64,000 bases of DNA from Solirhodobacter olei. Its GTDB lineage: Bacteria > Pseudomonadota > Alphaproteobacteria > Rhodobacterales > Rhodobacteraceae. Both the position numbers and the translations under genes were made by a program. The DNA lies in contig NZ_RRYH01000007.1 in NCBI RefSeq assembly GCF_004010155.1, positions 186,001-250,000 of the forward strand, read 5' to 3'. The number at the start of each line of letters is the position of its first letter. The stretch's first letter is position 1. This document shows positions 1-64,000 of this stretch, piece by piece. The notes beneath the pieces were generated by a model, which worked only from the letters and a program-made list of their open reading frames with translations, was not told where the DNA came from and made no database searches.

Positions 1-15
1 ACAAGGAGTTCATGG

Positions 16-516
16 ATGCCCATTCTGGCCCTTCTGGTGCTGCTTCCGATGATCGAAATCGGACTTTTCGTCACGCTCGGCGCCTGGATCGGGCTGTGGG
101 GTACGCTGGGCATCGTTCTTGCCAGCGCGCTTCTGGGTGCCTCGGTGATCCGGCGTCAGGGTTTCGTGACCATGCTGGAGGTGCGCGAGGCGCTGCAGAT
201 GCGCCGCGATCCCGGTCCGAAGCTGGCCGATGGCGCCCTGACGGTGCTGGCGGGCGTGCTGCTGATCGTGCCGGGCTTCTTCACGGATGCGGTCGGGCTT
301 CTGCTACTGGTCCCGCCGCTTCGGGCGGCGGTGATCGCATGGGGCGGGCGCAACATGCGGCTTCGCGGAATGGTGATCCAGTCGGGCCCGCAATCGCGCA
401 CGCAGGGCGACACGCGGCATGCCGACGCGTCGGCCGACACCATCGACGGCGACTTCTTCGAGGTCGACCCCTCCAAGCGGCCCACGCATCGGCCCTCTGG
501 CTGGACACGGCATTGA
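16..516 (+). CDS. fxsA: FxsA family membrane protein
   Basis: 166 residues. Hydrophobic segments lie at about residues 4-20, 24-45 and 73-98, and the first half has the FxsA pattern (opening hydrophobic run, Glu-14, then a Gly/Ala-rich helix ending in R-R-Q-G). The tail from about residue 110 is hydrophilic. FxsA is an inner-membrane protein first known in E. coli for relieving phage T7 exclusion when overproduced; its normal role is unclear. An AAGGAG at 3-8 sits at normal spacing from ATG 16 and is too close to an alternative ATG at 12 in another frame. It is followed after about 100 bases by secB on the same strand. The N-terminal half is a confident family match; the tail is variable. Confidence 0.85.
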   Translation: MPILALLVLLPMIEIGLFVTLGAWIGLWGTLGIVLASALLGASVIRRQGFVTMLEVREALQMRRDPGPKLADGALTVLAGVLLIVPGFFTDAVGLLLLVPPLRAAVIAWGGRNMRLRGMVIQSGPQSRTQGDTRHADASADTIDGDFFEVDPSKRPTHRPSGWTRH

Positions 517-618
517 ATTGAGGGCCCCGCGCCCGCGCGCGGCATTGAGGCGGCCCCCCGGCCCTGCTAAGGAAGGCGCCGACACCGCGTTAAGACGCCT
601 TTCCAACAGGAGATCCCG

Positions 619-1107
619 ATGTCCGACAACGGCGCCGAGGCCGAGGGCCAACAGGTCCAGATGCAAATCCTCGCCCAGTTCATCCGCGACATTTCGTTCG
701 AGAACGTGCTTGCCCAGAAGGGCATCCAGGGCGACCAGGTGACGCCGGACATCCAGGTGCAGGTCAGCCTCGACGCGCGCCGCCGCCCGGTGGATAACCA
801 GTTCGAGGTGATCTCGAAATACCGCGTGGAGTCGAAGAACCAGGACTCCGGCGAGATGCTGTTCCTGCTGGAGCTGGAATATTCGGGCATCTTCCACGTC
901 GAGGGCATCCCGGATGATCAGCTGCACCCGTTCCTGCTGATCGAATGCCCGCGGCTGCTGTTCCCTTACGTCCGTCGCATCGTCGGCGACATGACGACGG
1001 ATGGCGGCTTCCCGCAGCTGAACCTCGACATGATCGACTTCATGGCACTCTACCGCCAGGAAATGGAGCGGCAGCAGGCCGTCGAAGGCGCCGCGCGCCC
1101 GTCCTGA
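619..1107 (+). CDS. secB: Protein-export chaperone SecB
   Basis: 162 residues, the usual SecB length. SecB is a cytoplasmic homotetrameric chaperone that keeps precursors unfolded and passes them to SecA for Sec export. The conserved core is present: an opening Q-M-Q-I-L-A-Q-F-I-R-D-I-S-F-E-N stretch (about residues 14-29) and the P-L-F-P-Y/P-R-L-L-F-P-Y segment with R-R-I-V near residues 111-123. ATG 619 follows an AGGAG at about 607-611. It lies near maf-aroE-coaE-dnaQ, as in many alphaproteobacteria. It converges with dnaQ only 8 bases downstream; a 10-bp palindrome at 1113-1122 covers the junction. Confidence 0.96.
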   Translation: MSDNGAEAEGQQVQMQILAQFIRDISFENVLAQKGIQGDQVTPDIQVQVSLDARRRPVDNQFEVISKYRVESKNQDSGEMLFLLELEYSGIFHVEGIPDDQLHPFLLIECPRLLFPYVRRIVGDMTTDGGFPQLNLDMIDFMALYRQEMERQQAVEGAARPS

Positions 1108-1115
1108 ACGCCCGC

Positions 1116-1808
1116 CTAGGCGCGCTTCAGCCAGATCGCGTCGCCGCCCAACCCCTCGATGAAGGCGGCATGGGCGGCGGACTCCTCCTCTGTGATCCGG
1201 GGGGAGAGGGGCTGCGGCCGCGGCCCCGGGCGCCAGTCCGCCTCGGCCCTGCCGCCGGTCGTGGCCCCCGTGCTGGCTGTCAGCCCGAAATCCGGCTGTC
1301 GCCCGCCGATCAGCTCCAGATAGACCTCTGCCAGGATCTCGCTGTCGAGCAGCGCGCCGTGCTTCTCGCGCGCCGAATTGTCGATGCCGAAGCGGCGGCA
1401 GAGCGCGTCGAGAGAGGCCGGCGCGCCAGGAAACCTGGAGCGCGCAATTGCCAGGGTGTCGAGCGCCTGGCTCATGGGCAGGGTGGGCAGTCCGGCCCAG
1501 CCCAGCTCCGCGTTAAGGAATTTCATGTCGAAGCTGGCGTTGTGGATCACCAGCTTTGCGTCGCCGACGAACTCCAGGAACTTCGGGCCGATCGCCTTGA
1601 ACTTCGGCTTGCCGCGCAGGAAGTCGTCGCCGAGGCCGTGGACCTCGAATGCCTCGGTCGGCATCGCGCGCTCGGGGTCCAGATATTCGTGGAAGGTCTG
1701 GCCGGTCGGCATGTGGTTGAACAGCTCGACCGCGCCGATTTCCACGATCCGATGCCCCTCGGAGGGCTCGAAGCCGGTGGTTTCGGTGTCCAGAACGATC
1801 TCACGCAT
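1116..1808 (-). CDS. dnaQ: DNA polymerase III epsilon subunit (proofreading 3'-5' exonuclease)
   Basis: 230 residues from ATG 1808. A TTG at 1820 is possible but would lengthen the overlap with coaE and has no advantage. This is the DEDDh exonuclease that proofreads within the polymerase III core. The ExoI motif D-T-E-T-T-G gives catalytic Asp-7 and Glu-9; ExoII is seen around H-N-A-S-F-D-M-K-F and ExoIII around H-G-A-L-L-D-S-E. The C-terminal region (about 180-230) is the variable part that contacts the alpha subunit in this family. It is the last gene of the overlapping leftward set maf-aroE-coaE-dnaQ and overlaps coaE by 8 bases, suggesting translational coupling. Confidence 0.95.
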   Translation of the reverse strand: MREIVLDTETTGFEPSEGHRIVEIGAVELFNHMPTGQTFHEYLDPERAMPTEAFEVHGLGDDFLRGKPKFKAIGPKFLEFVGDAKLVIHNASFDMKFLNAELGWAGLPTLPMSQALDTLAIARSRFPGAPASLDALCRRFGIDNSAREKHGALLDSEILAEVYLELIGGRQPDFGLTASTGATTGGRAEADWRPGPRPQPLSPRITEEESAAHAAFIEGLGGDAIWLKRA

Positions 1809-2397
1809 GGCGGCCCCCAATTCTCTTCACCAAGGCTCGCACGGCGGCGCGGGCCTCTTCAAGCCCGACCGTCTCGATCACGCAGTCCGCCCGGCGGCGC
1901 TTCTCTTCATCCGGCATCTGGCGGGCAAGGATCGCCTCCAATGCCGCCTCTGTCATGCCCGGGCGGGCCAGGACGCGGGCGCGCTGCGCCTCTGCGGGGG
2001 CGGAGACGACGAGAACCCCGTCAAGCGCGGCCTCGGCCCCGGTCTCGAAAAGCAGCGGAATGTCGAGAAGGAGGAGCGGCGCACTGCCATGCTCGGCGAT
2101 GAATGCGGTGCGGTCGGCGGCAACGAGGGGATGAACGGCAGCTTCGATCCGCGCAAGCGCTGAACGATCGTTCGCAATCCATTCCTTCAGCGCGGCACGG
2201 TCCACGGCGCCGTCCTTGACCACCGCCGCGTGCAGGGATGCGAGGGCAGGGACAGCGGCCCCGCCCCTGGCGTACAGGCGGCGCACGGCCTCGTCCGCGT
2301 CCCAGACCGGCACGCCTTCCTCGGCGAAGAACCCGGCGGTGGTCGTCTTTCCCATGCCGATGGAGCCGGTGAGGCCCAGTAGGTAAGGCCGGCTCAT
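1801..2397 (-). CDS. coaE: Dephospho-CoA kinase
   Basis: 198 residues. CoaE phosphorylates the 3'-hydroxyl of dephospho-CoA in the last step of CoA synthesis, in the cytoplasm. The N-terminal P-loop G-L-T-G-S-I-G-M-G-K-T-T (about residues 8-19) and the following D-A-D motif (about 34-36) are typical of the family, as is the D-I-P-L-L-F-E motif in mid-protein (about 110-116). The length is normal. It overlaps aroE by 4 bases (ATGA) and dnaQ by 8 bases, so it is an interior gene of one operon that reads away from the putative origin. Confidence 0.95.
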   Translation of the reverse strand: MSRPYLLGLTGSIGMGKTTTAGFFAEEGVPVWDADEAVRRLYARGGAAVPALASLHAAVVKDGAVDRAALKEWIANDRSALARIEAAVHPLVAADRTAFIAEHGSAPLLLLDIPLLFETGAEAALDGVLVVSAPAEAQRARVLARPGMTEAALEAILARQMPDEEKRRRADCVIETVGLEEARAAVRALVKRIGGRHA

Positions 2398-3233
2398 GCC
2401 CCCAGGATCGCCTGCCGGGTGTCCTCATCGACATCCGGGCGTTTTCCGAACCAACGTTCGAATCCGGGCGCGGCCTGATGCAGGAGCATCCCGAGCCCGT
2501 CCACGGCGATGGCGCCGCGCGCCTCCGCCTCGTCAAGGAAATGCGTGCGCAGAGGAGTGTAGACGAGGTCGTTGACCACCGCGCCAGGCTTCAGCGCGTC
2601 GAGCGGGATCTTGAATTCAGGCTTTCCCACCATGCCGAGTGAGGAGGCGTTCACGACGGTCGCGCAATCCTCCATCATGTTGCCGGCCTGCACCCAATCG
2701 TAAACCGAAAGTTTGGCGCCGAAGTCGCTACGCAGCGTCTCGGCCCTGAGGCGGGTGCGGTTGGAGATGCGGATCTCCGGCACGCCGACCTCGATCAGCG
2801 CAGCAATCACCGCGCGGGCCGCGCCGCCGGCGCCGATCACCGCGGCGGGGCCGGATTGCGGATCCCAGTTCGGCGCGTGCTGGCGGAGGTTGGCAATGAA
2901 GCCTGCGCCATCGGTGTTGTCGGCGTGGATGCGCCCGTCCTTGCGAAAGATCAGCGTGTTCGCTGCCCCAATCAGCGCTGCCCGGTCAGTAACGATATCG
3001 GCGATCTTCAGCACGGCTTCCTTGTGCGGAATCGTAACGTTGGCGCCGACGAACCCCATCATCGGCATCGTGCCCAGCACCTGCCGCAGGTCCATATGCG
3101 CCACATCAATCGGAATGTAGCTGCCCTTCAGATCGTAACGTTTCAGCCAATAAGCGAAGAGGGCCGGCGAGCGGCTATGCGCGACCGGCGAGCCGATGAC
3201 CGCGGCCAGTGGAATCCGGTTGTCCTCGTTCAT
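2394..3233 (-). CDS. aroE: Shikimate dehydrogenase (NADP+)
   Basis: 279 residues. AroE reduces 3-dehydroshikimate to shikimate in aromatic amino acid synthesis. The substrate-binding opening [13 protein letters not shown] (about residues 12-24) and the catalytic Lys in N-V-T-I-P-H-K (about 64-70) are present. The Rossmann NADP motif G-A-G-G-A-A-R-A-V is near residues 133-141, followed by N-R-T. The [10 protein letters not shown] motif lies close to the C terminus. It overlaps both neighbours by 4 bases (ATGA), so expression is coupled to maf and coaE. The aromatic pathway also appears at the other end of the window (DAHP synthase at 60850). Confidence 0.96.
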
Positions 3234-3835
3234 GCCGCGATCACTCCGCGGCGGCCGAGGTAACCCAGAAGCTCGATCAGCGGCAGACCCAATATGGTGA
3301 AATAATCCCCCTCGATCCGCTCCATCAGCCGCACCCCCTCTTCTTCCAGTTTATAGGCCCCAACGGATTCGCCGATGCTTGGCCAGTTGTGCGCCAGATA
3401 ATCATCCAGGAACGTGTCCGAAAAGCGTCGCATCGTCAGGCGCGCCACCCCGACATGCCGCCAGACGGGTTTTCCGGCCTCGTATAGAACCGCCGCCGAG
3501 AGGAGGCGATGTGTCTTCCCGCGCAGCCGGGCCAGCTGCTCGCGCGCAGCCTCGGGGCTTTCGGGCTTTGCAAAGACTTCACCGCCTTCCTCCAGCACTT
3601 GATCACAGCCGAGGACCATGCGTCCCTCCAGTCGCTCCGCGATCTTGCGCGCCTTCATCTCTGCCAGCGTATCGGCAAGGTCGCGCGGCGGGGCGCCCTC
3701 GGCCTCCATCGCGGTGCGGATCGCTTCCTCGTCCACCCGGGCGGGTATCGCCTCCACCTCCAGCCCGGCACGCCGCAACATCTCCGCGCGGATCACGGAC
3801 CCGGAGGCGAGGACGAAGGCAGGGGACATGTGCAT
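3230..3835 (-). CDS. maf: Maf-family nucleotide pyrophosphatase
   Basis: About 201 residues from ATG 3835; an in-frame ATG at 3829 is equally plausible. Both sit behind AGGA on the minus strand (about 3839-3842). The open frame extends up to 4006, but that stretch lies in the AT-shifted origin gap and has no Maf similarity. Maf proteins hydrolyse non-canonical nucleoside triphosphates. The family opening L-A-S-G-S (usually L-A-S-x-S-P-R-R) is present, with Ile-Arg in place of Pro-Arg, and the D-Q-V catalytic segment is in G-C-D-Q-V. The first gene of the maf-aroE-coaE-dnaQ operon; its promoter must lie inside the candidate origin region. Confidence 0.9.
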
Positions 3836-4235
3836 TGTCCTGTGGATGGTCCGGCGCATCACGCGGGGGTAAGCGGGGCGCCGCGGGGGTGGGGCGGGTT
3901 CGTTGGCCCTCTTCTCACGCAGAATGCCGCGCTTGTCCACGGGTGCGCAATTTTCACGGATGGGTGTGGGCGACAGGTCATCCTGAGCCCCGAAGGGCGA
4001 TTCCATACACAGTGCGATAGCGTCATATTTTACTGTATATTACTGATAAATATATACAAAATATAAAACAGGTATTGCGGAGACAAGTTTTCCCAGAGTT
4101 TTACACAGCCGTGCCCCTGTGGATGGGATCATGGGAAAGTCGGGAAATCCCGTCCTCCACAGCCCCTATTACATCATTCTCTTTAAGATTCTTATTTGAT
4201 TAGTAGGAGGCGCAGATTGCACTGAAAGGACCCAG
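3836..4235. other. Candidate chromosomal replication origin (oriC) in a 400-base gap
   Basis: This is the longest intergenic region on this side of the window and the only strongly AT-rich one. Bases 4024-4070 contain 7 G/C in 47, and a second AT-rich stretch lies at 4171-4207. Five sites match the DnaA box TTATCCACA at 7 of 9 positions on either strand: 3841-3849, 3933-3941, 4099-4107, 4118-4126 and 4153-4161. No exact box occurs. maf-aroE-coaE-dnaQ leave leftwards and hemJ-rho-mnmE-mnmG-parAB leave rightwards, and two parS sites lie 3-5 kb away. The layout resembles the Caulobacter origin region, where hemE occupies the hemJ side. No coding sequence is supported here. Confidence 0.6.
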
Positions 4236-4700
4236 ATGTACGACTTCCTCGCCAGCTACTACCCGTGGATCAAGGCGGCGCATGTGGTCTCTGTCATCAC
4301 CTGGATGGCCGGGATCTTCTATTTGCCGCGTCTCTTCGTCTACCACGTTGAGGGCTATGAGAAGAAAGGGGTGGAGCCGGGGTCCGACATGGACCTGCTG
4401 TTCCAGCGCCAGGAGCGGCTTCTGCTTCGGGCGATCATGAACCCCGCGATGATCGCGACCTGGGTCTTCGGGCTGATGCTGGTCTTCACGCCGGGGATCG
4501 TTTCGTGGTCGATGATCTGGCCTTGGACCAAGGCGGCCGGGGTGCTGACGATGACCTGGTTCCACCACTGGCTCGGCCGTCGGCGCAAGGAATTCGCCCG
4601 AGGCGAGAACCGGTTGAGCGGCCGGACCTACCGGATGATGAACGAAGTTCCCACGATCCTTCTGCTCGTCATCGTCTTCTCGGTGATCGTGAAATTCTGA
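4236..4700 (+). CDS. hemJ: Protoporphyrinogen IX oxidase, HemJ type
   Basis: 154 residues, an integral membrane protein with about four hydrophobic helices (about residues 12-32, 65-85, 88-108 and 130-152). HemJ oxidises protoporphyrinogen IX to protoporphyrin IX in haem (and bacteriochlorophyll) synthesis. The conserved opening Y-P-W-I-K-A-A-H with the haem-ligand candidate His, followed by the W-M-A-G-I-F-Y-L-P-R-L motif, identifies the family. ATG 4236 follows AAAGGA at about 4224-4229. It is the first rightward gene from the putative origin. rho follows after 124 bases containing a palindrome. HemJ replaces HemG/HemY in most alphaproteobacteria. Confidence 0.92.
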   Translation: MYDFLASYYPWIKAAHVVSVITWMAGIFYLPRLFVYHVEGYEKKGVEPGSDMDLLFQRQERLLLRAIMNPAMIATWVFGLMLVFTPGIVSWSMIWPWTKAAGVLTMTWFHHWLGRRRKEFARGENRLSGRTYRMMNEVPTILLLVIVFSVIVKF

Positions 4701-4715
4701 CAAGCGTTGACTTTT

Positions 4716-4729
4716 AGGCCCATGGGCCT
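4716..4729. repeat. Perfect 14-bp palindrome in the rho leader
   Basis: AGGCCCATGGGCCT, between hemJ and rho. It begins 3 bases after a TTGACT at 4707-4712, which could be a -35 element for rho (the matching -10 is poor). It could be a protein operator, a short hairpin ending hemJ transcription, or part of rho autoregulation. Nothing in the sequence decides between these. Confidence 0.4.
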
Positions 4730-4824
4730 TAGCTGACGGGAAAACGGGGCCGTCCGGCCTGCAGTGTTTCCCATTCATAATCGACGCGGCTGCCTCCTGC
4801 GGCCAATCTCTAGTGGTATTCCCC

Positions 4825-6093
4825 ATGACCCAATCCCTGAACCTCGCCGACCTCAAGGCCCACAGCCCTGCGGACCTTCTTTCGATGGCCGAGGAACTGG
4901 ATATCGAAAACGCCCCCTCCATGCGGAAGGGCGAGATGATGTTCCAGATCCTCAAGGAACGGGCGGAGGAAGGCTGGGAGATCTCCGGCGACGGCGTGCT
5001 TGAGGTGGTCCAGGACGGCTTCGGCTTCCTGCGTTCGCCCGAGGCCAACTATCTACCCGGCCCCGACGACATCTACGTTTCGCCAGATACCATCCGCCAG
5101 TTCAGCCTGCGGACGGGCGACACGATCGAGGGCGTGATCCAGGCCCCGCGTGAGAACGAGCGCTATTTCTGCATGACCAAGGTCACGCAGATCAACTTCG
5201 ACGATCCGGAGCGCGCCCGCCACAAGGTCCACTTCGACAACCTGACGCCGCTTTACCCCGATGAGCGGCTGAAGATGGAAATCGAGGATCCGACGATCAA
5301 GGACCGTTCGGCCCGGATCATCGACCTCGTGGCCCCGATAGGTAAGGGCCAGCGGGCCCTCATCGTTGCCCCGCCGCGCACCGGTAAGACGGTTCTTCTG
5401 CAGAACATCGCCCGCTCCGTCGAGGTGAACCACCCGGAATGCTACCTGATTGTGCTTCTGATCGACGAGCGTCCCGAGGAAGTCACCGACATGCAGCGCA
5501 GCGTGAAGGGGGAGGTCGTCTCCTCCACCTTCGACGAGCCCGCCACCCGGCACGTCGCCGTGGCGGAGATGGTAATCGAAAAGGCCAAGCGCCTTGTCGA
5601 GCATAAACGCGACGTGGTCATCCTGCTGGACTCCATCACCCGCCTGGGCCGCGCCTTCAACACCGTCGTTCCCAGCTCGGGCAAGGTGCTGACCGGCGGT
5701 GTCGATGCGAACGCGCTGCAGCGTCCGAAGCGGTTCTTCGGTGCCGCGCGCAACATCGAGGAGGGCGGTTCTCTGACCATCATCGCGACCGCGCTGATCG
5801 ATACCGGCTCGCGCATGGACGAGGTGATCTTCGAAGAATTCAAGGGCACGGGTAACTCCGAAATCGTGCTCGACCGCAAGGTGGCCGACAAGCGCGTCTT
5901 CCCTGCGATGGACATCCTCAAGTCCGGTACCCGGAAGGAGGACCTGCTGGTCGAGAAGACCGATCTGCAGAAGATGTACGTCCTGCGCCGCATCCTGAAC
6001 CCGATGGGCACGACGGACGCGATCGAGTTCCTTATTTCCAAGCTCAAGCAGACGAAGACGAATTCCGAGTTCTTCGACTCCATGAACTCCTGA
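4825..6093 (+). CDS. rho: Transcription termination factor Rho
   Basis: 422 residues from ATG 4825. A GTG at 4813 would add four residues, but the protein family starts at [11 protein letters not shown]. Rho is the hexameric RNA helicase for factor-dependent termination. In order: an N-terminal Rho-N helical domain (about 1-45), a cold-shock-like RNA-binding domain (about 50-120, with G-F-G-F-L-R), and the RecA-type ATPase with Walker A P-P-R-T-G-K-T (about 179-185), Walker [10 protein letters not shown] and the Q-loop region G-G-V-D-A-N-A-L. Length is normal for alphaproteobacteria. It is followed by a small AT-rich hairpin and mnmE. Confidence 0.97.
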
Positions 6094-6095
6094 TT

Positions 6096-6113
6096 TGTTG
6101 TTATAAAACAACA
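6096..6113. promoter_or_regulatory. AT-rich hairpin between rho and mnmE
   Basis: Stem TGTTGTT (6096-6102) pairs with AACAACA (6107-6113) across the loop ATAA, starting just after the rho stop codon and ending 7 bases before the mnmE ATG. It is AT-only apart from two G-C pairs and has no U tract, so it is unlikely to be a strong terminator. It lies where the mnmE ribosome site should be; mnmE has only a weak AGG upstream. It may modulate mnmE translation. Confidence 0.4.
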
Positions 6114-6120
6114 GGTTATT

Positions 6121-7410
6121 ATGGATACGATCTACGCCCTGGCCAGCGCCCGCGGCAAGGCGGGCGTGGCGGTTCTTCGCATTTCCGGCCCCGCCGCCTT
6201 CGCGGCGGCAAAGGCGCTTGCGGGCGCGCTGCCACCCCCGCGGCAGGCCGGGCTCAGGCGTCTGAACGATGCGGGCGGCGAGATGCTGGACGAGGCGCTC
6301 GTGCTCACCTTCGCCGAGGGCGCCAGTTTCACCGGGGAGCCGGTGGTAGAGCTGCATCTTCACGGCAGCCCGGCGATCACCGCCGCCGTTCTTGGGGCCC
6401 TGGGGCAGGATCCCGGCCTCCGCCTCGCCGAGCCGGGCGAATTCACCCGTCGCGCGCTGGAGAATGGCCGGCTGGACCTCGCCCAGGTCGAGGGCCTCGC
6501 CGATCTGATCGAGGCGGAGACCGAGGCGCAGCGCCGCCAGGCGCAACGCGTCCTCTCTGGTGCCGTGGGCCAACGCGCCGAGGATTGGCGCCGCCGCCTC
6601 ATCCGCGCCGCCGCACTTCTGGAGGCGACCATCGATTTCGCGGATGAGGATGTGCCGGTCGATGTCACCCCCGAGGTCCTTGAACTGATCGACGGCGTGG
6701 CGGCGGAACTGGTTCGGGAGGCAGAGGGCGCCAGCGTTTCCGAGCGGATCCGCGACGGGTTCGAGGTCGCCATTGTCGGCCGTCCGAATGCCGGCAAATC
6801 CACGCTGTTGAACGCGCTGGCGGGGCGGGAGGCCGCGATTACTTCGGAATTCGCCGGGACGACGCGGGATGTGATCGAGGTGCGGATGGACCTTACGGGG
6901 CTTCCGGTCACGGTGCTCGACACCGCCGGCCTGCGTAGTACGGAGGACGCCGTGGAAACCATCGGCGTGGCCCGGGCAGTCGACCGTGCGCGGCAGGCCG
7001 ATCTGCGAATCTTCCTGTGCGATGAGGCAGGGCTTCCCGATGAGCTGTCGCCCGTGGCAGGCGACTTGATCGTGCAGGGCAAGGCCGACGTGTTCCCGGG
7101 GGACGGTCTGCGGATTTCCGGGAAGACGGGGCAGGGCGTTGGAGAACTCATTGCCCGGATTTCCGAGGCCCTGGCCACCCGCGCGGCCGGGGCGGCCACG
7201 ATCACGCGCGAGCGCCACCGTTTGGCGGTGATCCGCGCCATCGGGGCTATGGAATCGGCGCGGCTTGAGGTATTGGAAGGACAGGGCCGGGCAGAGCTGG
7301 CCGCAGAAGCGTTGCGCGGTGCGATCCGGGCACTTGATTCACTCGTCGGCAGGGTGGATGTAGAGCACCTCCTCGACGAAATCTTCGCGAGCTTCTGCAT
7401 CGGCAAGTAA
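6121..7410 (+). CDS. mnmE: tRNA uridine-5-carboxymethylaminomethyl modification GTPase MnmE
   Basis: 429 residues. With MnmG it forms the cmnm5U34 modification of wobble uridines. In order: an N-terminal tetrahydrofolate-binding domain (1-120, with the E-L-H-L-H-G-S motif), a helical domain, an inserted G domain with G-R-P-N-A-G-K-S-T (about 220-228), a G-T-T-R-D switch and D-T-A-G-L, and the C-terminal C-I-G-K catalytic motif at the last four residues. The G4 motif is atypical (V-Q-G-K-A-D instead of N-K-x-D). The Shine-Dalgarno is weak. mnmG starts 3 bases after the stop, so the two partners are co-transcribed. Confidence 0.96.
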
Positions 7411-7413
7411 GGA

Positions 7414-9288
7414 GTGTTTCACGTGAAACATTTTGACGTCGTCGTCATCGGCGGTGGCCACGCCGGCGCGGAGGCGGCCCACGCGGCCGCCCGGCTTGGT
7501 GCGCGCACGGCGCTGGTGACGCTCCGGCGCGCAGATATTGGGGTAATGTCCTGCAATCCTGCTATTGGTGGCCTCGGCAAGGGGCACCTTGTGCGGGAGA
7601 TCGACGCGATGGACGGCGTTATGGGCCGGTTGGCCGACCGTGCCGGCATCCAGTTCCGCCTGTTGAACCGCCGCAAGGGCCCCGCTGTTCAAGGCCCGCG
7701 CGCCCAGGCTGATCGCGCACTCTACCGCGCGGCCATGCGCGAGGAAACCGAATCGCGCGCCGGCCTGACGCTGATCGAAGGCGAGGCAGCCGACCTGATC
7801 CAGGAGGGCGTGCGCGTCACAGGCCTTCGTCTGGCCGACGGGACCGCGCTCACCGCGACCGCCGTGGTGCTGACCACCGGCACCTTCCTGCGCGGCACCA
7901 TCCACATCGGCGATGTTCGCCGGCCCGGCGGGCGGATGGGCGACCGCCCGTCCATCGCGCTGGCTGAACGTATCCGGGATATGGGCCTGCCGCTCGGCCG
8001 GCTGAAGACCGGCACACCGCCCCGGCTCGATGGCCGGACGATCCATTGGGATGCACTCGGGTCCCAGCCTGGTGACGAGGATCCGGTCCTCTTCTCCTTC
8101 CTCAACCGCGCGCCGTTCGTGCGCCAGGTCGCGTGCGGGATCACCCACACGACCGAGGCGACGCACGAGATCATACGGGCCAACCTCTCCCGCTCCGCGA
8201 TGTACGGTGGTCACATCGAAGGCGTGGGTCCGCGTTACTGCCCCTCGATCGAGGACAAGGTGGTGCGGTTTTCAGACAAGACCTCCCACCAGATTTTCCT
8301 TGAGCCAGAAGGGCTTGATGATCCGACGGTCTATCCCAACGGCATCTCCACCTCGCTCCCCGAGGAGGTGCAGGAGGCCTATGTGCGCTCTATCCCGGGG
8401 CTGGAGGATGTCCGCATCCTGCAACCCGGCTACGCGATTGAATACGATTACGTCGACCCCCGTGCCCTCCGGTCGACGCTGGAAGTGAAGGCCGCACCGG
8501 GCCTCTTCCTCGCCGGTCAGATCAACGGCACCACGGGCTACGAGGAGGCAGCCGCCCAGGGCCTTGTCGCCGGCCTCAACGCCGCGCTGCAGGCGCAGGG
8601 CAGGGCGCCCGCGCTTTTCCCACGCTCCGGCAGCTACATCGGCGTGATGGTGGATGACCTCGTGACCCGAGGCGTGACGGAACCCTATCGGATGTTCACA
8701 TCGCGCGCCGAGTTCCGCTTGTCGCTTCGCGCGGACAACGCGGACCAGCGCCTCACGCCGATGGCGGAGGAGATCGGCTGCCTGGGCGAGACGCGCCGCC
8801 GCGCCTTTGGTGAGAAGATGGACGCACTCACCGCAGGCCGCTCGCAGCTCGAATCGTTGGCCTACACGCCGAAGCAGCTCGTCGCCGCGGGCATTGCCGT
8901 CAACCAGGACGGCCAGCGCCGCAGCGGGTATGATCTGCTTTCCTATTCCGGCGTGACCTTCGATCACCTTGTCGCCCTCGCGCCGGAACTTTCCGGGATC
9001 GACGCTGAGGCTCGAGAGCAGCTCGCCCGCGACGCGCTCTACGCCGTCTATCTGGAGCGGCAGAAGCAGGACGTGGAGGCCATGCGCCGCGATGAGGGGC
9101 AGGAGATCCCGGAGGGCTTCGATTACTCCGTCCTGTCCGGCCTATCCAATGAACTCAAGGCCAAGCTGGAACGCATCCAGCCGCGCACGCTCGCCCAGGC
9201 GGGACGCGTCGAGGGGATGACTCCGGCGGCGCTCACCCTGATCCTCGCGCGCCTGCGTCAGTCGCAGCGGCGGACGGCCCGATGCTGA
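7414..9288 (+). CDS. mnmG: tRNA uridine-5-carboxymethylaminomethyl modification enzyme MnmG (GidA)
   Basis: 624 residues. The FAD/NADH-dependent partner of MnmE. The FAD motif G-G-G-H-A-G-A-E-A is at about residues 14-22, the S-C-N-P-A-I-G-G family motif at about 45-52, and the second GidA signature [16 protein letters not shown] near 369-384. The start is GTG 7414, behind AAGGAG, 3 bases from the mnmE stop. Residues 2-6 (F-H-V-K-H) are encoded by the parS palindrome at 7415-7430, so the start codon itself runs into a ParB site. The end overlaps rsmG by 7 bases. Confidence 0.97.
7415..7430. promoter_or_regulatory. parS: parS centromere site 1
   Basis: TGTTTCACGTGAAACA, a perfect 16-bp palindrome identical to the ParB-binding consensus shared by most bacterial chromosomes. 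It covers bases 2-17 of the mnmG reading frame, beginning at the second base of the GTG start codon, and codes for F-H-V-K-H. parA and parB lie 2.5-3.3 kb downstream, and a second identical site is at 9323-9338. Confidence 0.95.
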
Positions 9289-9911
9289 TGCAGGTGGCCG
9301 AGGCTTTTCGGGATCGTCCGGATGTTTCACGTGAAACATTGGCGCGGCTTGAGGCCTATGCCGCCTTGCTCCAGCGCTGGAACCCGAAGATCAACCTCGT
9401 CTCCCGCGCTTCGCTCCCGGAACTCTGGACGCGCCACTTCGTTGATTCGGCGCAACTTTTTGCGCTTTGCCCGCCGGGTGCGCGGCATTGGGCAGATCTC
9501 GGAAGCGGCGGCGGATTTCCAGGCCTCGTCGTCGCCACGCTCGCGGCAGAGGTCGCGCCCGACCTGAGCGTGACATTGGTTGAAAGCGATGGCCGCAAGG
9601 CCGCGTTCCTTGCCACTGCCGCGCGAGAGCTTGGCCTGACCGTCGATGTGAGGGCCGAGCGCATCGAGGCGCTCCCGCCGCTTGGTGCGGACGTGCTGTC
9701 CGCCCGTGCCCTGGCATCGCTCGATGTGCTGCTTGGCTTTGCCGACCGCCACCTCGCCCCCACCGGCCGCGCGCTTTTTCCCAAAGGCGCCCGGGCAGAG
9801 GAGGAGATCACCGAGGCCCGCCGCCACTGGGTCTTCGATCTGACGCGCCATCCCAGCCAGACCGCCGAAGACGGCGTCATTCTAGAAATTGGAGCCATCT
9901 CCCATGCCTGA
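9282..9911 (+). CDS. rsmG: 16S rRNA (guanine-527-N7)-methyltransferase RsmG (GidB)
   Basis: 209 residues. RsmG uses S-adenosylmethionine to methylate G527 of 16S rRNA; loss causes low-level streptomycin resistance. The family opening V-S-R-E-T (about residues 15-19) is encoded by the second parS palindrome. The K-I-N-L-V-S-R segment (about 36-42) and the SAM motif [13 protein letters not shown] (about 70-82) are present. ATG 9282 overlaps the mnmG end by 7 bases; an in-frame ATG at 9288 is possible. It overlaps parA by 8 bases at the other end, giving a continuous mnmE-mnmG-rsmG-parA-parB unit. Confidence 0.95.
9323..9338. promoter_or_regulatory. parS: parS centromere site 2
   Basis: A second exact copy of TGTTTCACGTGAAACA, 1,908 bp from the first, inside rsmG. 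Here it is read in a different frame from the mnmG copy and encodes the conserved V-S-R-E-T residues, so the site serves as both centromere and codons. Confidence 0.95.
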
Positions 9912-10722
9912 TCCGCATCGCGACCCCACCCGCCCGCCGGGCGCCCGGATCATCGCCGTCGCCAACCAGAAGGGCGGGGTGGGCAAGACCACGACCGCCA
10001 TCAACCTTGGCGCGGCGCTCGCCGAACGCGGGTTGAAGGTTCTTTTGGTCGATCTCGATCCGCAGGGCAACGCCTCTACTGGGCTGGGTGTCATGGCGGC
10101 AAACCGGGGGATGACCACCTACGACTTGATCCTCGACGAGGCGCCGCTACAGGATGTGGTGATTCCGACCGCGGTGAAGAATCTCTGGATCTGTCCGTCG
10201 ACGACGGATCTGTCCTCGGCGGATATCGAGCTTGTGGCCAATGAGAAGCGCAGCTTTCTGCTGCACGACGCGCTTCGCCAGCCCGCGGCCGACCGCTATG
10301 CCTTCGATTACATGCTGATCGACTGCCCGCCCTCGCTGAGCTTGCTGACGCTGAACGCGCTCGTCGCCGCGCAATCCGTCCTGGTGCCGCTGCAAAGCGA
10401 ATTCTTCGCGCTCGAAGGCCTTTCGCAGCTCATGCTCACCATCCGCGAAGTGCGCCAGTCCGCCAATCCGAACCTGCGGATCGAGGGCGTGCTGCTGACA
10501 ATGTACGATGGCCGCAACAACCTGTCGCAACAGGTCGAGTCGGACGCGCGAGAGAACCTGGGCGACCTCGTCTTCAAGACGATCGTTCCCCGCAACGTCC
10601 GCGTCAGCGAGGCGCCGTCTTACGCGCTGCCGGTTCTCGCCTACGACGGGGGATCGCGCGGCAGCGAGGCCTATCGGGATCTCGCGGAAGAAATGATGCG
10701 GCGCCATGGCGCCGCGGCCTGA
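9904..10722 (+). CDS. parA: Chromosome partitioning ATPase ParA
   Basis: 272 residues from ATG 9904, which has GGAG at 9891-9894. A TTG at 9889 would lie before that site. ParA binds the nucleoid and moves ParB-parS complexes apart after replication. The deviant Walker A K-G-G-V-G-K-T-T is at residues 23-30, followed by [10 protein letters not shown] and the Walker B D-C-P-P-S-L. Length and order match the chromosomal (Soj-like) class with a short N terminus, not plasmid ParA with a DNA-binding extension. Overlaps rsmG by 8 bases; parB follows directly. Confidence 0.97.
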
Positions 10723-10732
10723 GGAGAGCACG

Positions 10733-11647
10733 ATGGACGACAGGAAGCCGGAACGCAGGGGGTTGGGGCGCGGGCTTTCGGCGCTGATGGCGGATATCTC
10801 GCCTGCGCCCGGGGCAGAGCAGGGCGCCGTGCGCCGGCCTGAGGCGATGGTGCCGGTCGAGAAGGTTCGCCCGAACCCCGATCAGCCGCGCCGCGATTTC
10901 CCGCCGGAGGCGCTGGAGGACCTGGCGAACTCGATCCGCACGCGCGGCATCGTTCAGCCGTTGATCCTGCGCGAGGATCCGACCGAGCCCGGCACCTACC
11001 AGATCGTCGCCGGGGAGCGGCGCTGGCGCGCGGCGCAGATGGCGCAGCTGCACGAGGTTCCGGCCCTGATCCGCAGCTACTCGGACACCGAGGTGCTGGA
11101 AGTCGCGATCATCGAGAATATCCAGCGCGCGGACCTCAACGCGGTAGAGGAGGCGGCAGGTTATCGCCAGCTGATGGAGCGTTTCGGCCATACGCAGGAG
11201 AAGCTGGCGGAGGCCCTCGGCAAGAGCCGCAGCCACATCGCCAACTCGATGCGCCTGTTGCACTTGCCGGACGAGGTGCTGACCTACCTTCGCCAGGGCC
11301 AGATCAGTGCGGGCCATGCCCGCGCGCTGATTACGGCCGAGGATCCGGTGGCACTGGCCGGCAAGATCGTCGCCCAGGGCCTTTCGGTGCGCGAGACGGA
11401 GGCGCTGGCCCGCAAGGGCGCCGCGCCGAAGGCCCGGAAATCAGGGTCTTCCAGCCGCTCCGAAGACAAGGATGCGGATACCCGTGCGCTGGAACAGGAC
11501 CTTTCAGCCAATCTCGGCATGGCGGTGAAGATCGATCACGCGCCGGGGGCAGAGGGCGGGCGGATCACCATCGCCTACGACTCGCTCGACGCGCTGGACG
11601 ATCTCTGCCGTATCCTGACCTCGAGCGCGCATCGCAGCACGATGTAG
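10733..11647 (+). CDS. parB: Chromosome partitioning protein ParB
   Basis: 304 residues from ATG 10733, which follows GAGGAG overlapping the parA stop; an ATG at 10706 inside parA lacks such a site. ParB binds parS, spreads as a CTP-dependent clamp and recruits ParA. The opening R-R-G-L-G-R-G-L-S-A-L-M is a basic conserved peptide in ParB. The CTPase motif G-E-R-R-W-R-A is at residues 94-100, and the helix-turn-helix (K-S-R-S-H-I-A-N-S) is near 165-173. The C-terminal dimer domain follows a Ser/Lys-rich linker. Its cognate sites are at 7415 and 9323. It converges with hemW with only 2 bases between. Confidence 0.97.
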   Translation: MDDRKPERRGLGRGLSALMADISPAPGAEQGAVRRPEAMVPVEKVRPNPDQPRRDFPPEALEDLANSIRTRGIVQPLILREDPTEPGTYQIVAGERRWRAAQMAQLHEVPALIRSYSDTEVLEVAIIENIQRADLNAVEEAAGYRQLMERFGHTQEKLAEALGKSRSHIANSMRLLHLPDEVLTYLRQGQISAGHARALITAEDPVALAGKIVAQGLSVRETEALARKGAAPKARKSGSSSRSEDKDADTRALEQDLSANLGMAVKIDHAPGAEGGRITIAYDSLDALDDLCRILTSSAHRSTM

Positions 11648-11649
11648 GC

Positions 11650-12801
11650 TCAGGCAAGCAATTCCCGCAGGACACCGTTCAGGACGATCCTGCCCTGGGG
11701 CGTGGCCACGATCCGGCCCGCCCCCTCGTCTATCAGCCCGAGACCAACCAAGTCTTTGATAGTGCTGGGTTTTATCTCTCCGCCTAGCGCCTCGTAGCGG
11801 CCAAGCTCGCTGCCCTCCGACAGGCGCAGGCTCATCATCAGGTATTCGGCGGCCTGGTCCTGGGGCGTCAAGGTCTCGGTCAGTCCGTCACCTGTGCCAA
11901 GCTTCTCCACCCGCTCCAGCCACGCGCCAGGCGCCTTCGGGGCCTCGACCGCCCATCGCCGCCCATCCAGCGTCAGCCGCCCGTGTGCCCCGGGGCCGAT
12001 ACCGGCATAGTCTCCATAGCGCCAATAGATCAGGTTATGGCGCGACTCAGAGCCTTTTTTGGCATGGTTAGAGACTTCATAGGCCGACAGCCCCGCCGCA
12101 TCGCAAAGCTCCTGTGTCAGGGCATACATGTCGGCGGCACGGTCATCGTCGGGCAGACCCCTAAGCTTGCCGGCGGCAGCACGCGCGCCGAAGACGGTCC
12201 CATCCTCTACGGTTAGCTGGTAGAGCGAGAGGTGATCCGCCGCCAGCGCAAGCGCTTCGGACAGTTCCGCGCGCCACTCGGCTAGCGTCTGGTGCTGGCG
12301 GGCGTAGATCAGGTCAAAGCTCACCCGCTCGAAACAATCCCGCGCAACACCGAAGGCCGCGCGCGCCTCTGCCACCGTGTGCATCCGGCCAAGGCGCCGC
12401 AGGTCGGCGTCGTTCATCGCCTGCAGGCCCATGGAGACGCGGTTGACCCCGGCCTCGGCGTAGCCCCGGAAGCGCCCAGCCTCGACCGAGCCGGGATTGG
12501 CCTCCAGCGTGACCTCGATATCGTTGGCAGTGGTCCAGGTCGCCCGCACGGCATCCAGCACGCGCGCGACGAGGTCGGGATCCATCAGGCTGGGGGTCCC
12601 ACCGCCGAAGAAGATGGTGTTGAGAATGCGCCCTTCCGTCAGCCGGCCGACGCGGGCGATCTCGGCCTCATAGGCGCGGGCCCAGCGGGACTGATCGATC
12701 TCCGCCGCGACATGGCTGTTGAAGTCGCAATAGGGGCACTTAGAGGCGCAGAACGGCCAGTGCAGGTAAAGCCCGAAACCGCCGTTCCGCCAGTCTTCCA
12801 T
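11650..12801 (-). CDS. hemW: HemW-type radical SAM protein (haem chaperone, HemN-like)
   Basis: 383 residues, the short HemW length rather than that of true coproporphyrinogen dehydrogenase HemN (about 450). The [4Fe-4S] cluster motif C-x3-C-x2-C is at Cys-18, 22 and 25 (C-A-S-K-C-P-Y-C-D-F), followed by F-F-G-G-G-T-P-S. HemN proteins carry an extra N-terminal substrate-binding region that is absent here. HemW is described as inserting haem into respiratory enzymes; databases often mislabel it as oxygen-independent coproporphyrinogen oxidase. One base separates its start from the ridA stop, so it ends the rph-rdgB-ridA-hemW operon. Confidence 0.9.
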   Translation of the reverse strand: MEDWRNGGFGLYLHWPFCASKCPYCDFNSHVAAEIDQSRWARAYEAEIARVGRLTEGRILNTIFFGGGTPSLMDPDLVARVLDAVRATWTTANDIEVTLEANPGSVEAGRFRGYAEAGVNRVSMGLQAMNDADLRRLGRMHTVAEARAAFGVARDCFERVSFDLIYARQHQTLAEWRAELSEALALAADHLSLYQLTVEDGTVFGARAAAGKLRGLPDDDRAADMYALTQELCDAAGLSAYEVSNHAKKGSESRHNLIYWRYGDYAGIGPGAHGRLTLDGRRWAVEAPKAPGAWLERVEKLGTGDGLTETLTPQDQAAEYLMMSLRLSEGSELGRYEALGGEIKPSTIKDLVGLGLIDEGAGRIVATPQGRIVLNGVLRELLA

Positions 12802-12802
12802 T

Positions 12803-13183
12803 TCAGCCCCTGAAGGCCGTGACCTCGATCTCGATCTTCATCTCGGGGCGGATCAGCCCGGCGATGACCATCGTGGCCGCTGGCCGGATCTCCGACAGCG
12901 ACTCCCCAAGCGCGGGAACGATCGAATCGACCAGCGCGGGATCGGTCACGGTGTACTGGACGCGGACGATGTCCGTCATCGCGAAGCCGGCCTCGGCCAG
13001 CGCCTTCCCGATGGTGGCAAAGCAGTTCCGTGCCTGGTCGGCCGGATCCTCGGGCATCGTCATGGTGCTGTAATCGTAGCCCGTGGTGCCCGAGACGAAG
13101 CACCAGTCGCCCTGCACCACGGCGCGGGAATAGCCCATGGTCGCCTCGAAGGGAGACCCGGAGGAGATCAGCCGCTTGCTCAT
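12803..13183 (-). CDS. RidA family (YjgF/UK114) protein
   Basis: 126 residues, one RidA domain. Archetypal RidA hydrolyses reactive enamine/imine intermediates made by PLP enzymes. The central F-V-S-G-T-T-G-Y motif (about residues 29-36) and the Q-A-R-N-C-F-A-T-I segment are family features. The usual catalytic Arg of RidA is not clearly in its canonical context; R-P-A-A-T-M-V (about 101-107) is the closest, so this may be a Rid subfamily other than the archetype. It overlaps rdgB by 4 bases and hemW follows one base later. Confidence 0.85.
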   Translation of the reverse strand: MSKRLISSGSPFEATMGYSRAVVQGDWCFVSGTTGYDYSTMTMPEDPADQARNCFATIGKALAEAGFAMTDIVRVQYTVTDPALVDSIVPALGESLSEIRPAATMVIAGLIRPEMKIEIEVTAFRG

Positions 13184-13791
13184 TTGAACACGCCATCCAC
13201 GAGTTTCTTGAACGCCACCGCGCGGTGGCTGATGGAGTTCTTCATCGCGGGTTCCATCTCGCCCAGGGTGCGGTTGTGGCCCTCGGGGCGAAAGATCGGA
13301 TCGAAGCCGTGGCCCAGCTCTCCGCGCATCGGCCAGACAATTTGGCCCTGGACCTCGCCGGTGAAGACCTCGTCATGCCCGTCGGGCCAGGCCATCACCA
13401 GCGTGCAGGTGAACTTCGCCCGGCGCGGGAAGGGCGCCTTGATGTCCTCGAGCTTCTGCCAGACCTTCTCCATCGCCATGACGAAGTCGCGCGTGCCGTC
13501 CTCGGCCTTGGCCCAGTCGGCGGTGTGAACGCCCGGCTTGCCGCGCAGGGCTTCCACTTCAAGCCCGCTGTCGTCGGCGAGGGCGGGAAGCCCCGTCGCC
13601 TGTGCTGCGGCATGGGCCTTGATCTTGGCATTGCCCTCGAAGGTCAGCTCGGTCTCTTCCGGCTCAGGCAGGCCCAGCTCCTTCACCGAGATCACGGCCA
13701 GAGGGAACTTCGCCAGCAGCAGCCGGATCTCTTCCAGTTTCCCCGCGTTATGCGAGGCCAGGACCAGCTTATCGCCTTCAAAACGTCGCAT
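13180..13791 (-). CDS. rdgB: XTP/dITP diphosphatase (non-canonical purine NTPase)
   Basis: 203 residues from ATG 13791; the open frame continues upstream through rph but the family begins here. RdgB removes dITP and XTP from nucleotide pools. Motifs are S-H-N-A-G-K (13-18), T-F-E-G-N-A (50-55), the catalytic A-D-D-S-G-L-E-V (72-79), G-F-D-P-I-F (162-167) and S-H-R-A (188-191). The start shares a base with the rph stop (TGATG on the minus strand), and the end overlaps the RidA gene by 4 bases. Confidence 0.95.
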   Translation of the reverse strand: MRRFEGDKLVLASHNAGKLEEIRLLLAKFPLAVISVKELGLPEPEETELTFEGNAKIKAHAAAQATGLPALADDSGLEVEALRGKPGVHTADWAKAEDGTRDFVMAMEKVWQKLEDIKAPFPRRAKFTCTLVMAWPDGHDEVFTGEVQGQIVWPMRGELGHGFDPIFRPEGHNRTLGEMEPAMKNSISHRAVAFKKLVDGVFK

Positions 13792-14501
13792 CAGATCGCC
13801 GCCTTCTGTGCCGCCACGAGCGCGCTTATGCCCGTCTCTGCGAGATCGAGCAAAGCCGACATCTCGTCGCGGCTGAATGCCGCGCCCTCTGCCGACATCT
13901 GCACTTCCACCAGCCGGCCCGCGCCGGTCATGACGAAATTTCCATCGGTTCCGGCTTCGCTGTCCTCGGCATAGTCGAGATCCAGCACGGTCTGGCCGCC
14001 GTAGATCCCGCAGGAAACGGCCGCGACATGGTCGACGATCGGATCCGAGGACACGATACCGGCCTTCATAAGCTTGTTCGCCGCCAGCCGCAGCGCGACC
14101 CAGCCACCAGTGATCGCGGCGCAGCGGGTCCCACCATCGGCCTGCAGCACATCGCAGTCGATGGTGATCTGCCGCTCGCCAAGCGCCACCCGGTCCACCC
14201 CTACACGCAGCGAGCGACCGATAAGCCGTTGAATTTCCTGCGTTCTGCCAGACTGCTTGCCCGCCGCCGCCTCGCGCCGGTTGCGCGTGTTGGTGGCGCG
14301 CGGCAGCATGCCGTATTCCGCCGTGACCCAGCCGAGGCCGGTGTTCTTCAGGAACGGCGGGGCGCGTTCCTCCAGCGTCGCGGTACACAGCACATGCGTA
14401 TCGCCCACCTTGATCAGGCAAGAGCCCTCGGCGTGTTTGGTGATCCCGGTTTCGATTGAAATCGGCCTCATGTCGCCTATCTGTCTGCCGGACGGCCGCA
14501 T
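13791..14501 (-). CDS. rph: Ribonuclease PH
   Basis: 236 residues from ATG 14501, which has AAGGAG upstream on the minus strand; the frame is open further to 14558 without a better site. RNase PH trims tRNA 3' ends by phosphorolysis. Family markers are M-R-P-S-G-R at the start, the C-T-A-T-L-E-E segment, [13 protein letters not shown] with the N-x-R-R-E motif, and [12 protein letters not shown]. It is the first gene of the rph-rdgB-ridA-hemW operon and divergent from hrcA across 119 bases, an arrangement common in alphaproteobacteria. Confidence 0.96.
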
Positions 14502-14564
14502 CAGGGGCTCCTTGTAAAACCTCGCCGTCCCATAGCCCCGGCCCGGGCCGATATGCAACCCTGA

Positions 14565-14592
14565 TTGACCTCCTCCGCCCGCGGCCTTTAAT
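14565..14592 (+). promoter_or_regulatory. Candidate sigma-70 promoter for hrcA-grpE
   Basis: TTGACC (14565-14570), a 16-base spacer and TTTAAT (14587-14592). Transcription would start near 14599, after an ATG at 14591, which favours the hrcA start at 14621. No CIRCE inverted repeat (TTAGCACTC-N9-GAGTGCTAA) is present in the 119-base gap, so local HrcA autoregulation is not evident. Confidence 0.5.
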
Positions 14593-14620
14593 GGACCACG
14601 GCCCCGAAAAGCAGGATCGG

Positions 14621-15688
14621 ATGACCGACGAACCGAACATTCTGGCAGAGCTCAACGAACGCTCGCGAGAGGTTTTTCGCCGCGTGGTCGAGGCTTACCT
14701 CGCCTCCGGCGGCCCCGTCGGCTCGCGCAGCCTGACCCGCACGATGAGCGAGAAGGTCTCCGCTGCGACGATCCGCAACGTGATGCAGGATCTCGAATAT
14801 CTCGGCCTTCTGGGCAGCCCCCACATTTCGGCCGGCCGGATGCCGACGCAACTTGGCCTCCGGATGTTCGTCGACGGACTCATGGAACTCGGCAACGTTG
14901 CCGAGGACGACCGCGAGAAGATCGACGCCACGCTCGGCGGCAAGGACGGCGATGTCAGCGTGCTGCTGGAACGCGTCGGATCCGCGCTGTCGGGCCTGAC
15001 CCACGGCGCCAGCCTCGTCCTGGCGCCGAAACGCGAAGCCCCGATCAGGCATATCGAATTTGTCAGCCTTGCTCCCGACCGCGCGCTTGTCGTGCTCGTC
15101 TTCGGCGACGGCCATGTCGAGAATCGCGTCTTCGTCCCGCCGCAGGGGCAGACCCCGTCCTCCATGCGCGAGGCGGCGAATTTCGTGAACGCGCTCGCCG
15201 CCGGGCGGACGCTGGCCGAGCTGCGCCAGTCGCTTCGCACCGAGATCGCCAGCCGCCGGCAGGAGATCGATTCGCTTGCCGCGGAGCTGGTGGAAAGCGG
15301 CCTTGCCGTCTGGGGCGCGGGCTCGGGCGGGGAGGAGCGGCTGATCGTCCGGGGCCGCGCCAATCTGCTCGACGCGGCAAGCGAGGAGGACCTCGAACGC
15401 ATCCGGATCCTGTTCGACGACCTGGAACGCAAGCGCGACATCGTCGACTTCCTCCAGCTCGCCGAGGAGGGCGAGGGCGTACGTATTTTTATCGGCTCCG
15501 AGAACAAGCTTTTCTCACTTTCGGGTTCCTCTCTGGTCGTCTCTCCCTATATGAACGCTGACCGGAGAATCATCGGCGCCGTGGGCGTGATCGGGCCGAC
15601 GCGGCTGAACTACGGCCGCATAGTTCCGATCGTCGATTACACGGCGCAATTGGTGGGGCGGCTCCTGTCCGACCCCGGCAAGGGATAG
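14621..15688 (+). CDS. hrcA: Heat-inducible transcription repressor HrcA
   Basis: 355 residues from ATG 14621. HrcA is a winged-helix repressor that binds CIRCE elements before chaperone operons and depends on GroEL for activity. Visible features are the N-terminal winged helix with G-S-R-S-L-T (about 33-38) and [13 protein letters not shown] (about 47-59), then G[11 protein letters not shown], and the C-terminal [10 protein letters not shown] segment. The frame is open back to 14456, but that would overlap rph and lie before the likely promoter. grpE starts 3 bases after the stop. Confidence 0.93.
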
Positions 15689-15691
15689 GAA

Positions 15692-16237
15692 ATGGCAGAC
15701 GACGTGAACACAGAGGAGAATGCCGCGGACCAGATGGCCGCGGACCTGCAGGACGCCGCGGCAGAGGCCGCCGGCGAGATCGAGGCGCTGCGCGCGGAGC
15801 GTGACGACCTGCGCGACCGGCTGATGCGGACGCTGGCCGACAGCGAGAACGCCCGCAAGCGCGCCGACCGCGATCGCCGCGAGGCGGAGCAGTACGGCGG
15901 CTCGAAGCTCGCCCGCGATATGCTTCCGGTCTACGACAACCTGCGCCGCGCCCTCGACCACGCGACCGAGGATCAGAAGGCCGTCTCCGGCCCGCTTCTG
16001 GAAGGCGTGGAACTGACGCTGCGCGAGCTTCTGAACGTATTTACCAAGCACGGCATCACGCTGATCGCACCGAAGGTCGGCGAGACCTTCGACCCGAAGG
16101 AACATCAGGCGATGTTCGAGGCCCCGGTGCCCGGCACCAAGGCCGGCGCCATCATCGAGGTCATGGGCGAGGGCTTCATGCTCCACGACCGGCTTCTGCG
16201 TCCGGCGCAGGTCGGCGTGTCGTCGAACCCGGGCTGA
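15692..16237 (+). CDS. grpE: GrpE nucleotide exchange factor
   Basis: 181 residues. GrpE releases ADP from DnaK. The protein opens with an acidic Glu/Asp/Ala-rich tail, followed by a long helix with heptads (about residues 28-70, ending R-A-D-R-D-R-R-E-A-E), the L-P-V-Y-D-N-L-R-R-A-L signature (about 82-92), and the beta domain ending G-F-M-L-H-D-R-L-L-R-P-A-Q-V-G-V. It is separated from hrcA by 3 bases and co-transcribed with it. dnaK and dnaJ are not in this window. Confidence 0.95.
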   Translation: MADDVNTEENAADQMAADLQDAAAEAAGEIEALRAERDDLRDRLMRTLADSENARKRADRDRREAEQYGGSKLARDMLPVYDNLRRALDHATEDQKAVSGPLLEGVELTLRELLNVFTKHGITLIAPKVGETFDPKEHQAMFEAPVPGTKAGAIIEVMGEGFMLHDRLLRPAQVGVSSNPG

Positions 16238-16246
16238 CGCCGAAGG

Positions 16247-16291
16247 CCGGGGGCGCTGCCCCCGGACCCCCGGAGTATTTCTGCCAAGAAA
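16247..16291. terminator. Bidirectional terminator between grpE and mutS, with a Rhodobacterales-type GC hairpin
   Basis: CCGGGGGC (16247-16254) pairs perfectly with GCCCCCGG (16258-16265) over a 3-base loop, then ACCCCCGGAGTATTT, then a smaller AT inverted repeat (ATTTCT about 16277-16282, partly complementary to AGAAAaAT about 16287-16294). The two genes converge here. The same kind of GC hairpin plus CCCCCGGAGTATTT tail is, from memory, frequent after genes in Rhodobacteraceae genomes. Confidence 0.7.
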
Positions 16292-16304
16292 AATCGGAAG
16301 GCGC

Positions 16305-18959
16305 TCAGTCCCTATTCGGGAGAAGCGCCCTCAGGTCGTAGATCACCCGCAGCGCTTCCAGAGGGGTAAGCTCGTCCGGGTGCAGCTCGGCCAGGCGCGA
16401 CTCGACCGCTGACGTCTTCGCCACCGCCACGGCGCGCGGGGCAGGGGGCGTGGCGGCGAACAGCGGCAGCTCGTCGATCAGCGCCTCTTTCTTCGTGCCG
16501 CCTTCTCGCTCGCCCTTTTCCAGCGCCTCAAGAACGATCCGGGCCCGCGACACCACCGCATCGGGCAGCCCGGCGAGCCGCGCCACCTGCACCCCGTAGG
16601 ATCGATCCGCCGCGCCCTTCCGCACCTCGTGCAGGAAGATCACGTCCCCTTCCCACTCCCGCACCGTCACCGTGGCGTTCTCGACTCCCGCCAGCCGCCC
16701 GGCCAGCGCCGTCATTTCGTGGTAATGCGTCGCGAAAAGTGCGCGGCAGCGGTTCACGTCATGCAGATGCTCCAGCACCGCCCAGGCGATCGAGAGCCCG
16801 TCATAGGTCGCCGTACCGCGCCCGATCTCGTCAAGGATCACCAGCGCCCGGTCATCGGCCTGGTTCAGGATGGCGGCCGTCTCGACCATCTCGACCATGA
16901 AGGTCGACCGGCCGCGGGCAAGATCGTCCGCCGCCCCGACCCGGCTGAAGATCTGGCTCACCAGCCCGACATGGGCCGAGAGCGCGGGGACGAAGCTGCC
17001 CGCCTGCGCCAGCAGCGCAATCAGGGCGTTCTGGCGCAGGAAGGTCGACTTCCCCGCCATGTTCGGCCCGGTGATGAGCCAGATCGCCGGCGTGCCCCCG
17101 GCCGTCAGCGCGCAGTCATTGGCCACGAACGGCGCGCCGCCCTGCCGCCGCAGCGCGCGCTCCACCACCGGATGCCGCCCGCCGACAACCTCGAAGGCGC
17201 GGCTATCGTCCACCTTCGGCTCCACCCAGTCCTCGCCCGAGGCGAGATCGGCGAAACCCGCCGCCAGGTCGATGTCCGCCAGCCCGCGCGCGGCCGCCGC
17301 GATTGCTGTCGCGGCCTCCAGAATGGCACCCTTCAGGCCGTCATAGAGCCTCTTTTCAATCTCCAGCGCCCGCGCCCCGGCGTTGAGGATCTTGGTCTCA
17401 AGCTCGCTCAGCTCCAGCGTGGTGAAGCGCACCTGGTTTGCCGTGGTCTGGCGGTGGATGAACTTTTCCGACAATGGCGGCGATAGCATCTTCTCGGCAT
17501 GGACCGCCGTCGTCTCGATGAAATATCCCAGCACGTTGTTGTGCTTGATCTTCAGGCTGCCGACCCCGGTTTCCGCGGCGTACTCGGCCTGCATCCGGGC
17601 GACCACGCCGCGCCCCTCGTCGCGCAGCGCCCGCGTCTCGTCCAGCTCCGCATCATGGCCTACCGCGATGAACCCGCCGTCGCGCGCCAGAAGCGGCGGT
17701 TCCGCCACTAGCGCCGCGTCCAAAAGGACGAGCAGCGCCTCGTGCCCGACGAGCGCCGCGGCCGCATCGGCCAGAAGCTCCGGCACATCGCCCGAAAGCC
17801 GCCCGGCGACCTGGCCCGCCTGCTCCAGCCCATTTCGGATCGCCGCGAGGTCACGCGGCCCGCCCCGATCGAGCGCCAGCCGGGACAGCGCCCGGTCCAT
17901 ATCCGGCACCCGCCGCAGCGCCTCGCGCAGGGCGCCGCGCAGCCCGGCCTCCTCAAAAAGATGCCGAACCGCCGCCAGCCGCCGCCGGATTTCCACCAGA
18001 TCCCGCGAGGGGCCGGAGAGGCGCCGCTCCAGCAGCCGCCCGCCCGCCGCCGTAACGGTCCGGTCGACGGCGGCAAGCAGCGAGCCGTCCCTCTCGCCCG
18101 AGAGCGAGGCCGAAATCTCAAGGTTCCGCCGCGTCGCCGCGTCGATCTGCACCCGGCCCTGCGCCGCATCCTTCACCGGTGGGCGCAGAAGCGGAAGTTT
18201 CCCCTTCTGGGTAAGCTCCAGATAGGCGGTGATCGCCCCCAGCGCCGAAAGCTCTGCCCGCGAGAACCCGCCGAACGCATCCAGACTCGCCACGCCCCAG
18301 AGCGCGCAGAGGCGTTTCTCCGCACCATCGGAATCGAAACTCGCTCGCGCCAGCGGAGTGATCGCGGCGCCGGATTCAGTGACTGTACCGGCCCAATCGC
18401 TCTCCCGCACCTCGCTGATAAGCACCTCGCGCGGCGCGAGGCGCGCCAGCTCCGGCCCCAGCCGCACGGGCGGGCAGGGGGCCACCATCAGCTCTCCGGT
18501 AGAGATGTCGACCCAGGCCAGTGCCGCGGCATCGCGCACCTCGGCGAAGGCGGCGAGGTAGTTGTGCCGCCGCGCCTCCAGCAGGCTTTCCTCGGTCAGG
18601 GTGCCGGGCGTGACCAGCCGCACCACCTCGCGCCGGACCACGGACTTCGATCCGCGCTTCTTCGCCTCGGCCGGGTCCTCCATCTGCTCGGCGATGGCGA
18701 CGCGGAACCCCTTGCGGATCAGTTGCAGCAGATAGCCCTCGGCCGCGAAGACCGGCACACCGCACATGGCGATATCCTCGCCCAGGTGCTTGCCGCGCTT
18801 GGTCAGCGCGATGTCCAGCGCCTCGGCGGCGGCCACCGCATCGTCGAAGAACATTTCGTAGAAATCGCCCATCCGGTAGAACAGAAGCGCGTCCGGATGC
18901 TGCGCCTTCGTCTCCAGATACTGCGCCATCATCGGCGTCACGGCTGTGTCGCTGGCCAT
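16305..18959 (-). CDS. mutS: DNA mismatch repair protein MutS
   Basis: 884 residues. MutS recognises mismatches and starts repair with MutL. In order: the mismatch-binding domain with F-Y-x-M-G-D-F-Y-E-M-F (Phe-Tyr-Glu wedge near residues 33-38), connector and lever domains, the clamp, then the ATPase with Walker [10 protein letters not shown] (about 637-645), the [10 protein letters not shown] segment, Walker [12 protein letters not shown] and the downstream F-A-T-H-Y-H-E. The C terminus retains a short helical tail. It converges with grpE and is divergent from the aminotransferase at 19090 across about 130 bases. Confidence 0.97.
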
Positions 18960-19089
18960 GTCTGTCCCCCGAAATTCCGGTGAACCTATCCAAGGCCAGA
19001 GGGCGGGAAAAGCCGAAAACCGGCAGGGCGTTGCCGCACGCCCCGACGCGGGCTACAGCTTGGCCAGTATCAGGACAGTGAGGCCCCGA

Positions 19090-19986
19090 ATGGATCATGT
19101 CAGCGCCCACCAGGCGGAAGAGGACGCCCGAAACGAAAGCCTCAAGATCCACGTCAACGGAAAGATCGTGCCGAAGGCAGAGGCGGTCGTCAGCGTCTAT
19201 GACAGCGGCTTCATGCTGGGCGATGGGGTTTGGGAGGGACTAAGGCTCTATCACGGCCGGTTTGCCTTCCTCGACGAACATCTCGACCGGCTGTTCGAGG
19301 CGGCGAAGGCGATCGACCTCGACATCGGGATGACCCGGGCGGAGGTGATCCAGGCGCTCGAAGACCTGCGCCACGCGAACGGGATGGAGAGCGACGCCCA
19401 TGCCAGGCTGATGGTGACGCGGGGCCCGAAGACGCGGCCGTTCCAGCACCCGTCGCTGTCGCAATCCGGGCCGACTGTGGTGATCATCATGGAGCACTCG
19501 AAGCCTGTGCTGCCGCGGCCGATCCGGCTGGCGACCGTGCCGCATATCCGCGGTTTGCCGATGACGCAGGACCCGAAGCTGAACTCGCATTCCAAGCTGA
19601 ACTGCATCCTCGCCTGCATCGCGGCGGAAAAGGCCGGTGCGGACGAGGGGCTGATGCTGGACATCCACGGCTTCGTCTCGACCACGAACTCCTGCAATTT
19701 CTTCATCGTGCGCAAGGGCGAGGTCTGGACCTCGACGGGCGATTACTGCCTGAACGGGATCACGCGGGGGAAGGTGATCCAGCTTTGCCGCGCGAATGGA
19801 ATTCCGGTGTTCGAGCGGAACTTCTCGCTGGTCGATTGCTACGGCGCGGACGAAGCCTTCATCACGGGCACCTTCGGCGCCCAGGCGCCGGTGGCCGAGA
19901 TCGACGGCCGGGTGATCGGGACCGGTGAGCTCGGCCCGGTCACCGCCCGGATCCGGGAGCTGTACAAGTCGCTGGTGAACGCCTGA
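19090..19986 (+). CDS. Class IV PLP-dependent aminotransferase (branched-chain or D-amino acid type)
   Basis: 298 residues from ATG 19090. The fold-type IV pattern is clear: V-S-V-Y-D-S-G-F-M-L-G-D-G-V-W-E-G-L-R near the start, H-L-D-R-L near residue 60, the probable Schiff-base Lys-169 in H-S-K-L-N, then E-G-L-M-L-D-x-x-G-F-V-S-T-T-N-S-C-N-F and I-T-G-T-F-G-A-Q-A-P-V at the end. Substrate cannot be fixed from sequence: branched-chain aminotransferase, D-amino acid aminotransferase and aminodeoxychorismate lyase share the fold. The next gene, 33 bases on, is sulfotransferase-like. I recall fused versions of such a pair annotated as branched-chain-aminotransferase-like proteins, so the two probably act together. 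Confidence 0.85.
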   Translation: MDHVSAHQAEEDARNESLKIHVNGKIVPKAEAVVSVYDSGFMLGDGVWEGLRLYHGRFAFLDEHLDRLFEAAKAIDLDIGMTRAEVIQALEDLRHANGMESDAHARLMVTRGPKTRPFQHPSLSQSGPTVVIIMEHSKPVLPRPIRLATVPHIRGLPMTQDPKLNSHSKLNCILACIAAEKAGADEGLMLDIHGFVSTTNSCNFFIVRKGEVWTSTGDYCLNGITRGKVIQLCRANGIPVFERNFSLVDCYGADEAFITGTFGAQAPVAEIDGRVIGTGELGPVTARIRELYKSLVNA

Positions 19987-19991
19987 GGGGT

Positions 19992-20028
19992 ATATCAAGA
20001 ATGGTATGGGAAACCTGATATGCATACC
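19992..20028 (+). promoter_or_regulatory. Interleaved inverted repeats over the sulfotransferase start
   Basis: ATATCA (19992-19997) is complementary to TGATAT (20016-20021), and GGTATG (20003-20008) to CATACC (20023-20028). The order A-B-A'-B' means the stems are either alternatives or an H-type pseudoknot. The ATG of the next gene (20020-20022) lies within the second halves, and the gene has only a weak GGGAA as ribosome site. This could control its translation relative to the aminotransferase. Confidence 0.4.
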
Positions 20029-20742
20029 AGAATTGCTATGTGGTCCGGTCCTCGGAACCTGTCCTCGGCGATGATGTACGCCTTCGCCCAGCGTGCGGAT
20101 TGCGCGGTCTGGGACGAGCCCTTCTATGCCGCCTACCTTCAGGCCAGCGGCATCGACCATCCGATGCGCGAGGCGGTGATCGCGGCAGGAGAGGCCGATG
20201 CAGTGAAGGTGGCGCAGGCCTGCCTGGGTCCAATTCCGCAGAAAAAGACCCTGTTTTACCAGAAGCACATGACGCTTCACATGGTGCCGTCCTTCCCCCG
20301 GGGCTTCATGCGCTCCTGCACCAACGTGTTCCTGATCCGGCATCCGGCGCGGGTCGTGGCGTCCTATGCGAAGAAGCGCGAGGCGCCGACGCTGGCGGAT
20401 ATCGGCTTTGTCCAGCAGGCCGCGCTGTTCGACGAGGTCGCGGGCTGGCTGGGCCACGCCCCGCCGGTGATCGACAGTGCCGACATTCTGGACAAGCCGC
20501 TGGAATCGCTTACGAAACTCTGCGATGCGCTGGGCATTTCCTTCGATCCGGCGATGCTCGCCTGGCCCGCCGGGCCGAAACCCTATGACGGCGCCTGGGC
20601 CCCGGTCTGGTACGGCGCTCTGCACCAGTCGACGGGTTTCCAGCAGGGCGAGAGCGCGCTGCCGGAACTGCCGCCCGCCTATGGCGCGCTGGCCGAGGCG
20701 GCGATGCCACATTACGAGCGGCTGGCGGCGCACAAGCTTTGA
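20020..20742 (+). CDS. Sulfotransferase-like protein of unknown role
   Basis: 240 residues. The start M-W-S-G-P-R-N-L-S-S-A-M (about residues 7-18) looks like a 5'-phosphosulfate-binding loop of PAPS-dependent sulfotransferases, and the mid-protein F-L-I-R-H-P-A-R-V-V-A-S-Y (about 104-116) matches their 3'-phosphate-binding region. The W-D-E-P-F-Y-A-A-Y segment is also typical of this subgroup. Cytoplasmic, no signal peptide. Acceptor and actual activity are unknown; the fold is shared by kinase-like enzymes. It is the second gene of a pair with the class IV aminotransferase, with its start inside paired repeats. A terminator hairpin follows. Confidence 0.7.
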   Translation: MHTRIAMWSGPRNLSSAMMYAFAQRADCAVWDEPFYAAYLQASGIDHPMREAVIAAGEADAVKVAQACLGPIPQKKTLFYQKHMTLHMVPSFPRGFMRSCTNVFLIRHPARVVASYAKKREAPTLADIGFVQQAALFDEVAGWLGHAPPVIDSADILDKPLESLTKLCDALGISFDPAMLAWPAGPKPYDGAWAPVWYGALHQSTGFQQGESALPELPPAYGALAEAAMPHYERLAAHKL

Positions 20743-20748
20743 ACGAAA

Positions 20749-20772
20749 AAGGGGCCGGCGAACCGACCCCTT
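20749..20772. terminator. Bidirectional terminator between the sulfotransferase gene and argG
   Basis: AAGGGGCCGG (20749-20758) pairs with CCGACCCCTT (20763-20772) with one mismatch over the loop CGAA. A-runs precede it (GAAAAA) and TTAAAATT follows, giving U tracts for both converging genes. Confidence 0.75.
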
Positions 20773-20795
20773 AAAATTCCTTCTTCGCCAGCGTC

Positions 20796-22019
20796 TTACT
20801 CGAACCGCGCGTTCCGCGTGGCGATCAGCTTCAGGCGCAGCGCATTGAGCTTGATGAAGCCCTGCGCGTCCTTCTGGTCGTAAGCGCCGGCGTCTTCCTC
20901 GAATGTGACGTGCTTCTCGGAATAAAGCGAGTGATCCGACCAGCGCGCCACGGTGCGGGCGGAGCCTTTGTAGAGCTTCACGCGGACTGTGCCGGAGACA
21001 TGCTCCTGGCTCTTGTCGATCAGGGCCTGCAGCATCTCGCGCTCGGGCGAGAACCAGAAGCCGTTGTAGATCAGCTCCGCGTAGCGCGGCATGATCGAGT
21101 CCTTCAGGTGGCCCGAGCCCGCATCGAGCGTGATCTGCTCGATGCCGCGGTGGGCCTCCAGCAGGATGGTGCCGCCGGGGGTTTCGTAGAGGCCGCGGGA
21201 CTTCATGCCGACGAAGCGGTTCTCCACGAGGTCGAGGATGCCGACGCCGTGCTTGCCGCCGAGCTCGTTGAGCTTGGTCAGGATCGTCGCGGGGCTCATT
21301 GCCTTGCCGTTGATCGCGACCGCGTCACCCTTTTCGAAGGTGATCTCGACCATCTCGGGCGCGTCGGGCGCGTCTTCCGGGCGGGTGATGCGCTGAAGCA
21401 CGTAATCCGGCGCCTCGTCGGCCGGGTTTTCCAGCACGCGGCCCTCCGAGGAGGTGTGAAGCAGGTTGGCGTCGACCGAGAAGGGCGCCTCGCCGCGCTT
21501 GTTCTTCGCGATCGGGATCTGGTGCGCCTCGGCGAATTCCAGAAGCTTGGTGCGGCTGGTCAGGTCCCATTCGCGCCAGGGCGCGATGACCTTGATCGCC
21601 GGGTTCAGCGCATAGGCAGAAAGCTCGAACCGGACCTGGTCGTTGCCCTTGCCGGTGGCGCCATGGGCCACGGCATCGGCACCGGTGGCCGCCGCGATCT
21701 CTACCAGCCGCTTGGAGATCAGTGGCCGCGCGATGGAGGTGCCAAGCAGGTAAAGCCCTTCGTAAAGCGCGTTGGCGCGGAACATCGGGAAGACGAAGTC
21801 GCGGACGAATTCCTCGCGCACGTCCTCGATATAGATGTTTTCCGGCTTGATCCCGAGGAGTTCGGCCTTGGCCCGGGCGGGTTCCAGTTCTTCCCCCTGG
21901 CCGAGGTCGGCGGTGAAGGTAACAACCTCGCAGCCGTATTCGGTCTGTAGCCATTTCAGGATGATGGAGGTGTCGAGCCCGCCGGAATAGGCGAGAACCA
22001 CTTTCTTCGGCGCGGACAT
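20796..22019 (-). CDS. argG: Argininosuccinate synthase
   Basis: 407 residues, normal length. ArgG joins citrulline and aspartate using ATP in arginine synthesis. The ATP pyrophosphatase loop A-Y-S-G-G-L-D-T-S is at residues 10-18, [10 protein letters not shown] follows near 35-44, and the [12 protein letters not shown] signature is near 120-131. ATG 22019 has AGGGAGG upstream on the minus strand. It stands alone between a terminator and a 152-base gap, with no other arg gene nearby. Confidence 0.97.
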
Positions 22020-22119
22020 GGGCAGACCTCCCTTGGGGCAAACAGCGCGCGATTATCGCGAATTGAGGGTGAGGGCAAGCGGCGGTCGGCCGGTGCGGGC
22101 GTCGGGTCAGGCCGCGCCG

Positions 22120-22148
22120 TTGACACCTCCGGCCCCCTGCGGTTTCAC
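22120..22148 (+). promoter_or_regulatory. Candidate promoter for the membrane protein at 22172
   Basis: A perfect TTGACA (22120-22125), a 17-base spacer and TTTCAC (22143-22148; only three of six match TATAAT). It lies 24 bases before the ATG. Confidence 0.35.
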
Positions 22149-22171
22149 TGCGCCACAGCAAAGGGGGGCCG

Positions 22172-22942
22172 ATGCAGGCGATCCGGATTTACACCCATTC
22201 GATCCGGCAGGTCAGCCGCAACCTCGGCCCCGCGCTGCGGATCACGCTGGCACCGATGCTGTTGCAGGACGTGGCGATCTCCGTCGCGGAGCATTTCACG
22301 CAGCCGGCGGGGACCGTGAAGGACCTCGCCCAGTCGCCGCTGCCAATCGCGATCCTGGCCGCGCTTCTGGCCGTCACGATCTTTTGCAGTTCCTGGATGG
22401 CCGTGGCCTGGCACCGCTTCGTGCTGATGGCGGAACTGCCCGGGGGGATCCTGCCGCCGGTTCATGCAGAGCGCATGGTAGCCTATATCGGCCGCTCGCT
22501 ATTGCTTGGCCTGTCGCTGGTGGCGGTGGAGTTTTCCGGCGCCGTGATGCTGATGCTGTTCTCCGGGATGCTGGGGGCGGTGAGCCGGGCCCTGGCCCTT
22601 CTGGTGCTTGTGCCGGGCGGGATCGCGCTTCTGGTGGTTCTGTTCACCATCTTCTACCGGCTCAGCGTGATGCTGCCGGCGGCGGCGCTGGGCGCGGATG
22701 CGAGCCTGAAGACCGCCTGGGAGGCAACGGAGGGCGCAAGCGTGACCCTGTTCACCCTGGCCGCGCTGGTGGTCGGAACGGCCATCGTCCTGGTGCTGCC
22801 GCAGGCGATTTTCTACCGCGCCGGGCTGATGGTTTTCGCCATCGTCTGGCAGGTCGTGTCAGGCTGGGCGGTGATGCTTCTCATGTTGAGCGTGTTGACC
22901 ACGGTTTATGGTTACTACGTGCAGAAGCGCACGCTGGTCTGA
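22172..22942 (+). CDS. Uncharacterised multi-pass membrane protein
   Basis: 256 residues, not assigned to a named family. About five or six hydrophobic segments are visible, roughly at residues 60-80, 113-135, 138-165, 193-212 and 215-245, with a short cytoplasmic N terminus. The layout, with a Gly/Ala/Leu-rich core and few charged residues between helices, resembles the YciC/DUF975-like integral membrane proteins only loosely. AGGGGGG at 22163-22169 is a good ribosome site for ATG 22172. It is monocistronic between argG and a short terminator shared with the Hpt gene. No catalytic motif is seen. Confidence 0.75.
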   Translation: MQAIRIYTHSIRQVSRNLGPALRITLAPMLLQDVAISVAEHFTQPAGTVKDLAQSPLPIAILAALLAVTIFCSSWMAVAWHRFVLMAELPGGILPPVHAERMVAYIGRSLLLGLSLVAVEFSGAVMLMLFSGMLGAVSRALALLVLVPGGIALLVVLFTIFYRLSVMLPAAALGADASLKTAWEATEGASVTLFTLAALVVGTAIVLVLPQAIFYRAGLMVFAIVWQVVSGWAVMLLMLSVLTTVYGYYVQKRTLV

Positions 22943-22954
22943 GGCGTAGCGGCC

Positions 22955-22972
22955 TCAGGCAACCTCGCCTGA
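22955..22972. terminator. Short hairpin between converging genes
   Basis: TCAGGC (22955-22960) pairs with GCCTGA (22967-22972) over AACCTC. It sits exactly between the membrane-protein gene and the Hpt gene, which converge. There is no clear U tract. Confidence 0.4.
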
Positions 22973-23287
22973 TCACATGCTGATGCCTATAAGGAACCGC
23001 TCCCGGGAGGCGAGATAGAGACGGATCACGGGGCCCGTGTCGATCTCTTCACCATGACCGGCGCGTTGCTCCTGGTCGAGGCAGAGGGCCGTGAGGTCCG
23101 AGAAGCCGAGGTTCAGCGCACTGCCGCGCAGGAAGTGGAGATCCGCCTCCCGCGCCGACGGCGGCCCAGGGTAGGCGAGGCGGCGCGTGACGTCCTCCGC
23201 CTCCTGCATGAAGAGGCGGAGGACCTCCTCAAAGTCCTCCTCGCCGATCTCTTGGCGGAGGCAGTCGACGCGGTCCCAATCAATCAT
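22973..23287 (-). CDS. Histidine phosphotransfer (Hpt) domain protein
   Basis: 104 residues, a single Hpt domain. The phospho-acceptor motif is D-L-H-F-L-R-G-S-A-L-N-L-G-F (His near residue 51), matching the H-x-(L/F)-(K/R)-G-S pattern; the rest is a helical bundle with acidic residues. Hpt proteins relay phosphate between receiver domains. It is divergent from a receiver/PP2C protein at 23488, which is its likely partner. The layout recalls the Rhodobacter capsulatus RbaY phosphatase of the RbaV-RbaW partner-switching pathway; orthology is an inference. No RbaV/RbaW-like genes are in the window. Confidence 0.85.
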   Translation of the reverse strand: MIDWDRVDCLRQEIGEEDFEEVLRLFMQEAEDVTRRLAYPGPPSAREADLHFLRGSALNLGFSDLTALCLDQEQRAGHGEEIDTGPVIRLYLASRERFLIGISM

Positions 23288-23487
23288 CTGCCACCCCCGT
23301 CATCCCCATCGCGGCGACCCCCTGGCGGGCCGGCCGGGGCAGTGTGGTGGACCGGGCTTAACGCGAGGTTGGGCGGGGCGGGGAAGTGCGGGGCATTTTA
23401 TCGTTCACCCGTCCTTAAACTCGCCCGGGCAGGGTGCCGCCGGGGTTCAGTGGCGAGGGCAGGGTGCATCTGCCGGGCGAGATCACG

Positions 23488-24723
23488 ATGGGCGCGGACT
23501 GCGGCCCGGCCGGCGATCCGCGGCCGCTTCTGCTCGTGGACGACAGCCCGGCGCAGCGGAAGGCTCTCGGCGCCTCGTTGCGGCGGCACGGCTACCGGGT
23601 GACGGAGGCGGGATCGGGCGAGGAGGCGCTGGAGCTGTGCCGGCGGGAGCGGTTCGACATCGTGCTGTCGGACTGGATGATGCCGGGAATGTCGGGGATC
23701 GAGTTTTGCGCCGCCTTCCGGGCCCTCCCGCGCGAGGGCTATGGCTATTTCATCCTGCTGACCTCCAAAAGCGAGAAGGGAGAGGTGGCACGGGGGATCG
23801 ACGCCGGGGCGGACGACTTCCTCGCCAAGCCGGTGGAGCCGCAGGAGCTTTACGCCCGCATCGCGGCGGGCGAGCGGATCCTGCGGATGGAGCGGGCGCT
23901 GAGCGAGAAGAACCGCCTGATCGGCGCGACCCTGGCAGAGATGCAGACGCTGCACGCCGCGCTGGACCGGGATCTGGCCGAGGCGCGGAAGCTGCAGCAG
24001 TCCCTGGTGCGCTGCCGGCATCGGGCGTTCGGGCCGGGCTCCGTCTCGCTTCTGCTGCGGCAGAGCGGGCATGTGGGCGGCGATCTCGTGGGGTTCTTCC
24101 CTGTGCCCGGCGGGCGGGTGGCGCTTTTCGCGATCGATGTCTCGGGCCACGGCGTGGCCTCGGCGATCATGACGGCGCGGCTGGCGGGGGTGCTTTCCGG
24201 CGGCGCGCCGGAGCAGAACATCGCCCTGGCAGGCGCAGGCGGCGCGGCCCGGCCGCCGGAGGAGGTCGCCGCGGCCCTGAACCGGCTGGTCCTGTCGGAG
24301 ATCCGGACGGACCAGTATCTGACCCTGCTTTATGCTGAAGTAGAGCCTGAAACAGGCCGTGTGGCCCTGGTGCAGGCGGGCCATCCGCATCCGGCGGTGC
24401 AGCGCGCCGACGGGCGGGTGGAGTTCGTCGGGCAGGGAGGGCTTCCGGTCGGGCTGCTGCCGGGCGCGCGCTATGACCGGGTCGAGCTTCGCCTGGCGCC
24501 GGGCGAAAGGCTTTTGCTGATGTCGGACGGCATCACCGAAGCCGAGGGCGCGGCCGGTGGGCAGTATGGCGAGGCCGGCGTGGCCTCTACCCTGCATGCC
24601 CATGCCGGGACCCGGGGCATGGCGGCGCTGGACGCGCTGGTGACGGATCTGATCGGCTTCACCGGGGGCGGGGACTTCACCGACGATGTCTCCGCAGTGC
24701 TGTTCGAGATGGGGCCCGGCTAG
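23488..24723 (+). CDS. Response regulator with SpoIIE/RsbU-type PP2C serine phosphatase output
   Basis: 411 residues from ATG 23488; a GTG at 23434 would add 18 residues without a better ribosome site. Receiver domain at about 10-125: acidic pair Asp-18/Asp-19, phospho-acceptor Asp-62 (S-D-W-M-M-P-G-M-S-G), Thr-92, Lys-114. A helical linker with heptads follows (about 125-175). The PP2C-like domain has I-D-V-S-G-H-G-V-A-S, L-L-M-S-D-G-I-T-E-A and D-F-T-D-D-V-S near the end. Such proteins dephosphorylate anti-sigma-factor antagonists. Divergent from an Hpt gene, its likely phosphodonor; overlaps apbE end-to-end by 4 bases. Confidence 0.9.
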   Translation: MGADCGPAGDPRPLLLVDDSPAQRKALGASLRRHGYRVTEAGSGEEALELCRRERFDIVLSDWMMPGMSGIEFCAAFRALPREGYGYFILLTSKSEKGEVARGIDAGADDFLAKPVEPQELYARIAAGERILRMERALSEKNRLIGATLAEMQTLHAALDRDLAEARKLQQSLVRCRHRAFGPGSVSLLLRQSGHVGGDLVGFFPVPGGRVALFAIDVSGHGVASAIMTARLAGVLSGGAPEQNIALAGAGGAARPPEEVAAALNRLVLSEIRTDQYLTLLYAEVEPETGRVALVQAGHPHPAVQRADGRVEFVGQGGLPVGLLPGARYDRVELRLAPGERLLLMSDGITEAEGAAGGQYGEAGVASTLHAHAGTRGMAALDALVTDLIGFTGGGDFTDDVSAVLFEMGPG

Positions 24724-25691
24724 ATCGCCAGGGCCGGCGCGCGCTCGAAGGCCGGACCCACGCCGTAGGGGCGGATCTCGATCCCGTCGCGCAGAAGGAA
24801 CAGTGCCTCGAGCCCGCGCTCGCGCGCCAGAGCGGGGCCGGTATCCTCGCCCGAGACCATCAGCACGGTGGCCCAGGCGTCCGCCTCCATGCAGGAGGAA
24901 TGGAGCACGCTGACGGATGCGACGCGGTTGCGCGCCGGCCCGCCGAGCCGAGGGTCCATCACATGCGAAAGCTTGGCGCGGCCGACCGTCACCCAATGGC
25001 GGTAATCGCCAGAGGTGGCCACCGCCCGATCGGCCAGGGGAAGGACGCCGAGGGGCTCGCGCCGCTCGTGATCCGGCCGCTCGACCGCGACGGCCCAGGG
25101 GGTACCGTCGGGGCGGCGCCCGCGGGCCGAAAGCTCTCCGTCGATCGACACGAGCACGTCGGAAAAGCCCTGCGCCACCATCACCTGCATCATCTCGTCC
25201 ACCGCGAAACCCTTCGCGATGGCGCAGAGGTCGAGCGCCTCGGGGGCCTGGCGGCGAACGCGGCGGTTGGCGGCGTCAAGCTCCACGAACTCGTGCGCGG
25301 CCCGGCGGCGGCGGCCGATCTGCGCGGTAATGAGGCCGGCATCGGGCACCGATCCCCGCGGGCCGAACCCCCAGGCGGAGACGAGATCGCCCACGCCGAT
25401 GTCGAAAAGCCCGTTCGACTGCGCCCCGATCCGCAGTGCCGCCCGCAGAACGCGGGTCAGCTCCTCCGGGATCGTCTGCCAGATGCCGACTGCGGCGCGG
25501 TTCAGACGCGTTACATCCGAATCGGGCTTCCAGGGCGACATCTGCGCATCGACCCGGTCGACCGCCGCCTGCAGAGCCGCTTCGACGGGGCGCAGGTCCA
25601 TCCCCGCCGGCCCAAGGAAGATGGCGGACCAGCGGGTGCCCATGGTCGCGCCGTTCAGGGTGTGGCGGACCTCAGTAGACATCTTCGACAT
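24720..25691 (-). CDS. apbE: FAD:protein FMN transferase (ApbE family)
   Basis: 323 residues from ATG 25691 (an ATG at 25682 is also in frame). ApbE attaches FMN covalently from FAD to a Thr or Ser of target proteins. Motifs: T-M-G-T-R-W (16-21), D-L-C-A-I-A-K-G-F-A-V-D (154-165; usually D-L-G-G-I-A-K-G), T-S-G-D-Y-R (226-231), S-H-V-M-D-P-R (242-248) and A-D-A-W-A-T (270-275), the metal site region. Oddly it has no signal peptide or lipobox, although the presumed target at 27895 is exported. It overlaps the PepSY-reductase gene by 20 bases and is the last gene of that operon. Confidence 0.9.
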   Translation of the reverse strand: MSKMSTEVRHTLNGATMGTRWSAIFLGPAGMDLRPVEAALQAAVDRVDAQMSPWKPDSDVTRLNRAAVGIWQTIPEELTRVLRAALRIGAQSNGLFDIGVGDLVSAWGFGPRGSVPDAGLITAQIGRRRRAAHEFVELDAANRRVRRQAPEALDLCAIAKGFAVDEMMQVMVAQGFSDVLVSIDGELSARGRRPDGTPWAVAVERPDHERREPLGVLPLADRAVATSGDYRHWVTVGRAKLSHVMDPRLGGPARNRVASVSVLHSSCMEADAWATVLMVSGEDTGPALARERGLEALFLLRDGIEIRPYGVGPAFERAPALAI

Positions 25692-27885
25692 ACCGCCCCT
25701 CCGCCTTCAGCGCCACGGCCGAGAGGCCCATCGGCGCGAGGGCCGCATCCAGCGCCTCCATCACGCCCGCGGCCATCTCCGCCCCGCCGCAGACCATGAT
25801 CTGCGCGCCCTTCTGGATCATCCGGCTCAGGTGATGGGCGTCCTCCATGATCCGGTCCTGAACGTAGGCGCGGTCCTGGATGCGGGAGAAGGCGGTGGTG
25901 AGGGACGTCAGCCGCCGTTCGCCCAGCCAGCGGTCCAGTTCCGGCGCGTAGAGGAAGTCCGACCGCGGATCTCTTCCGCCGAAATAGAGATGAATCGCGC
26001 GGCCCCGGGCATTGTTGCGGATGAAGCCGGCGAGCGGCCCGATGCCGGTTCCCGCGCCGATCATGATCACCGGGCGGCGGCCACGCGCGGGGCGGAAATC
26101 GGGGTTGGGCTTCACGAAAGCCTCGACCATCTCCCCCGGCATCAGCGAGTGCAGGAAGCCGGAGCATTCCCCGCCGGGGTGTTTCCTCACGCAGATCTCC
26201 AGGAAGCCGTCGCGGCTGGAGGAGGCCAGCGAGTAGAACCGCGGCACCACGCTGTCCGGCGGCAGGATGCCGAGAAGATCGCCGGCGCTGGCGCGGGGCA
26301 GACCGGCACGGCCGGAAAGGCGCTGCAACAGAGTTGCCGGAACCTCGGGCACGGCGAAACGAAGGATCGCCGTCGGGGCCTGGACCTCATGGCCGTAGTC
26401 GATCCGCTCGACCAGCTGCAGCGCCGTGCTTGCCGGGCGCACGGGCTGGTGGTTCAGCTCCAGCCCATGACCGAGGGCTTCGCCCACCGCGCGGCCCCAA
26501 CGGGCGAATTCCTGCGGCGACTGCCGGTCGATCGCCTCGTAGGGCAGCATGGCGTGCCAGCGCCGCGCGTCCAGTGCCTCGGCCACGTCATGGCCGAACT
26601 TGGCGAACTGGGGAAACTGGCGGTCTCCGAAGCCGAGCAGCGCGACGGGCACTCCGGGCGAATGGCGCATCCGCTCCAGCCGCGACAGAAAGCTGCGGGC
26701 AGAGGAGGGGGCGTCGCCGTTGCCATGTGTCGAGGTCATGATGAACATCCGCTCCGCATGGGGATAGCGGCGTGCCAGCGTGTTCATCGAGCCGGTGTGA
26801 CAGCGGTAGCCCTGCTCCGTCAGCGCGTCGTGAAGCGTGCGGGCGAATCCCCATGTGGCGTTGCCTTCGGAGCCGACGAGGATGATCGTATCGGCGGAAT
26901 GGGACGTGTGGTTGTGCCGGAACCGCGGCCGCGACCGGCGGCGGCGCCACCAGACCAGCGCCCCGGTGATCGAGAGGAACGGCGCGCAGAGGGCCGCGAG
27001 GCCGAGGAGAAGGCCGAGCGACCAGAAGCCCTCGCCCGTGTGGAGCATGTAGATCGCCTCGTAGATCCGGCGGGCGGCATCATCCGGCGTCCAGTTCAGC
27101 ATCTGGCCTTGGGCCTGGTCGACATAACCCTGGCCGGTGCCGGTGCTGACGGTGAAGACATCGCTCGGATCGGTCGGGTAGGTCAGGGTGCGGAGCTGGC
27201 TGACCTTTATCCCGCGCAGGGCCGGCATCGCGGTAATCGGCATCGGATGGCCCGCGGGCACGTTGTTCGGGAAGGGCGCCGTCTGGGCGAGGCCGTTGGG
27301 GATCAGGTCGAAATTCGTCAGCGAGATGTAGATCCCGGTCATGGCCGAGAAGAGCAGCCCGACCAGCGCGAAGCGGGCGAGCGTGATGTGAAGGCGCTGG
27401 AACACGCTGCCCCGGGCACGGCCGAGGATCCGCTGCCAGCCGCCCATCCGCCGCGCCAGCAGCACCGCGCCGCTGATGCAAAGCGTGATGAGCGCCAGCG
27501 CCGTCAGGGCGGAGGCGAGCCGCCCCGCCGTGCCCATCAGCAGAGAGCGGTGGAAGGCGTAGAGCCAGCGGTAGACCGGCGAGGGGTTGTAGGGCCCGAG
27601 GACCTTTCCGGTATTCGGGTCGATCCGGTCGCTGCCCATTCCGCTGTTGTTGGAATAGTCGGCGATGATGGAGCCGGAGGGATTGCGGGTCAGCTGGCTC
27701 ACCCCGGGCACGGCCTGCGCGACGTTCGCGGCAAGCGTCGCCACGCTCATCTGCGCCGCAGGTGCGGCGGGTGCTGTGAGGCTGTCATAAGCCGGAACCA
27801 CGGAAAGCATCGCCCCGGAGATGGCGATTGCGGCGATCAGGACCGCGGCGAGGAGGCCGGGCAGCTGGTGGAGAGAGCGAAGCAT
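25672..27885 (-). CDS. PepSY-domain membrane flavoprotein reductase (PepSY-flavodoxin-FNR fusion)
   Basis: 737 residues. Four transmembrane segments at about 9-31, 122-144, 168-190 and 288-312 frame PepSY-like extracytoplasmic loops (with H-R-S-L-L-M-G and L-H-T-G-E-G-F-W motifs, His residues that could bind haem). A cytoplasmic flavodoxin domain starts near 333 with V-G-S-E-G-N-A-T-W-G. An FAD/NADPH reductase follows from about 495, with R-F-Y-S-L-A-S-S, the G-A-G-T-G-I-G-P-L loop and the C-terminal pyridine-nucleotide part. Predicted role: carries electrons from NADPH across the membrane to the flavinylated DUF2271 protein encoded just upstream. ApbE overlaps its end. Confidence 0.88.
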   Translation of the reverse strand: MLRSLHQLPGLLAAVLIAAIAISGAMLSVVPAYDSLTAPAAPAAQMSVATLAANVAQAVPGVSQLTRNPSGSIIADYSNNSGMGSDRIDPNTGKVLGPYNPSPVYRWLYAFHRSLLMGTAGRLASALTALALITLCISGAVLLARRMGGWQRILGRARGSVFQRLHITLARFALVGLLFSAMTGIYISLTNFDLIPNGLAQTAPFPNNVPAGHPMPITAMPALRGIKVSQLRTLTYPTDPSDVFTVSTGTGQGYVDQAQGQMLNWTPDDAARRIYEAIYMLHTGEGFWSLGLLLGLAALCAPFLSITGALVWWRRRRSRPRFRHNHTSHSADTIILVGSEGNATWGFARTLHDALTEQGYRCHTGSMNTLARRYPHAERMFIMTSTHGNGDAPSSARSFLSRLERMRHSPGVPVALLGFGDRQFPQFAKFGHDVAEALDARRWHAMLPYEAIDRQSPQEFARWGRAVGEALGHGLELNHQPVRPASTALQLVERIDYGHEVQAPTAILRFAVPEVPATLLQRLSGRAGLPRASAGDLLGILPPDSVVPRFYSLASSSRDGFLEICVRKHPGGECSGFLHSLMPGEMVEAFVKPNPDFRPARGRRPVIMIGAGTGIGPLAGFIRNNARGRAIHLYFGGRDPRSDFLYAPELDRWLGERRLTSLTTAFSRIQDRAYVQDRIMEDAHHLSRMIQKGAQIMVCGGAEMAAGVMEALDAALAPMGLSAVALKAEGRYVEDVY

Positions 27886-27894
27886 TGGACCGCC

Positions 27895-28365
27895 TCACAT
27901 CCGGTAGTAGAATTCGCGGACGTAGCCATGCGTATGAACAAGGCGGCCGGAATTCTTGGTGGTGAGGGGGATGCGCACATCCTCGCGTGCGGGCCGGCCA
28001 TAGGCCTTGGAATCGACCGCGATGGAATAGCCGGCGTTGATCAACGCGTCGGAGATATGGGTGTGGACGGTCAGCGTCTGCCCGGAACCGACAGAGGCGC
28101 CGGTGACCCCGTCCACCCCGCGCCAGTTGCCGTGGTTGGCGCGGTCCCAGGCGGAAAGCTCGTGATAGATCCAGTGGTGCCGGCCGGCCATCCAGATGGT
28201 CTTTTCGTATTTGTTGCCGGGCCCGAGGAGGTAGAGCACGACATAGGCGCCGCTCCAGCCGCCGAAACGGTTCAACTTGGTGACGATGGTAAGGGCCCGT
28301 GCCTCCGCCCGATAAGGCAACGTAAGCGCCGCGGCGATCACCGCGGCGAGGACGGTATTCTTCAT
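27895..28365 (-). CDS. Exported DUF2271 protein with a flavinylation motif
   Basis: 156 residues from ATG 28365, which has AGGAG upstream on the minus strand. A Sec signal peptide covers residues 1 to about 22 (cleavage after A-E-A is likely). The rest matches DUF2271: W-S-G-A-Y-V-V-L-Y, W-M-A-G-R-H-H-W-I-Y and, at 85-91, D-G-V-T-G-A-S. This resembles the ApbE target consensus D-x-x-(S/T)-G-A-(T/S), making Ser-91 the likely FMN attachment residue. First gene of a three-gene operon with the PepSY reductase and apbE; it is probably the periplasmic electron carrier. Ser replaces the usual Thr. Confidence 0.87.
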   Translation of the reverse strand: MKNTVLAAVIAAALTLPYRAEARALTIVTKLNRFGGWSGAYVVLYLLGPGNKYEKTIWMAGRHHWIYHELSAWDRANHGNWRGVDGVTGASVGSGQTLTVHTHISDALINAGYSIAVDSKAYGRPAREDVRIPLTTKNSGRLVHTHGYVREFYYRM

Positions 28366-28516
28366 TCTTCTGACTCCTGCCGACGTTTCTGTCTGCTCTT
28401 CTGAGGGCACTTTGCCGGCTGGATGCTGACAGCCCGCTTACGGATGGCAGCATTTCGCTGCACTGCAGCTTCGCGTCTGCGTGAGAATCCGCGGTCGAAA
28501 AGGGGACTCCAAACAA

Positions 28517-28531
28517 GAACAAAACAGGAAT
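28517..28531 (+). promoter_or_regulatory. Candidate LexA (SOS) box before dnaE2
   Basis: GAAC-N7-GAAT (28517-28520 and 28528-28531). The LexA operator known in Rhodobacter and relatives is GAAC-N7-GAAC; this has one mismatch in the second half. It lies 38 bases before the dnaE2 ATG, where a repressor would block a promoter. DnaE2 genes are typically LexA-controlled. Confidence 0.55.
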
Positions 28532-28568
28532 ATCCTGCCCACCCATCCCCGCTGCCACCCTGAGTCGC

Positions 28569-31436
28569 ATGGCCTTTGTCGAACTTTCCGCCACCTCCAA
28601 CTTCACCTTCCTCACCGGTGGGTCGCATCCGGAGGAGATGATCCGCCGCGCTGCAGCGCTGGGGCTGACGGGCCTCGCCGTGGCGGACGAGAACTCCGTC
28701 GCCGGCATTGTCCGTGCCCATGGCGAGGCGCGGGAAATCGCGCGGCTGGCGGCGGCGGAGCCGGGGGCCGTCCCCGCCGTGCCGCGGCTGATCCCGGCGG
28801 CGCGGATCGTGCTGGTGGACGGGTTCGCGGCCACCGCCCTGCCGCGCGACCGGGCGGGTTGGGGGCGGCTCTGCCGGCTCATCACCAAGGGCCGGAGGGC
28901 GGCGGAAAAGGGTCTGTGCAGGCTCGAATTCCAGGATCTTCTGGACTGGGGCGAGGGGGTGGAGCTGCTGCTTCATCCGCCCGCCCCTCCGGCCCGGACG
29001 CGCGCGCCCGGGGGCCCGGCGCTGACGGGCGGCGCGGACGCGTGGCTGTCACAGGCGCGGGCGCTGGCGCGCCGCTTCCCCGGGCAGGTCTCTCTCCTGA
29101 TGGCGCCGGAATATGACGGGCAGGATGCCGCCCGCTTCGACCGCCTTGCCGCCCTGGCCGCGCGGCTCGGGCTGCCCGCCGTCGCCTCCGCCCGGCCACT
29201 GATGCATCACGGCGCGCGCCGGCGGCTGACCGATGTGCTCACCGCGATCCGCACTTCCACCCGGGTCGACGCGCTGGGGCGGGCGGCGCTGGCCAATGCC
29301 GAACGCCGCCTGCGCTCGGAGGCAGAGATGCTGCGCCTCTTCGCCGGGCACGAGGCCGCCGTGCACTGGACCGGAGAGATCGCGGCGCGACTCACCTTCT
29401 CGCTCGACGAGCTGCGCTACGAATACCCCTCCGAGGTGATGGAGGGCGAAGCCCCGCGCGCGCGGCTCGCCCGGCTGGCGCAGGCCGGGCTGGAGCGCCG
29501 CTACCCTTCGGGCATCCCGGTGCGGGTGCAGAAGATGCTCGACCACGAGCTCGCGCTGATCGGCAAGCTGAAATACGAGCCCTACTTCCTGACCGTCCAC
29601 GACGTCGTCACCTTCGCCCGCTCGCGCGATATCCTGTGCCAGGGCCGCGGCTCGGCGGCGAATTCCGTCTGCTGCTTCGCGCTGGGCATCACCGAGGTCT
29701 CGCCCGAGGTCGGCACCATGGTCTTCGAGCGCTTCGTCAGCGAGGCGCGCGACGAACCGCCGGATATCGACGTCGACTTCGAACACGAGCGGCGCGAGGA
29801 GGTGATCCAGCACATCTACGAACGCTATGGCCGCCACCGCGCCGGGCTCTGCGCCACGGTGATCCATTATCGCGGCAAGCGCGCGGTGCGCGAGGTCGGC
29901 CGCGCAATGGGCCTGTCCGAGGATATCGTCGCGGCGATGTCGAGCCAGATCTGGGGCTGGGGCAGCGGCGCCCTGCCGGAGGCGCGGATGCGGGAGCTTG
30001 GGCTCGACCCCGAGGAGCCGCGGCTGAAGCTGACGATGGAGCTGGTCGAGGAGATTCAGGGCTTCCCCCGGCATCTCTCGCAGCATGTCGGCGGCTTCAT
30101 CATGACCGAGGGGCGGCTGGACGAGCTGGTGCCGATCGAGAACGCGACGATGGAGGACCGCACCGTCATCTGCTGGGACAAGGACGATATCGACGCGCTG
30201 GGCATCCTGAAGGTCGACGTACTGGCGCTGGGAATGCTGACCTGCATCCGCAAGGCCTTCGGGCTGATCGAGACGCATCACGAGACGCGCTACAGCCTCG
30301 CCACCCTGCCGGCGGAGGATCCGGCGGTCTACGACATGCTTTGCGAGGCCGATTCGCTCGGCGTCTTCCAGGTGGAGAGCCGGGCACAGATGAACTTCCT
30401 GCCCCGGATGCGGCCGCGCAGCTTCTACGACCTCGTCATCCAGGTCGCGATCATCCGCCCGGGGCCGATCCAGGGCGACATGGTGCATCCCTTCATCCGC
30501 CGCCGGAACGGTGAGGAGCGGGTAAGCTTTCCCTCCGATGCGCTGGGCAAGGTGCTGGGAAAGACCCTCGGTGTGCCGCTGTTTCAGGAACAGGCGATGC
30601 AGATCGCCATCATCGGCGCGGGCTTCTCGCCGGAGGAGGCCGACCGCCTGCGCCGGGCGCTGGCCACCTTCAAGCGCCACGGCAATGTCACCGAGTTCCG
30701 CGACCGCTTCATGGCCGGGATGCGGGCCAATGGCTATGACGACGAATTCTCCGCCCGCTGCTTCAGCCAGATCGAGGGCTTCGGCAGCTACGGTTTCCCG
30801 GAAAGCCACGCGGCGAGCTTTGCGCTTCTGGTCTATGCCTCAGCCTGGCTGAAACGGCACCATCCCGGCATCTTCGCCTGCGCACTGCTGAATTCGCAGC
30901 CGATGGGCTTCTACGCCCCGGCGCAGATCGTGCGCGACGCCCGGGCGCATGGGGTGGAGGTGCGGCCGGTCTGCGTGAACCTCAGCGACTGGGACAACCG
31001 GATGGAGCGCACCGCGGCCGGGCTGGCGCTGCGCCTCGGCCTGCGCCAGGTGCGGGCGCTGCGCGAGGGCGAGGCCCGCCGCCTGATCGCCGCCCGCGGC
31101 AACGGCTATCGCGTGGTCGAGGATCTCTGGCGCCGGGCGGGGCTTGCTTCCGGCACGATCGCGGCCCTGGCCGAGGCGGATGCCTTCGCGGCGCTGGGCC
31201 TGAACCGGCGCATGGCGCTCTGGCAGGCCCGCGCGCTGCCGGATGCGAACCCCCTGCCGCTTTTCGCCGCCGATCTCGACGGCGAGGCGATCGTGGAGCC
31301 GGAGGTGACACTGGCGGAGATGACCGCGGGCGAGGAGATCGTGGAGGATTACGCCGCGCTGGCGCTGACCCTGCGCCGCCATCCGCTGGCGCTGCTGCGC
31401 GGCCTTCTGACCACGCCGGAGCGCGAGACGGCGTGA
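28569..31436 (+). CDS. dnaE2: Error-prone DNA polymerase DnaE2 (ImuC), C-terminally shortened
   Basis: 955 residues; DnaE2 is normally roughly 1,030-1,150. N-terminal PHP domain (V-E-L-S-A-T-S-N-F-T-F-L, then A-D-E-N-S-V-A-G), then the C-family polymerase core with P-D-I-D-V-D-F giving catalytic Asp-401 and Asp-403, R-G-S-A-A-N-S, and the K-V-D-V-L-A-L-G-M segment with the third Asp (about 556). Fingers and helix-hairpin-helix regions follow. The protein ends at E-I-V-E-D-Y...L-R-R-H-P-L-A-L-L-R plus about 12 residues, just where the OB-fold domain normally begins. serB occupies the opposite strand 24 bases on, so the missing part is not in another frame. imuA and imuB are not adjacent. Confidence 0.88.
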   Translation: MAFVELSATSNFTFLTGGSHPEEMIRRAAALGLTGLAVADENSVAGIVRAHGEAREIARLAAAEPGAVPAVPRLIPAARIVLVDGFAATALPRDRAGWGRLCRLITKGRRAAEKGLCRLEFQDLLDWGEGVELLLHPPAPPARTRAPGGPALTGGADAWLSQARALARRFPGQVSLLMAPEYDGQDAARFDRLAALAARLGLPAVASARPLMHHGARRRLTDVLTAIRTSTRVDALGRAALANAERRLRSEAEMLRLFAGHEAAVHWTGEIAARLTFSLDELRYEYPSEVMEGEAPRARLARLAQAGLERRYPSGIPVRVQKMLDHELALIGKLKYEPYFLTVHDVVTFARSRDILCQGRGSAANSVCCFALGITEVSPEVGTMVFERFVSEARDEPPDIDVDFEHERREEVIQHIYERYGRHRAGLCATVIHYRGKRAVREVGRAMGLSEDIVAAMSSQIWGWGSGALPEARMRELGLDPEEPRLKLTMELVEEIQGFPRHLSQHVGGFIMTEGRLDELVPIENATMEDRTVICWDKDDIDALGILKVDVLALGMLTCIRKAFGLIETHHETRYSLATLPAEDPAVYDMLCEADSLGVFQVESRAQMNFLPRMRPRSFYDLVIQVAIIRPGPIQGDMVHPFIRRRNGEERVSFPSDALGKVLGKTLGVPLFQEQAMQIAIIGAGFSPEEADRLRRALATFKRHGNVTEFRDRFMAGMRANGYDDEFSARCFSQIEGFGSYGFPESHAASFALLVYASAWLKRHHPGIFACALLNSQPMGFYAPAQIVRDARAHGVEVRPVCVNLSDWDNRMERTAAGLALRLGLRQVRALREGEARRLIAARGNGYRVVEDLWRRAGLASGTIAALAEADAFAALGLNRRMALWQARALPDANPLPLFAADLDGEAIVEPEVTLAEMTAGEEIVEDYAALALTLRRHPLALLRGLLTTPERETA

Positions 31437-31459
31437 GCGGCGGGCGGGGGCGCCCTGCC

Positions 31460-32341
31460 TCAGGGCACGCTGATGAATTCGTCGCGGTGATAGCCCTGCA
31501 GGTAAAGCAGCGCGGTCAGGTCGCCGTGGTTCACCCGCAGCCGGCATTCGGCGGCGACACGCGGCTTGGCGTGAAGCGCCACGCCCGCGCCGGCCTGCTG
31601 CAGCATGCCGAGGTCGTTGGCACCGTCACCGACGGCCAGCGCCTCCTCCTCCGGGATGCCGAGGCGGGCGGTGATCTCGGCCAGCGCCTCCACCTTCGCG
31701 GCGCGCCCGAGGATCGGCTCCGCCACGGCGCCGCTCAGCTTGCCGTCGTCCACCAGCAGCGTGTTGGCGCGATTCTCGTCGAAGCCGAGATAGGCCGCGA
31801 CAGGCTCTGAAAACGCGGTGAAGCCGCCGGAGACGAGCACCGCGTAGCCGGCATTGGCCTTCATCGTGGCGACCAGCTTGCGCCCGCCGGAGGTGAAGCT
31901 GATGCGTTCCGAGATCACCTTCAGGATCACCCCGGCGTCGAGACCCTTCAGAAGCGCCACCCGCTCGCGCAGGGCGCCTTCGAAATCCAGCTCGCCGTTC
32001 ATCGCGCGGGCGGTGATGGCGGCGACATGGGCGCCGACGCCCGCCTCGGCGGCCAGCTCGTCGATGCATTCCTGGCCGATCATGGTCGAATCCATGTCGG
32101 CGATCAGCAACCGCTTGCGTCGCCCCTCCGCGGGCTGCAGGGCGAGGTCCAGACCCTGGGCCTGCAGCGCCTCCCACCGGGCCCAGAGATCCGCGGGCTC
32201 CGTCTCGACGGCGAATTCAGCGGCCACGCCGGGGTCGAGCCACAGCACCTCGCCGCCCGCCCAGTTGGCGCGCAGCGCCTCGACCGTCTCTGCGGACAGA
32301 TCGGCGCGGGCCGGGCTGGCCATCAGGGTCGCGATGAACAT
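31460..32341 (-). CDS. serB: Phosphoserine phosphatase
   Basis: 293 residues from ATG 32341, with GGAGG upstream on the minus strand; the frame is open to 32488 without a start site of similar quality. SerB dephosphorylates phosphoserine in the last step of serine synthesis. HAD motifs: D-M-D-S-T (Asp-82, Asp-84), S-G-G-F-T (motif II) and G-D-G-A-N-D (motif III). The N-terminal 75 residues are an ACT-like regulatory part of SerB proteins. Divergent from serC-serA, so the whole pathway from 3-phosphoglycerate is encoded here. Converges with dnaE2. Confidence 0.95.
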   Translation of the reverse strand: MFIATLMASPARADLSAETVEALRANWAGGEVLWLDPGVAAEFAVETEPADLWARWEALQAQGLDLALQPAEGRRKRLLIADMDSTMIGQECIDELAAEAGVGAHVAAITARAMNGELDFEGALRERVALLKGLDAGVILKVISERISFTSGGRKLVATMKANAGYAVLVSGGFTAFSEPVAAYLGFDENRANTLLVDDGKLSGAVAEPILGRAAKVEALAEITARLGIPEEEALAVGDGANDLGMLQQAGAGVALHAKPRVAAECRLRVNHGDLTALLYLQGYHRDEFISVP

Positions 32342-32379
32342 GGAAGCCTCCCCTGAGTTTCCGATAGTGGAGCGCTGCG

Positions 32380-32503
32380 TCGGTTTCGGCCCCTGAAGCG
32401 GCGCAATATCGCAACTTTCCGGCTTGCGCCAGTGCCCGGCCGGATCTATCCCCAGCGGCGGGACACCCCTCCCCAACGAGGGGCGCATATCTGTGAGGAT
32501 ACC
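32380..32503 (+). ncRNA. Probable serC leader RNA
   Basis: The alphaproteobacterial serC leader (Rfam family of that name) precedes serC-serA operons and ends in a stem over the serC ribosome site; this region has the same position and features. Visible stems are CCCCTC (32466-32471) with GAGGGG (32478-32483), and TATC (32488-32491) with GATA (32498-32501), the latter enclosing the GAGG ribosome site 3 bases before ATG 32504. The upstream limit is approximate, and I cannot run a covariance search. The ligand, if any, is unknown. Confidence 0.5.
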
Positions 32504-33661
32504 ATGACGACCACGCCCGCTCCGGCCGCTCGGCCGGCCAATCCGCGCTTCTCATCCGGGCCCTGCGCGAAAATCCCCGGCTATTCGCTCGACATGCTGG
32601 CAGAGGCCGCGCTGGGCCGTTCGCACCGCGCCGCCGTCGGCAAGACCAAGCTGAAAGAGGCGATCGAGACGACGCGCGAAATCCTCGGCGTTCCCGCCGA
32701 CTACCGCATCGGCATCGTGCCCGCCTCCGACACCGGCGCCGTGGAAATGGCGCTCTGGTCCATGCTTGGCGCGCGCAAGGCCACCATGCTGGCCTGGGAA
32801 AGCTTCGGCGCCGGCTGGGTGACCGACGTGGTCAAGCAGCTGAAGATCGAGGCCGAGGTGAAGACCGCCGACTATGGCGAGATCGTCGACCTCGCCACGG
32901 TGGATTTCGAAACCGACGTCGTCTTCACCTGGAACGGCACGACCTCGGGCGTGCGCGTCCCGAACGGAGATGCGATTCCGGCGGACCGCGCGGGCCTGAC
33001 GATCTGCGACGCGACCTCGGCCGCCTTCGCGATGGACCTGCCCTGGGACAAGCTCGATGTGGTCACCTTCTCCTGGCAGAAGGTGCTCGGCGGCGAGGCG
33101 GCGCACGGCATGCTGATCCTGTCTCCGCGGGCCGTGGAACGGCTGGAAACCTACACGCCGGCCTGGCCGCTGCCGAAGATCTTCCGCCTGACCAAGGGCG
33201 GCAAGCTGATCGAGGGCGTCTTCGTCGGCGAGACGATCAACACGCCTTCCATGCTGGCGGTGGAGGATTACCTGGTTTCGCTGAACTGGGCGAAGTCCGT
33301 CGGCGGGCTGAAGGGCCTGGTCGACCGGGCCACGGCCAATGCGGCGGCGGTGCAGGCCTTCGTCGACGCCAAGCCCTGGATCGAGAACCTGGCGGTGGAT
33401 CCGGCGACGGCCTCGACCACCTCGGTCTGTCTCAAGTTCACCGATCCGCGCATCACCGATGGCGCCGCCTTCGCCAAGGCCGTCGCCAAGCGGCTGGAGC
33501 GCGAGGGCGTGGCGCTGGATGTCGGCGCCTATCGCGACGCGCCGCCGGGCCTTCGGATCTGGTGCGGCTCGACGGTGGAAACCGCCGATGTCGCGGCGCT
33601 GATGCCCTGGATCGAATGGGCCTTCGAGGCCGAGATCGCGGCGCTCGCCGAAGCCGCCTGA
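32504..33661 (+). CDS. serC: Phosphoserine aminotransferase
   Basis: 385 residues from ATG 32504; upstream in-frame ATG 32432 would run through the leader structure. SerC makes 3-phosphoserine from 3-phosphohydroxypyruvate and glutamate with PLP. It is the alphaproteobacterial type opening with R-F-S-S-G-P-C-A-K (about residues 17-25). S-H-R-A near 42-45 and the PLP Lys-193 in [14 protein letters not shown] are seen. The family is often annotated as phosphoserine transaminase of the TIGR01365 type. serA follows 92 bases later, with an interspersed palindrome between them. Divergent from serB. Confidence 0.95.
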
Positions 33662-33702
33662 GGCACCCGGGGCCCTCGCGCCCCCGATTCTCATACACAT
33701 AG

Positions 33703-33723
33703 GGTGCGCATTCATTGCGCACC
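33703..33723. repeat. Interspersed palindrome, copy 1 (GGTGCGCA-ttcat-TGCGCACC)
   Basis: An 8-bp perfect stem over TTCAT, in the serC-serA gap, preceded by TAG/AGG context. An identical unit occurs at 42372-42392. The unit is, from memory, widespread between genes of Rhodobacterales and behaves like a REP element. Here it lies inside an operon, 30 bases before the serA ATG. Confidence 0.85.
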
Positions 33724-33753
33724 TCCCCCTCATATCCGTAGAGGAGCGCCAGC

Positions 33754-35349
33754 ATGGCCCCCAAGGTTCTCGTCTCCGACAAGCTGTCGGAAACCGCCGT
33801 TCAGATCTTCCGTGACCGTGGCATCGAGGTCGACTTCGAACCCGCCCTCGGCAAGGACAAGGAAAAGCTCGCCGAGGTGATCGGCAAATACGACGGGCTC
33901 GCCATCCGCTCGGCCACCAAGGTGACCGAGAAGATCCTCGAGAAGGCGACCAATCTGAAGGTGATCGGCCGCGCCGGGATCGGCGTCGACAACGTGGACA
34001 TTCCGGCCGCGTCCAAGAAGGGCGTGATCGTGATGAACACGCCCTTCGGCAACTCCATCACCACGGCCGAACATGCCATCGCGATGATGTTCGCCGTCGC
34101 CCGCCAGATCCCCGAGGCCAATGCCTCCACCCAGGCCGGGAAGTGGGAAAAGAGCCGCTTCATGGGCGTCGAGCTCTTCAACAAGACCCTCGGCGTGATC
34201 GGCGCGGGCAACATCGGCTCCATCGTCTGCGACCGCGCGATAGGCCTGCAGATGAAGGTGGTGGCCTATGACCCGTTCCTGACCGAAGAGCGCGCCAAGC
34301 AGATCGGCGTCCACAAGGTCGAGCTGGACGAGCTTCTGGCCAAGGCCGATTTCATCACGCTGCACGTGCCGCTGACCGACAAGACCCGCAACATTCTGTC
34401 GAAGGCGAACCTCGCCAAGACGAAGAAGGGCGTACGGATCATCAACTGCGCCCGCGGCGGCCTGATCGACGAGGAGGCGCTGGCCGAGGCGCTGAAGTCC
34501 GGCCATGTCGCCGGTGCCGCGCTCGACGTCTTCGCGGTGGAGCCGGCGAACGAGAACCTGCTCTTCGGCCTGCCGAACGTCGTCTGCACGCCGCATCTCG
34601 GCGCCTCGACCACCGAGGCGCAGGAGAACGTGGCCCTGCAGGTGGCCGAGCAGATGTCGGATTACCTGCTGACCGGCGCGGTGGAAAACGCCCTGAACAT
34701 GCCCAACGTCACGGCGGAAGAGGCCGCGGTCATGGGGCCCTGGATCAAGCTGGCCGACCATCTGGGCGCCTTCATCGGTCAGATGACGGACGAGCCGATC
34801 AAGGCGATCAACATCCTTTATGACGGCGCGGTCGCGAAGATGAACCTGCCAGCGCTGAACCAGTCGGTGATCGCCGGGGTGATGAAGGCCAGCAACCCGG
34901 ACGTGAACCTCGTCTCGGCCCCGGTCGTGGCGAAGGAGCGGGGCATCCAGGTTTCGACCACCCAGCAGGACAAGTCGGGCGCCTTCGATGCCTATATCAA
35001 GGTCACCATGGTCACCGACAAGCGCGAGCGTTCGGTGGCGGGCACCTGCTTCTCCGATGGCAAGCCGCGGTTCATCCAGATCAAGGGCATCAACATCGAC
35101 GCCGAGGTGGGCGAGCACATGCTCTACACCACCAACGAGGACGTGCCCGGCATCATCGGCCTTCTGGGCATGACGATGGGCAAGAACGGGGTCAATATCG
35201 CGAACTTCACCCTGGGCCGGTCCGGCGTCGGTTCGGAGGCGATCGCGCTTCTCTACCTCGACCAGGCGATCGACCCGAAGGTGGTCGAGGTGCTCGAAGG
35301 CTCGGGCATGTTCCAGCAGGTCCGGCCGCTGCAGTTCGAGGTGAACTGA
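33754..35349 (+). CDS. serA: D-3-phosphoglycerate dehydrogenase
   Basis: 531 residues, the long type with a C-terminal regulatory half. It oxidises 3-phosphoglycerate with NAD+, the committed step of serine synthesis. The NAD motif G-V-I-G-A-G-N-I-G-S is at about 147-156; catalytic Arg is in N-C-A-R-G-G (about 232-237) and His in P-H-L-G-A-S (about 286). An intervening domain (about 320-450) and a C-terminal ACT domain (about 455-530, with G-I-I-G-L-L-G and N-I-A-N-F) could bind serine. ATG 33754 has AGAGGAG upstream. Second gene of serC-serA; a terminator follows. Confidence 0.97.
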   Translation: MAPKVLVSDKLSETAVQIFRDRGIEVDFEPALGKDKEKLAEVIGKYDGLAIRSATKVTEKILEKATNLKVIGRAGIGVDNVDIPAASKKGVIVMNTPFGNSITTAEHAIAMMFAVARQIPEANASTQAGKWEKSRFMGVELFNKTLGVIGAGNIGSIVCDRAIGLQMKVVAYDPFLTEERAKQIGVHKVELDELLAKADFITLHVPLTDKTRNILSKANLAKTKKGVRIINCARGGLIDEEALAEALKSGHVAGAALDVFAVEPANENLLFGLPNVVCTPHLGASTTEAQENVALQVAEQMSDYLLTGAVENALNMPNVTAEEAAVMGPWIKLADHLGAFIGQMTDEPIKAINILYDGAVAKMNLPALNQSVIAGVMKASNPDVNLVSAPVVAKERGIQVSTTQQDKSGAFDAYIKVTMVTDKRERSVAGTCFSDGKPRFIQIKGINIDAEVGEHMLYTTNEDVPGIIGLLGMTMGKNGVNIANFTLGRSGVGSEAIALLYLDQAIDPKVVEVLEGSGMFQQVRPLQFEVN

Positions 35350-35430
35350 TCCGGGCGCCGGCGCGCGGGGGGCTTGCCCTCCCGGCGCACCGGTGTCGGG
35401 ACATCTGCGGATAGCAGAGCGTGCAGGACG

Positions 35431-35460
35431 CGCGCCGCGGGAGGCCCACCTCGCGGCGCG
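35431..35460. terminator. GC-rich terminator hairpin after serA
   Basis: CGCGCCGCG (35431-35439) pairs perfectly with CGCGGCGCG (35452-35460). The 12-base loop has further AGG/CCT pairing. It lies between converging serA and the asparaginase gene. No U tract, so it may act with Rho. Confidence 0.5.
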
Positions 35461-35503
35461 TACCCATGTGTAACGCTGGCCTGGGGGGCTGGCTGGGATT
35501 GCC

Positions 35504-36499
35504 TCAGGCGAAGGCAGGCACGGCGCGCAGAATGCCGGTCTCGAACCCGCGCCAGTTGGTCTGCACCGCGTTCAGCCGCTTGCGCGTCGCCGGGTGATCG
35601 GGGTCGAGTGCGCCGGCGCGCACCAGCAGCGCACAGATCGCGGCTTCCGAGGCGCGGGTGGTGCCGTCCTCTATCTTCAGCGCGATGCCAAGACCCTGTT
35701 CCGGCAGGATCGCGGCAAAGACGGCCTCCGCCCCGGTCTTGATCGCGACGCGGCCGTCCATGGCCCGCATCAGTTCGGTGCAGGCGCGGCCCTCGCCCGC
35801 GACCATCTCCGGATACCGGGTCATGGCGCGGGTCAGGCGGGCCATCGCCCTCTGGCGCGCATCGCCTTCGTCCCGGGCGGCGGCGAAGCGGGCCAGCGCC
35901 CGCGCGAATCCGGTAAGCGAGGTCATGAAGTTCGGCGCCGAGCAGCCGTCGATCCCGAACCCGGGAGAGGTCTCGCCCGTCACCTCCTCGAAGGCGTCCT
36001 TCACGGCGATCTGCACCGGGTGGTCAAGCTCCACGTATTCCGGCCCGGCCTTCAGGTGCCTGGTCAGCGTCAGGAACCCGGCGTGCTTGCCCGAGCAGTT
36101 GTTGTGAATCTGGCAGGGCTTCGTGTCCGAGCAGGTGAGCGCCTTCGCCGCCTCCGCGTCCTGCGGCATGTGCGATCCGCAGCGCAGGTCGGGCTCGCCC
36201 AGGCCGAGGTCCTTGAGCCAGGCGCTGACGGCATCGGTATGGATCTTCGCGCCATTGTGGCTGGCGCAGGCCAGTGCCAGCTGCGCCTCGGTCAGGCCCG
36301 CGGCATCGGCGGCGCCGGATTCGAGAAGCGGCAGCGCCTGCATCATCTTGCAGGAGGAGCGCGGGAAGATCAGCGCCTGAGGATCGCCCCAGGCCTCCAC
36401 GACCTGCCCGGTGGCGTCGCATATCACCGCATGGCCGCGATGCAGGCTCTCCAGCCGCCCGCCGCGCCACAGTTCCACCATCGGGACCGGTTCAGCCAT
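35504..36499 (-). CDS. Asparaginase II family protein (zinc-type, Rhizobium etli ReAV-like)
   Basis: 331 residues. This family, unrelated to classic periplasmic asparaginases, hydrolyses L-asparagine. The beta-lactamase-like S-x-x-K catalytic pair is Ser-48/Lys-51 (R-S-S-C-K), numbering that coincides with R. etli ReAV. The zinc ligands expected there are also found: Cys-135 and Lys-138 in N-N-C-S-G-K-H-A, and Cys-186 in D-G-C-S-A-P-N. The A-S-H-N-G-A-K-I-H segment near 79-87 carries a further conserved Ser. No signal peptide, so cytoplasmic. Divergent from the IalB-like gene; converges with serA. Confidence 0.88.
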   Translation of the reverse strand: MAEPVPMVELWRGGRLESLHRGHAVICDATGQVVEAWGDPQALIFPRSSCKMMQALPLLESGAADAAGLTEAQLALACASHNGAKIHTDAVSAWLKDLGLGEPDLRCGSHMPQDAEAAKALTCSDTKPCQIHNNCSGKHAGFLTLTRHLKAGPEYVELDHPVQIAVKDAFEEVTGETSPGFGIDGCSAPNFMTSLTGFARALARFAAARDEGDARQRAMARLTRAMTRYPEMVAGEGRACTELMRAMDGRVAIKTGAEAVFAAILPEQGLGIALKIEDGTTRASEAAICALLVRAGALDPDHPATRKRLNAVQTNWRGFETGILRAVPAFA

Positions 36500-36688
36500 A
36501 TTCCGCCTCTCGCGCCTGTGTACGGTCTGATCACTGCAATTTTTGCCCGCGGGGGTTCCAAAATTCGTGCCCCATAGGCTATGTCTCTCCTATCGAGTTG
36601 GACCCGGCCCCGCCACAGGAAAAGCTGCAGGTCGAATGCGCTGGGACGCCCGGGGACAAGAGGCAAGACAGCGGAGGCTGCAATAACC

Positions 36689-37243
36689 ATGACGGGATCG
36701 AGGATACGCGGAGCGCTTTGCGCGGGGGCCATAGCCTTGGCCGGAACCGCGACGGCAACGGGCGCCTGGGCGCAATCCGCCAATGAATCCACCAATCGCA
36801 TCGCGGTGAAATCGGATTGGAGCGTGTTCGCCGAGAACAATCCGAAGGAATGCTGGGGCGTCTCGAGCCCGAAAAGCAGCCTGAACACCAAGGGCGGCCG
36901 GAAGGTGAATGTGAACCGGGGCGACATCCTTCTGTTCGTCACCTTCCGCCCGAACGGTTCGGCCGATGGCGAGATCTCCTTCACCGGCGGTTATCCGTTC
37001 GATTCCAAGGCCGGCGGCACGATGTCGGTCGACGGGCACACCTACAACCTCTTCACGGAGGGGCAATGGGCCTGGCCGAAGACGCCGGCCGACGCCTCCG
37101 GGCTGATGGCGGCACTGAAGAAGGGATCGGAGGCGAAGATCACCGCGCATTCGACGCGGGGAACGCAGACGGTCGATACCTTCTCGCTGATGGGCTTCAC
37201 CGCGGCGATGGACGCGGCCAAGGCCCGCTGCAACGGCAAGTAG
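36689..37243 (+). CDS. Invasion-associated locus B (IalB) family exported protein
   Basis: 184 residues from ATG 36689, after GGAGG at about 36673-36677; the frame is open to 36581 but that stretch is basic and not secretory. A signal peptide with hydrophobic core covers residues 1 to about 28 (cleavage after A-W-A). The mature part matches the IalB fold: W-S-V-F-x-x-x-x-P-K-E-C-W near the start, G-G-Y-P-F, L-F-T-E-G-Q-W-A-W and a final Cys; the two Cys may form a disulfide. IalB helps Bartonella enter erythrocytes, but the family is general in alphaproteobacteria and probably envelope-related. A U-tract terminator follows. Confidence 0.85.
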   Translation: MTGSRIRGALCAGAIALAGTATATGAWAQSANESTNRIAVKSDWSVFAENNPKECWGVSSPKSSLNTKGGRKVNVNRGDILLFVTFRPNGSADGEISFTGGYPFDSKAGGTMSVDGHTYNLFTEGQWAWPKTPADASGLMAALKKGSEAKITAHSTRGTQTVDTFSLMGFTAAMDAAKARCNGK

Positions 37244-37277
37244 GGTCGGGCAAGCCCGCCACGCTTCGCGTCCCGCG

Positions 37278-37302
37278 GCCCCGGCCTGCGGGGCGTTTCA
37301 TT
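37278..37302 (+). terminator. Intrinsic terminator after the IalB-like gene
   Basis: GCCCCG (37278-37283) pairs with CGGGGC (37289-37294) over GCCTG, followed by GTTTCATTT. A further inverted repeat CGTTTC/GAAACG (about 37294-37299 and 37312-37317) lies just downstream, before rlmN. Confidence 0.65.
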
Positions 37303-37355
37303 TGATCGGGCGAAACGAATCCTATATGTGAGGCGCTTCGCAAACGGAGAGAGCG

Positions 37356-38537
37356 ATGAGCCCGGCCACCGCCCCCATCACGCAGGACGTCGCCACGATC
37401 CCGCGCAAGCTGCCCGAAAGCGGGCGGACGAACCTCGTCGGCCTGACGCGGGACGGGCTGCGCGAGGCGCTGATCGCCGCCGGTACGCCGGAAAAGCAGG
37501 CCAAGATGCGCGTGGGCCAGATCTGGCAGTGGATCTACCACTGGGGCGTGCGCGACTTCGCCGAGATGACCAACCTCGCCAAGGACTACCGCGCGATGCT
37601 CGCCGAACGGTTCGAGATCGCGCTGCCAGAACTCGTCACCCGGCAGGTCAGCGAGGACGGCACCCGCAAATACCTGATCCGCATCGCCGGCGGGCACGAG
37701 GTCGAGACGGTCTACATCCCCGAGGAGGGGCGCGGCACGCTCTGCATTTCCTCCCAGGTCGGCTGCACGCTGACCTGTTCCTTCTGCCACACGGGCACGC
37801 AGAAGCTGGTACGCAACCTGACGGCGGGCGAGATCGTCGGCCAGCTCATGCTGGCCCGCGACGACCTTGGCGAATGGCCCCAGCCGGGCCTGCCGAAGGA
37901 CGAGACGCGGCTGGTCTCGAACGTCGTCCTGATGGGCATGGGCGAGCCGCTTTACAATTTCGAGAACGTGCGCGACGCGATGCGCGTGGTGATGGACGGC
38001 GAGGGGCTTTCGCTCTCGCGCCGCCGCATCACGCTGTCCACCTCCGGCGTGGTGCCGGAAATCGCGCGGGCGGCAGAGGAAATCGGCTGCCTGCTGGCGG
38101 TCTCGTTCCACGCCACGACCGATGAGGTTCGCGACCGGCTGGTGCCGATCAACAAGCGCTGGAACATCGAGACGCTGCTGAACGCGCTCCGCGACTACCC
38201 GCGGCTGTCGAATTCGGAACGCATCACCTTCGAATACGTGATGCTGAAGGGCGTGAACGACAGCGACGCCGACGCGCGCCGGCTGGTGAAGCTGATCGCC
38301 GGCATCCCGGCCAAGATCAACCTGATCCCGTTCAACGAATGGCCCGGCGCGCCCTATGAGCGCTCCGACTGGGAGCGGATCGAGGCCTTCGCCGACATCA
38401 TCTACAAGGCCGGCTATGCCTCGCCCATCCGCACCCCGCGGGGCGAGGATATCATGGCCGCCTGCGGCCAGCTGAAATCGGCGACCGAACGGGCGCGGAA
38501 AAGCCGGGCCGAGATCGCGGCGGACGCCGGGCTCTGA
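37356..38537 (+). CDS. rlmN: Dual-specificity 23S rRNA A2503 / tRNA A37 C2-methyltransferase RlmN
   Basis: 393 residues. RlmN is a radical SAM enzyme that methylates C2 of adenosine in 23S rRNA and some tRNAs. The cluster motif C-x3-C-x2-C is Cys-137, 141 and 144 (G-C-T-L-T-C-S-F-C). [13 protein letters not shown] follows, with S-T-S-G-V-V-P and F-H-A-T-T near 235-260. The resolving Cys is in A-A-C-G-Q-L near residue 369. ATG 37356 has GGAGAG upstream. It has a longer N-terminal tail than E. coli RlmN, normal in alphaproteobacteria. Convergent with the GT39 gene. Confidence 0.96.
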
Positions 38538-38573
38538 AGCCGCCGCCTCGTTATATTCGGACGGAACGTAGGC

Positions 38574-40247
38574 TCAGCGCGCCGCGTAGGCGGTAAGCGA
38601 CACCCGGTGGCCGGACCCCAGGTTCAGACCTTTGACCTGGCCCTTCACAACCGGGGTCAGGCCGAGCCCTTTCGCCGCTGACAGAAACGCCCCGGGATCC
38701 GCGACGACGCCCAGCGTGCAGGGATCCTTCGCCATTGCCTGCGCCACGCCCTCGGGCGTCGTGGCCTCCTCCGTCGACGGGGCGAGGAAGACCAGCGAGG
38801 GCTCGTCATATCCATCGGTCACGATCGGCCGGGCCGGGCAGGCGGGGCTCGGCGCGGCCAGCGCCACGATCGCGGGGGAGGGCCAGAGGCCGGGAATGGC
38901 GGCAGCGGCGGACAGAAGCCCGCCCGCGAAGCCCGCGCCCATCAGCCAGAGGCCGATCAGCGCCGCCGTGCCCATCCCGGCGCGGAGCGCGGGCCAGGCG
39001 AGTGCGGCCCCAAGCGCCAGCGCGGCGAGGCCGAGCAGGGCGGGCAGGAACGGCAGGTGGCCGAGGCTCACGCCATACCCCGCCGCGGCCAGAAGGACGA
39101 TCACGGGGATCGCCATCAGCACCACCGTGACGATCTTCTGCCAGCGCCGCAGCCCGGCCTCCATCACCCGCGGCCAGGCCAGCGCGGCGGCGAGCGCGAG
39201 GCCCGGATAAAGCGGCAGCACGTAATGCATCAGCTTCGTCGGGCTCGCCTCGAACACGATCCAGGCGGGAATGACCCAGGCGGCGGCGAAGATCGTCCCC
39301 GCGCTGGCCCGCCCGCGCCAGATCGCGGGCAGCGACAGCGCCAGCGGCACCGAGGCGGGGAAGAACGTCAACCAGAGCATCGCAAGGTAGCTGCCCGGCG
39401 GTGCGCCGTGGCTCTCCTGCGCCGAGATCACCTTGCCAAGCAGGTCATGGTCCAGCGCGGCGGTCCAGAACGCGCCGCCAGAGCGCAGCGTGATCGCCAC
39501 GAACCACGGCACAGTGACGATGAGGAAGCCCAGAAAGCCGGGCAGGGGCCTCAGCGCGCGAAGCCAGCCTGCCCGCCGGTGCAGCAGCGCCAGCGCCGCG
39601 ACGGTCAGCCCGACCACCATCGGCCCGACGGGCCCCTTCAGCAGCACGGAGGCGGCGAGCGCGCCCCAGAAAAGGACCAGCGCCGGGGTTGGAAGGGCCG
39701 TCTCGTCCCGCGCGAAGCCCACGGCGCGCGACCTTGCATAAAGCCCGGCCAGCACCGTCTGGGCCGCCAAGATCGCGGCCAGAAGGCTCGCGTCCGTCGT
39801 CGCCAGATGCGCCTCGGCCAGCAGCAGGAAGGCCCCGGCCATCATCAGCCCGGCGGTGCGGCCAGCGGCGAAGCCGCCGAAAATCGACCCTATCCTGGCC
39901 GAAAGCAGCACCGAAAGCAGCACCGCCAGCAGCGAGGGCAGGCGGTAATGCCAGATCACCCGGTCCCCGGCCTTGCCGATCGCGGCAACGGTCGCGGCCT
40001 GCAGCCAGTAGATGCCGATGGGCTTCTTGTAGCGCGTGCCGGACTGAAAGCGGATGTCGACCAGATTGCCCGTCTCCGCCATCTGCTTCGAGGCCTGGGC
40101 GAAGCGCGGCTCGTCCCGGTCGACCGGGGGCAGGCCCGTGAAGGCCGGCAGCGCCGCCCCGAGGGCGAGCACGACCAGCAAGGCCGCCATCACCGCCCGC
40201 GGCAGTCGCGGCACCCAGCGCTCGATCCCGGCGGCAAGGCGTTCCAT
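38574..40247 (-). CDS. GT39/ArnT-like glycosyltransferase, integral membrane
   Basis: 557 residues with roughly 11-12 hydrophobic helices and a soluble C-terminal part. The first extracytoplasmic loop D-R-D-E-P-R-F-A-Q-A-S (about residues 42-52) carries the D-E motif of the GT39/GT83 (dolichyl- or undecaprenyl-phosphate-dependent) family, and the Y-K-K-P-I-G-I-Y-W segment (about 72-80) is typical of ArnT-like enzymes. These transfer sugars from lipid carriers to lipid A, glycans or proteins on the periplasmic side. Substrate is unknown here; no arn genes are nearby. A LOG protein gene ends 14 bases before its start, so the two may be co-transcribed. Confidence 0.85.
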   Translation of the reverse strand: MERLAAGIERWVPRLPRAVMAALLVVLALGAALPAFTGLPPVDRDEPRFAQASKQMAETGNLVDIRFQSGTRYKKPIGIYWLQAATVAAIGKAGDRVIWHYRLPSLLAVLLSVLLSARIGSIFGGFAAGRTAGLMMAGAFLLLAEAHLATTDASLLAAILAAQTVLAGLYARSRAVGFARDETALPTPALVLFWGALAASVLLKGPVGPMVVGLTVAALALLHRRAGWLRALRPLPGFLGFLIVTVPWFVAITLRSGGAFWTAALDHDLLGKVISAQESHGAPPGSYLAMLWLTFFPASVPLALSLPAIWRGRASAGTIFAAAWVIPAWIVFEASPTKLMHYVLPLYPGLALAAALAWPRVMEAGLRRWQKIVTVVLMAIPVIVLLAAAGYGVSLGHLPFLPALLGLAALALGAALAWPALRAGMGTAALIGLWLMGAGFAGGLLSAAAAIPGLWPSPAIVALAAPSPACPARPIVTDGYDEPSLVFLAPSTEEATTPEGVAQAMAKDPCTLGVVADPGAFLSAAKGLGLTPVVKGQVKGLNLGSGHRVSLTAYAAR

Positions 40248-40261
40248 CGCGCGGCCCCGCT

Positions 40262-41074
40262 TCAGAGGCCGGAGTCGATGACGGCGAGCGCCTCATCGAC
40301 CGTTTCGACGAAGGAAAGAAGCCCGAGGTCGGCCTCGGCGATCACCCCCGCTTCGACCAGCGCAGGGAAGTTGACGATGCGCTTCCAGTAGGCGGCGCCG
40401 AAGATCACGATCGGCACCCGCTTCATCCGTCCCGTCTGGATCAGGGTGATCGCCTCGAACATCTCGTCGAGCGTGCCGAATCCGCCCGGGAAAACCGCGA
40501 TCGCCCGGGCGCGCATCAGGAAATGCATCTTCCGGACTGCGAAATAGTGGAAGTTGAAGCAGAGCTCCGGCGTCACGTACTGGTTCGGGCGCTGCTCGTG
40601 CGGCAACACGATGTTGAACCCGATCGTGTCGCTGCCGGCATCGGCCGCACCGCGGTTCCCGGCCTCCATGATCCCCGGGCCGCCGCCCGTGGCGATCACG
40701 TAGTCGCGCCCGCCGGAGGCGATCGAGCGCTCGGCGATGGCGCGCGCGAATTCCCGCGCGATGCCATAGTAATCCGCCAGCGCCGCCAGCCCGGGCGAGG
40801 GGGCGCTGTCGCGCTTCCGCGGCTCCGGGATCCGGGCGCTGCCGAAGATCACCACGGTCGAGTCGATCCCCCGCTCCGTCAGGTCGATCTCCGCTTTCGA
40901 GAGCTCCAGCTGCAGCCGCACGCCGCGCATCTCGTCGCGCAGCAGGAAATCGGTATCGGCATAGGCCAGCCGGTAGGTCGGGGAGCGGCCCTGCGGCGTA
41001 TCCGGCAGCCCGCGGGCGTGGCGCATGTCCTCTCCGGCGTCGCGGAACTGGCTGATGCGGGGATCGCTGGTCAT
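40262..41074 (-). CDS. LOG family protein (predicted nucleotide 5'-monophosphate phosphoribohydrolase)
   Basis: 270 residues from ATG 41074 (AGGGAG upstream on the minus strand); a GTG at 41083 is the only alternative. The Lonely Guy family removes ribose 5-phosphate from nucleotides; plant members activate cytokinins. The defining P-G-G-F-G-T-L-D-E motif is present near residue 199-207, and A-T-G-G-G-P-G-I-M-E-A-G-N-R near 131-144. An N-terminal extension of about 70 residues precedes the domain, as in the longer YgdH/PpnN-like or TIGR00730-related bacterial forms. Cytoplasmic. Bacterial members probably serve nucleotide salvage. Confidence 0.85.
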   Translation of the reverse strand: MTSDPRISQFRDAGEDMRHARGLPDTPQGRSPTYRLAYADTDFLLRDEMRGVRLQLELSKAEIDLTERGIDSTVVIFGSARIPEPRKRDSAPSPGLAALADYYGIAREFARAIAERSIASGGRDYVIATGGGPGIMEAGNRGAADAGSDTIGFNIVLPHEQRPNQYVTPELCFNFHYFAVRKMHFLMRARAIAVFPGGFGTLDEMFEAITLIQTGRMKRVPIVIFGAAYWKRIVNFPALVEAGVIAEADLGLLSFVETVDEALAVIDSGL

Positions 41075-41193
41075 GCTCGGCACTCCCTGTCGAAGCCGGC
41101 GCGGATTGCGCGGGGGGCCTGCCTCGTCTATAGCCTCGGGCCCAGTGACGCCAGTGCTTCACCTGCCCTCAACCAGACCGACGCGAGGCCCCC

Positions 41194-42021
41194 ATGTCGA
41201 ACGCCGCCCTTGAGACCGCCATCGAAGCCGCCTGGGAGGCGCGCGACACGATCACACCGGCCACCAAAGGCGAGGCGCGCGACGCCATCGCCGCGACGCT
41301 GGAAGCGCTCGATTCCGGCAAGCTCCGGGTCGCGGAGCGGCAGGCGAACGGCGACTGGCACGTCAACCAGTGGGCCAAGAAGGCGGTGCTTCTCGGCTTC
41401 CGCCTGAAGGACATGGCCCAGCAGTCCGGCGGCCCGCAGGGCGGCAGCTGGTGGGACAAGGTGGATTCGAAATTTTCCGGCTGGGGCGACGAGCACTGGA
41501 AGGCCGCGGGCTTCCGCGCCGTGCCGAACTGCATCGTCCGCCGCTCGGCCTATATCGCGCCGGGCGTGGTGCTGATGCCCTCCTTCGTGAACCTCGGCGC
41601 CTATGTCGACGAGGGCACGATGGTCGACACCTGGGCCACCGTCGGTTCCTGCGCGCAGATCGGCAAGAACGTCCACCTCTCCGGCGGTGTCGGCATCGGC
41701 GGGGTGCTGGAGCCGATGCAGGCCGGCCCCACCATCATCGAGGACAACTGCTTCATCGGTGCCCGCTCGGAAGTCGTCGAGGGCTGCATCGTGCGCGAAG
41801 GATCCGTCCTCGGCATGGGCGTCTTCATCGGCAAGTCGACGAAGATCGTCGACCGCGAGACCGGCGAGGTCATGTATGGCGAGGTGCCGGCCGGCTCCGT
41901 CGTCGTCTCCGGCTCGATGCCGTCGAAGGGGGGCGTGAACCTCTACTGCGCGGTAATCGTAAAGAAGGTGGACGCACAGACCCGCTCCAAGACCTCGATC
42001 AACGAGCTTCTGCGGGACTGA
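41194..42021 (+). CDS. dapD: 2,3,4,5-tetrahydropyridine-2,6-dicarboxylate N-succinyltransferase
   Basis: 275 residues. DapD succinylates tetrahydrodipicolinate in lysine and peptidoglycan precursor synthesis. The N-terminal helical domain (1-100) leads into a left-handed parallel beta-helix with hexapeptide repeats (about 110-235): [20 protein letters not shown] (the last Asp is catalytic in the family), [18 protein letters not shown] and [11 protein letters not shown]. Length is standard. The gene for a small conserved protein follows after one base. ATG 41194 has weak upstream GAGG. Confidence 0.97.
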
Positions 42022-42022
42022 C

Positions 42023-42358
42023 ATGAGCGACGCGCCGGAAAAGCCCAAGCGGCCCCAGCAGGTCTTCACCCTTCTGGTGGAGGTCGGCCGCTGCAAGGGT
42101 GACGGGCTGCCGGAGAAGGCGACCGGCGCGGGGCTGCTCTGCTACGCGACCGGCGTCGACGAGGCAGAGGCCGTGCGCGAGACGGTGGCGCTGCTGAAGG
42201 CCGCCGAGATGGCGCCGCTCGACGTCACCGGCTACGGCACCCTCGCCGAGCGGCAGGAGCAGGGCGAGGAGATCAGCGCCGAGGAGGAGGAGCTGATGGA
42301 CCGCGCACTGGCCGAGAACTCGGTCGTCGTCGCCCAGGTCACCCCGTTCTACGACTGA
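42023..42358 (+). CDS. Conserved small hypothetical protein downstream of dapD
   Basis: 111 residues, not assigned to a family. It is acidic, with a mixed alpha/beta pattern: V-F-T-L-L-V-E-V-G-R-C (about 14-24), then Y-A-T-G-V-D-E-A-E-A-V-R-E-T-V-A-L-L (about 41-58), a charged helix (about 78-96) and a beta-like end V-V-V-A-Q-V-T-P-F. The alternation resembles an ACT- or ferredoxin-like fold, which is only a guess. It starts one base after dapD, so it is translationally coupled to it. An interspersed palindrome follows the stop. Confidence 0.7.
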   Translation: MSDAPEKPKRPQQVFTLLVEVGRCKGDGLPEKATGAGLLCYATGVDEAEAVRETVALLKAAEMAPLDVTGYGTLAERQEQGEEISAEEEELMDRALAENSVVVAQVTPFYD

Positions 42359-42371
42359 TCCCGCACGGTAG

Positions 42372-42392
42372 GGTGCGCATTCATTGCGCACC
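42372..42392. repeat. Interspersed palindrome, copy 2 (GGTGCGCA-ttcat-TGCGCACC)
   Basis: Identical over the stem-loop to 33703-33723, and here preceded by GTA. It lies between two converging genes, where the hairpin could act as a terminator for both. Confidence 0.85.
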
Positions 42393-42407
42393 TTTCCCCG
42401 CGCGTGT

Positions 42408-43613
42408 CTAAAGGCTCTCCCGCAGCCAATCCGGCGCCAAATCGACCCTGTCGCAGCCCGAAAACCGCGCCAGCCGGTCCAGCTCCACTTCCAGCCGCCG
42501 GATCCGCCCGGCGCCCATCTTCACGCCGCGTTCGGGCCAGAAGGCCCGCACGGCGAGCGCGCCGGCCTGGCGGTCGGCCTTGGCGTCGATGCGGCCGGTG
42601 ATGCGGTCGCCCTCGATCACCGGGAAGACGTAGTAGCCGTATTTGCGCTTCGGCTCCGGCACGAAGACCTCGATCCGGTAGTGGAAGCCGAAAAGCCGTT
42701 CTGCCCGGTTGCGGTCGCGCAGGGCCGGGTCGAAGGGGCTGAGGATGCGCAGCCGGCCGGTGGGTTCGGCGGCGTCCTCGCCCGGAAGGCTGGGCCGCGC
42801 GAAGCTGCGCCGCCGTGCGCCGTCGGCGCCTTCGACATCGACCTCGATCAGGGCGCCGCAGGCGAGTTCCCGGGCGCACCAGCGCTTCGCCTCTTCCGGG
42901 CTGACGGTGGCGAAGAACGCGGCGATTTCACCCGAGGTGGCGAAGCCCAGCCGGTCGATCGCGGCGTTGCAGGCCCAGTCGATCGTGTGTTCCGCCTCGG
43001 GGCGGTGGGTAAGGTGCGGCTCCGGGATCACCCGCTCGGTGAGGTCATAGACCTTGCGGAACCCCTCGCGCCGCGCCACCGCCAGTGCACCGGTGCGCCA
43101 GAGGTACTCGAGCGCGGTCTTCGACGGGTGCCACTCCCACCAGCCGCCGGAACTTCTCGGCTCGTCCTCGCCTGCCTCGCCGGAGGTCACGGGACCGCCC
43201 TCGGCGACCTTGGCCAGCACCTCGTCGAGCTTGTCCAGGTAGGCCGGATCGCGCCAGGTCCTCCAGCGGTCGGCCAGCGTCTCGCGCGAGCGGTCGAAGC
43301 GCAGGCGCCAATGCGGAAAGAACTCGGTCGGGATGACCGAGGCGTCATGCGTCCAGTGCTCGAAGAGGCTGCGATGGTCCTCCAGCAGCCGGTCGAGCGT
43401 GGCGGGGCGGTAGCCCGGCATCCGCGCGCGCAGGATCATGTGATGGGCACGGGCGACGGTGTTGATGCTGTCGATCTGCACGAAGCCGAGGCGGGTGATC
43501 AGATCCAGCAGTGCCGCCGCGTCCGGCTTGCCGGGCACCACGTCGCCCAGCAGGTGCCGGTCGAGGAACAGCCGCCGGGCGCGGGCATTCTGGATCAGCG
43601 GGCGTGCGGTCAT
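42408..43613 (-). CDS. YcaQ/AlkZ-like winged-helix DNA glycosylase
   Basis: 401 residues. The HTH_42 superfamily includes E. coli YcaQ and Streptomyces AlkZ, glycosylases that unhook interstrand DNA crosslinks. Features: F-V-Q-I-D-S-I (about residues 44-50) carrying the catalytic Q-x-D/Q type motif, R-A-H-H-M-I-L-R-A-R, L-F-E-H-W near 87-91, and the long C-terminal block P-F-D-P-A-L-R-D-R...L-F-G-F-x-Y-R-I-E-V-F-V-P-x-x-K-R-K-Y-G-Y. The Q-I-D form groups with YcaQ rather than AlkZ (Q-x-Q). Cytoplasmic, no close partner. Convergent with the dapD unit. Confidence 0.88.
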   Translation of the reverse strand: MTARPLIQNARARRLFLDRHLLGDVVPGKPDAAALLDLITRLGFVQIDSINTVARAHHMILRARMPGYRPATLDRLLEDHRSLFEHWTHDASVIPTEFFPHWRLRFDRSRETLADRWRTWRDPAYLDKLDEVLAKVAEGGPVTSGEAGEDEPRSSGGWWEWHPSKTALEYLWRTGALAVARREGFRKVYDLTERVIPEPHLTHRPEAEHTIDWACNAAIDRLGFATSGEIAAFFATVSPEEAKRWCARELACGALIEVDVEGADGARRRSFARPSLPGEDAAEPTGRLRILSPFDPALRDRNRAERLFGFHYRIEVFVPEPKRKYGYYVFPVIEGDRITGRIDAKADRQAGALAVRAFWPERGVKMGAGRIRRLEVELDRLARFSGCDRVDLAPDWLRESL

Positions 43614-43659
43614 CGGCGCGCCCTGCCGGGAAAGGCACTGTTCCGGCCCAATTGTACCC

Positions 43660-44835
43660 TCACAACCGCTCGATCGCCAGCGCGATGCCCTGGCCGCCGC
43701 CGATGCACATGGTGATCAGCGCGCGCTTTCCGCCGGTGCGTTCCAGCTCCGCCAGTGCCTTTACCGTTATGATCGCCCCGGTCGCGCCAACCGGATGGCC
43801 AAGCGCGATGGCTCCGCCGTTCGGGTTCACCCGTGCCGGGTCCAGCCCCAGCTCGGCAGAGACGGCAAGCGCCTGGGCGGCGAAGGCCTCGTTCGATTCG
43901 ATCACGTCGAAATCGCCGGCCGACAGCCCGGTGCGCGCGAAAAGCGCACGAACGGCCGGGACCGGGCCGATGCCCATCACCTCCGGCCGCACACCGGCAT
44001 GGGCATAGCCGAGGATCCGGGCGCGTGGCTTCAGCCCGGCCTTCTCCGCCGCCTCGGCGCGGGCCAGAACCAGTGCCGCCGCCCCGTCGTTGATGCCGGA
44101 GGCATTGCCGGCCGTCACCGTCCCGCCCTTCTGGAAGGCCGGGCGCAGACCCGCGAGCGCCTCGGCAGAGGTCGCCTTCGGATGCTCGTCGACCTCGAAG
44201 ACCACCGGCCCCTTGCGGCCCGGCACCTCCACGGGAACGATCTGCTCCTTGAACCGCCCCTCGGCGATGGCACGGGCGGCGCGGGCCTGGCTTTCCAGCG
44301 CGAAGGCATCCTGCGCCTCGCGGCTCACCTGGTGTTCGGAGGCGACGTTCTCGGCGGTGATGCCCATATGCCCGGTGCCGAAGGGGCAGTTCAGCGCGCC
44401 CAGCATCATGTCCATCGCGGTGACATCGCCCATTTTCTGGCCCCAGCGGGCGGTGGGCACGATATAGGGCGAGCGGCTCATGCTCTCCGCCCCGCCGGCC
44501 AGCGCGAAATCGGCATCGCCCAGCATCAGCGCCTGCGTGGCAGAGACGATGGCCTGGGCGCCGGAGCCGCAGAGCCGGTTCACGTTCATCGCCGGCACGC
44601 TGTCCGGCACCCCGGCCTGCATCGCGGCGACGCGGCTGAGGTACATGTCGCGCGGCTCGGTGTTGATGACGTGTCCGAAGAAGACGCTCCCGATCTGGCC
44701 GGGCTCCACGCCCGCGCGTGCCATCGCCGCCTTCGCGGCCGTGGTGCCAAGCTCGATCGGCGGAACCGAGGCGAGCGCGCCGCCGAACGTGCCAATGGCG
44801 GTGCGGGCGCCGGACAGGATGACGATATCGCTCAT
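43660..44835 (-). CDS. Acetyl-CoA acetyltransferase (thiolase)
   Basis: 391 residues, a standard thiolase. Catalytic Cys-89 is in N-R-L-C-G-S-G, with the N-E-A-F motif near 316, His in G-H-P-V-G-A-T-G near 347 and the second Cys in T-M-C-I-G-G-G-Q-G near 377. It condenses or cleaves acetoacetyl-CoA; it could serve ketone-body use, PHB synthesis or fatty acid/aromatic degradation. No phaB is next to it. It overlaps the downstream end of maiA by 4 bases; maleylacetoacetate breakdown yields fumarate and acetoacetate, so a role in acetoacetate use after tyrosine degradation is plausible. Confidence 0.93.
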
Positions 44836-45467
44836 GGGGTCTCCGGGTTGAAATGGTCGGGATGGGCGGCGGCGACGGCCGGCAACGCCAGCAGCCGCGC
44901 CTCGATGTCCAGGCAGCGCCGCCAGGGCGCGGGGTCGATCCCCCAGCGCCTTGCGTTGTAAAGCTGCGGGACAAGGCAGATGTCGGCAAGGCTGACGCTC
45001 TCGCCATGGCAGAAACGGCCGGTGCCGGGATGGTTCAGCATCTCTTCCAGCGCCGCCATGCCGCGCGGGATGAACTTCGCCATCCAGGCCTCCGTGGTGA
45101 TCGCGCCGGCAGAGGCCTCCACCGCGAACCTTGCGACGGAGGAGTTGCAGACCGGGTGAATCTCCATCGCCACGGCATAGGCGAGCGCCCTCACCCGGGC
45201 GCGGCCAGCCGGGTCCTTCGGCAGAAAGCCCGCCGCCCGGGTCTCGTCGAGATATTCGAGGATGGCGAGCGACTGGGTCAGCATCTGCCCGTCGATTTCC
45301 AGCGCCGGAACAAGCCCCTGGGGATTGCGCGCCAGATGTGCGGGCTGGCGGTTCTCGCCCGTCAGCAGGTTCACGGCGACTCGCTCATGCGCGATCCCGG
45401 CAAGGCCCAGCCCGATGCGCACCCGGTAGGCGGCGGACGAGCGCCAGTAGTCGTAAAGTATGGTCAT
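44832..45467 (-). CDS. maiA: Maleylacetoacetate isomerase (zeta-class glutathione transferase)
   Basis: 211 residues from ATG 45467, which has GGAGGC upstream on the minus strand. The N-terminal thioredoxin-like domain contains the zeta-class signature W-R-S-S-A-A-Y-R-V-R (about residues 7-16; the S-S-x-x-x-R-V pattern binds glutathione), with V-P-A-L and the Q-S-L-A-I-L-E-Y-L-D-E block. The all-helical C-terminal domain carries the G-E-S-V-S-L-A-D-I-C-L-V-P-Q segment. The enzyme isomerises maleylacetoacetate to fumarylacetoacetate in tyrosine/homogentisate breakdown. The thiolase gene overlaps its end; no hmgA or fahA is in the window. Confidence 0.9.
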   Translation of the reverse strand: MTILYDYWRSSAAYRVRIGLGLAGIAHERVAVNLLTGENRQPAHLARNPQGLVPALEIDGQMLTQSLAILEYLDETRAAGFLPKDPAGRARVRALAYAVAMEIHPVCNSSVARFAVEASAGAITTEAWMAKFIPRGMAALEEMLNHPGTGRFCHGESVSLADICLVPQLYNARRWGIDPAPWRRCLDIEARLLALPAVAAAHPDHFNPETP

Positions 45468-45525
45468 GATCGCCTCCGCCGGCATCTGGGCACGGAAGGC
45501 CGCGGGGCGCAAGACGGGCGGGCAG

Positions 45526-46260
45526 TCAGGGACGCAGCGGCACGCGGCCCTCGTCGGTCAGCACGAAGACCTCGCGGCCCTCCAGCACCACCGCCGTCAG
45601 CGGCCCGCCATAGGCTGCGCGCGAATCGATGTTCACCCGGTTGCCGTAGTGGGTCGGCGCCTCGATCGCGGTGTGGCCGTGGACGACGAGGAACCCATGG
45701 TCGCGCGGATCGTCGAGGAATCCGGCGCGGATCCAGACCAGGTCGTCCTCCACCTGATCCTCCATCGGCACGCCCGGGCGGATACCGGCATGGACGAAGA
45801 CCACCTCGCCCCGCCGGATCCAGGTCGGCCGGGCGCGCAGGAACGCGCGATGCGACTCGGGAACCTTGGCCAGCGCCTCGGCATGCACTGCGGCCACCGG
45901 CCGCTCGCCCGCGTTCTTCACGCCGTAGGAGGCGAGCGTCTCTGCCCCGCCAAGCCGCGGGTCGAACCAGCTCAGATCGCTCTTCAGCCCGGGGTCCTTG
46001 TAATGGGGATCGGACAGGAAGCCCTCGAGCATCCGGTCGTGGTTGCCCTTCAGAACCTCCCAGGACCGGCCCTCGGCCATTCCCGTCCGCAGGTAGTCGA
46101 CTGTGCCGGCGCTGTCGGGGCCGCGGTCGACGAGGTCGCCGATATGGATCACCGGGGCCTCGGCATCGCCGGTCTCTGCCCTGTCTCGGGCGATGCGCTC
46201 ATGCGCGGCCCCGAGCAGCCGGATCTGGCCGTGAATGTCGCCGATCGCATAGGTCCGCAT
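45526..46260 (-). CDS. PPP-family metallophosphatase
   Basis: 244 residues. The three metal-binding motifs of serine/threonine phosphatases and Ap4A hydrolases are present: G-D-I-H-G-Q (about 7-12), G-D-L-V-D-R-G-P-D-S (about 41-50) and G-N-H-D (about 72-75), with H-A-G-I-R-P-G and V-V-H-G-H-T later. Bacterial members of this size include PrpA/PrpE-type phosphatases. Substrate cannot be named. It precedes maiA on the same strand with about 58 bases between, and follows a small basic ORF 83 bases upstream. Confidence 0.87.
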   Translation of the reverse strand: MRTYAIGDIHGQIRLLGAAHERIARDRAETGDAEAPVIHIGDLVDRGPDSAGTVDYLRTGMAEGRSWEVLKGNHDRMLEGFLSDPHYKDPGLKSDLSWFDPRLGGAETLASYGVKNAGERPVAAVHAEALAKVPESHRAFLRARPTWIRRGEVVFVHAGIRPGVPMEDQVEDDLVWIRAGFLDDPRDHGFLVVHGHTAIEAPTHYGNRVNIDSRAAYGGPLTAVVLEGREVFVLTDEGRVPLRP

Positions 46261-46343
46261 GACTGCCTCGCCCCTTGCCGTTTCGCCTCGCCGCCCGGGC
46301 TAGGACAAAGGGGGCCGGGGGGCAACCCCGGCCGGGCGCCCGC

Positions 46344-46625
46344 CTAGCCGCGGAAAAGCGACGGGCGTGCGCGGCGGGCCGGGGGGGCCGCGACCAGCTC
46401 TTCCGCTTCCTCGGCGGTTCGGGCGAGTGCCAGGATTCGCCGTGCCCGGGCCGTATGCCGTGCCGGATCCTGCAGCGTCTCCTCCGCCTCCGCGGCGCGG
46501 AGCGACGCGAAGGCCGCCCTTTTGGCCTGCGCCGGCCGGTGCTGGAACAGCCCGGCGGATTTCACCGGCCGCGCGGGGGCGGCGTCCAGTTCGGCGTCCT
46601 GGCGGGAGGTCTCGGTCACCCTCAT
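46344..46625 (-). CDS. Small basic hypothetical protein
   Basis: 93 residues from ATG 46625, with GGAGAG 7 bases upstream on the minus strand. No family recognised. It begins with a polar segment, then is Ala/Arg-rich and probably helical (about residues 33-80, with A-E-A-E-E-T and A-R-T-A-E-E-A-E-E-L), ending in A-R-R-A-R-P-S-L-F-R-G. The frame remains open upstream to 46793 but without a good start. GC-rich composition makes chance ORFs of this length possible; the good ribosome site is the main support. Confidence 0.45.
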   Translation of the reverse strand: MRVTETSRQDAELDAAPARPVKSAGLFQHRPAQAKRAAFASLRAAEAEETLQDPARHTARARRILALARTAEEAEELVAAPPARRARPSLFRG

Positions 46626-46794
46626 TGCGCTCTCCGGTACGGTCCCGGCCCGGTCCTGCGCCGGCGGGATGGGATCACGTGATCGCCGGAAGGTGAAAAT
46701 CCTTGGACGCGATTGCAGCGCTACCAAGACGAGGCGCCGCCACTGGCGAGGAATGACCCCGCAAGCGCGCGATTGGTGCGGCGCGCGTGACAAT

Positions 46795-46826
46795 ACGGGG
46801 GTGCGATAAGACGGGGGTGCGATAAG
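46795..46826. repeat. Tandem duplication of a 16-bp unit
   Basis: Two exact consecutive copies of ACGGGGGTGCGATAAG (46795-46810, 46811-46826), between the map terminator and the small ORF. No gene overlaps it. Probably a slippage product. Confidence 0.8.
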
Positions 46827-46859
46827 GCCCGGGGGCGCGGCGCGCCTTCGTCCGGGCCT
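46825..46859 (-). terminator. Terminator hairpin overlapping the map stop codon
   Basis: AGGCCCGG (46825-46832) pairs with CCGGGCCT (46852-46859) over a 19-base GC-rich loop. On the minus strand it comes at the end of map and is followed by CTTATCGCACC, with only a short T run. Confidence 0.45.
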
Positions 46860-47668
46860 CAGCGATAGGTCGGGTGGAAGCGGCCGGCGGGCGAGAGCGT
46901 GAAGATCTCGCAGCCATCGGCGGTGACCCCGACCGAATGCTCGAACTGCGCGGAGAGCGACTTGTCCCGCGTCACGGCGGTCCAGTCGTCGGCGAGCACC
47001 TTCGTTTCGGGCCGGCCGAGGTTCACCATCGGCTCGATGGTGAAGAACATGCCCTCCTCCAGCACCGGCCCGGTGCCGGCGCGGCCGTAATGCAGCACGT
47101 TCGGCGGCGCGTGAAACACCCGGCCAAGGCCATGGCCGCAGAAATCGCGCACCACGGACATGCGGTTGGCCTCGACGAAGCTCTGGATGGCATGGCCGAT
47201 GTCGCCGAAGGTCGCGCCGGGGCGAACGGCTTCGATCCCGCGCATCAGCGCGTCATGAGTGACCTCGATCAGCCGCTCGGACTTCCGCGACAGGGTTCCG
47301 GCCACGTACATCCGGCTGGTGTCGCCGTACCAGCCGTCCAGAATCACGGTCACGTCGATGTTCAGGATATCGCCGTTCTTCAGGATCTTCTGCCCCGGGA
47401 TGCCGTGGCAGACCACATGGTTGACCGAGATGCAGGAGGCATGCTGGTAGCCCTTGTAACCGATCGTGGCCGAGGTCGCGCCCAGCTCGGTGACCCGGTT
47501 GCGGATGAAATCGTCCAGCACCTCGGTCGTCGTGCCGGGTTCCACCAGATCGGCGACCTCGTCGAGGATCTGCGCGGCCAGACGGCCAGCCGCACGCATC
47601 CCGGCGAAGTCAGCCGGTTCGTAAATCCTGATGCCGTCCCGCGTGATGCGGCCCCTCGACTCGTCCAA
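46859..47668 (-). CDS. map: Type I methionine aminopeptidase
   Basis: 269 residues. MAP removes the initiator Met from nascent proteins. The five metal ligands are in context: Asp in L-N-I-D-V-T, Asp in Y-G-D-T-S, His in F-C-G-H-G-L-G, Glu in T-I-E-P-M and Glu in Q-F-E-H-S. The substrate His is in N-H-V-V-C-H-G. Cytoplasmic and essential. ATG 47668 follows AGGA on the minus strand. It is divergent from the MoCF-domain gene at 47833 across about 160 bases. A hairpin at the stop ends the transcript. Confidence 0.96.
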   Translation of the reverse strand: MDESRGRITRDGIRIYEPADFAGMRAAGRLAAQILDEVADLVEPGTTTEVLDDFIRNRVTELGATSATIGYKGYQHASCISVNHVVCHGIPGQKILKNGDILNIDVTVILDGWYGDTSRMYVAGTLSRKSERLIEVTHDALMRGIEAVRPGATFGDIGHAIQSFVEANRMSVVRDFCGHGLGRVFHAPPNVLHYGRAGTGPVLEEGMFFTIEPMVNLGRPETKVLADDWTAVTRDKSLSAQFEHSVGVTADGCEIFTLSPAGRFHPTYR

Positions 47669-47832
47669 CTCTGGTCCTTTCCGTGCCTGTTTGAGCCACT
47701 AGATAGTCAAGAGGCGCGGTTTTGGCCAGTCCTGCGCAACGCGGGCGGCGGCCCGGTCAGGCACCAGGCCCGGGGTTTGAAAGCCCCGCGCCCCGGCCCT
47801 ATACCCCAAGCTGCAGCCGCAGGGAGCGCATC

Positions 47833-48558
47833 ATGCCCAATCCAACCGCCGCCATGCTGGTCATCGGCGACGAAATCCTGTCCGGCCGGACGCGGGATTC
47901 GAACCTCCACCACCTCGCCGGAGAGCTGACGCGCCGCGGTATCCTGCTGAAGGAGGCGCGCGTGGTGGCCGACGATGCCTCCGCAATCGGGGCCGCGGTC
48001 ACGGCGCTCAGCGCGGCCTATGACCACGTCTTCACCTCGGGCGGCATCGGGCCGACGCATGATGACATCACCGCCGATGCGATCGCGGCGGCCTTCGGCG
48101 TCAACATCGGCGTGCGCGATGATGCCCGCGCCATCCTCGCCGCCCATTACGCCACGACCGGCGCTGAGCTGAACGAGGCCCGGCTGCGCATGGCACGTAT
48201 CCCGGATGGCGCCACGCTGATCGACAACCCGGTCAGCCGCGCGCCGGGCTTCAGCCTCGGCAACGTGCATGTCATGGCGGGCGTGCCTGCGGTGTTCGAG
48301 GCGATGCTGGTCTCGGTTCTCGCCACCATATCCGGCGGCGACCCGATGCTGTCGCAGAGCCTGCGCGTGCTGCGTGGCGAGGGAGAGATCGCCACCCCCT
48401 TCGCGGCGCTCGCGGCGGAGTTTCCCGATCTCTCCTTCGGCTCCTACCCGTTCCAGCAGAACGGCGCCTATGGCACCAACCTCGTCGTCCGCGGCACCGA
48501 TCCGGCGCGGCTCGACGCGGCGATGGCCCGGCTCGGCCGGATGGTCGCGCCGGAATGA
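47833..48558 (+). CDS. MoCF/CinA-like molybdopterin-binding domain protein
   Basis: 241 residues from ATG 47833 (AGGGAG upstream); the frame is open to 47722 but is not family-like there. One MoaB/Mog domain: I-G-D-E-I-L-S-G-R-T-R-D-S-N at about 12-25, and T-S-G-G-I-G-P-T-H-D-D-I-T near 68-80. This corresponds to the N-terminal CinA domain without the C-terminal deamidase domain; its true role may be a pyrophosphatase or cofactor function. First gene of a four-gene run of overlapping genes (GNAT, AhpD-like, OmpA-like). The next start overlaps its stop by 4 bases. Confidence 0.87.
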   Translation: MPNPTAAMLVIGDEILSGRTRDSNLHHLAGELTRRGILLKEARVVADDASAIGAAVTALSAAYDHVFTSGGIGPTHDDITADAIAAAFGVNIGVRDDARAILAAHYATTGAELNEARLRMARIPDGATLIDNPVSRAPGFSLGNVHVMAGVPAVFEAMLVSVLATISGGDPMLSQSLRVLRGEGEIATPFAALAAEFPDLSFGSYPFQQNGAYGTNLVVRGTDPARLDAAMARLGRMVAPE

Positions 48559-49271
48559 CCCCGGACCTGACGGAGGTTCTGGAGGCCACCTGGCCCGCCG
48601 CCGCGATCCACCGTGCCGGTCCCTGGGCTGTGCGCGAGGGGCGGGGCGGCGGCAAGCGCGTCTCCGCCGCCACCGCCGAGGCGCCCGTGAGTCCGGAAGT
48701 CTTTCCCGCACTGGAGGCGGCGCAGGCCGCGCTGGGCCAGCCGCCCCTCGTCATGGTGCGCGAGAAGGACAAGGCGCTTGACGCCATGCTGGAAAAGGCG
48801 GGCTACGCCGTGGTCGATCCCGTGATCGGCTATGCCGCCCCGGTCGGCCGGCTGGTGGCGGAGCTGCCGCCGCTCGCCGCCTTCGCCCACTGGCCGCCGC
48901 TCGCCATTCAGCGCGAGATCTGGGGGGCCGGCCATATCGGCCCCGAGCGTGTCGCGGTGATGGAACGGGTCACCGGCCCCAAGACCTCGCTTTTCGCGCG
49001 CAGCAGCGACCGGCCCTCCGGCGCCGGCTTCGTCGCCATCCATCAGGGCACCGCCATGCTCCATGCGCTCGAGGTGCTCAAGGCGCAGCGCCGCCAGGGC
49101 GCGGGCCTCGCCATGATGCGTGCCGCGGCGAACTGGGCGGAAACCCAGGGCGCCACGCGGTTTTCACTCGTCGTGACCCGCGCCAACACCGGCGCGCGCG
49201 CGCTCTACGCTTCCCTCGGCCTGGAGGTTGTGGGACAGTACCACTACCGGATGAAACAGGCCCAGACGTGA
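48555..49271 (+). CDS. GNAT-family N-acetyltransferase
   Basis: 238 residues. The C-terminal half (about 135-235) carries the acetyl-CoA loop in Q-R-R-Q-G-A-G-L-A-M-M (about 173-183), followed by a helix and R-A-N-T-G-A-R-A-L-Y-A-S-L-G-L near 209-223, both typical of GNAT. The N-terminal 130 residues resemble a degenerate second domain. Substrate is unknown. It overlaps the previous and next genes by 4 bases each (ATGA), so all are coupled. Confidence 0.88.
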   Translation: MTPDLTEVLEATWPAAAIHRAGPWAVREGRGGGKRVSAATAEAPVSPEVFPALEAAQAALGQPPLVMVREKDKALDAMLEKAGYAVVDPVIGYAAPVGRLVAELPPLAAFAHWPPLAIQREIWGAGHIGPERVAVMERVTGPKTSLFARSSDRPSGAGFVAIHQGTAMLHALEVLKAQRRQGAGLAMMRAAANWAETQGATRFSLVVTRANTGARALYASLGLEVVGQYHYRMKQAQT

Positions 49272-49840
49272 CCCAGGACAGCCAAGTAACAGCGCTCGAC
49301 CTTCCCATGGTCGACCCCCTGCCGGAGGCCACCGCGCGCTATTTCGGCATTTGCGAGGAAAAGCTCGGCCTCGTGCCGAACGTACTGAAGGCCTATGCCT
49401 TCGACATCGCCAAGCTCGACGCCTTTACCGCGATCTACAACGATCTGATGCTGGCGGACTCCGGCCTCAGCAAGCTGGAGCGCGAGATGATCGCGGTCGT
49501 GGTCTCCTCCATCAACCGCTGCTGGTACTGCCAGGTCGCCCATGGCGCCGCCGTCCGCGCGCTTTCCGGCGATCCGAAGCTGGGCGAGGCGATGGTGATG
49601 AACTGGCGCGCGATTCCCCTGAGCAGCCGCCATGTCGCGATGCTGGACTTCGTCACCAAGCTGACCGAGGCGCCCGCGAAGATCGTCGAGGCCGACCGTG
49701 CCGCGCTGCGGGATGCCGGGTTCACCGATCGCGACATCTGGGACATCGGTGCGGTCACGGGCTTCTTCAACATGACCAACCGGCTGGCCTCGGCAACCGA
49801 GATGCAGCCGAACGACGAATACCACGGGCAGGCCCGTTGA
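49268..49840 (+). CDS. AhpD-like peroxidase-related protein
   Basis: 190 residues. Carboxymuconolactone decarboxylase/AhpD fold with the redox motif C-W-Y-C (Cys-85, Cys-88) and His-92 (C-Q-V-A-H) on the helix, as in alkylhydroperoxidase AhpD. The family of about 190 residues is called uncharacterised peroxidase-related enzyme. It may reduce peroxides with a thiol partner. It starts at GTG 49268 overlapping the GNAT stop, and its own stop overlaps the start of the OmpA-domain gene by TTGA. Confidence 0.88.
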   Translation: MTQDSQVTALDLPMVDPLPEATARYFGICEEKLGLVPNVLKAYAFDIAKLDAFTAIYNDLMLADSGLSKLEREMIAVVVSSINRCWYCQVAHGAAVRALSGDPKLGEAMVMNWRAIPLSSRHVAMLDFVTKLTEAPAKIVEADRAALRDAGFTDRDIWDIGAVTGFFNMTNRLASATEMQPNDEYHGQAR

Positions 49841-50808
49841 TCCGCAAGGCGCTTGCCCTCCTCCTCGTCCTTCTCCCCGCCGCGGCGGGGGCTGTGACGT
49901 TGAACTTTCCCGCGCCCGCGACCCCGGCCGCCCGCCATGACGAAGCGTTGGGCAGCTACGATCTGCCGGTCGGCCCCTGGCGCGGCGGCAAGATCGACAC
50001 GCTGCATGTGGAGGGCCCGCTGACCCGCATCGCCTGGCGGCTGAACACGGCGACGCTGACGACACTGCAGGTGCTCAAATCGTTGCGCGACCAGTTGCTG
50101 AAGCAGGGCTTCGCGGTGCTCTACGAATGCGACACGCGCGACTGCGGCGGGTTCGACTTCCGCTACGATACCTTCGTGCTGCCCGAGCCCGAGATGCATG
50201 TCGATCTCGGCGATTTCCGCTATCTCGCGGCGGAACGGCCCGACGCGAAGGGGCTGCAATACGTCAGCCTCCTGGTCAGCCGCAGCGCGGCCGACGCCTT
50301 CGTGCAGATGATCCAGGTCGGCCGCGACCCGGCCGTCGCCCCGCCGCCCGATGCGGCCGGCGGCACGACCCCCAATGCCGCGCTGGCCAAGACCCCGGCC
50401 GCCGTCGGCGCCGCGACGGCGGAGACGACGCCCGCCGCGATGGGCAAGCTCCTTCTCTCCCAGGGCTCCGTCGCGCTGGACGATCTCCGCTTCGACAGCG
50501 GATCGTCGGAACTTTCGCCTGGCGAGTACCCTTCGCTCGCGGCGCTGGCGGCCTGGCTGAAGGCCAATCCGAACCGCGACGTAACGCTGGTCGGCCATAC
50601 CGACGACTCGGGCGGGCTGGCGGCCAATATCGCGCTGTCGCGGCGCCGGGCGGATTCGGTGCTGCAGCGGCTGGTCACGCGCTACGGCGTCGACAAGGGC
50701 CAGCTCGACGCAGAGGGCGTGGGCTACCTTGCCCCGCGCGCCACCAACCTGACCGAGGCCGGCCGCGCCAGGAACCGCCGCGTCGAGGTGATGCTGACCA
50801 CCAAGTAG
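49837..50808 (+). CDS. Exported OmpA-domain protein starting at TTG
   Basis: 323 residues from TTG 49837, which overlaps the AhpD-like stop (TTGA); no better start is in this frame, since the frame upstream lies inside the previous gene. A signal peptide with a Leu-rich core covers residues 1 to about 19 (cleavage after A-G-A). A middle domain of unknown type contains two Cys in E-C-D-T-R-D-C-G-G (near 96-104). After an Ala/Pro linker, the OmpA domain has L-R-F-D-S-G-S-S-E-L and G-H-T-D-D-S-G-G near 250-257, with L-S-R-R-R-A-D-S-V, which binds peptidoglycan. Last gene of the overlapping unit. Confidence 0.88.
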   Translation: MIRKALALLLVLLPAAAGAVTLNFPAPATPAARHDEALGSYDLPVGPWRGGKIDTLHVEGPLTRIAWRLNTATLTTLQVLKSLRDQLLKQGFAVLYECDTRDCGGFDFRYDTFVLPEPEMHVDLGDFRYLAAERPDAKGLQYVSLLVSRSAADAFVQMIQVGRDPAVAPPPDAAGGTTPNAALAKTPAAVGAATAETTPAAMGKLLLSQGSVALDDLRFDSGSSELSPGEYPSLAALAAWLKANPNRDVTLVGHTDDSGGLAANIALSRRRADSVLQRLVTRYGVDKGQLDAEGVGYLAPRATNLTEAGRARNRRVEVMLTTK

Positions 50809-50844
50809 CGCCGCCCCCGCTGTATCGGGCCGGGGTTCCGCCCC

Positions 50845-50884
50845 TCAAAAAGAAAAGGGGCCGAGGCAGTCTGCACCTCGGCCC
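50845..50884 (-). terminator. Intrinsic terminator for the LysR gene
   Basis: GGGCCGAGG (50858-50866) pairs perfectly with CCTCGGCCC (50876-50884). On the minus strand it is followed by CTTTTCTTTTTG, a good U tract. It also lies 50 bases after the converging OmpA-domain gene and could serve both. Confidence 0.8.
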
Positions 50885-50909
50885 AGTCTTGCACCTTCGC
50901 GGGAGAACC

Positions 50910-51815
50910 TTACCAGGTATCCGGGCCCTTCTCGGCAAACTTCCGGGCCAGGAAGTCGATGAAGGCCCTCACCTTGGGCTGGGTAAACCGGCCCGGCGGA
51001 TAGACGGCATAGATGCCCTGCATATCCACCGGCAGACCCGGCATGGCCTCTTCGATAAGGCCGTCCTTCATCGCACTGAAATAGAGGAAACTGGGAAGAT
51101 AGGCGATGCCGAGGCCCGAGATCGCCGCATGCAGCAGCGACTGGCCGTCGTTCACCGTCAGCCAGCCGGCCGACCGGACCTGCCGCCGCTCGCCCGAAGG
51201 CGCGGTCAGCTTCCAGACATTGCCATTGGCCTGGTTGGAATAGTGCAGCAGCTTGTGCTCGTTCAGATCGTCGATCTTGTCGGGCCGCCCGTAGCGCTGG
51301 AAATAGCTCGGCGCCGCGATCATCCGCTTCGTCGTCTCGGTCAGCTTGCGGGCGCGCAGAGAGCTGTCTTCCAGCTCGCCGATCCGGATCGCCATGTCGA
51401 AGCCTTCGGAGATCAGCTCCACGTAACGGTTGTTCAGCACCATGTTCACGGTGATCTCGGGGTATTCCAGCAGGAATTCCCCCAGGATCGGCGACAAGAG
51501 GTTCACCCCGAAATCGGTCGCGACCGAGATGCGAAGCAGCCCCGAGGGCGCCGTCTGCATCGAGGTCACCAGCGCATCCGCCTCGCCCGCGTCGTTCAGC
51601 ACCCGCCGGGCGCGATCGTAATAGGCAAGACCGATCTCGGTCGGGCTGACCCGCCGCGTCGTGCGGTTCAAAAGCCGTGCGCCAAGGCGCGCTTCGAGCG
51701 AGGAGACATGCTTGGAGACGGCAGATTTGGAAATGCCCATCTTCTTCGCCGCGTCGGTGAAGCCACCCTGGTCGACGACAGTTGCGAAGGCTTCCATTTC
51801 AGTCAGTCTGTCCAT
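50910..51815 (-). CDS. LysR-family transcriptional regulator
   Basis: 301 residues. The N-terminal winged helix (residues 1-60) has G-G-F-T-D-A-A-K-K-M-G-I-S-K-S-A-V-S and the L-E-A-R-L-G-x-R-L-L-N-R-T-T-R block. The C-terminal half is a two-lobed effector-binding domain (about 90-295). It matches the CrgA/YafC-like branch with a plain R-x-G-E-L-E-D-S-S-L region. Effector unknown. Upstream at 51893-51914 is an inverted repeat that may be its operator. The neighbouring flavin reductase gene (52121-54145) is transcribed in the same direction, not divergently, so a target is not obvious. Confidence 0.92.
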   Translation of the reverse strand: MDRLTEMEAFATVVDQGGFTDAAKKMGISKSAVSKHVSSLEARLGARLLNRTTRRVSPTEIGLAYYDRARRVLNDAGEADALVTSMQTAPSGLLRISVATDFGVNLLSPILGEFLLEYPEITVNMVLNNRYVELISEGFDMAIRIGELEDSSLRARKLTETTKRMIAAPSYFQRYGRPDKIDDLNEHKLLHYSNQANGNVWKLTAPSGERRQVRSAGWLTVNDGQSLLHAAISGLGIAYLPSFLYFSAMKDGLIEEAMPGLPVDMQGIYAVYPPGRFTQPKVRAFIDFLARKFAEKGPDTW

Positions 51816-52120
51816 TGTGCACCTTCCGGGTACGCTTCACTCTCGGGGCGAGTTATTGAAGCCAATTCGGGCAGGAATGCGGAGGTGTACGGACAATACT
51901 GGGGTATTTATTGTTGTCTTAATGAAGGGTTAGCACTGTCCGCGTCGCATCGATGCCCAGGCCGCAACGATTCGGGCACCGGTCGCGTTCAATATTTTCC
52001 GGGAATGCGGCGCCAGTATGATCCGCATCGCCTTGGTTTCTTCATGAACCGGGGCCTGGTGCCCCGATCTCGCCCCGTTTTCAGGGCGCTCCGGCCTCTC
52101 GCGGACCGTTTCCGCCCCGG
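51816..52120. other. 305-base gap between the LysR gene and the FadH-like gene
   Basis: No coding sequence is supported. Two structures stand out. ACAATA (51893-51898) and TATTGT (51909-51914) form an inverted repeat 10 bases apart, in an AT-richer patch that could be the LysR promoter/operator region. CGGGGC (52051-52056) pairs with GCCCCG (52062-52067), which may end transcription of the leftward FadH-like gene. The rest is unremarkable. Confidence 0.5.
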
Positions 52121-54145
52121 CTACAGCGCCGCGGCAAGCCGGGCGCCCTGGTCTATGGCCCGTTTCGCGTCCAGCTCGGCGGCCACATCCGCCCCTCCGA
52201 TCAGGTGAAAGGCAATGCCTGCGGCCTCGAGTTCGGCCGCCAGGCCCCGTGCCGGTTCCTGTCCCGCGCAAAGGACGATCGTGTCGGCTTCCACCAGCTC
52301 CGGCCGCTCGCGCCCCGGGCCGTGGCTGATGCGCAGCCCGCCGGGTTCCACAGCCTCGTAATTCACCCCGCCCATCATCCTGACGCGCTTCATCTGCAGG
52401 CTGGCGCGGTGGATCCAGCCGGTGGTCTTGCCAAGGCCCCGGCCCGGCTTCTCCGCCTTGCGCTGCAGCAGCAGCACCTCGCGCGCCGGCGCCTCCGGCC
52501 GGGGGCCCCCGGGCGCCAGCCCGCCGCGCGCCTCGGCCGGGTCGGCCACGCCCCATTCCCGCCGCCACTCGGCGGGCTGCAGCGTCACATGCCGCCCGCC
52601 CTCGACAAGGAACTCGGCCACGTCGAAGCCGATCCCGCCTGCGCCGACGATCGCCACCCGCCGCCCGACTTCGGCGCCCCGCAGCACGTCGCCATAGCCC
52701 AGGACCGGCCCCTCGGCCTGCCCGGCAATCTCCGGGTCGCGCGGCAGAACCCCGGTCGCCAGCACCACCGCGTCGAATCCCGCCAGCGCCGCCGCATCCG
52801 CCGCCCGGCCCAGCCGCAGTTCGATCCCGACCCGGGCCACCTCGCCCGCGTACCAGTCGACGAGGCCCTGGAATTCCTCCTTGCCCGGCACCTTCTTGGC
52901 AAGGTTCAGCTGCCCGCCGATCTCGCCGGCCTTCTCTAACAGCGTCACGCGATGCCCCCGCTCCGCCGCCACCAGCGCCGCCGAAAGCCCCGCGGGCCCC
53001 GCGCCGACAACGGCGATCCGCTTCGGCTCCGCCGCCGGCTCAATCCCAAGCTCCGTCTCGTGGCAGGCCCGCGGGTTGACAAGGCAGGAGGAGATCTTGC
53101 CGCCGAAGGTGTGATCCAGGCAGGCCTGGTTGCAGGCGATGCAGGGCGCGATCTCTGCCCCCCGGCCTTCCGCCGCCTTCCGCACGAACTCTGGATCCGC
53201 CAGGAATGGCCGCGCCATGGAGACCATGTCGGCGCAGCCCTCCGCCAGCACCGCCTCCGCCACGTCGGGCGTGTTGATGCGGTTCGAGGTGATGACCGGG
53301 ATCGTCACCTTCCCCATCAGCTTCTTCGTCACCCAGGCAAAGCCCGCCCGCGGGACAGAGGTGGCGATCGTCGGAACCCGCGCCTCGTGCCAGCCGATGC
53401 CGCTGTTCAGGATCGAGGCGCCCGCCGCCTCCACCGCCTTCGCAAGCGTCACGACCTCCTCGAAGGTGGACCCGTCCGGCACAAGGTCGATCAGAGAAAT
53501 CCGGTAGATCACGATGAAATCGCGGCCCACCGCCGCGCGCACCCGCTTCACCACCTCCACCGGCAGCCGCATCCGGTTCTCGTAGGACCCGCCCCAGCGA
53601 TCCTCGCGCCGATTGGTGTGGCGGACGAGGAACTGATTCAGGAAATATCCCTCCGATCCCATCACCTCGACACCGTCATAGCCCGCCTCGCGCGCGCGGG
53701 CGGCCGCGGTGGAGATATCGACGATCTGCTTCTCGATCCCGGCCTCGTCCAGCTCCTTCGGCGGAAAGGGCGAGATCGGCGACTTGATCGCCGAGGGGGC
53801 GACGCACTCCGGCCCATAGGCATAGCGCCCGGCGTGGAGAATCTGCATCGCGATCCGCCCGCCCGCGTCATGCACCCGCTCCGTCACCAGGCGGTGATTG
53901 GCGATGTCCACCGGGCTGAAAAGCCCTGCCGCGCCGGGAAAGACCCCGCCCTCGCGGTTCGGCGCCATGCCACCCGTCACGATCAGGCCCACCCCGCCCC
54001 GTGCCCGCGTGGCATAGAATTCGGCGATCCGGTTCCAGTCGCCGGTCTCCTCCAGGTTGGTGTGCATCGAGCCCATCAGGACACGGTTCGGCAGCACCAG
54101 ATGCCCGAGGTCGAGCGGCGCCAGAAGATGCGGATACTGTGTCAT
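52121..54145 (-). CDS. NADH:flavin oxidoreductase / 2,4-dienoyl-CoA reductase-like protein
   Basis: 674 residues, the length of bacterial FadH. In order: an old-yellow-enzyme FMN barrel (about 1-360, with M-G-S-M-H-T-N, H-A-G-R-Y and the Y-x-N-R segment N-R-R-E-D-R-W-G-G-S), a [4Fe-4S] cluster region with Cys in C-I-A-C-N-Q-A-C and later C-L-V-N-P-R-A-C (about 334-361), and an FAD domain beginning V-V-G-A-G-P-A-G-L-S-A-A near 379. FadH reduces 2,4-dienoyl-CoA in unsaturated fatty acid breakdown; related enzymes reduce trimethylamine or other enones. Substrate not certain. Stands alone, followed by a possible hairpin. Confidence 0.87.
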   Translation of the reverse strand: MTQYPHLLAPLDLGHLVLPNRVLMGSMHTNLEETGDWNRIAEFYATRARGGVGLIVTGGMAPNREGGVFPGAAGLFSPVDIANHRLVTERVHDAGGRIAMQILHAGRYAYGPECVAPSAIKSPISPFPPKELDEAGIEKQIVDISTAAARAREAGYDGVEVMGSEGYFLNQFLVRHTNRREDRWGGSYENRMRLPVEVVKRVRAAVGRDFIVIYRISLIDLVPDGSTFEEVVTLAKAVEAAGASILNSGIGWHEARVPTIATSVPRAGFAWVTKKLMGKVTIPVITSNRINTPDVAEAVLAEGCADMVSMARPFLADPEFVRKAAEGRGAEIAPCIACNQACLDHTFGGKISSCLVNPRACHETELGIEPAAEPKRIAVVGAGPAGLSAALVAAERGHRVTLLEKAGEIGGQLNLAKKVPGKEEFQGLVDWYAGEVARVGIELRLGRAADAAALAGFDAVVLATGVLPRDPEIAGQAEGPVLGYGDVLRGAEVGRRVAIVGAGGIGFDVAEFLVEGGRHVTLQPAEWRREWGVADPAEARGGLAPGGPRPEAPAREVLLLQRKAEKPGRGLGKTTGWIHRASLQMKRVRMMGGVNYEAVEPGGLRISHGPGRERPELVEADTIVLCAGQEPARGLAAELEAAGIAFHLIGGADVAAELDAKRAIDQGARLAAAL

Positions 54146-54571
54146 GACGGGTCCTCCCGCCCGCGATCCTGCCGGGGCGGGGCAGCCTTGTCACGCCGAA
54201 CGCCACGTCGCCCGCGGCTTCCCGGCAACCCGACCGCCGGTGCGCCCGTCTTGCCGCCCCAGCCTGGCCCGGCTTGAACGGCCCAGCCGGCGACCCTGCG
54301 CTGCCGGAGGGCCTCGCCCTCGCCGGCGAAGCTTTCGTCCGTCGCGGCGGCGAACAAGACCCTGACGCTGCGGAATGTCCGGATATGACTGCGCAGTGCG
54401 CACCCGAAGACGATCCTGGCCAAGGCGGAGTTGCAGATCAGCCCGATCGGCCGGATCCGCCGCTGGCTGTCTCTTCCCTGCGCGCCGCTGCGATGCTTGC
54501 GCACGCCCTCGCCTGAGGGGCTTGTGAGGCCGCATCGCCCTGCCTAACGTGACCCGCGGGGAGGAACGGTC
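54146..54571. other. 426-base gap between the FadH-like and GMC genes
   Basis: No convincing gene. Open frames exist on both strands (for example 54142-54504 minus, 54274-54516 plus), but neither has a ribosome site, family similarity or normal amino acid composition. The gap may contain the divergent promoters of its two neighbours or remains of a lost gene. GAGGAAC at 54561-54567 is the ribosome site of the GMC gene. Confidence 0.5.
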
Positions 54572-56161
54572 ATGGCGGAGTGGGACTACATCATCGTCGG
54601 CGCGGGCTCTGCCGGCTGCGTCCTGGCCAATCGCCTGAGCGAGGACCCCGGCACCCGGGTTCTGCTGCTCGAGGCTGGCGGTCGCGATACCTACCCCTGG
54701 ATCCATATCCCGATCGGGTATCTCTACTGCATCGGCAATCCGCGGACGGACTGGATGTTCCGCACCGCACCAGAGCCGAACCTTGGTGGCCGGACACTTC
54801 TCTACCCGCGGGGCAAAGTGCTGGGCGGCTGCTCGTCCATCAACGGCATGCTCTACCTGCGCGGCCAGGCGGCCGATTACGACGGCTGGCGCCAGATGGG
54901 CAACACCGGCTGGGGGTGGGACGACGTGCTGCCCTTCTTCCGCAAGTCCGAGGATTATTTCGACGGCCCATCCGACCTGCACGGCGCCGGCGGCGAATGG
55001 CGGGTAGAGCGGCAGCGGCTGAGCTGGCAGATCCTCGACGACTGGATCCGCGCGGCCGAGGCCACCGGCATCCCCGCGACGGAGGATTTCAACACCGGCG
55101 ACAACGAGGGCGTGGGCTATTTCAAGGTCAACCAGCGCCGGGGCTGGCGCTGGAACACGGCGAAGGGCTTTCTGAAACCCGCCCGCCACCGCCCCAACCT
55201 GCGGGTAGAGACCCACGCCCAGGCAGAAAGCCTGATCCTCGAAGGCCGTCACGCCAGGGGGGTCCGCTTCCGCCAGAACGGCATGCTGCGGGAAGAGCGC
55301 GCGGGCCGCGAGGTCATCCTCTCCGCCGGCGCGATCGGCTCGCCGCATCTCCTGCAGCTCTCCGGCATCGGCCCCGGCGCGCTCTTGCAGCAGATGGGGA
55401 TCGAGGTCGCGCTCGACGCGCCCGGCGTCGGCGGCAATCTGCAGGACCACCTGCAGATCCGCTGCGCCTGGAAGGTCAGCAACGCCAGAACGCTGAACAC
55501 GATGGCCGCCACGCTCTTCGGAAAGGCCCGGATCGGGCTGGAATACGCCCTGAAACGCTCCGGTCCGATGTCGATGGCGCCCTCCCAGCTCGGCGCCTTC
55601 GCCCGCTCCGCGCCGGAGGTGGCGACGCCCGACCTCGAATACCACGTCCAGCCGCTCTCGCTGGAGGCCTTCGGCGAGGCCCTGCACGACTTCCCGGCCA
55701 TCACCGCCTCGGTCTGCCACTTGCGCCCGGAAAGCCGGGGCAGCGTGCGCCTCGCCTCGCCCGATCCGAAAGCCGCCCCGGTGATCGCGCCGAACTACCT
55801 CTCGACGCCGGGCGACCGGCTGACAGCGGCCCGCGCCATCCGCCTGACCCGCCGGATCATGGCGGCGGAGCCGATGGCCCGCTACGCGCCGGAAGAGTTC
55901 CGCCCCGGCCCGGAATTCGACACCGATCGGGCCCTGGGCGAGGCCGCGGGCAAGATCGGCACCACGATCTTCCATCCCGTCGGCACCGCCCGCATGGGCA
56001 CGGATGCCGAGGCCGTGGTCGACCCCCAGCTTCGCGTCAACGGGATCGAGGGGCTGCGCGTCGCCGACGCCTCGATCATGCCGAGGATCACCAGCGGCAA
56101 CACCAATTCTCCCACGATCATGATCGCCGAGAAGGCCGCCGCGATGATTCGCCAGGGCTGA
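54572..56161 (+). CDS. GMC-family FAD oxidoreductase (choline dehydrogenase-like)
   Basis: 529 residues. Glucose-methanol-choline family. The FAD motif V-G-A-G-S-A-G-C-V is at about residues 9-17, E-A-G-G-R-D follows, and the first GMC signature lies around [15 protein letters not shown] (about 78-92). The second lies near [15 protein letters not shown], and the catalytic His is in [10 protein letters not shown] (about 469) with Asn in S-G-N-T-N-S. Oxidises an alcohol; substrate unknown. No betaine genes are near, so BetA is unlikely. ATG 54572 has GGGGAGG upstream. Confidence 0.9.
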
Positions 56162-56182
56162 CGCCCTTCCGCGAGGGGGCCC

Positions 56183-56560
56183 CTACCCCGCCGTCTCCAC
56201 GCAATGCCGCCGGAACGCGCGCTTCAGCATGTCGAGCTCGGCCCGCAGCAGCGCCACCTCGGCGCGCAGATCCTCGTCCAGCTCCTCCCCGGTCAGCACA
56301 GCGAAGCTCGCCAGGCGCGCACCGCTCGCCGCGTCGCGGATCAGCACCACCTGCACCCCTTCCGTCAGCGCGGTCGAGGGCACCGGCACGCGCAGACGCC
56401 AGGCCCGCTCGCGCCCCTCCACCGGCACCAGCTCCACCCCCGCCACGGGGCGGCCATCATGCGTCGCCTCGATCCGGGGCATGCCATCGCCCCCGCGCGC
56501 CACCAGATCCCCGGTCCAGATCCCGTCGCGGATCGCGATCTTCGTCAGCGTCAGCTCCAT
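56183..56560 (-). CDS. Conserved hypothetical protein with C-terminal coiled coil
   Basis: 125 residues, no family recognised. The N-terminal 90 residues are beta-rich (alternating L-x-I/V strands such as L-T-L-T-K-I-A-I, V-A-G-V-E-L-V-P-V, W-R-L-R-V-P-V). Then an acidic/hydrophobic helix from about 92 to 118 (E-E-L-D-E-D-L-R-A-E-V-A-L-L-R-A-E-L-D) has a coiled-coil heptad pattern. No signal peptide. It is 16 bases after the gene at 56577 on the same strand, so probably co-transcribed. Confidence 0.65.
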   Translation of the reverse strand: MELTLTKIAIRDGIWTGDLVARGGDGMPRIEATHDGRPVAGVELVPVEGRERAWRLRVPVPSTALTEGVQVVLIRDAASGARLASFAVLTGEELDEDLRAEVALLRAELDMLKRAFRRHCVETAG

Positions 56561-56576
56561 CGCCGTCTCCCCACCC

Positions 56577-57356
56577 TCAGAGCTCCGCCCGCGGCCGCCG
56601 GCAGAAGGCCAGGTCGCCGAGCGTGATGCGGTTCATCTCCGGACCCTCGAAGATCAGGTCCACCCAGATCCGCTCCACCCGCGTCCCGTTCAGCTTCATG
56701 TAGGCGAGGTCGAATTCCACCATCACCTCGCCCCCGCCCCGCTGCAGTTCGCGCACCGTCTGCTCCACGTTCGGCCCATGCTTGAGGTTCAGACGCGCGA
56801 AGATCTCCAGCGGCCGCTCGGTCTCGATCACGGCATCGAGCCGCATCAGGTGCCGGTTTCGCAGCCCCTCCACCGCCGCCGCCGGCAGCTCCACGGCCAG
56901 CGACAGGAACGAGCCGTCGAAGCCGAACACGTCGATCTTCAGGCCGAAGGGTGCAGGATCGGCCGCACTGCGGTTGCGGATCTGGCGCAGCGTTACCTCC
57001 GAGGCGGCGCAGTCGTGGTGCAGCGTCAGCCCGGGGCCGATCTCCGTCCGCGTTTCCACCCCGGCGCGCCCCGGCACGGTCAGGGGCTCGCGCCAGGCCT
57101 CGGGCCGCCAGGCCCAGTCGGCGCGCGCCGCCCGCGGTATCCCGCCCGTGTCCGCCGCCGATCCGCCCGTCGCCAGCCGTCCCTCGGCGATACGCAGAAC
57201 CCGGTCCACCTGCTGCTTCAGGGCCCGCGCCGGGCCGTGCAGCGCGCGCAGGCGGGCCAGATCAAGGCTCTCCGCCGTCTCCGCCAGCCGGGACCAGCGG
57301 GTCAGCGCCCGCTGCTGCAGATACCGCTCCACTCTCGCGCCGAGCTTGCTGCCCAT
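56577..57356 (-). CDS. Uncharacterised protein, possibly of the Rhodobacterales DUF6478 type
   Basis: 259 residues. An Arg-rich helical N terminus (about 1-65) precedes a beta-rich domain (about 85-250) with W-R-P-E-A-W-R-E-P-L, L-H-H-D-C-A, V-F-G-F-D-G-S-F-L-S-L-A-V-E-L and L-K-H-G-P-N-V-E. I recall such proteins being filed as DUF6478 but cannot verify it. No signal peptide or known catalytic motif. It may be in one transcript with the coiled-coil gene downstream; the lipoprotein gene lies about 100 bases upstream. Confidence 0.65.
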   Translation of the reverse strand: MGSKLGARVERYLQQRALTRWSRLAETAESLDLARLRALHGPARALKQQVDRVLRIAEGRLATGGSAADTGGIPRAARADWAWRPEAWREPLTVPGRAGVETRTEIGPGLTLHHDCAASEVTLRQIRNRSAADPAPFGLKIDVFGFDGSFLSLAVELPAAAVEGLRNRHLMRLDAVIETERPLEIFARLNLKHGPNVEQTVRELQRGGGEVMVEFDLAYMKLNGTRVERIWVDLIFEGPEMNRITLGDLAFCRRPRAEL

Positions 57357-57459
57357 CAGAACCCCGCCACCACCTACACGGCAAATGCTCCCCAGCCTGC
57401 CGCTGCGGTTCGGGTTAGTATTGCTGCGAAAGCCCTGTCGCGCCAGCCTTTCCGGCGCC

Positions 57460-58209
57460 TCAGCCAGAGGTGGCGCTCGCCTTGGCCCCGGCCTTCGCGC
57501 CGGCCTGCGCCTTGGCCGCTTCGGCGGCGGCTTCGGCGCTTGCGGCGCGGACGCGGGTGATGAAGACCCGCAGGACCGCGCGGCCCACGTCGGCGGAGAA
57601 GCGCACCTCCGGCACCCCGAAGACGTTCAGCGTGACGATATGCCCGTCGAGGTCGAAAAGCGCGCGCCAGTAATCCGGCTGCACCGCCTGCCCCGGGAAG
57701 GGTGCGACATCCTGAATGTGCAACACCATCGCGCCGCGGTAGTGGCTGATCCCCAGTAGCTTCACAGTCCGGGAATCGCCGGACCGGCTCAGCACGGCGC
57801 GGCCCGCGGCGGATTGGAAGAAGGCCGTAAGCTGGCGCTCCGATCCCGCGACCGATCCGCCCTGCGCGCCCTCCGAGACGGCAGCCGTCAGCACGGCGCG
57901 GATCGGCGGGCGGCTTTTCTGCGCACCATCGGTGATCGAGGCGCAGCTGCCGAGCAGCACGAAGGCACCCTTGCTGCCCTGGTGGCTGGCGTTGGTGTCG
58001 ACGCAGAAGCCCGGCGGCCCGGCGATGACGACCGCGCCATCGGCCACTGCCATGCTGGTCGGGGCCTGGCCCATCAGTATCGATGGATCGCAGCCTGCGA
58101 CCATCAGCGCCACGCCAAGCGCGACCGCGGCGCGCAGACGGCGCCGGGCACCTCCGCTCGGCCAGGCCGCCAAGGCCCGTCGGGTCCTGTTCAAACGGGC
58201 GTCGGTCAC
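57460..58209 (-). CDS. Predicted lipoprotein of unknown function
   Basis: 249 residues from GTG 58209, which has AAGGAG at good spacing on the minus strand; the frame is open to 58263 without another site. An Arg-rich N terminus precedes a hydrophobic stretch ending in the lipobox V-A-G-C-D (about residues 37-41), so the mature protein is a lipoprotein. Asp after Cys can be an inner-membrane retention signal in some bacteria. The body has two further Cys (F-C-V-D-T-N and S-C-A-S-I) and a Q-P-D-Y-W-R-A-L-F-D-L-D-G-H-I-V-T segment; the C terminus is Ala/Lys-rich. No family recognised. Divergent from accD. Confidence 0.7.
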   Translation of the reverse strand: MTDARLNRTRRALAAWPSGGARRRLRAAVALGVALMVAGCDPSILMGQAPTSMAVADGAVVIAGPPGFCVDTNASHQGSKGAFVLLGSCASITDGAQKSRPPIRAVLTAAVSEGAQGGSVAGSERQLTAFFQSAAGRAVLSRSGDSRTVKLLGISHYRGAMVLHIQDVAPFPGQAVQPDYWRALFDLDGHIVTLNVFGVPEVRFSADVGRAVLRVFITRVRAASAEAAAEAAKAQAGAKAGAKASATSG

Positions 58210-58369
58210 CCGGTCTCCTTCCCCTGTCCCGGATTTCGAATAGCCGCCCCCGCGCCACCGCACAAGCGGGCCGAGGGGTCAAGGACACCCGCCTCGCAGG
58301 CAATTTATTGCAATCCGCGCGCCCCGGGATTAAGTCACGCGGCCAAAGGTCCCGAGCACGGCAGAACTG

Positions 58370-59323
58370 ATGAACTGGATTTCCAACTACGTCCGGCCGA
58401 AGATCAACTCGCTGTTCTCCCGCCGAGAGGTGCCGGAGAACCTGTGGACCAAGTGCCCCGAGTGCGGGACCATGCTGTTCCACCGCGAGCTGGCCGACAA
58501 CCTCAACGTCTGCAGCTCCTGCGATCACCACATGGCGATCACGCCCCGGGCGCGATTCACCGCGCTCTTCGACGGCGGCATCTTCACCGAGGCGAAGGTG
58601 CCAGAGCCGATCGCCGACCCGCTGCATTTCCGCGACCAGAAGCGCTACCCCGAGCGGATGCGCGCCGCCCAGCGCCAGACCGGCGAGAAGGAGGCCATGC
58701 TGGTTGCCGAGGGCGAGATAGGCCGCACCCGCATCGTCGCCGCCGGGCAGGATTTCAGCTTCATGGCGGGCTCGATGGGGCTCTATGTCGGCAATGCCAT
58801 CATCGCCGCGGCCGAGACCGCGGTGAAGCGCAAATGCCCGCTGGTCCTCTTCTCCGCCGCCGGCGGCGCGCGGATGCAGGAGGGCATCCTCAGCCTGATG
58901 CAGATGCCCCGCTCCACCGTCGCGGTGCAGATGCTGAAGGAGGCGGGCCTGCCTTACATCGTGGTGCTCACCCACCCGACAACGGGCGGCGTCACCGCGT
59001 CCTACGCCATGCTGGGCGACGTGCAGATCGCCGAACCCAACGCGCTGATCTGCTTCGCCGGCCCCCGCGTCATCGAGCAGACCATCCGCGAGAAGCTGCC
59101 CGAGGGCTTCCAGCGCGCCGAATACCTGCTCGACCACGGCATGATCGACCGCGTCACCCACCGCGGCCATCTGCGGGAGGAGCTGATCTCCATCGTCCGC
59201 CTGCTGACCGGCCAGCCGCCGGCGGTGAAGGGCGACCTGCCGCCACCGCAACCGGCCGACGGCGCCGCTAAGACTGATGTCCCCCCGGCCGCCGCGCCGG
59301 AAACCGGAGCCGCCAAGACGTGA
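58370..59323 (+). CDS. accD: Acetyl-CoA carboxylase carboxyltransferase beta subunit
   Basis: 317 residues. AccD with AccA transfers the carboxyl group from biotin to acetyl-CoA in fatty acid synthesis. The zinc ribbon is C-x2-C-x15-C-x2-C with Cys-29, 32, 48 and 51. The crotonase-like core carries F-M-A-G-S-M-G, G-G-A-R-M-Q-E-G-I-L-S-L-M-Q-M and T-G-G-V-T-A-S-Y-A. The C terminus is a Pro/Ala-rich tail of about 35 residues, longer than in E. coli. folC overlaps its stop as GTGA, the usual alphaproteobacterial accD-folC pair. Confidence 0.96.
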   Translation: MNWISNYVRPKINSLFSRREVPENLWTKCPECGTMLFHRELADNLNVCSSCDHHMAITPRARFTALFDGGIFTEAKVPEPIADPLHFRDQKRYPERMRAAQRQTGEKEAMLVAEGEIGRTRIVAAGQDFSFMAGSMGLYVGNAIIAAAETAVKRKCPLVLFSAAGGARMQEGILSLMQMPRSTVAVQMLKEAGLPYIVVLTHPTTGGVTASYAMLGDVQIAEPNALICFAGPRVIEQTIREKLPEGFQRAEYLLDHGMIDRVTHRGHLREELISIVRLLTGQPPAVKGDLPPPQPADGAAKTDVPPAAAPETGAAKT

Positions 59324-60621
59324 CCGTGGCCCTTACCGGGGCGCCCGAGGGCGGCCCCGCCTCCGATATCATCCTCGAACGGCTGATGTCGCTGCACCCG
59401 AAGTTCATGGATCTGACGCTGGACCGCTCCTGGCGCCTGCTCGAGGCGCTGGGCAATCCCCAGCGCACGCTGCCGCCGGTGATCCACCTCGCCGGGACCA
59501 ACGGCAAGGGCTCCACCCAGGCGATGATCCGCGCCGGGCTGGAGGCCGCGGGCAAGACCGTCCACGCCTATACCTCGCCGCACCTCGCCCGCTTTCACGA
59601 GCGCATCCGCGTGGCGGGAGAGCTGATCTCCGAGCCCGACCTCTCGGCACTGCTGGAGGAATGCGAGCAGGTGAACGGCGGCCGGCAGATCACGTTTTTC
59701 GAGATCACCACCTGCGCCGCCTTCCTCGCCTTCTCCCGCACCCCGGCCGATGCGCTGCTGCTCGAGGTCGGCCTCGGCGGCAGGCTCGACGCGACCAACG
59801 TGATCGACAGGCCGGCGCTGACCATCATCACCCCGGTCTCGCTCGACCATCAGCAATACCTGGGCGAGACGCTGGCAGAGATCGCGGGCGAGAAGGCCGG
59901 CATCCTGAAGCGGCTGACGCCCTGCGTCGTCGGCCCGCAGTCGCCCGAAGGCCTCGCCGTGATCGAGGAGAAGGCCGCCCGCCTCGGTGCGCCGCTTCTG
60001 GTCCACGGCCAGCACTGGCATGCGCGCGAAGAAAACGGCCGCCTGATCTTCGAGGACGAGACCGGCCTTCTGGACCTGCCGCGCCCGAACCTGCCCGGCC
60101 CGCACCAGATCGAGAATGCCGGCGCCGCGCTGATGGCGCTGCGCCACCTCGGCCATGACGAGGCCGCCTGCGAGGCCGCCGTCACCCGCGCCTTCTGGCC
60201 CGCCCGGATGCAGCGGCTGAAGACCGGCCCGCTTCCGGAAAGCGCGCCGGGGGTGGAGCTCTGGCTCGACGGTGGCCACAACCCGGCCGGCGGGCAGGCG
60301 GTGGCGGGCACGCTTTCGGCCATGGCCGAGCGCCCGACGCACCTGATCTGCGGCATGCTGAACACCAAGGATGTCGGCGGCTACCTGCGGCCGCTGAAGC
60401 CCTTCGTCCGCACGCTTCACGGCGTCACCATCCCGGACAACCCTGCGACGCTGACGGGGGCAGAGACCTGCGCCGCCGCCCGCGCCGAGGGGATCGAGGC
60501 CCATGAGGCCGAAAGCCCCGCCGCGGCGCTCGCCGCCATCGTGGCGAAAGACCCATCCGCCCGGGTGCTGATCTGCGGCTCGCTCTACCTCGCGGGCGCG
60601 ATCCTGCGCGAAAACGGCTGA
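59320..60621 (+). CDS. folC: Bifunctional folylpolyglutamate synthase / dihydrofolate synthase
   Basis: 433 residues from GTG 59320, overlapping the accD stop by 4 bases. FolC adds glutamate to dihydropteroate and folates. The P-loop G-T-N-G-K-G-S-T is at 59-66, T-S-P-H-L and R-F-x-E-R-I-R-V follow, then F-E-I-T-T-C-A-A-F, the E-V-G-L-G-G-R-L-D-A-T-N motif, and the second-domain L-D-G-G-H-N-P-A-G. Length is normal. Coupled to accD. A promoter for the downstream aroG leader lies just after its stop. Confidence 0.95.
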   Translation: MTVALTGAPEGGPASDIILERLMSLHPKFMDLTLDRSWRLLEALGNPQRTLPPVIHLAGTNGKGSTQAMIRAGLEAAGKTVHAYTSPHLARFHERIRVAGELISEPDLSALLEECEQVNGGRQITFFEITTCAAFLAFSRTPADALLLEVGLGGRLDATNVIDRPALTIITPVSLDHQQYLGETLAEIAGEKAGILKRLTPCVVGPQSPEGLAVIEEKAARLGAPLLVHGQHWHAREENGRLIFEDETGLLDLPRPNLPGPHQIENAGAALMALRHLGHDEAACEAAVTRAFWPARMQRLKTGPLPESAPGVELWLDGGHNPAGGQAVAGTLSAMAERPTHLICGMLNTKDVGGYLRPLKPFVRTLHGVTIPDNPATLTGAETCAAARAEGIEAHEAESPAAALAAIVAKDPSARVLICGSLYLAGAILRENG

Positions 60622-60644
60622 GGCTGCCCCCGCGCCGAATCTTC

Positions 60645-60673
60645 GTGACAGCGCGGGCGGGCCGTCCTATGGT
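60645..60673 (+). promoter_or_regulatory. Candidate promoter for the DAHP synthase leader
   Basis: GTGACA (60645-60650, five of six to TTGACA), a 17-base spacer and TATGGT (60668-60673). Transcription would start close to 60680, which is the A of the leader peptide ATG, so the transcript may be leaderless, as I recall for trpL of Sinorhizobium meliloti. This fits the absence of a ribosome site before the leader ORF. Confidence 0.5.
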
Positions 60674-60679
60674 CCACCC

Positions 60680-60754
60680 ATGTCGACACTGAACGCCTAT
60701 GCCGCATCGTTTTATTGGTACCGCTGTCTCCAGCGGATGCCGGGTGCTGCCTAG
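60680..60754 (+). CDS. Leader peptide with Phe-Tyr-Trp-Tyr codons (DAHP synthase attenuator)
   Basis: 24 codons from ATG 60680 to TAG 60752-60754, too short for usual gene calling. Residues 10-15 read S-F-Y-W-Y-R: Phe-11, Tyr-12, Trp-13 and Tyr-14 are consecutive codons at 60710-60721, with another Tyr at position 7. Four aromatic codons in a row just before an RNA hairpin, and a terminator before an aromatic-pathway gene, indicate a ribosome-stalling attenuator that senses all three aromatic amino acids. It has no Shine-Dalgarno and is probably translated from a leaderless transcript. The stop codon lies between RNA strands 2 and 3, as in trp leaders. Confidence 0.8.
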   Translation: MSTLNAYAASFYWYRCLQRMPGAA

Positions 60755-60814
60755 TCGATCTTCCCAAACCGACTGAGAACCCCGAAAGCCGCTGGTCCAT
60801 CCGGCGGCGTTTTC
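60721..60814 (+). promoter_or_regulatory. Attenuator RNA with competing 1:2, 2:3 and 3:4 stems
   Basis: Strand 1 CCGCTG (60721-60726) pairs perfectly with strand 2 CAGCGG (60731-60736). Strand 2, extended to CCAGCGG (60730-60736), pairs perfectly with strand 3 CCGCTGG (60789-60795). Strand 3, GCCGCTGG (60788-60795), pairs with strand 4 CCGGCGGC (60801-60808) with one G-U pair. Strand 1 begins at the last aromatic codon. A ribosome stalled at F-Y-W-Y would cover strand 1 and leave 2:3 to form, preventing 3:4. A ribosome at the leader stop would cover strand 2 and permit 3:4. Confidence 0.8.
60788..60814 (+). terminator. Attenuator terminator (strands 3:4)
   Basis: GCCGCTGG (60788-60795), loop TCCAT, CCGGCGGC (60801-60808), then GTTTTC. 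Eight pairs including one G-U, and a short U tract, 36 bases before the aroG start codon. This is the termination half of the attenuator. Confidence 0.75.
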
Positions 60815-60849
60815 ATTCGCGCGGCTGGACCCCCAAGGAGAAGACAGCC

Positions 60850-61905
60850 GTGCTGACCGCCACCGACGATCTCCGCATTGCCGAGATCACGCCCCTCACC
60901 TCGCCCGCCGCCGTCCTGGCGGAACTGCCACGCGATGCCGCCGCAACCGCCACCGTCATGCGCGGCAGGCAAGCCGTCCGCGACATCCTGCACCGCGACG
61001 ACGACCGCCTGCTTGTCGTGATCGGCCCCTGCTCGATCCACGATCCCGCCGCCGCGCGCGACTACGCCGCCCGTCTCGCCGCCGAACGCGCCCGCCACGC
61101 GAAGGATCTGGAGATCGTGATGCGGGTCTATTTCGAGAAACCGCGCACCACGGTCGGCTGGAAGGGTCTGATCATGGATCCGCGCCTCGACGGCAGCTGC
61201 CGGATCGAGGAGGGGCTGCGCCTCGCCCGCCGCCTGCTGCTGGAGATCAACGCCATGCACCTTCCGGCGGGCAGCGAGTTCCTCGACCCTATCACGCCCC
61301 AATACATGGCCGATCTCGTCAGCTGGGGCGCCATCGGCGCGCGCACGACCGAAAGCCAGATCCACCGCCAGCTCGCCTCCGGCCTGTCCTGCCCCGTAGG
61401 CTTCAAGAACGGGACCGAGGGCAACGTCGAGATCGCGCTCGACGCCATGCTCTCCGCGTCGCAGCCGCACCGCTTCCCGGCGGTGACGAAGGAGGGGCTC
61501 GCCGCGATCGCCACCACTCAGGGCAACGCCGACTGCCATGTCATCCTGCGCGGCGGGCGCGTGCCCAACCACTCCGCCGCCGATGTGGAGGCGACCGCGA
61601 AGGCGGCAGAGGCCCGCGGCCTCGCCCCCCGCATCCTGATCGACGCCAGCCACGCCAACAGCGGCAAGGACCCGGCCCGGCAGCCGGAGGTCGTGGGTGA
61701 CATAAGCGCCCAGGTCGCCGCCGGCGACAGGCGGATTCAGGGCGTGATGATCGAAAGCAACCTCCGCGCCGGCAAGCAATCCGCCAAACCCGGCGCGCCT
61801 CTGGTCTACGGCCAGAGCATCACCGACGGCTGCATCGACTGGCCCAGCTCGCTTTCCGTGCTGGAGCGGCTGGCAGAGGCTGTCCGTCGCCGCCGGGAGG
61901 CCTGA
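60850..61905 (+). CDS. aroG: 3-deoxy-7-phosphoheptulonate (DAHP) synthase, type I
   Basis: 351 residues from GTG 60850, behind AAGGAG at 60836-60841; the frame is open to 60715, but that would translate the attenuator. It condenses phosphoenolpyruvate and erythrose-4-phosphate in the first step of the shikimate pathway. Type I-alpha (AroFGH-like) features: G-P-C-S-I-H-D (59-65), Y-F-E-K-P-R-T-T-V-G-W-K-G, G-A-R-T-T-E-S-Q-I-H-R, G-F-K-N-G-T and D-A-S-H-A-N-S. The N-terminal feedback-binding extension of the E. coli enzymes is present in the first 40 residues. Controlled by the attenuator at 60680-60814. A long hairpin follows. Confidence 0.95.
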   Translation: MLTATDDLRIAEITPLTSPAAVLAELPRDAAATATVMRGRQAVRDILHRDDDRLLVVIGPCSIHDPAAARDYAARLAAERARHAKDLEIVMRVYFEKPRTTVGWKGLIMDPRLDGSCRIEEGLRLARRLLLEINAMHLPAGSEFLDPITPQYMADLVSWGAIGARTTESQIHRQLASGLSCPVGFKNGTEGNVEIALDAMLSASQPHRFPAVTKEGLAAIATTQGNADCHVILRGGRVPNHSAADVEATAKAAEARGLAPRILIDASHANSGKDPARQPEVVGDISAQVAAGDRRIQGVMIESNLRAGKQSAKPGAPLVYGQSITDGCIDWPSSLSVLERLAEAVRRRREA

Positions 61906-61934
61906 GGGACCCTCCCCCCTCGCCCCGGCGCCGG

Positions 61935-61967
61935 GCTGCGCCTGCTCTGCCCACCGGCAGGCGCAGC
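61935..61967 (+). terminator. Strong GC-rich hairpin after aroG
   Basis: GCTGCGCCTGC (61935-61945) pairs perfectly over 11 bases with GCAGGCGCAGC (61957-61967), loop of 11. A C-run follows rather than a U tract. Position after aroG suggests a transcription end, possibly with Rho. Confidence 0.6.
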
Positions 61968-62092
61968 CCCCCCCCCATCCCACCGTCGCATCGCGGCGTC
62001 CCGAAGCCCGACGAAGCCCCCCTGTGCATCCGCGCACCTTCCGGCCCGGCCCGCCGCGCATTAACTTGCGCCCGACAGATGGAGCGCAGACC

Positions 62093-63115
62093 ATGACCCT
62101 CGAACTCGGCCTCGACACCTTCGGCGACAACAGCCTTGGCCCCGACGGCGCCCTGAAGCCGCACGCACAGGTGCTGCGCGACGTCGTCGAGCAGGCGGTT
62201 CTGGCGGATGACCTCGGGCTGCATTTCATCGGCCTCGGCGAACATCACCGCGCCGATTTCGCCATCTCCGCGCCAGAGATCGTACTCGCCGCCATCGCCG
62301 CGCGCACGAAGTCCATCCGCCTCGGCACTGCCGTCACCGTGCTGTCGTCGGACGATCCGGTGCGGGTGTTCGAGCGGTTCTCGACCCTCAACGCGCTTTC
62401 CGAGGGCCGGGCGGAGATCATCCTCGGCCGCGGCTCCTTCACCGAAAGCTTCCCGCTCTTCGGGCTGGACCTGAACGATTACGAGCGCCTCTTCGAGGAA
62501 AAGCTGGAGCTGATGGCGATGCTCCTGCGCGAGACGGAGGTGACATGGAAGGGCACGACGCGCGCGGCCCTCACCCGACAAAGGATCTATCCCAGCCTGT
62601 CCCAGCCTCTGATGGCCTGGGTCGGCGTCGGCGGCAGCCCGGAATCCGTGGTGCGCTGCGTCGTCCATGACCTGGCGATGATGCTGGCGATCATCGGCGG
62701 CGACGCCCGCCGCTTCCGCCCGCATGTCGACCTCTACTACCGGGCCTGCGCCCAGATCGGCCACGCGCCCCGCCCGCTCGGCGTCCATTCCCCCGGCCAT
62801 GTGGCCGAGACGGACGCCGAGGCCCGCGAACAGCTCTGGCCGCATTACAAGAAGCTGCATGACCGCATCGGCTCGGAGCGCGGCTGGGCGCCGATGCAGC
62901 GCACCCAGTTCGAGGCCGAGGCCGATCACGGCGCCCTCGTCGTCGGCTCGCCCGAGACGGTGGCGCGGAAGATCGCCACCACCGCGAAAGCACTCGATCT
63001 CGCCCGCTTCGACCTGAAATACGCCTCGGGCCCGATGCCGCATGACCAGCTGATGCGCTCGATCGAGCTTTACGGCAGCAAGGTCGTCCCGCTGGTTCAC
63101 GACCTTCTGGCCTAG
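62093..63115 (+). CDS. LLM-class (luciferase-like) flavin-dependent oxidoreductase
   Basis: 340 residues from ATG 62093 (GGAG upstream). Bacterial luciferase-like barrel: L-G-L-H-F-I-G-L-G-E-H-H-R-A-D-F-A-I-S-A-P near residues 40-60 with conserved E-H-H, L-G-T-A-V-T-V-L-S-S-D-D-P-V-R, then G-R-A-E-I-I-L-G-R-G-S-F and the G-S-P-E-T-V-A-R-K-I segment near 295-304. Members use FMNH2 or F420; in proteobacteria usually FMN. Substrate unknown. Monocistronic between a terminator and the hemerythrin gene. Confidence 0.88.
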   Translation: MTLELGLDTFGDNSLGPDGALKPHAQVLRDVVEQAVLADDLGLHFIGLGEHHRADFAISAPEIVLAAIAARTKSIRLGTAVTVLSSDDPVRVFERFSTLNALSEGRAEIILGRGSFTESFPLFGLDLNDYERLFEEKLELMAMLLRETEVTWKGTTRAALTRQRIYPSLSQPLMAWVGVGGSPESVVRCVVHDLAMMLAIIGGDARRFRPHVDLYYRACAQIGHAPRPLGVHSPGHVAETDAEAREQLWPHYKKLHDRIGSERGWAPMQRTQFEAEADHGALVVGSPETVARKIATTAKALDLARFDLKYASGPMPHDQLMRSIELYGSKVVPLVHDLLA

Positions 63116-63138
63116 CCCGGCCTGCCTGCAATCACGTG

Positions 63139-63152
63139 TTGATCTGCATCAG
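63139..63152. promoter_or_regulatory. Candidate FnrL/FNR box before the hemerythrin gene
   Basis: TTGAT-CTGC-ATCAG matches the FNR consensus TTGAT-N4-ATCAA in 9 of 10 specified positions. It lies 94 bases before ATG 63247, so with a promoter downstream it could activate under low oxygen. Rhodobacter FnrL uses the same consensus. No other such box was noticed between genes in this window. Confidence 0.6.
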
Positions 63153-63246
63153 GGCAATGCCCCTTTCACGCGTCTACCAAGACGGTGGAAGGCCGTGCGC
63201 CTTCGCGTGGTTTCCTTGTGGTGGAGCAGGCAGGAGAGGCTAAAGC

Positions 63247-63639
63247 ATGAAATGGCGTCCCGAATACGCAACCGGCCTCGCGTCGATCGACGAGCAGCAC
63301 AAGACGCTCTTCGCCTCGACCGACAGTTTCCGCGAGGCCCTGAACGCCGGCGAGGGCGCGGGGGTCTACGACCTCTTCCTGCAGTTTCTATCCGCCTATG
63401 CCGAGGCACATTTCGGCCTGGAAGACGAATGCATGCACATCCGCAAATGCCCCGTCGCCGCCCGCAACAAGGTGGAGCACGCGGCCTTCCTGACGCTTCT
63501 CGACCGCGAGGCGATCCGCTACCGCAGCGCGGGCTTCAGCCCTGAAACGGCCGGAGCGCTGCTCGACAAGGTCGAAGGCTGGCTTACCAGCCACATCTGC
63601 CGGATCGACATACAGCTCCGCGACCACGCGCCCGGCTAA
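63247..63639 (+). CDS. Bacteriohemerythrin-like protein with one altered iron ligand
   Basis: 130 residues, one hemerythrin domain. Hemerythrins bind O2 at a di-iron site and may store, sense or deliver oxygen. Ligands seen: His-18 (I-D-E-Q-H), His-55 and Glu-59 (H-F-G-L-E), His-78 (E-H-A-A-F), His-116 and Asp-121 (H-I-C-R-I-D). The partner of His-78, the first His of H-x3-H, is Asn-74 here (N-K-V-E-H), so the site may be altered or hold one iron less tightly. ATG 63247 has CAGGAGAGG upstream. Preceded by an FNR-type box. Confidence 0.88.
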   Translation: MKWRPEYATGLASIDEQHKTLFASTDSFREALNAGEGAGVYDLFLQFLSAYAEAHFGLEDECMHIRKCPVAARNKVEHAAFLTLLDREAIRYRSAGFSPETAGALLDKVEGWLTSHICRIDIQLRDHAPG

Positions 63640-64000
63640 CCCCAGTCCGCCGCCTGCATCTCGCGCAGCCGGCTCGCCGTGCGCCCGAATTCAAAGGACC
63701 CTTCGCCCTCGACATACAGGTTCTCCGGCGCATCGGCGGCCGATGCGATCAGCCGCACCCGCGCCTCGTAAAGCGTGTCGATCAGCGTGACGAAGCGTTT
63801 CGCCTCGTTGTAGTTCGAGGCGGTCAGGTGCGGGATGTTCTCCAGCACCAGCACCCGGATGGCGCCCGCGAGCGCAAGGTAATCCGCCGGCCCCAGCGGC
63901 CTTGCGCAAAGCTCCCAGAACGACGCGCGGGCAACGCCGTTGTGGAACGCCTCCACCACCAGCTCCCGCCCGTTCACCGGCAGGACCAGCGGGCTGCCGC
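63636..64000 (-). CDS. zapE: ZapE/AFG1 family ATPase, C-terminal part (cut by the window edge)
   Basis: The frame is open through the window edge at 64000 and continues as L-V-L-P-V-N-G-R-E-L, so the start is outside. The seen part (about 120 residues) matches the end of AFG1-like ATPases: F-x-E-L-C-A-R-P-L-G-P-A-D-Y-L-A-L, the I-P-H-L-T-A-S-N-Y-N-E-A-K-R-F-V-T-L-I-D-T-L-Y-E segment and R-L-I-A-S-A. ZapE interacts with FtsZ during constriction in E. coli. Family assignment is good, but the Walker motifs lie outside. It converges with the hemerythrin gene with an overlap of 4 bases. Confidence 0.9.
   Translation of the reverse strand, partial: GSPLVLPVNGRELVVEAFHNGVARASFWELCARPLGPADYLALAGAIRVLVLENIPHLTASNYNEAKRFVTLIDTLYEARVRLIASAADAPENLYVEGEGSFEFGRTASRLREMQAADWG

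Follow-up and report, generated by a model that had tools for sequence, protein, structure and literature searches.

The entry to the shikimate pathway is a control point of aromatic synthesis, and the enterobacterial thr and ilvGMEDA leaders are examples in which several amino acids of a branched pathway are read by one leader. For the DAHP synthase genes of E. coli, control by TyrR and TrpR is described (as summarized in PMC5343134 and PMC11802643). The closest known system to the one reported here is the aroR leader that precedes aroF in C. glutamicum, for which ribosome-mediated attenuation is reported (Neshat et al., 2014, as cited in PMC11802643 and PMC4046766). The class I DAHP synthase gene of Solirhodobacter olei follows a leader region that is very probably a ribosome-mediated transcription attenuator of the classical type controlling aroG; the switching itself we infer from the sequence.

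Organization of the aroG leader region

The window analyzed here is a 64,000-nucleotide stretch of the S. olei genome (contig NZ_RRYH01000007.1), and all coordinates refer to it unless another locus is named. Positions 60645-60850 hold an aromatic leader ORF, four pairing strands (1-4) and a terminator, after which aroG begins. The features are as follows, with the evidence for each in brackets.

60645..60650, + strand: -35 hexamer GTGACA (promoter scan; GTGACA or a near variant lies 5' of many relatives' leaders)
60668..60673, + strand: -10 hexamer TATGGT, separated from the leader ATG by 6 nt (promoter scan)
60680..60754, + strand: leader ORF of 24 codons, MSTLNAYAASFYWYRCLQRMPGAA (read from the sequence; conserved leader ORFs in relatives)
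60710..60721, + strand: sensor codons TTT TAT TGG TAC, F11-Y12-W13-Y14 (read from the sequence)
60721..60726, + strand: strand 1, CCGCTG (pairs with strand 2)
60731..60736, + strand: strand 2, CAGCGG, antiterminator, within the leader ORF (pairing in alignments and predicted fold)
60742..60745, + strand: GGGT, second half of the antiterminator (partner ACCC at 60779-60782 in the predicted fold)
60779..60782, + strand: ACCC, partner of GGGT at 60742-60745 (predicted fold)
60788..60795, + strand: strand 3, GCCGCTGG (terminator scan; 3:4 pairing in alignment A1)
60801..60808, + strand: strand 4, CCGGCGGC (terminator scan; 3:4 pairing in alignment A1)
60809..60814, + strand: terminator tail GTTTTC (terminator scan)
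60835..60841, + strand: Shine-Dalgarno sequence AAGGAGA of aroG (read from the sequence)
60850..61905, + strand: aroG, class I (AroFGH) DAHP synthase (TIGR00034, 493.2 bits; cut-off 173.2)

An earlier note on this DNA, made from the letters alone, had described a 24-codon ORF at 60680-60754 with Phe, Tyr, Trp and Tyr codons ahead of aroG, and the sequence confirms it. Strands 1, 3 and 4 also lie where that note had placed them, but strand 2 occupies 60731-60736 rather than 60730-60736; the terminator with its GTTTTC tail stands before the GTG start codon of aroG at 60850, at a distance of 35 nt instead of 36. Strand 1 overlaps the end of sensor codons 11-14, strand 2 follows another 4 nt downstream, and the first base of the leader stop codon (60752-60754) is 16 nt past strand 2. 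The leader ORF has no Shine-Dalgarno sequence.

A scan of 60500-61000 found GTGACA-17-TATGGT as the sole promoter (0.0 expected) and two terminators (0.2 expected), the second of which is on the opposite strand. The terminator at 60788-60814 reads GCCGCTGG-TCCAT-CCGGCGGC-GTTTTC, with a longest T run of only four, a point against efficient termination. Folding of 60700-60815 is more stable than that of shuffled sequences (z -3.37, 0/200 as good). The S. olei genome also encodes a class II DAHP synthase (G000:C40:103355-104665, L127), so that aroG, although correctly regarded in the earlier note as the pathway's first enzyme, is a second DAHP synthase beside the class II one.

Occurrence among relatives

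A leader was defined as an ORF of 8-45 amino acids, located within 350 nt 5' of aroG, in which four or more aromatic residues fall within a stretch of eight. Such an aromatic-rich leader is present in all 97 loci of the main set (17 family loci, own included, plus the best 80 of at least 575 confirmed relatives), so that the comparison with relatives proposed in the earlier note finds the aromatic run conserved. The same search was positive in 116 of 1940 dinucleotide shuffles (6%), in 50 of 2196 windows taken elsewhere in these loci and on 9 of 97 antisense strands; presence across the relatives' loci, set against these controls, excludes a chance origin of the leader. The parts themselves and their order are thus plain from the sequences, as is their conservation.

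A leader is also found in 28 of 29 further loci from the phylum sample, and in 10 of 40 distant class I genes hand-picked from the phylum listing, for which presence was judged by eye (among the 40, L166 scored 5 but was not counted, its score being judged spurious as it reflects a Trp-Pro-Arg string 326 nt upstream). Because the 97- and 29-locus sets are by construction the nearest relatives, with partly overlapping species, their fractions describe the AroG lineage and not class I DAHP synthases generally. Leaders occur in alpha-, beta- and gammaproteobacteria, and members of the lineage include Rhizobium, Bradyrhizobium, Mesorhizobium, Devosia, Achromobacter, Dyella and Paracoccus. The earlier note's framing in terms of Rhodobacterales was therefore too narrow: the element is found there but is not special to that order, belonging instead to an AroG lineage in three proteobacterial classes. 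Close to S. olei the gene is rare. Class I aroG is present in 1 of 41 close genomes (its own), absent from all six other same-genus genomes examined (one of them 70% complete), and present in 17 of 394 genomes of the family sample, own included.

Locus L120 is the sole leaderless one among L001-L126, and its clade mates L104 and L123 have the leader; a recent leader loss is possible. L120 and the 30 leaderless loci among the 40 distant ones are left out of the statistics given below for 135 leaders. Because the named and unnamed sets of genomes overlap, some species may count twice (L098 and L027 have an identical leader region), and the leader of L134 was entered with a start too far upstream, except in the aromatic-run and codon-by-frame counts.

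Leader peptides, codon usage and predicted promoters

The 135 leaders encode 114 distinct peptides. The main aromatic run includes both Phe and Tyr in all 135 leaders, and Trp in 97. Composition of the run varies between groups, for example FYWY, FWYFYY and FYFYFY. Aromatic codons number 832 in frame vs. 331 and 246 out of frame, a count that is not independent evidence since leaders were chosen by in-frame aromatic content. Codon choice within the leaders is biased: Phe is encoded by UUU in 278 of 362 cases (77%), compared with 69 of 770 (9%) in the aroG genes of the same loci and 3 of 51 in five genes of the window, and Tyr by UAU in 226 of 367 compared with 302 of 748 in the aroG genes. The rows of this comparison are related, so p-values are overstated, but a Phe effect of this size is evident all the same. 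On one reading of the UUU preference, slow wobble decoding sharpens sensing; on another, the aromatic run is kept free of G+C-rich pairing.

Two types of leader, A and B, were aligned separately, and the window has type A. All 29 of the 24-codon leaders of type A have TTT at codon 11 and TAT at codon 12, and the residues F11, Y12, R15 and R19 are invariant; peptide positions outside the run and the strands vary. Codon 13 (60716-60718 in the window) is Trp in 10 of these leaders, Ser in 14 and Tyr in 5, and 12 of the 14 Ser codons are TCG, a single base from TGG. Rhizobium leaders are among those with Ser here.

In 120 of 135 leaders, 6-8 nt separate the -10 hexamer of the best promoter from the ATG. 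The same spacing is seen in 119 of the 134 leaders that have 60 nt of upstream sequence, compared with 192 of 2680 shuffled sequences and 14 of 124 of the 60-nt regions preceding aroG. An AGGA resembling a Shine-Dalgarno sequence stands before 97 of 135 aroG starts but before 5 of 135 leaders, the aroG count being affected by relatives' starts that were projected from the alignment, roughly so for the 10 distant loci. Because the -10 sits 6-8 nt before the ATG and Shine-Dalgarno sequences are rare, the leader is predicted to be translated from leaderless RNA, and the conserved spacing would put the transcription start of the window's leader at 60680.

Base pairing and covariation

The type A alignment (A1) has 30 rows, comprising the window, three family members and the Rhizobium group, with the duplicate L098 omitted. 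The type B alignment (A2) consists of 50 rows hand-picked from 88; L062, L126 and L134 lie outside the 88. A terminator by strict rules lies between leader stop and aroG in 124 of 135 loci (5 of 135 shuffled spacers), and allowing a longer loop finds one in the remaining 11 (2 of 135 shuffles); those 11 were omitted from the extended 2:3 test and from per-locus folding.

Compensatory changes are seen in both the 1:2 and the 3:4 stems. For 1:2 in type A, 96.1% of cells are paired (29-63% when the strands are slid) and 11 cells are changed on both sides, a value that 0 of 500 shuffles reached; column pair 52:59 is UA in 23 rows, GU in 4, CG in 2 and AU in 1. For the 3:4 terminator, all 240 cells are paired in A1, with GC/AU exchanges at two pairs, and in type B 96.3% of the core is paired, the basal pair being GC in 31 rows, AU in 18 and GU in 1. 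Cells changed on both sides of 3:4 number 10 in type A and 26 in type B (0 of 500 shuffles as high). Related rows inflate these double-change counts for 1:2 and 3:4, and shuffles often reach the number of covarying pairs, 2 in each case (278, 205 and 474 of 500).

The antiterminator core, 2:3, is paired in 86.3% (type A) and 93.0% (type B) of cells and hardly varies, as is expected of a strand 3 that has to fit both strands 2 and 4. In A1, two cells are changed on both sides, with a score reached by 115 of 500 shuffles; in A2 there is one such cell (208 of 500 shuffles) and the score is reached by 17 of 500, but two slid versions score higher. Conservation of the stems, which the earlier note had put forward as a check, is thus borne out for 1:2 (in type A) and for 3:4, while 2:3 pairing is conserved with slight covariation. 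Strand 2 resembles strand 4, and CTGGCGG occurs in both in many type B rows. Between the window and L003, strands 1, 2 and 3 change in concert, from CCGCT, AGCGG and CCGCT to CCGCC, GGCGG and CCGCC.

Energy tests of 2:3 were run with a short and with an extended strand 3. In the window, the terminator arm as the only strand 3 beats 92 of 100 shuffles, and the arm with the preceding 25 nt beats 197 of 200. With the short arm, at most 5 of 100 shuffles are as good in 60 of 135 loci (124 testable). Of the 81 loci that belong neither to type A nor to the L005-L017 group, 66 have an extended pairing better than at least 190 of 200 shuffles; in the window's own group only 4 of 31 loci reach that mark. 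The run length of the GGG/CCC extension pairing is weak against shuffles in nearly all of the 30 rows.

Proposed switching and predicted folds

We infer the start site, translation, stalling and switching from these features. The transcript would begin with the A of the leader ATG or a neighboring base, and a ribosome would load on the leaderless end. Were charged tRNA for Phe, Tyr or Trp to run short, the ribosome would stall at codons 11-14 and hide strand 1; strand 2 and GGGT would then pair with strand 3 and the upstream ACCC, no terminator would form, and RNA polymerase would read into aroG. With all three amino acids plentiful, the ribosome would reach the stop codon at 60752-60754 and cover strand 2, leaving the 3:4 terminator to form and transcription to end before aroG.

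We modeled the ribosome with its edge about 14 nt downstream of the first base of the A-site codon. Modeled stalls at F11, Y12 and W13 leave strand 2 free with strand 1 wholly or mostly masked; at Y14 the ribosome partly covers strand 2, and at Y7 it leaves 1:2 free. With the ribosome at W13 and strand 4 not yet made, the predicted fold is a long 2:3 antiterminator spanning 60731-60798 (-23.4 kcal/mol), and after release at the stop codon the terminator is predicted to form (-18.0 kcal/mol). In the full-length window RNA with a stalled ribosome, the predicted terminator (-28.5 kcal/mol) is favored over the antiterminator (-24.6 kcal/mol) despite the stall, so the switch would act kinetically, by order of synthesis. 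Across 124 loci, at least half of strand 3 is predicted to pair into the leader in 118 with a ribosome placed mid-run, compared with 67 without one. Against the model, strand 3 is also predicted to pair into the leader in L001, L006, L060 and L074 when these are folded up to strand 3 with no ribosome.

AroG phylogeny, gene neighborhoods and plasmid copies

A quick tree of AroG, with SH-aLRT support only, was built from 102 of 166 proteins hand-picked to thin near-copies. The leader label requires 5 changes on this tree compared with 26.9 for shuffled labels, and one side of a branch with support of 99 contains 53 rows, all of which have the leader. AroG from the window and from L002-L004 joins Rhizobiaceae rows (fork 99) with the same leader type, and the remaining 13 family members (L005-L017), which have the other leader type, group with Devosia and Rubellimicrobium rows (fork 97). 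On this one tree, leader and gene appear to have entered the family at least twice, together each time. Gene and switch probably travel together, because the leader type follows the AroG tree and the six same-genus genomes are without the gene. The Trp codon has undergone at least 8 changes among 71 tree rows.

At none of the other 125 loci, over flanks of 1.5-3 kb (less in a few), does folC or the LLM monooxygenase gene have a match near aroG; the element follows aroG rather than its neighboring genes. With 401 bases of L018 as the query, blastn returned no match in plasmids. Plasmid copies of aroG were found by protein search, and we examined 4 of 11 Paracoccus records and one from Caballeronia. 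In all four Paracoccus records aroG is preceded by a leader of the window's type and by the hairpin, and the closest gene annotated upstream lies on the opposite strand, 270-726 nt away (the gene table is incomplete). The leader of Paracoccus denitrificans PD1222 (L217), MSHRMPCTISFYWFRCPQRSRV, belongs to this same type. The plasmid aroG examined from Caballeronia has no such leader. In P. pantotrophus (L219), about 170 nt before aroG, the frame after FYWFR differs from that of P. denitrificans and alters the end of the peptide, yet CAGCGG and the aromatic run are kept, consistent with the run serving to code and the remainder acting as RNA.

Alternative explanations

In TnaC, a leader peptide arrests the ribosome in response to tryptophan. 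That the nascent aroG leader peptide similarly arrests the ribosome when it meets a free aromatic compound, with the supply of charged tRNA playing no part, would agree with the invariance of F11, Y12, R15 and R19 in all 29 type A leaders, but we judge it very unlikely: the aromatic run differs in order and number between groups, the 77% use of UUU for Phe (9% in aroG) points to decoding, and R15 and R19 fall within strands 1 and 2, where RNA pairing may explain their constancy. The variability of the peptide beyond the run and strands argues against action in trans, in addition to control in cis, by the terminated leader RNA or peptide, as with rnTrpL/peTrpL of S. meliloti, to which we give a slimmer chance still; in its favor, the predicted leaderless RNA of about 135 nt with a 24-amino-acid ORF is laid out like rnTrpL (as described in PMC7298713 and PMC10117765).

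We also considered, and rejected as having next to no probability, that the hairpin is a mere folC terminator and the ORF an accident of a lower-G+C spacer. In the window, folC ends at 60621, on the same strand and 166 nt before the hairpin, as this would have it. But none of the 125 other loci has a folC match by aroG and 124 of them nevertheless have the leader, while leader and hairpin are also present in the four Paracoccus records with the upstream gene on the other strand. Attenuation by a ribosome decoding the aromatic run is the reading we retain.

Searches of RNA and peptide families and of the literature

The RNA model R1, built on type A with strict filters, misses many type B leaders. 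It matches 8 of 289 class genomes at E ≤0.01, and six of these matches are leaders of this kind: five (own and L210-L213) beside class I aroG, and L214 near a contig end, in a stretch without aroG. L210 was counted on model score and aroG, its leader ORF not being listed by the ORF rule. Two weak matches considered as the element before other genes, L215 and L216 (25.0 and 26.2 bits), are without aroG and look like chance. On the S. olei genome, the only site that an RNA model matches well is the one described here (E 4e-20; next 5.7).

No model of Rfam release 15 (4227 models) matches 60400-61200 up to E 5. At gathering scores, Rfam found only glycine riboswitches among eight relatives; these are tandem aptamers at 420-511 and 522-613 of L101, elsewhere in that locus. 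Leader peptides had no match at E ≤1 in NCBIfam (0 of 7) or Pfam (0 of 4), where peptides this short score poorly. Our literature search, with most subscription journals outside its scope, returned no description of a leader before these proteobacterial DAHP synthase genes. A 2004 survey of proteobacterial attenuators by Vitreschak and colleagues may already list some such leaders. The website of predicted attenuators by Merino that is cited in PMC1173090, and said there to include some before tyrA operons, may also hold aroG entries.

Significance and comparison with known systems

By testable sequence criteria this is a real and conserved element, very probably an attenuator, and it is more widespread than the earlier note supposed. 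What seems to be new, with priority provisional, is that it belongs to a single AroG lineage that extends from alpha- to gammaproteobacteria. This proteobacterial DAHP synthase lineage appears to use a single leader to read two or three aromatic amino acids. A broader proposal, for which we would give even odds, is that we are dealing with a pan-aromatic family of attenuators, as yet uncatalogued, in which one leader adds up the demand for Phe, Tyr and, in many cases, Trp. The family would be one that is translated from leaderless RNA, is tuned by the wobble codons UUU and UAU, gains and loses the Trp codon, and spreads with its DAHP synthase gene. Such a unit of leader and gene would explain how a transferred gene brings its own control, and the natural swaps of codon 13 between Trp, Ser and Tyr would offer a series for studying how attenuator specificity evolves.

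The reading of several amino acids by one leader is shared with the thr and ilvGMEDA leaders, which differ in the amino acids and genes involved. The trpL-trpE system of S. meliloti is likewise an alphaproteobacterial attenuator with a transcript that begins at the leader AUG, as described in PMC10117765 and PMC7298713; it differs from ours in reading Trp codons and in the gene controlled, and its start is measured where ours is predicted. The uORFC-13-1 motif of Acholeplasma (PMC8632094) is also a predicted uORF with a terminator before a DAHP synthase gene, aroF, but is described there as having at least one Phe codon in a U run and its own secondary structure, and it comes from another phylum. 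The attenuator hypothesized for E. coli aroF (Camakaris, 1980, as cited in PMC2659441; see also PMC8632094) would again control a DAHP synthase gene, and is said in PMC2659441 to sense Tyr-tRNA, in contrast to the mixed codons of our leader. The aroR leader of C. glutamicum, which we liken to ours by description only, belongs to another phylum, is presented in the sources cited above with no mention of a Trp codon, and reportedly responds to Phe but not Tyr (PMC11802643, PMC4046766); like the leader of S. olei, it is short, carries adjoining Phe and Tyr codons (Phe-Tyr-Phe) and stands before a DAHP synthase gene.
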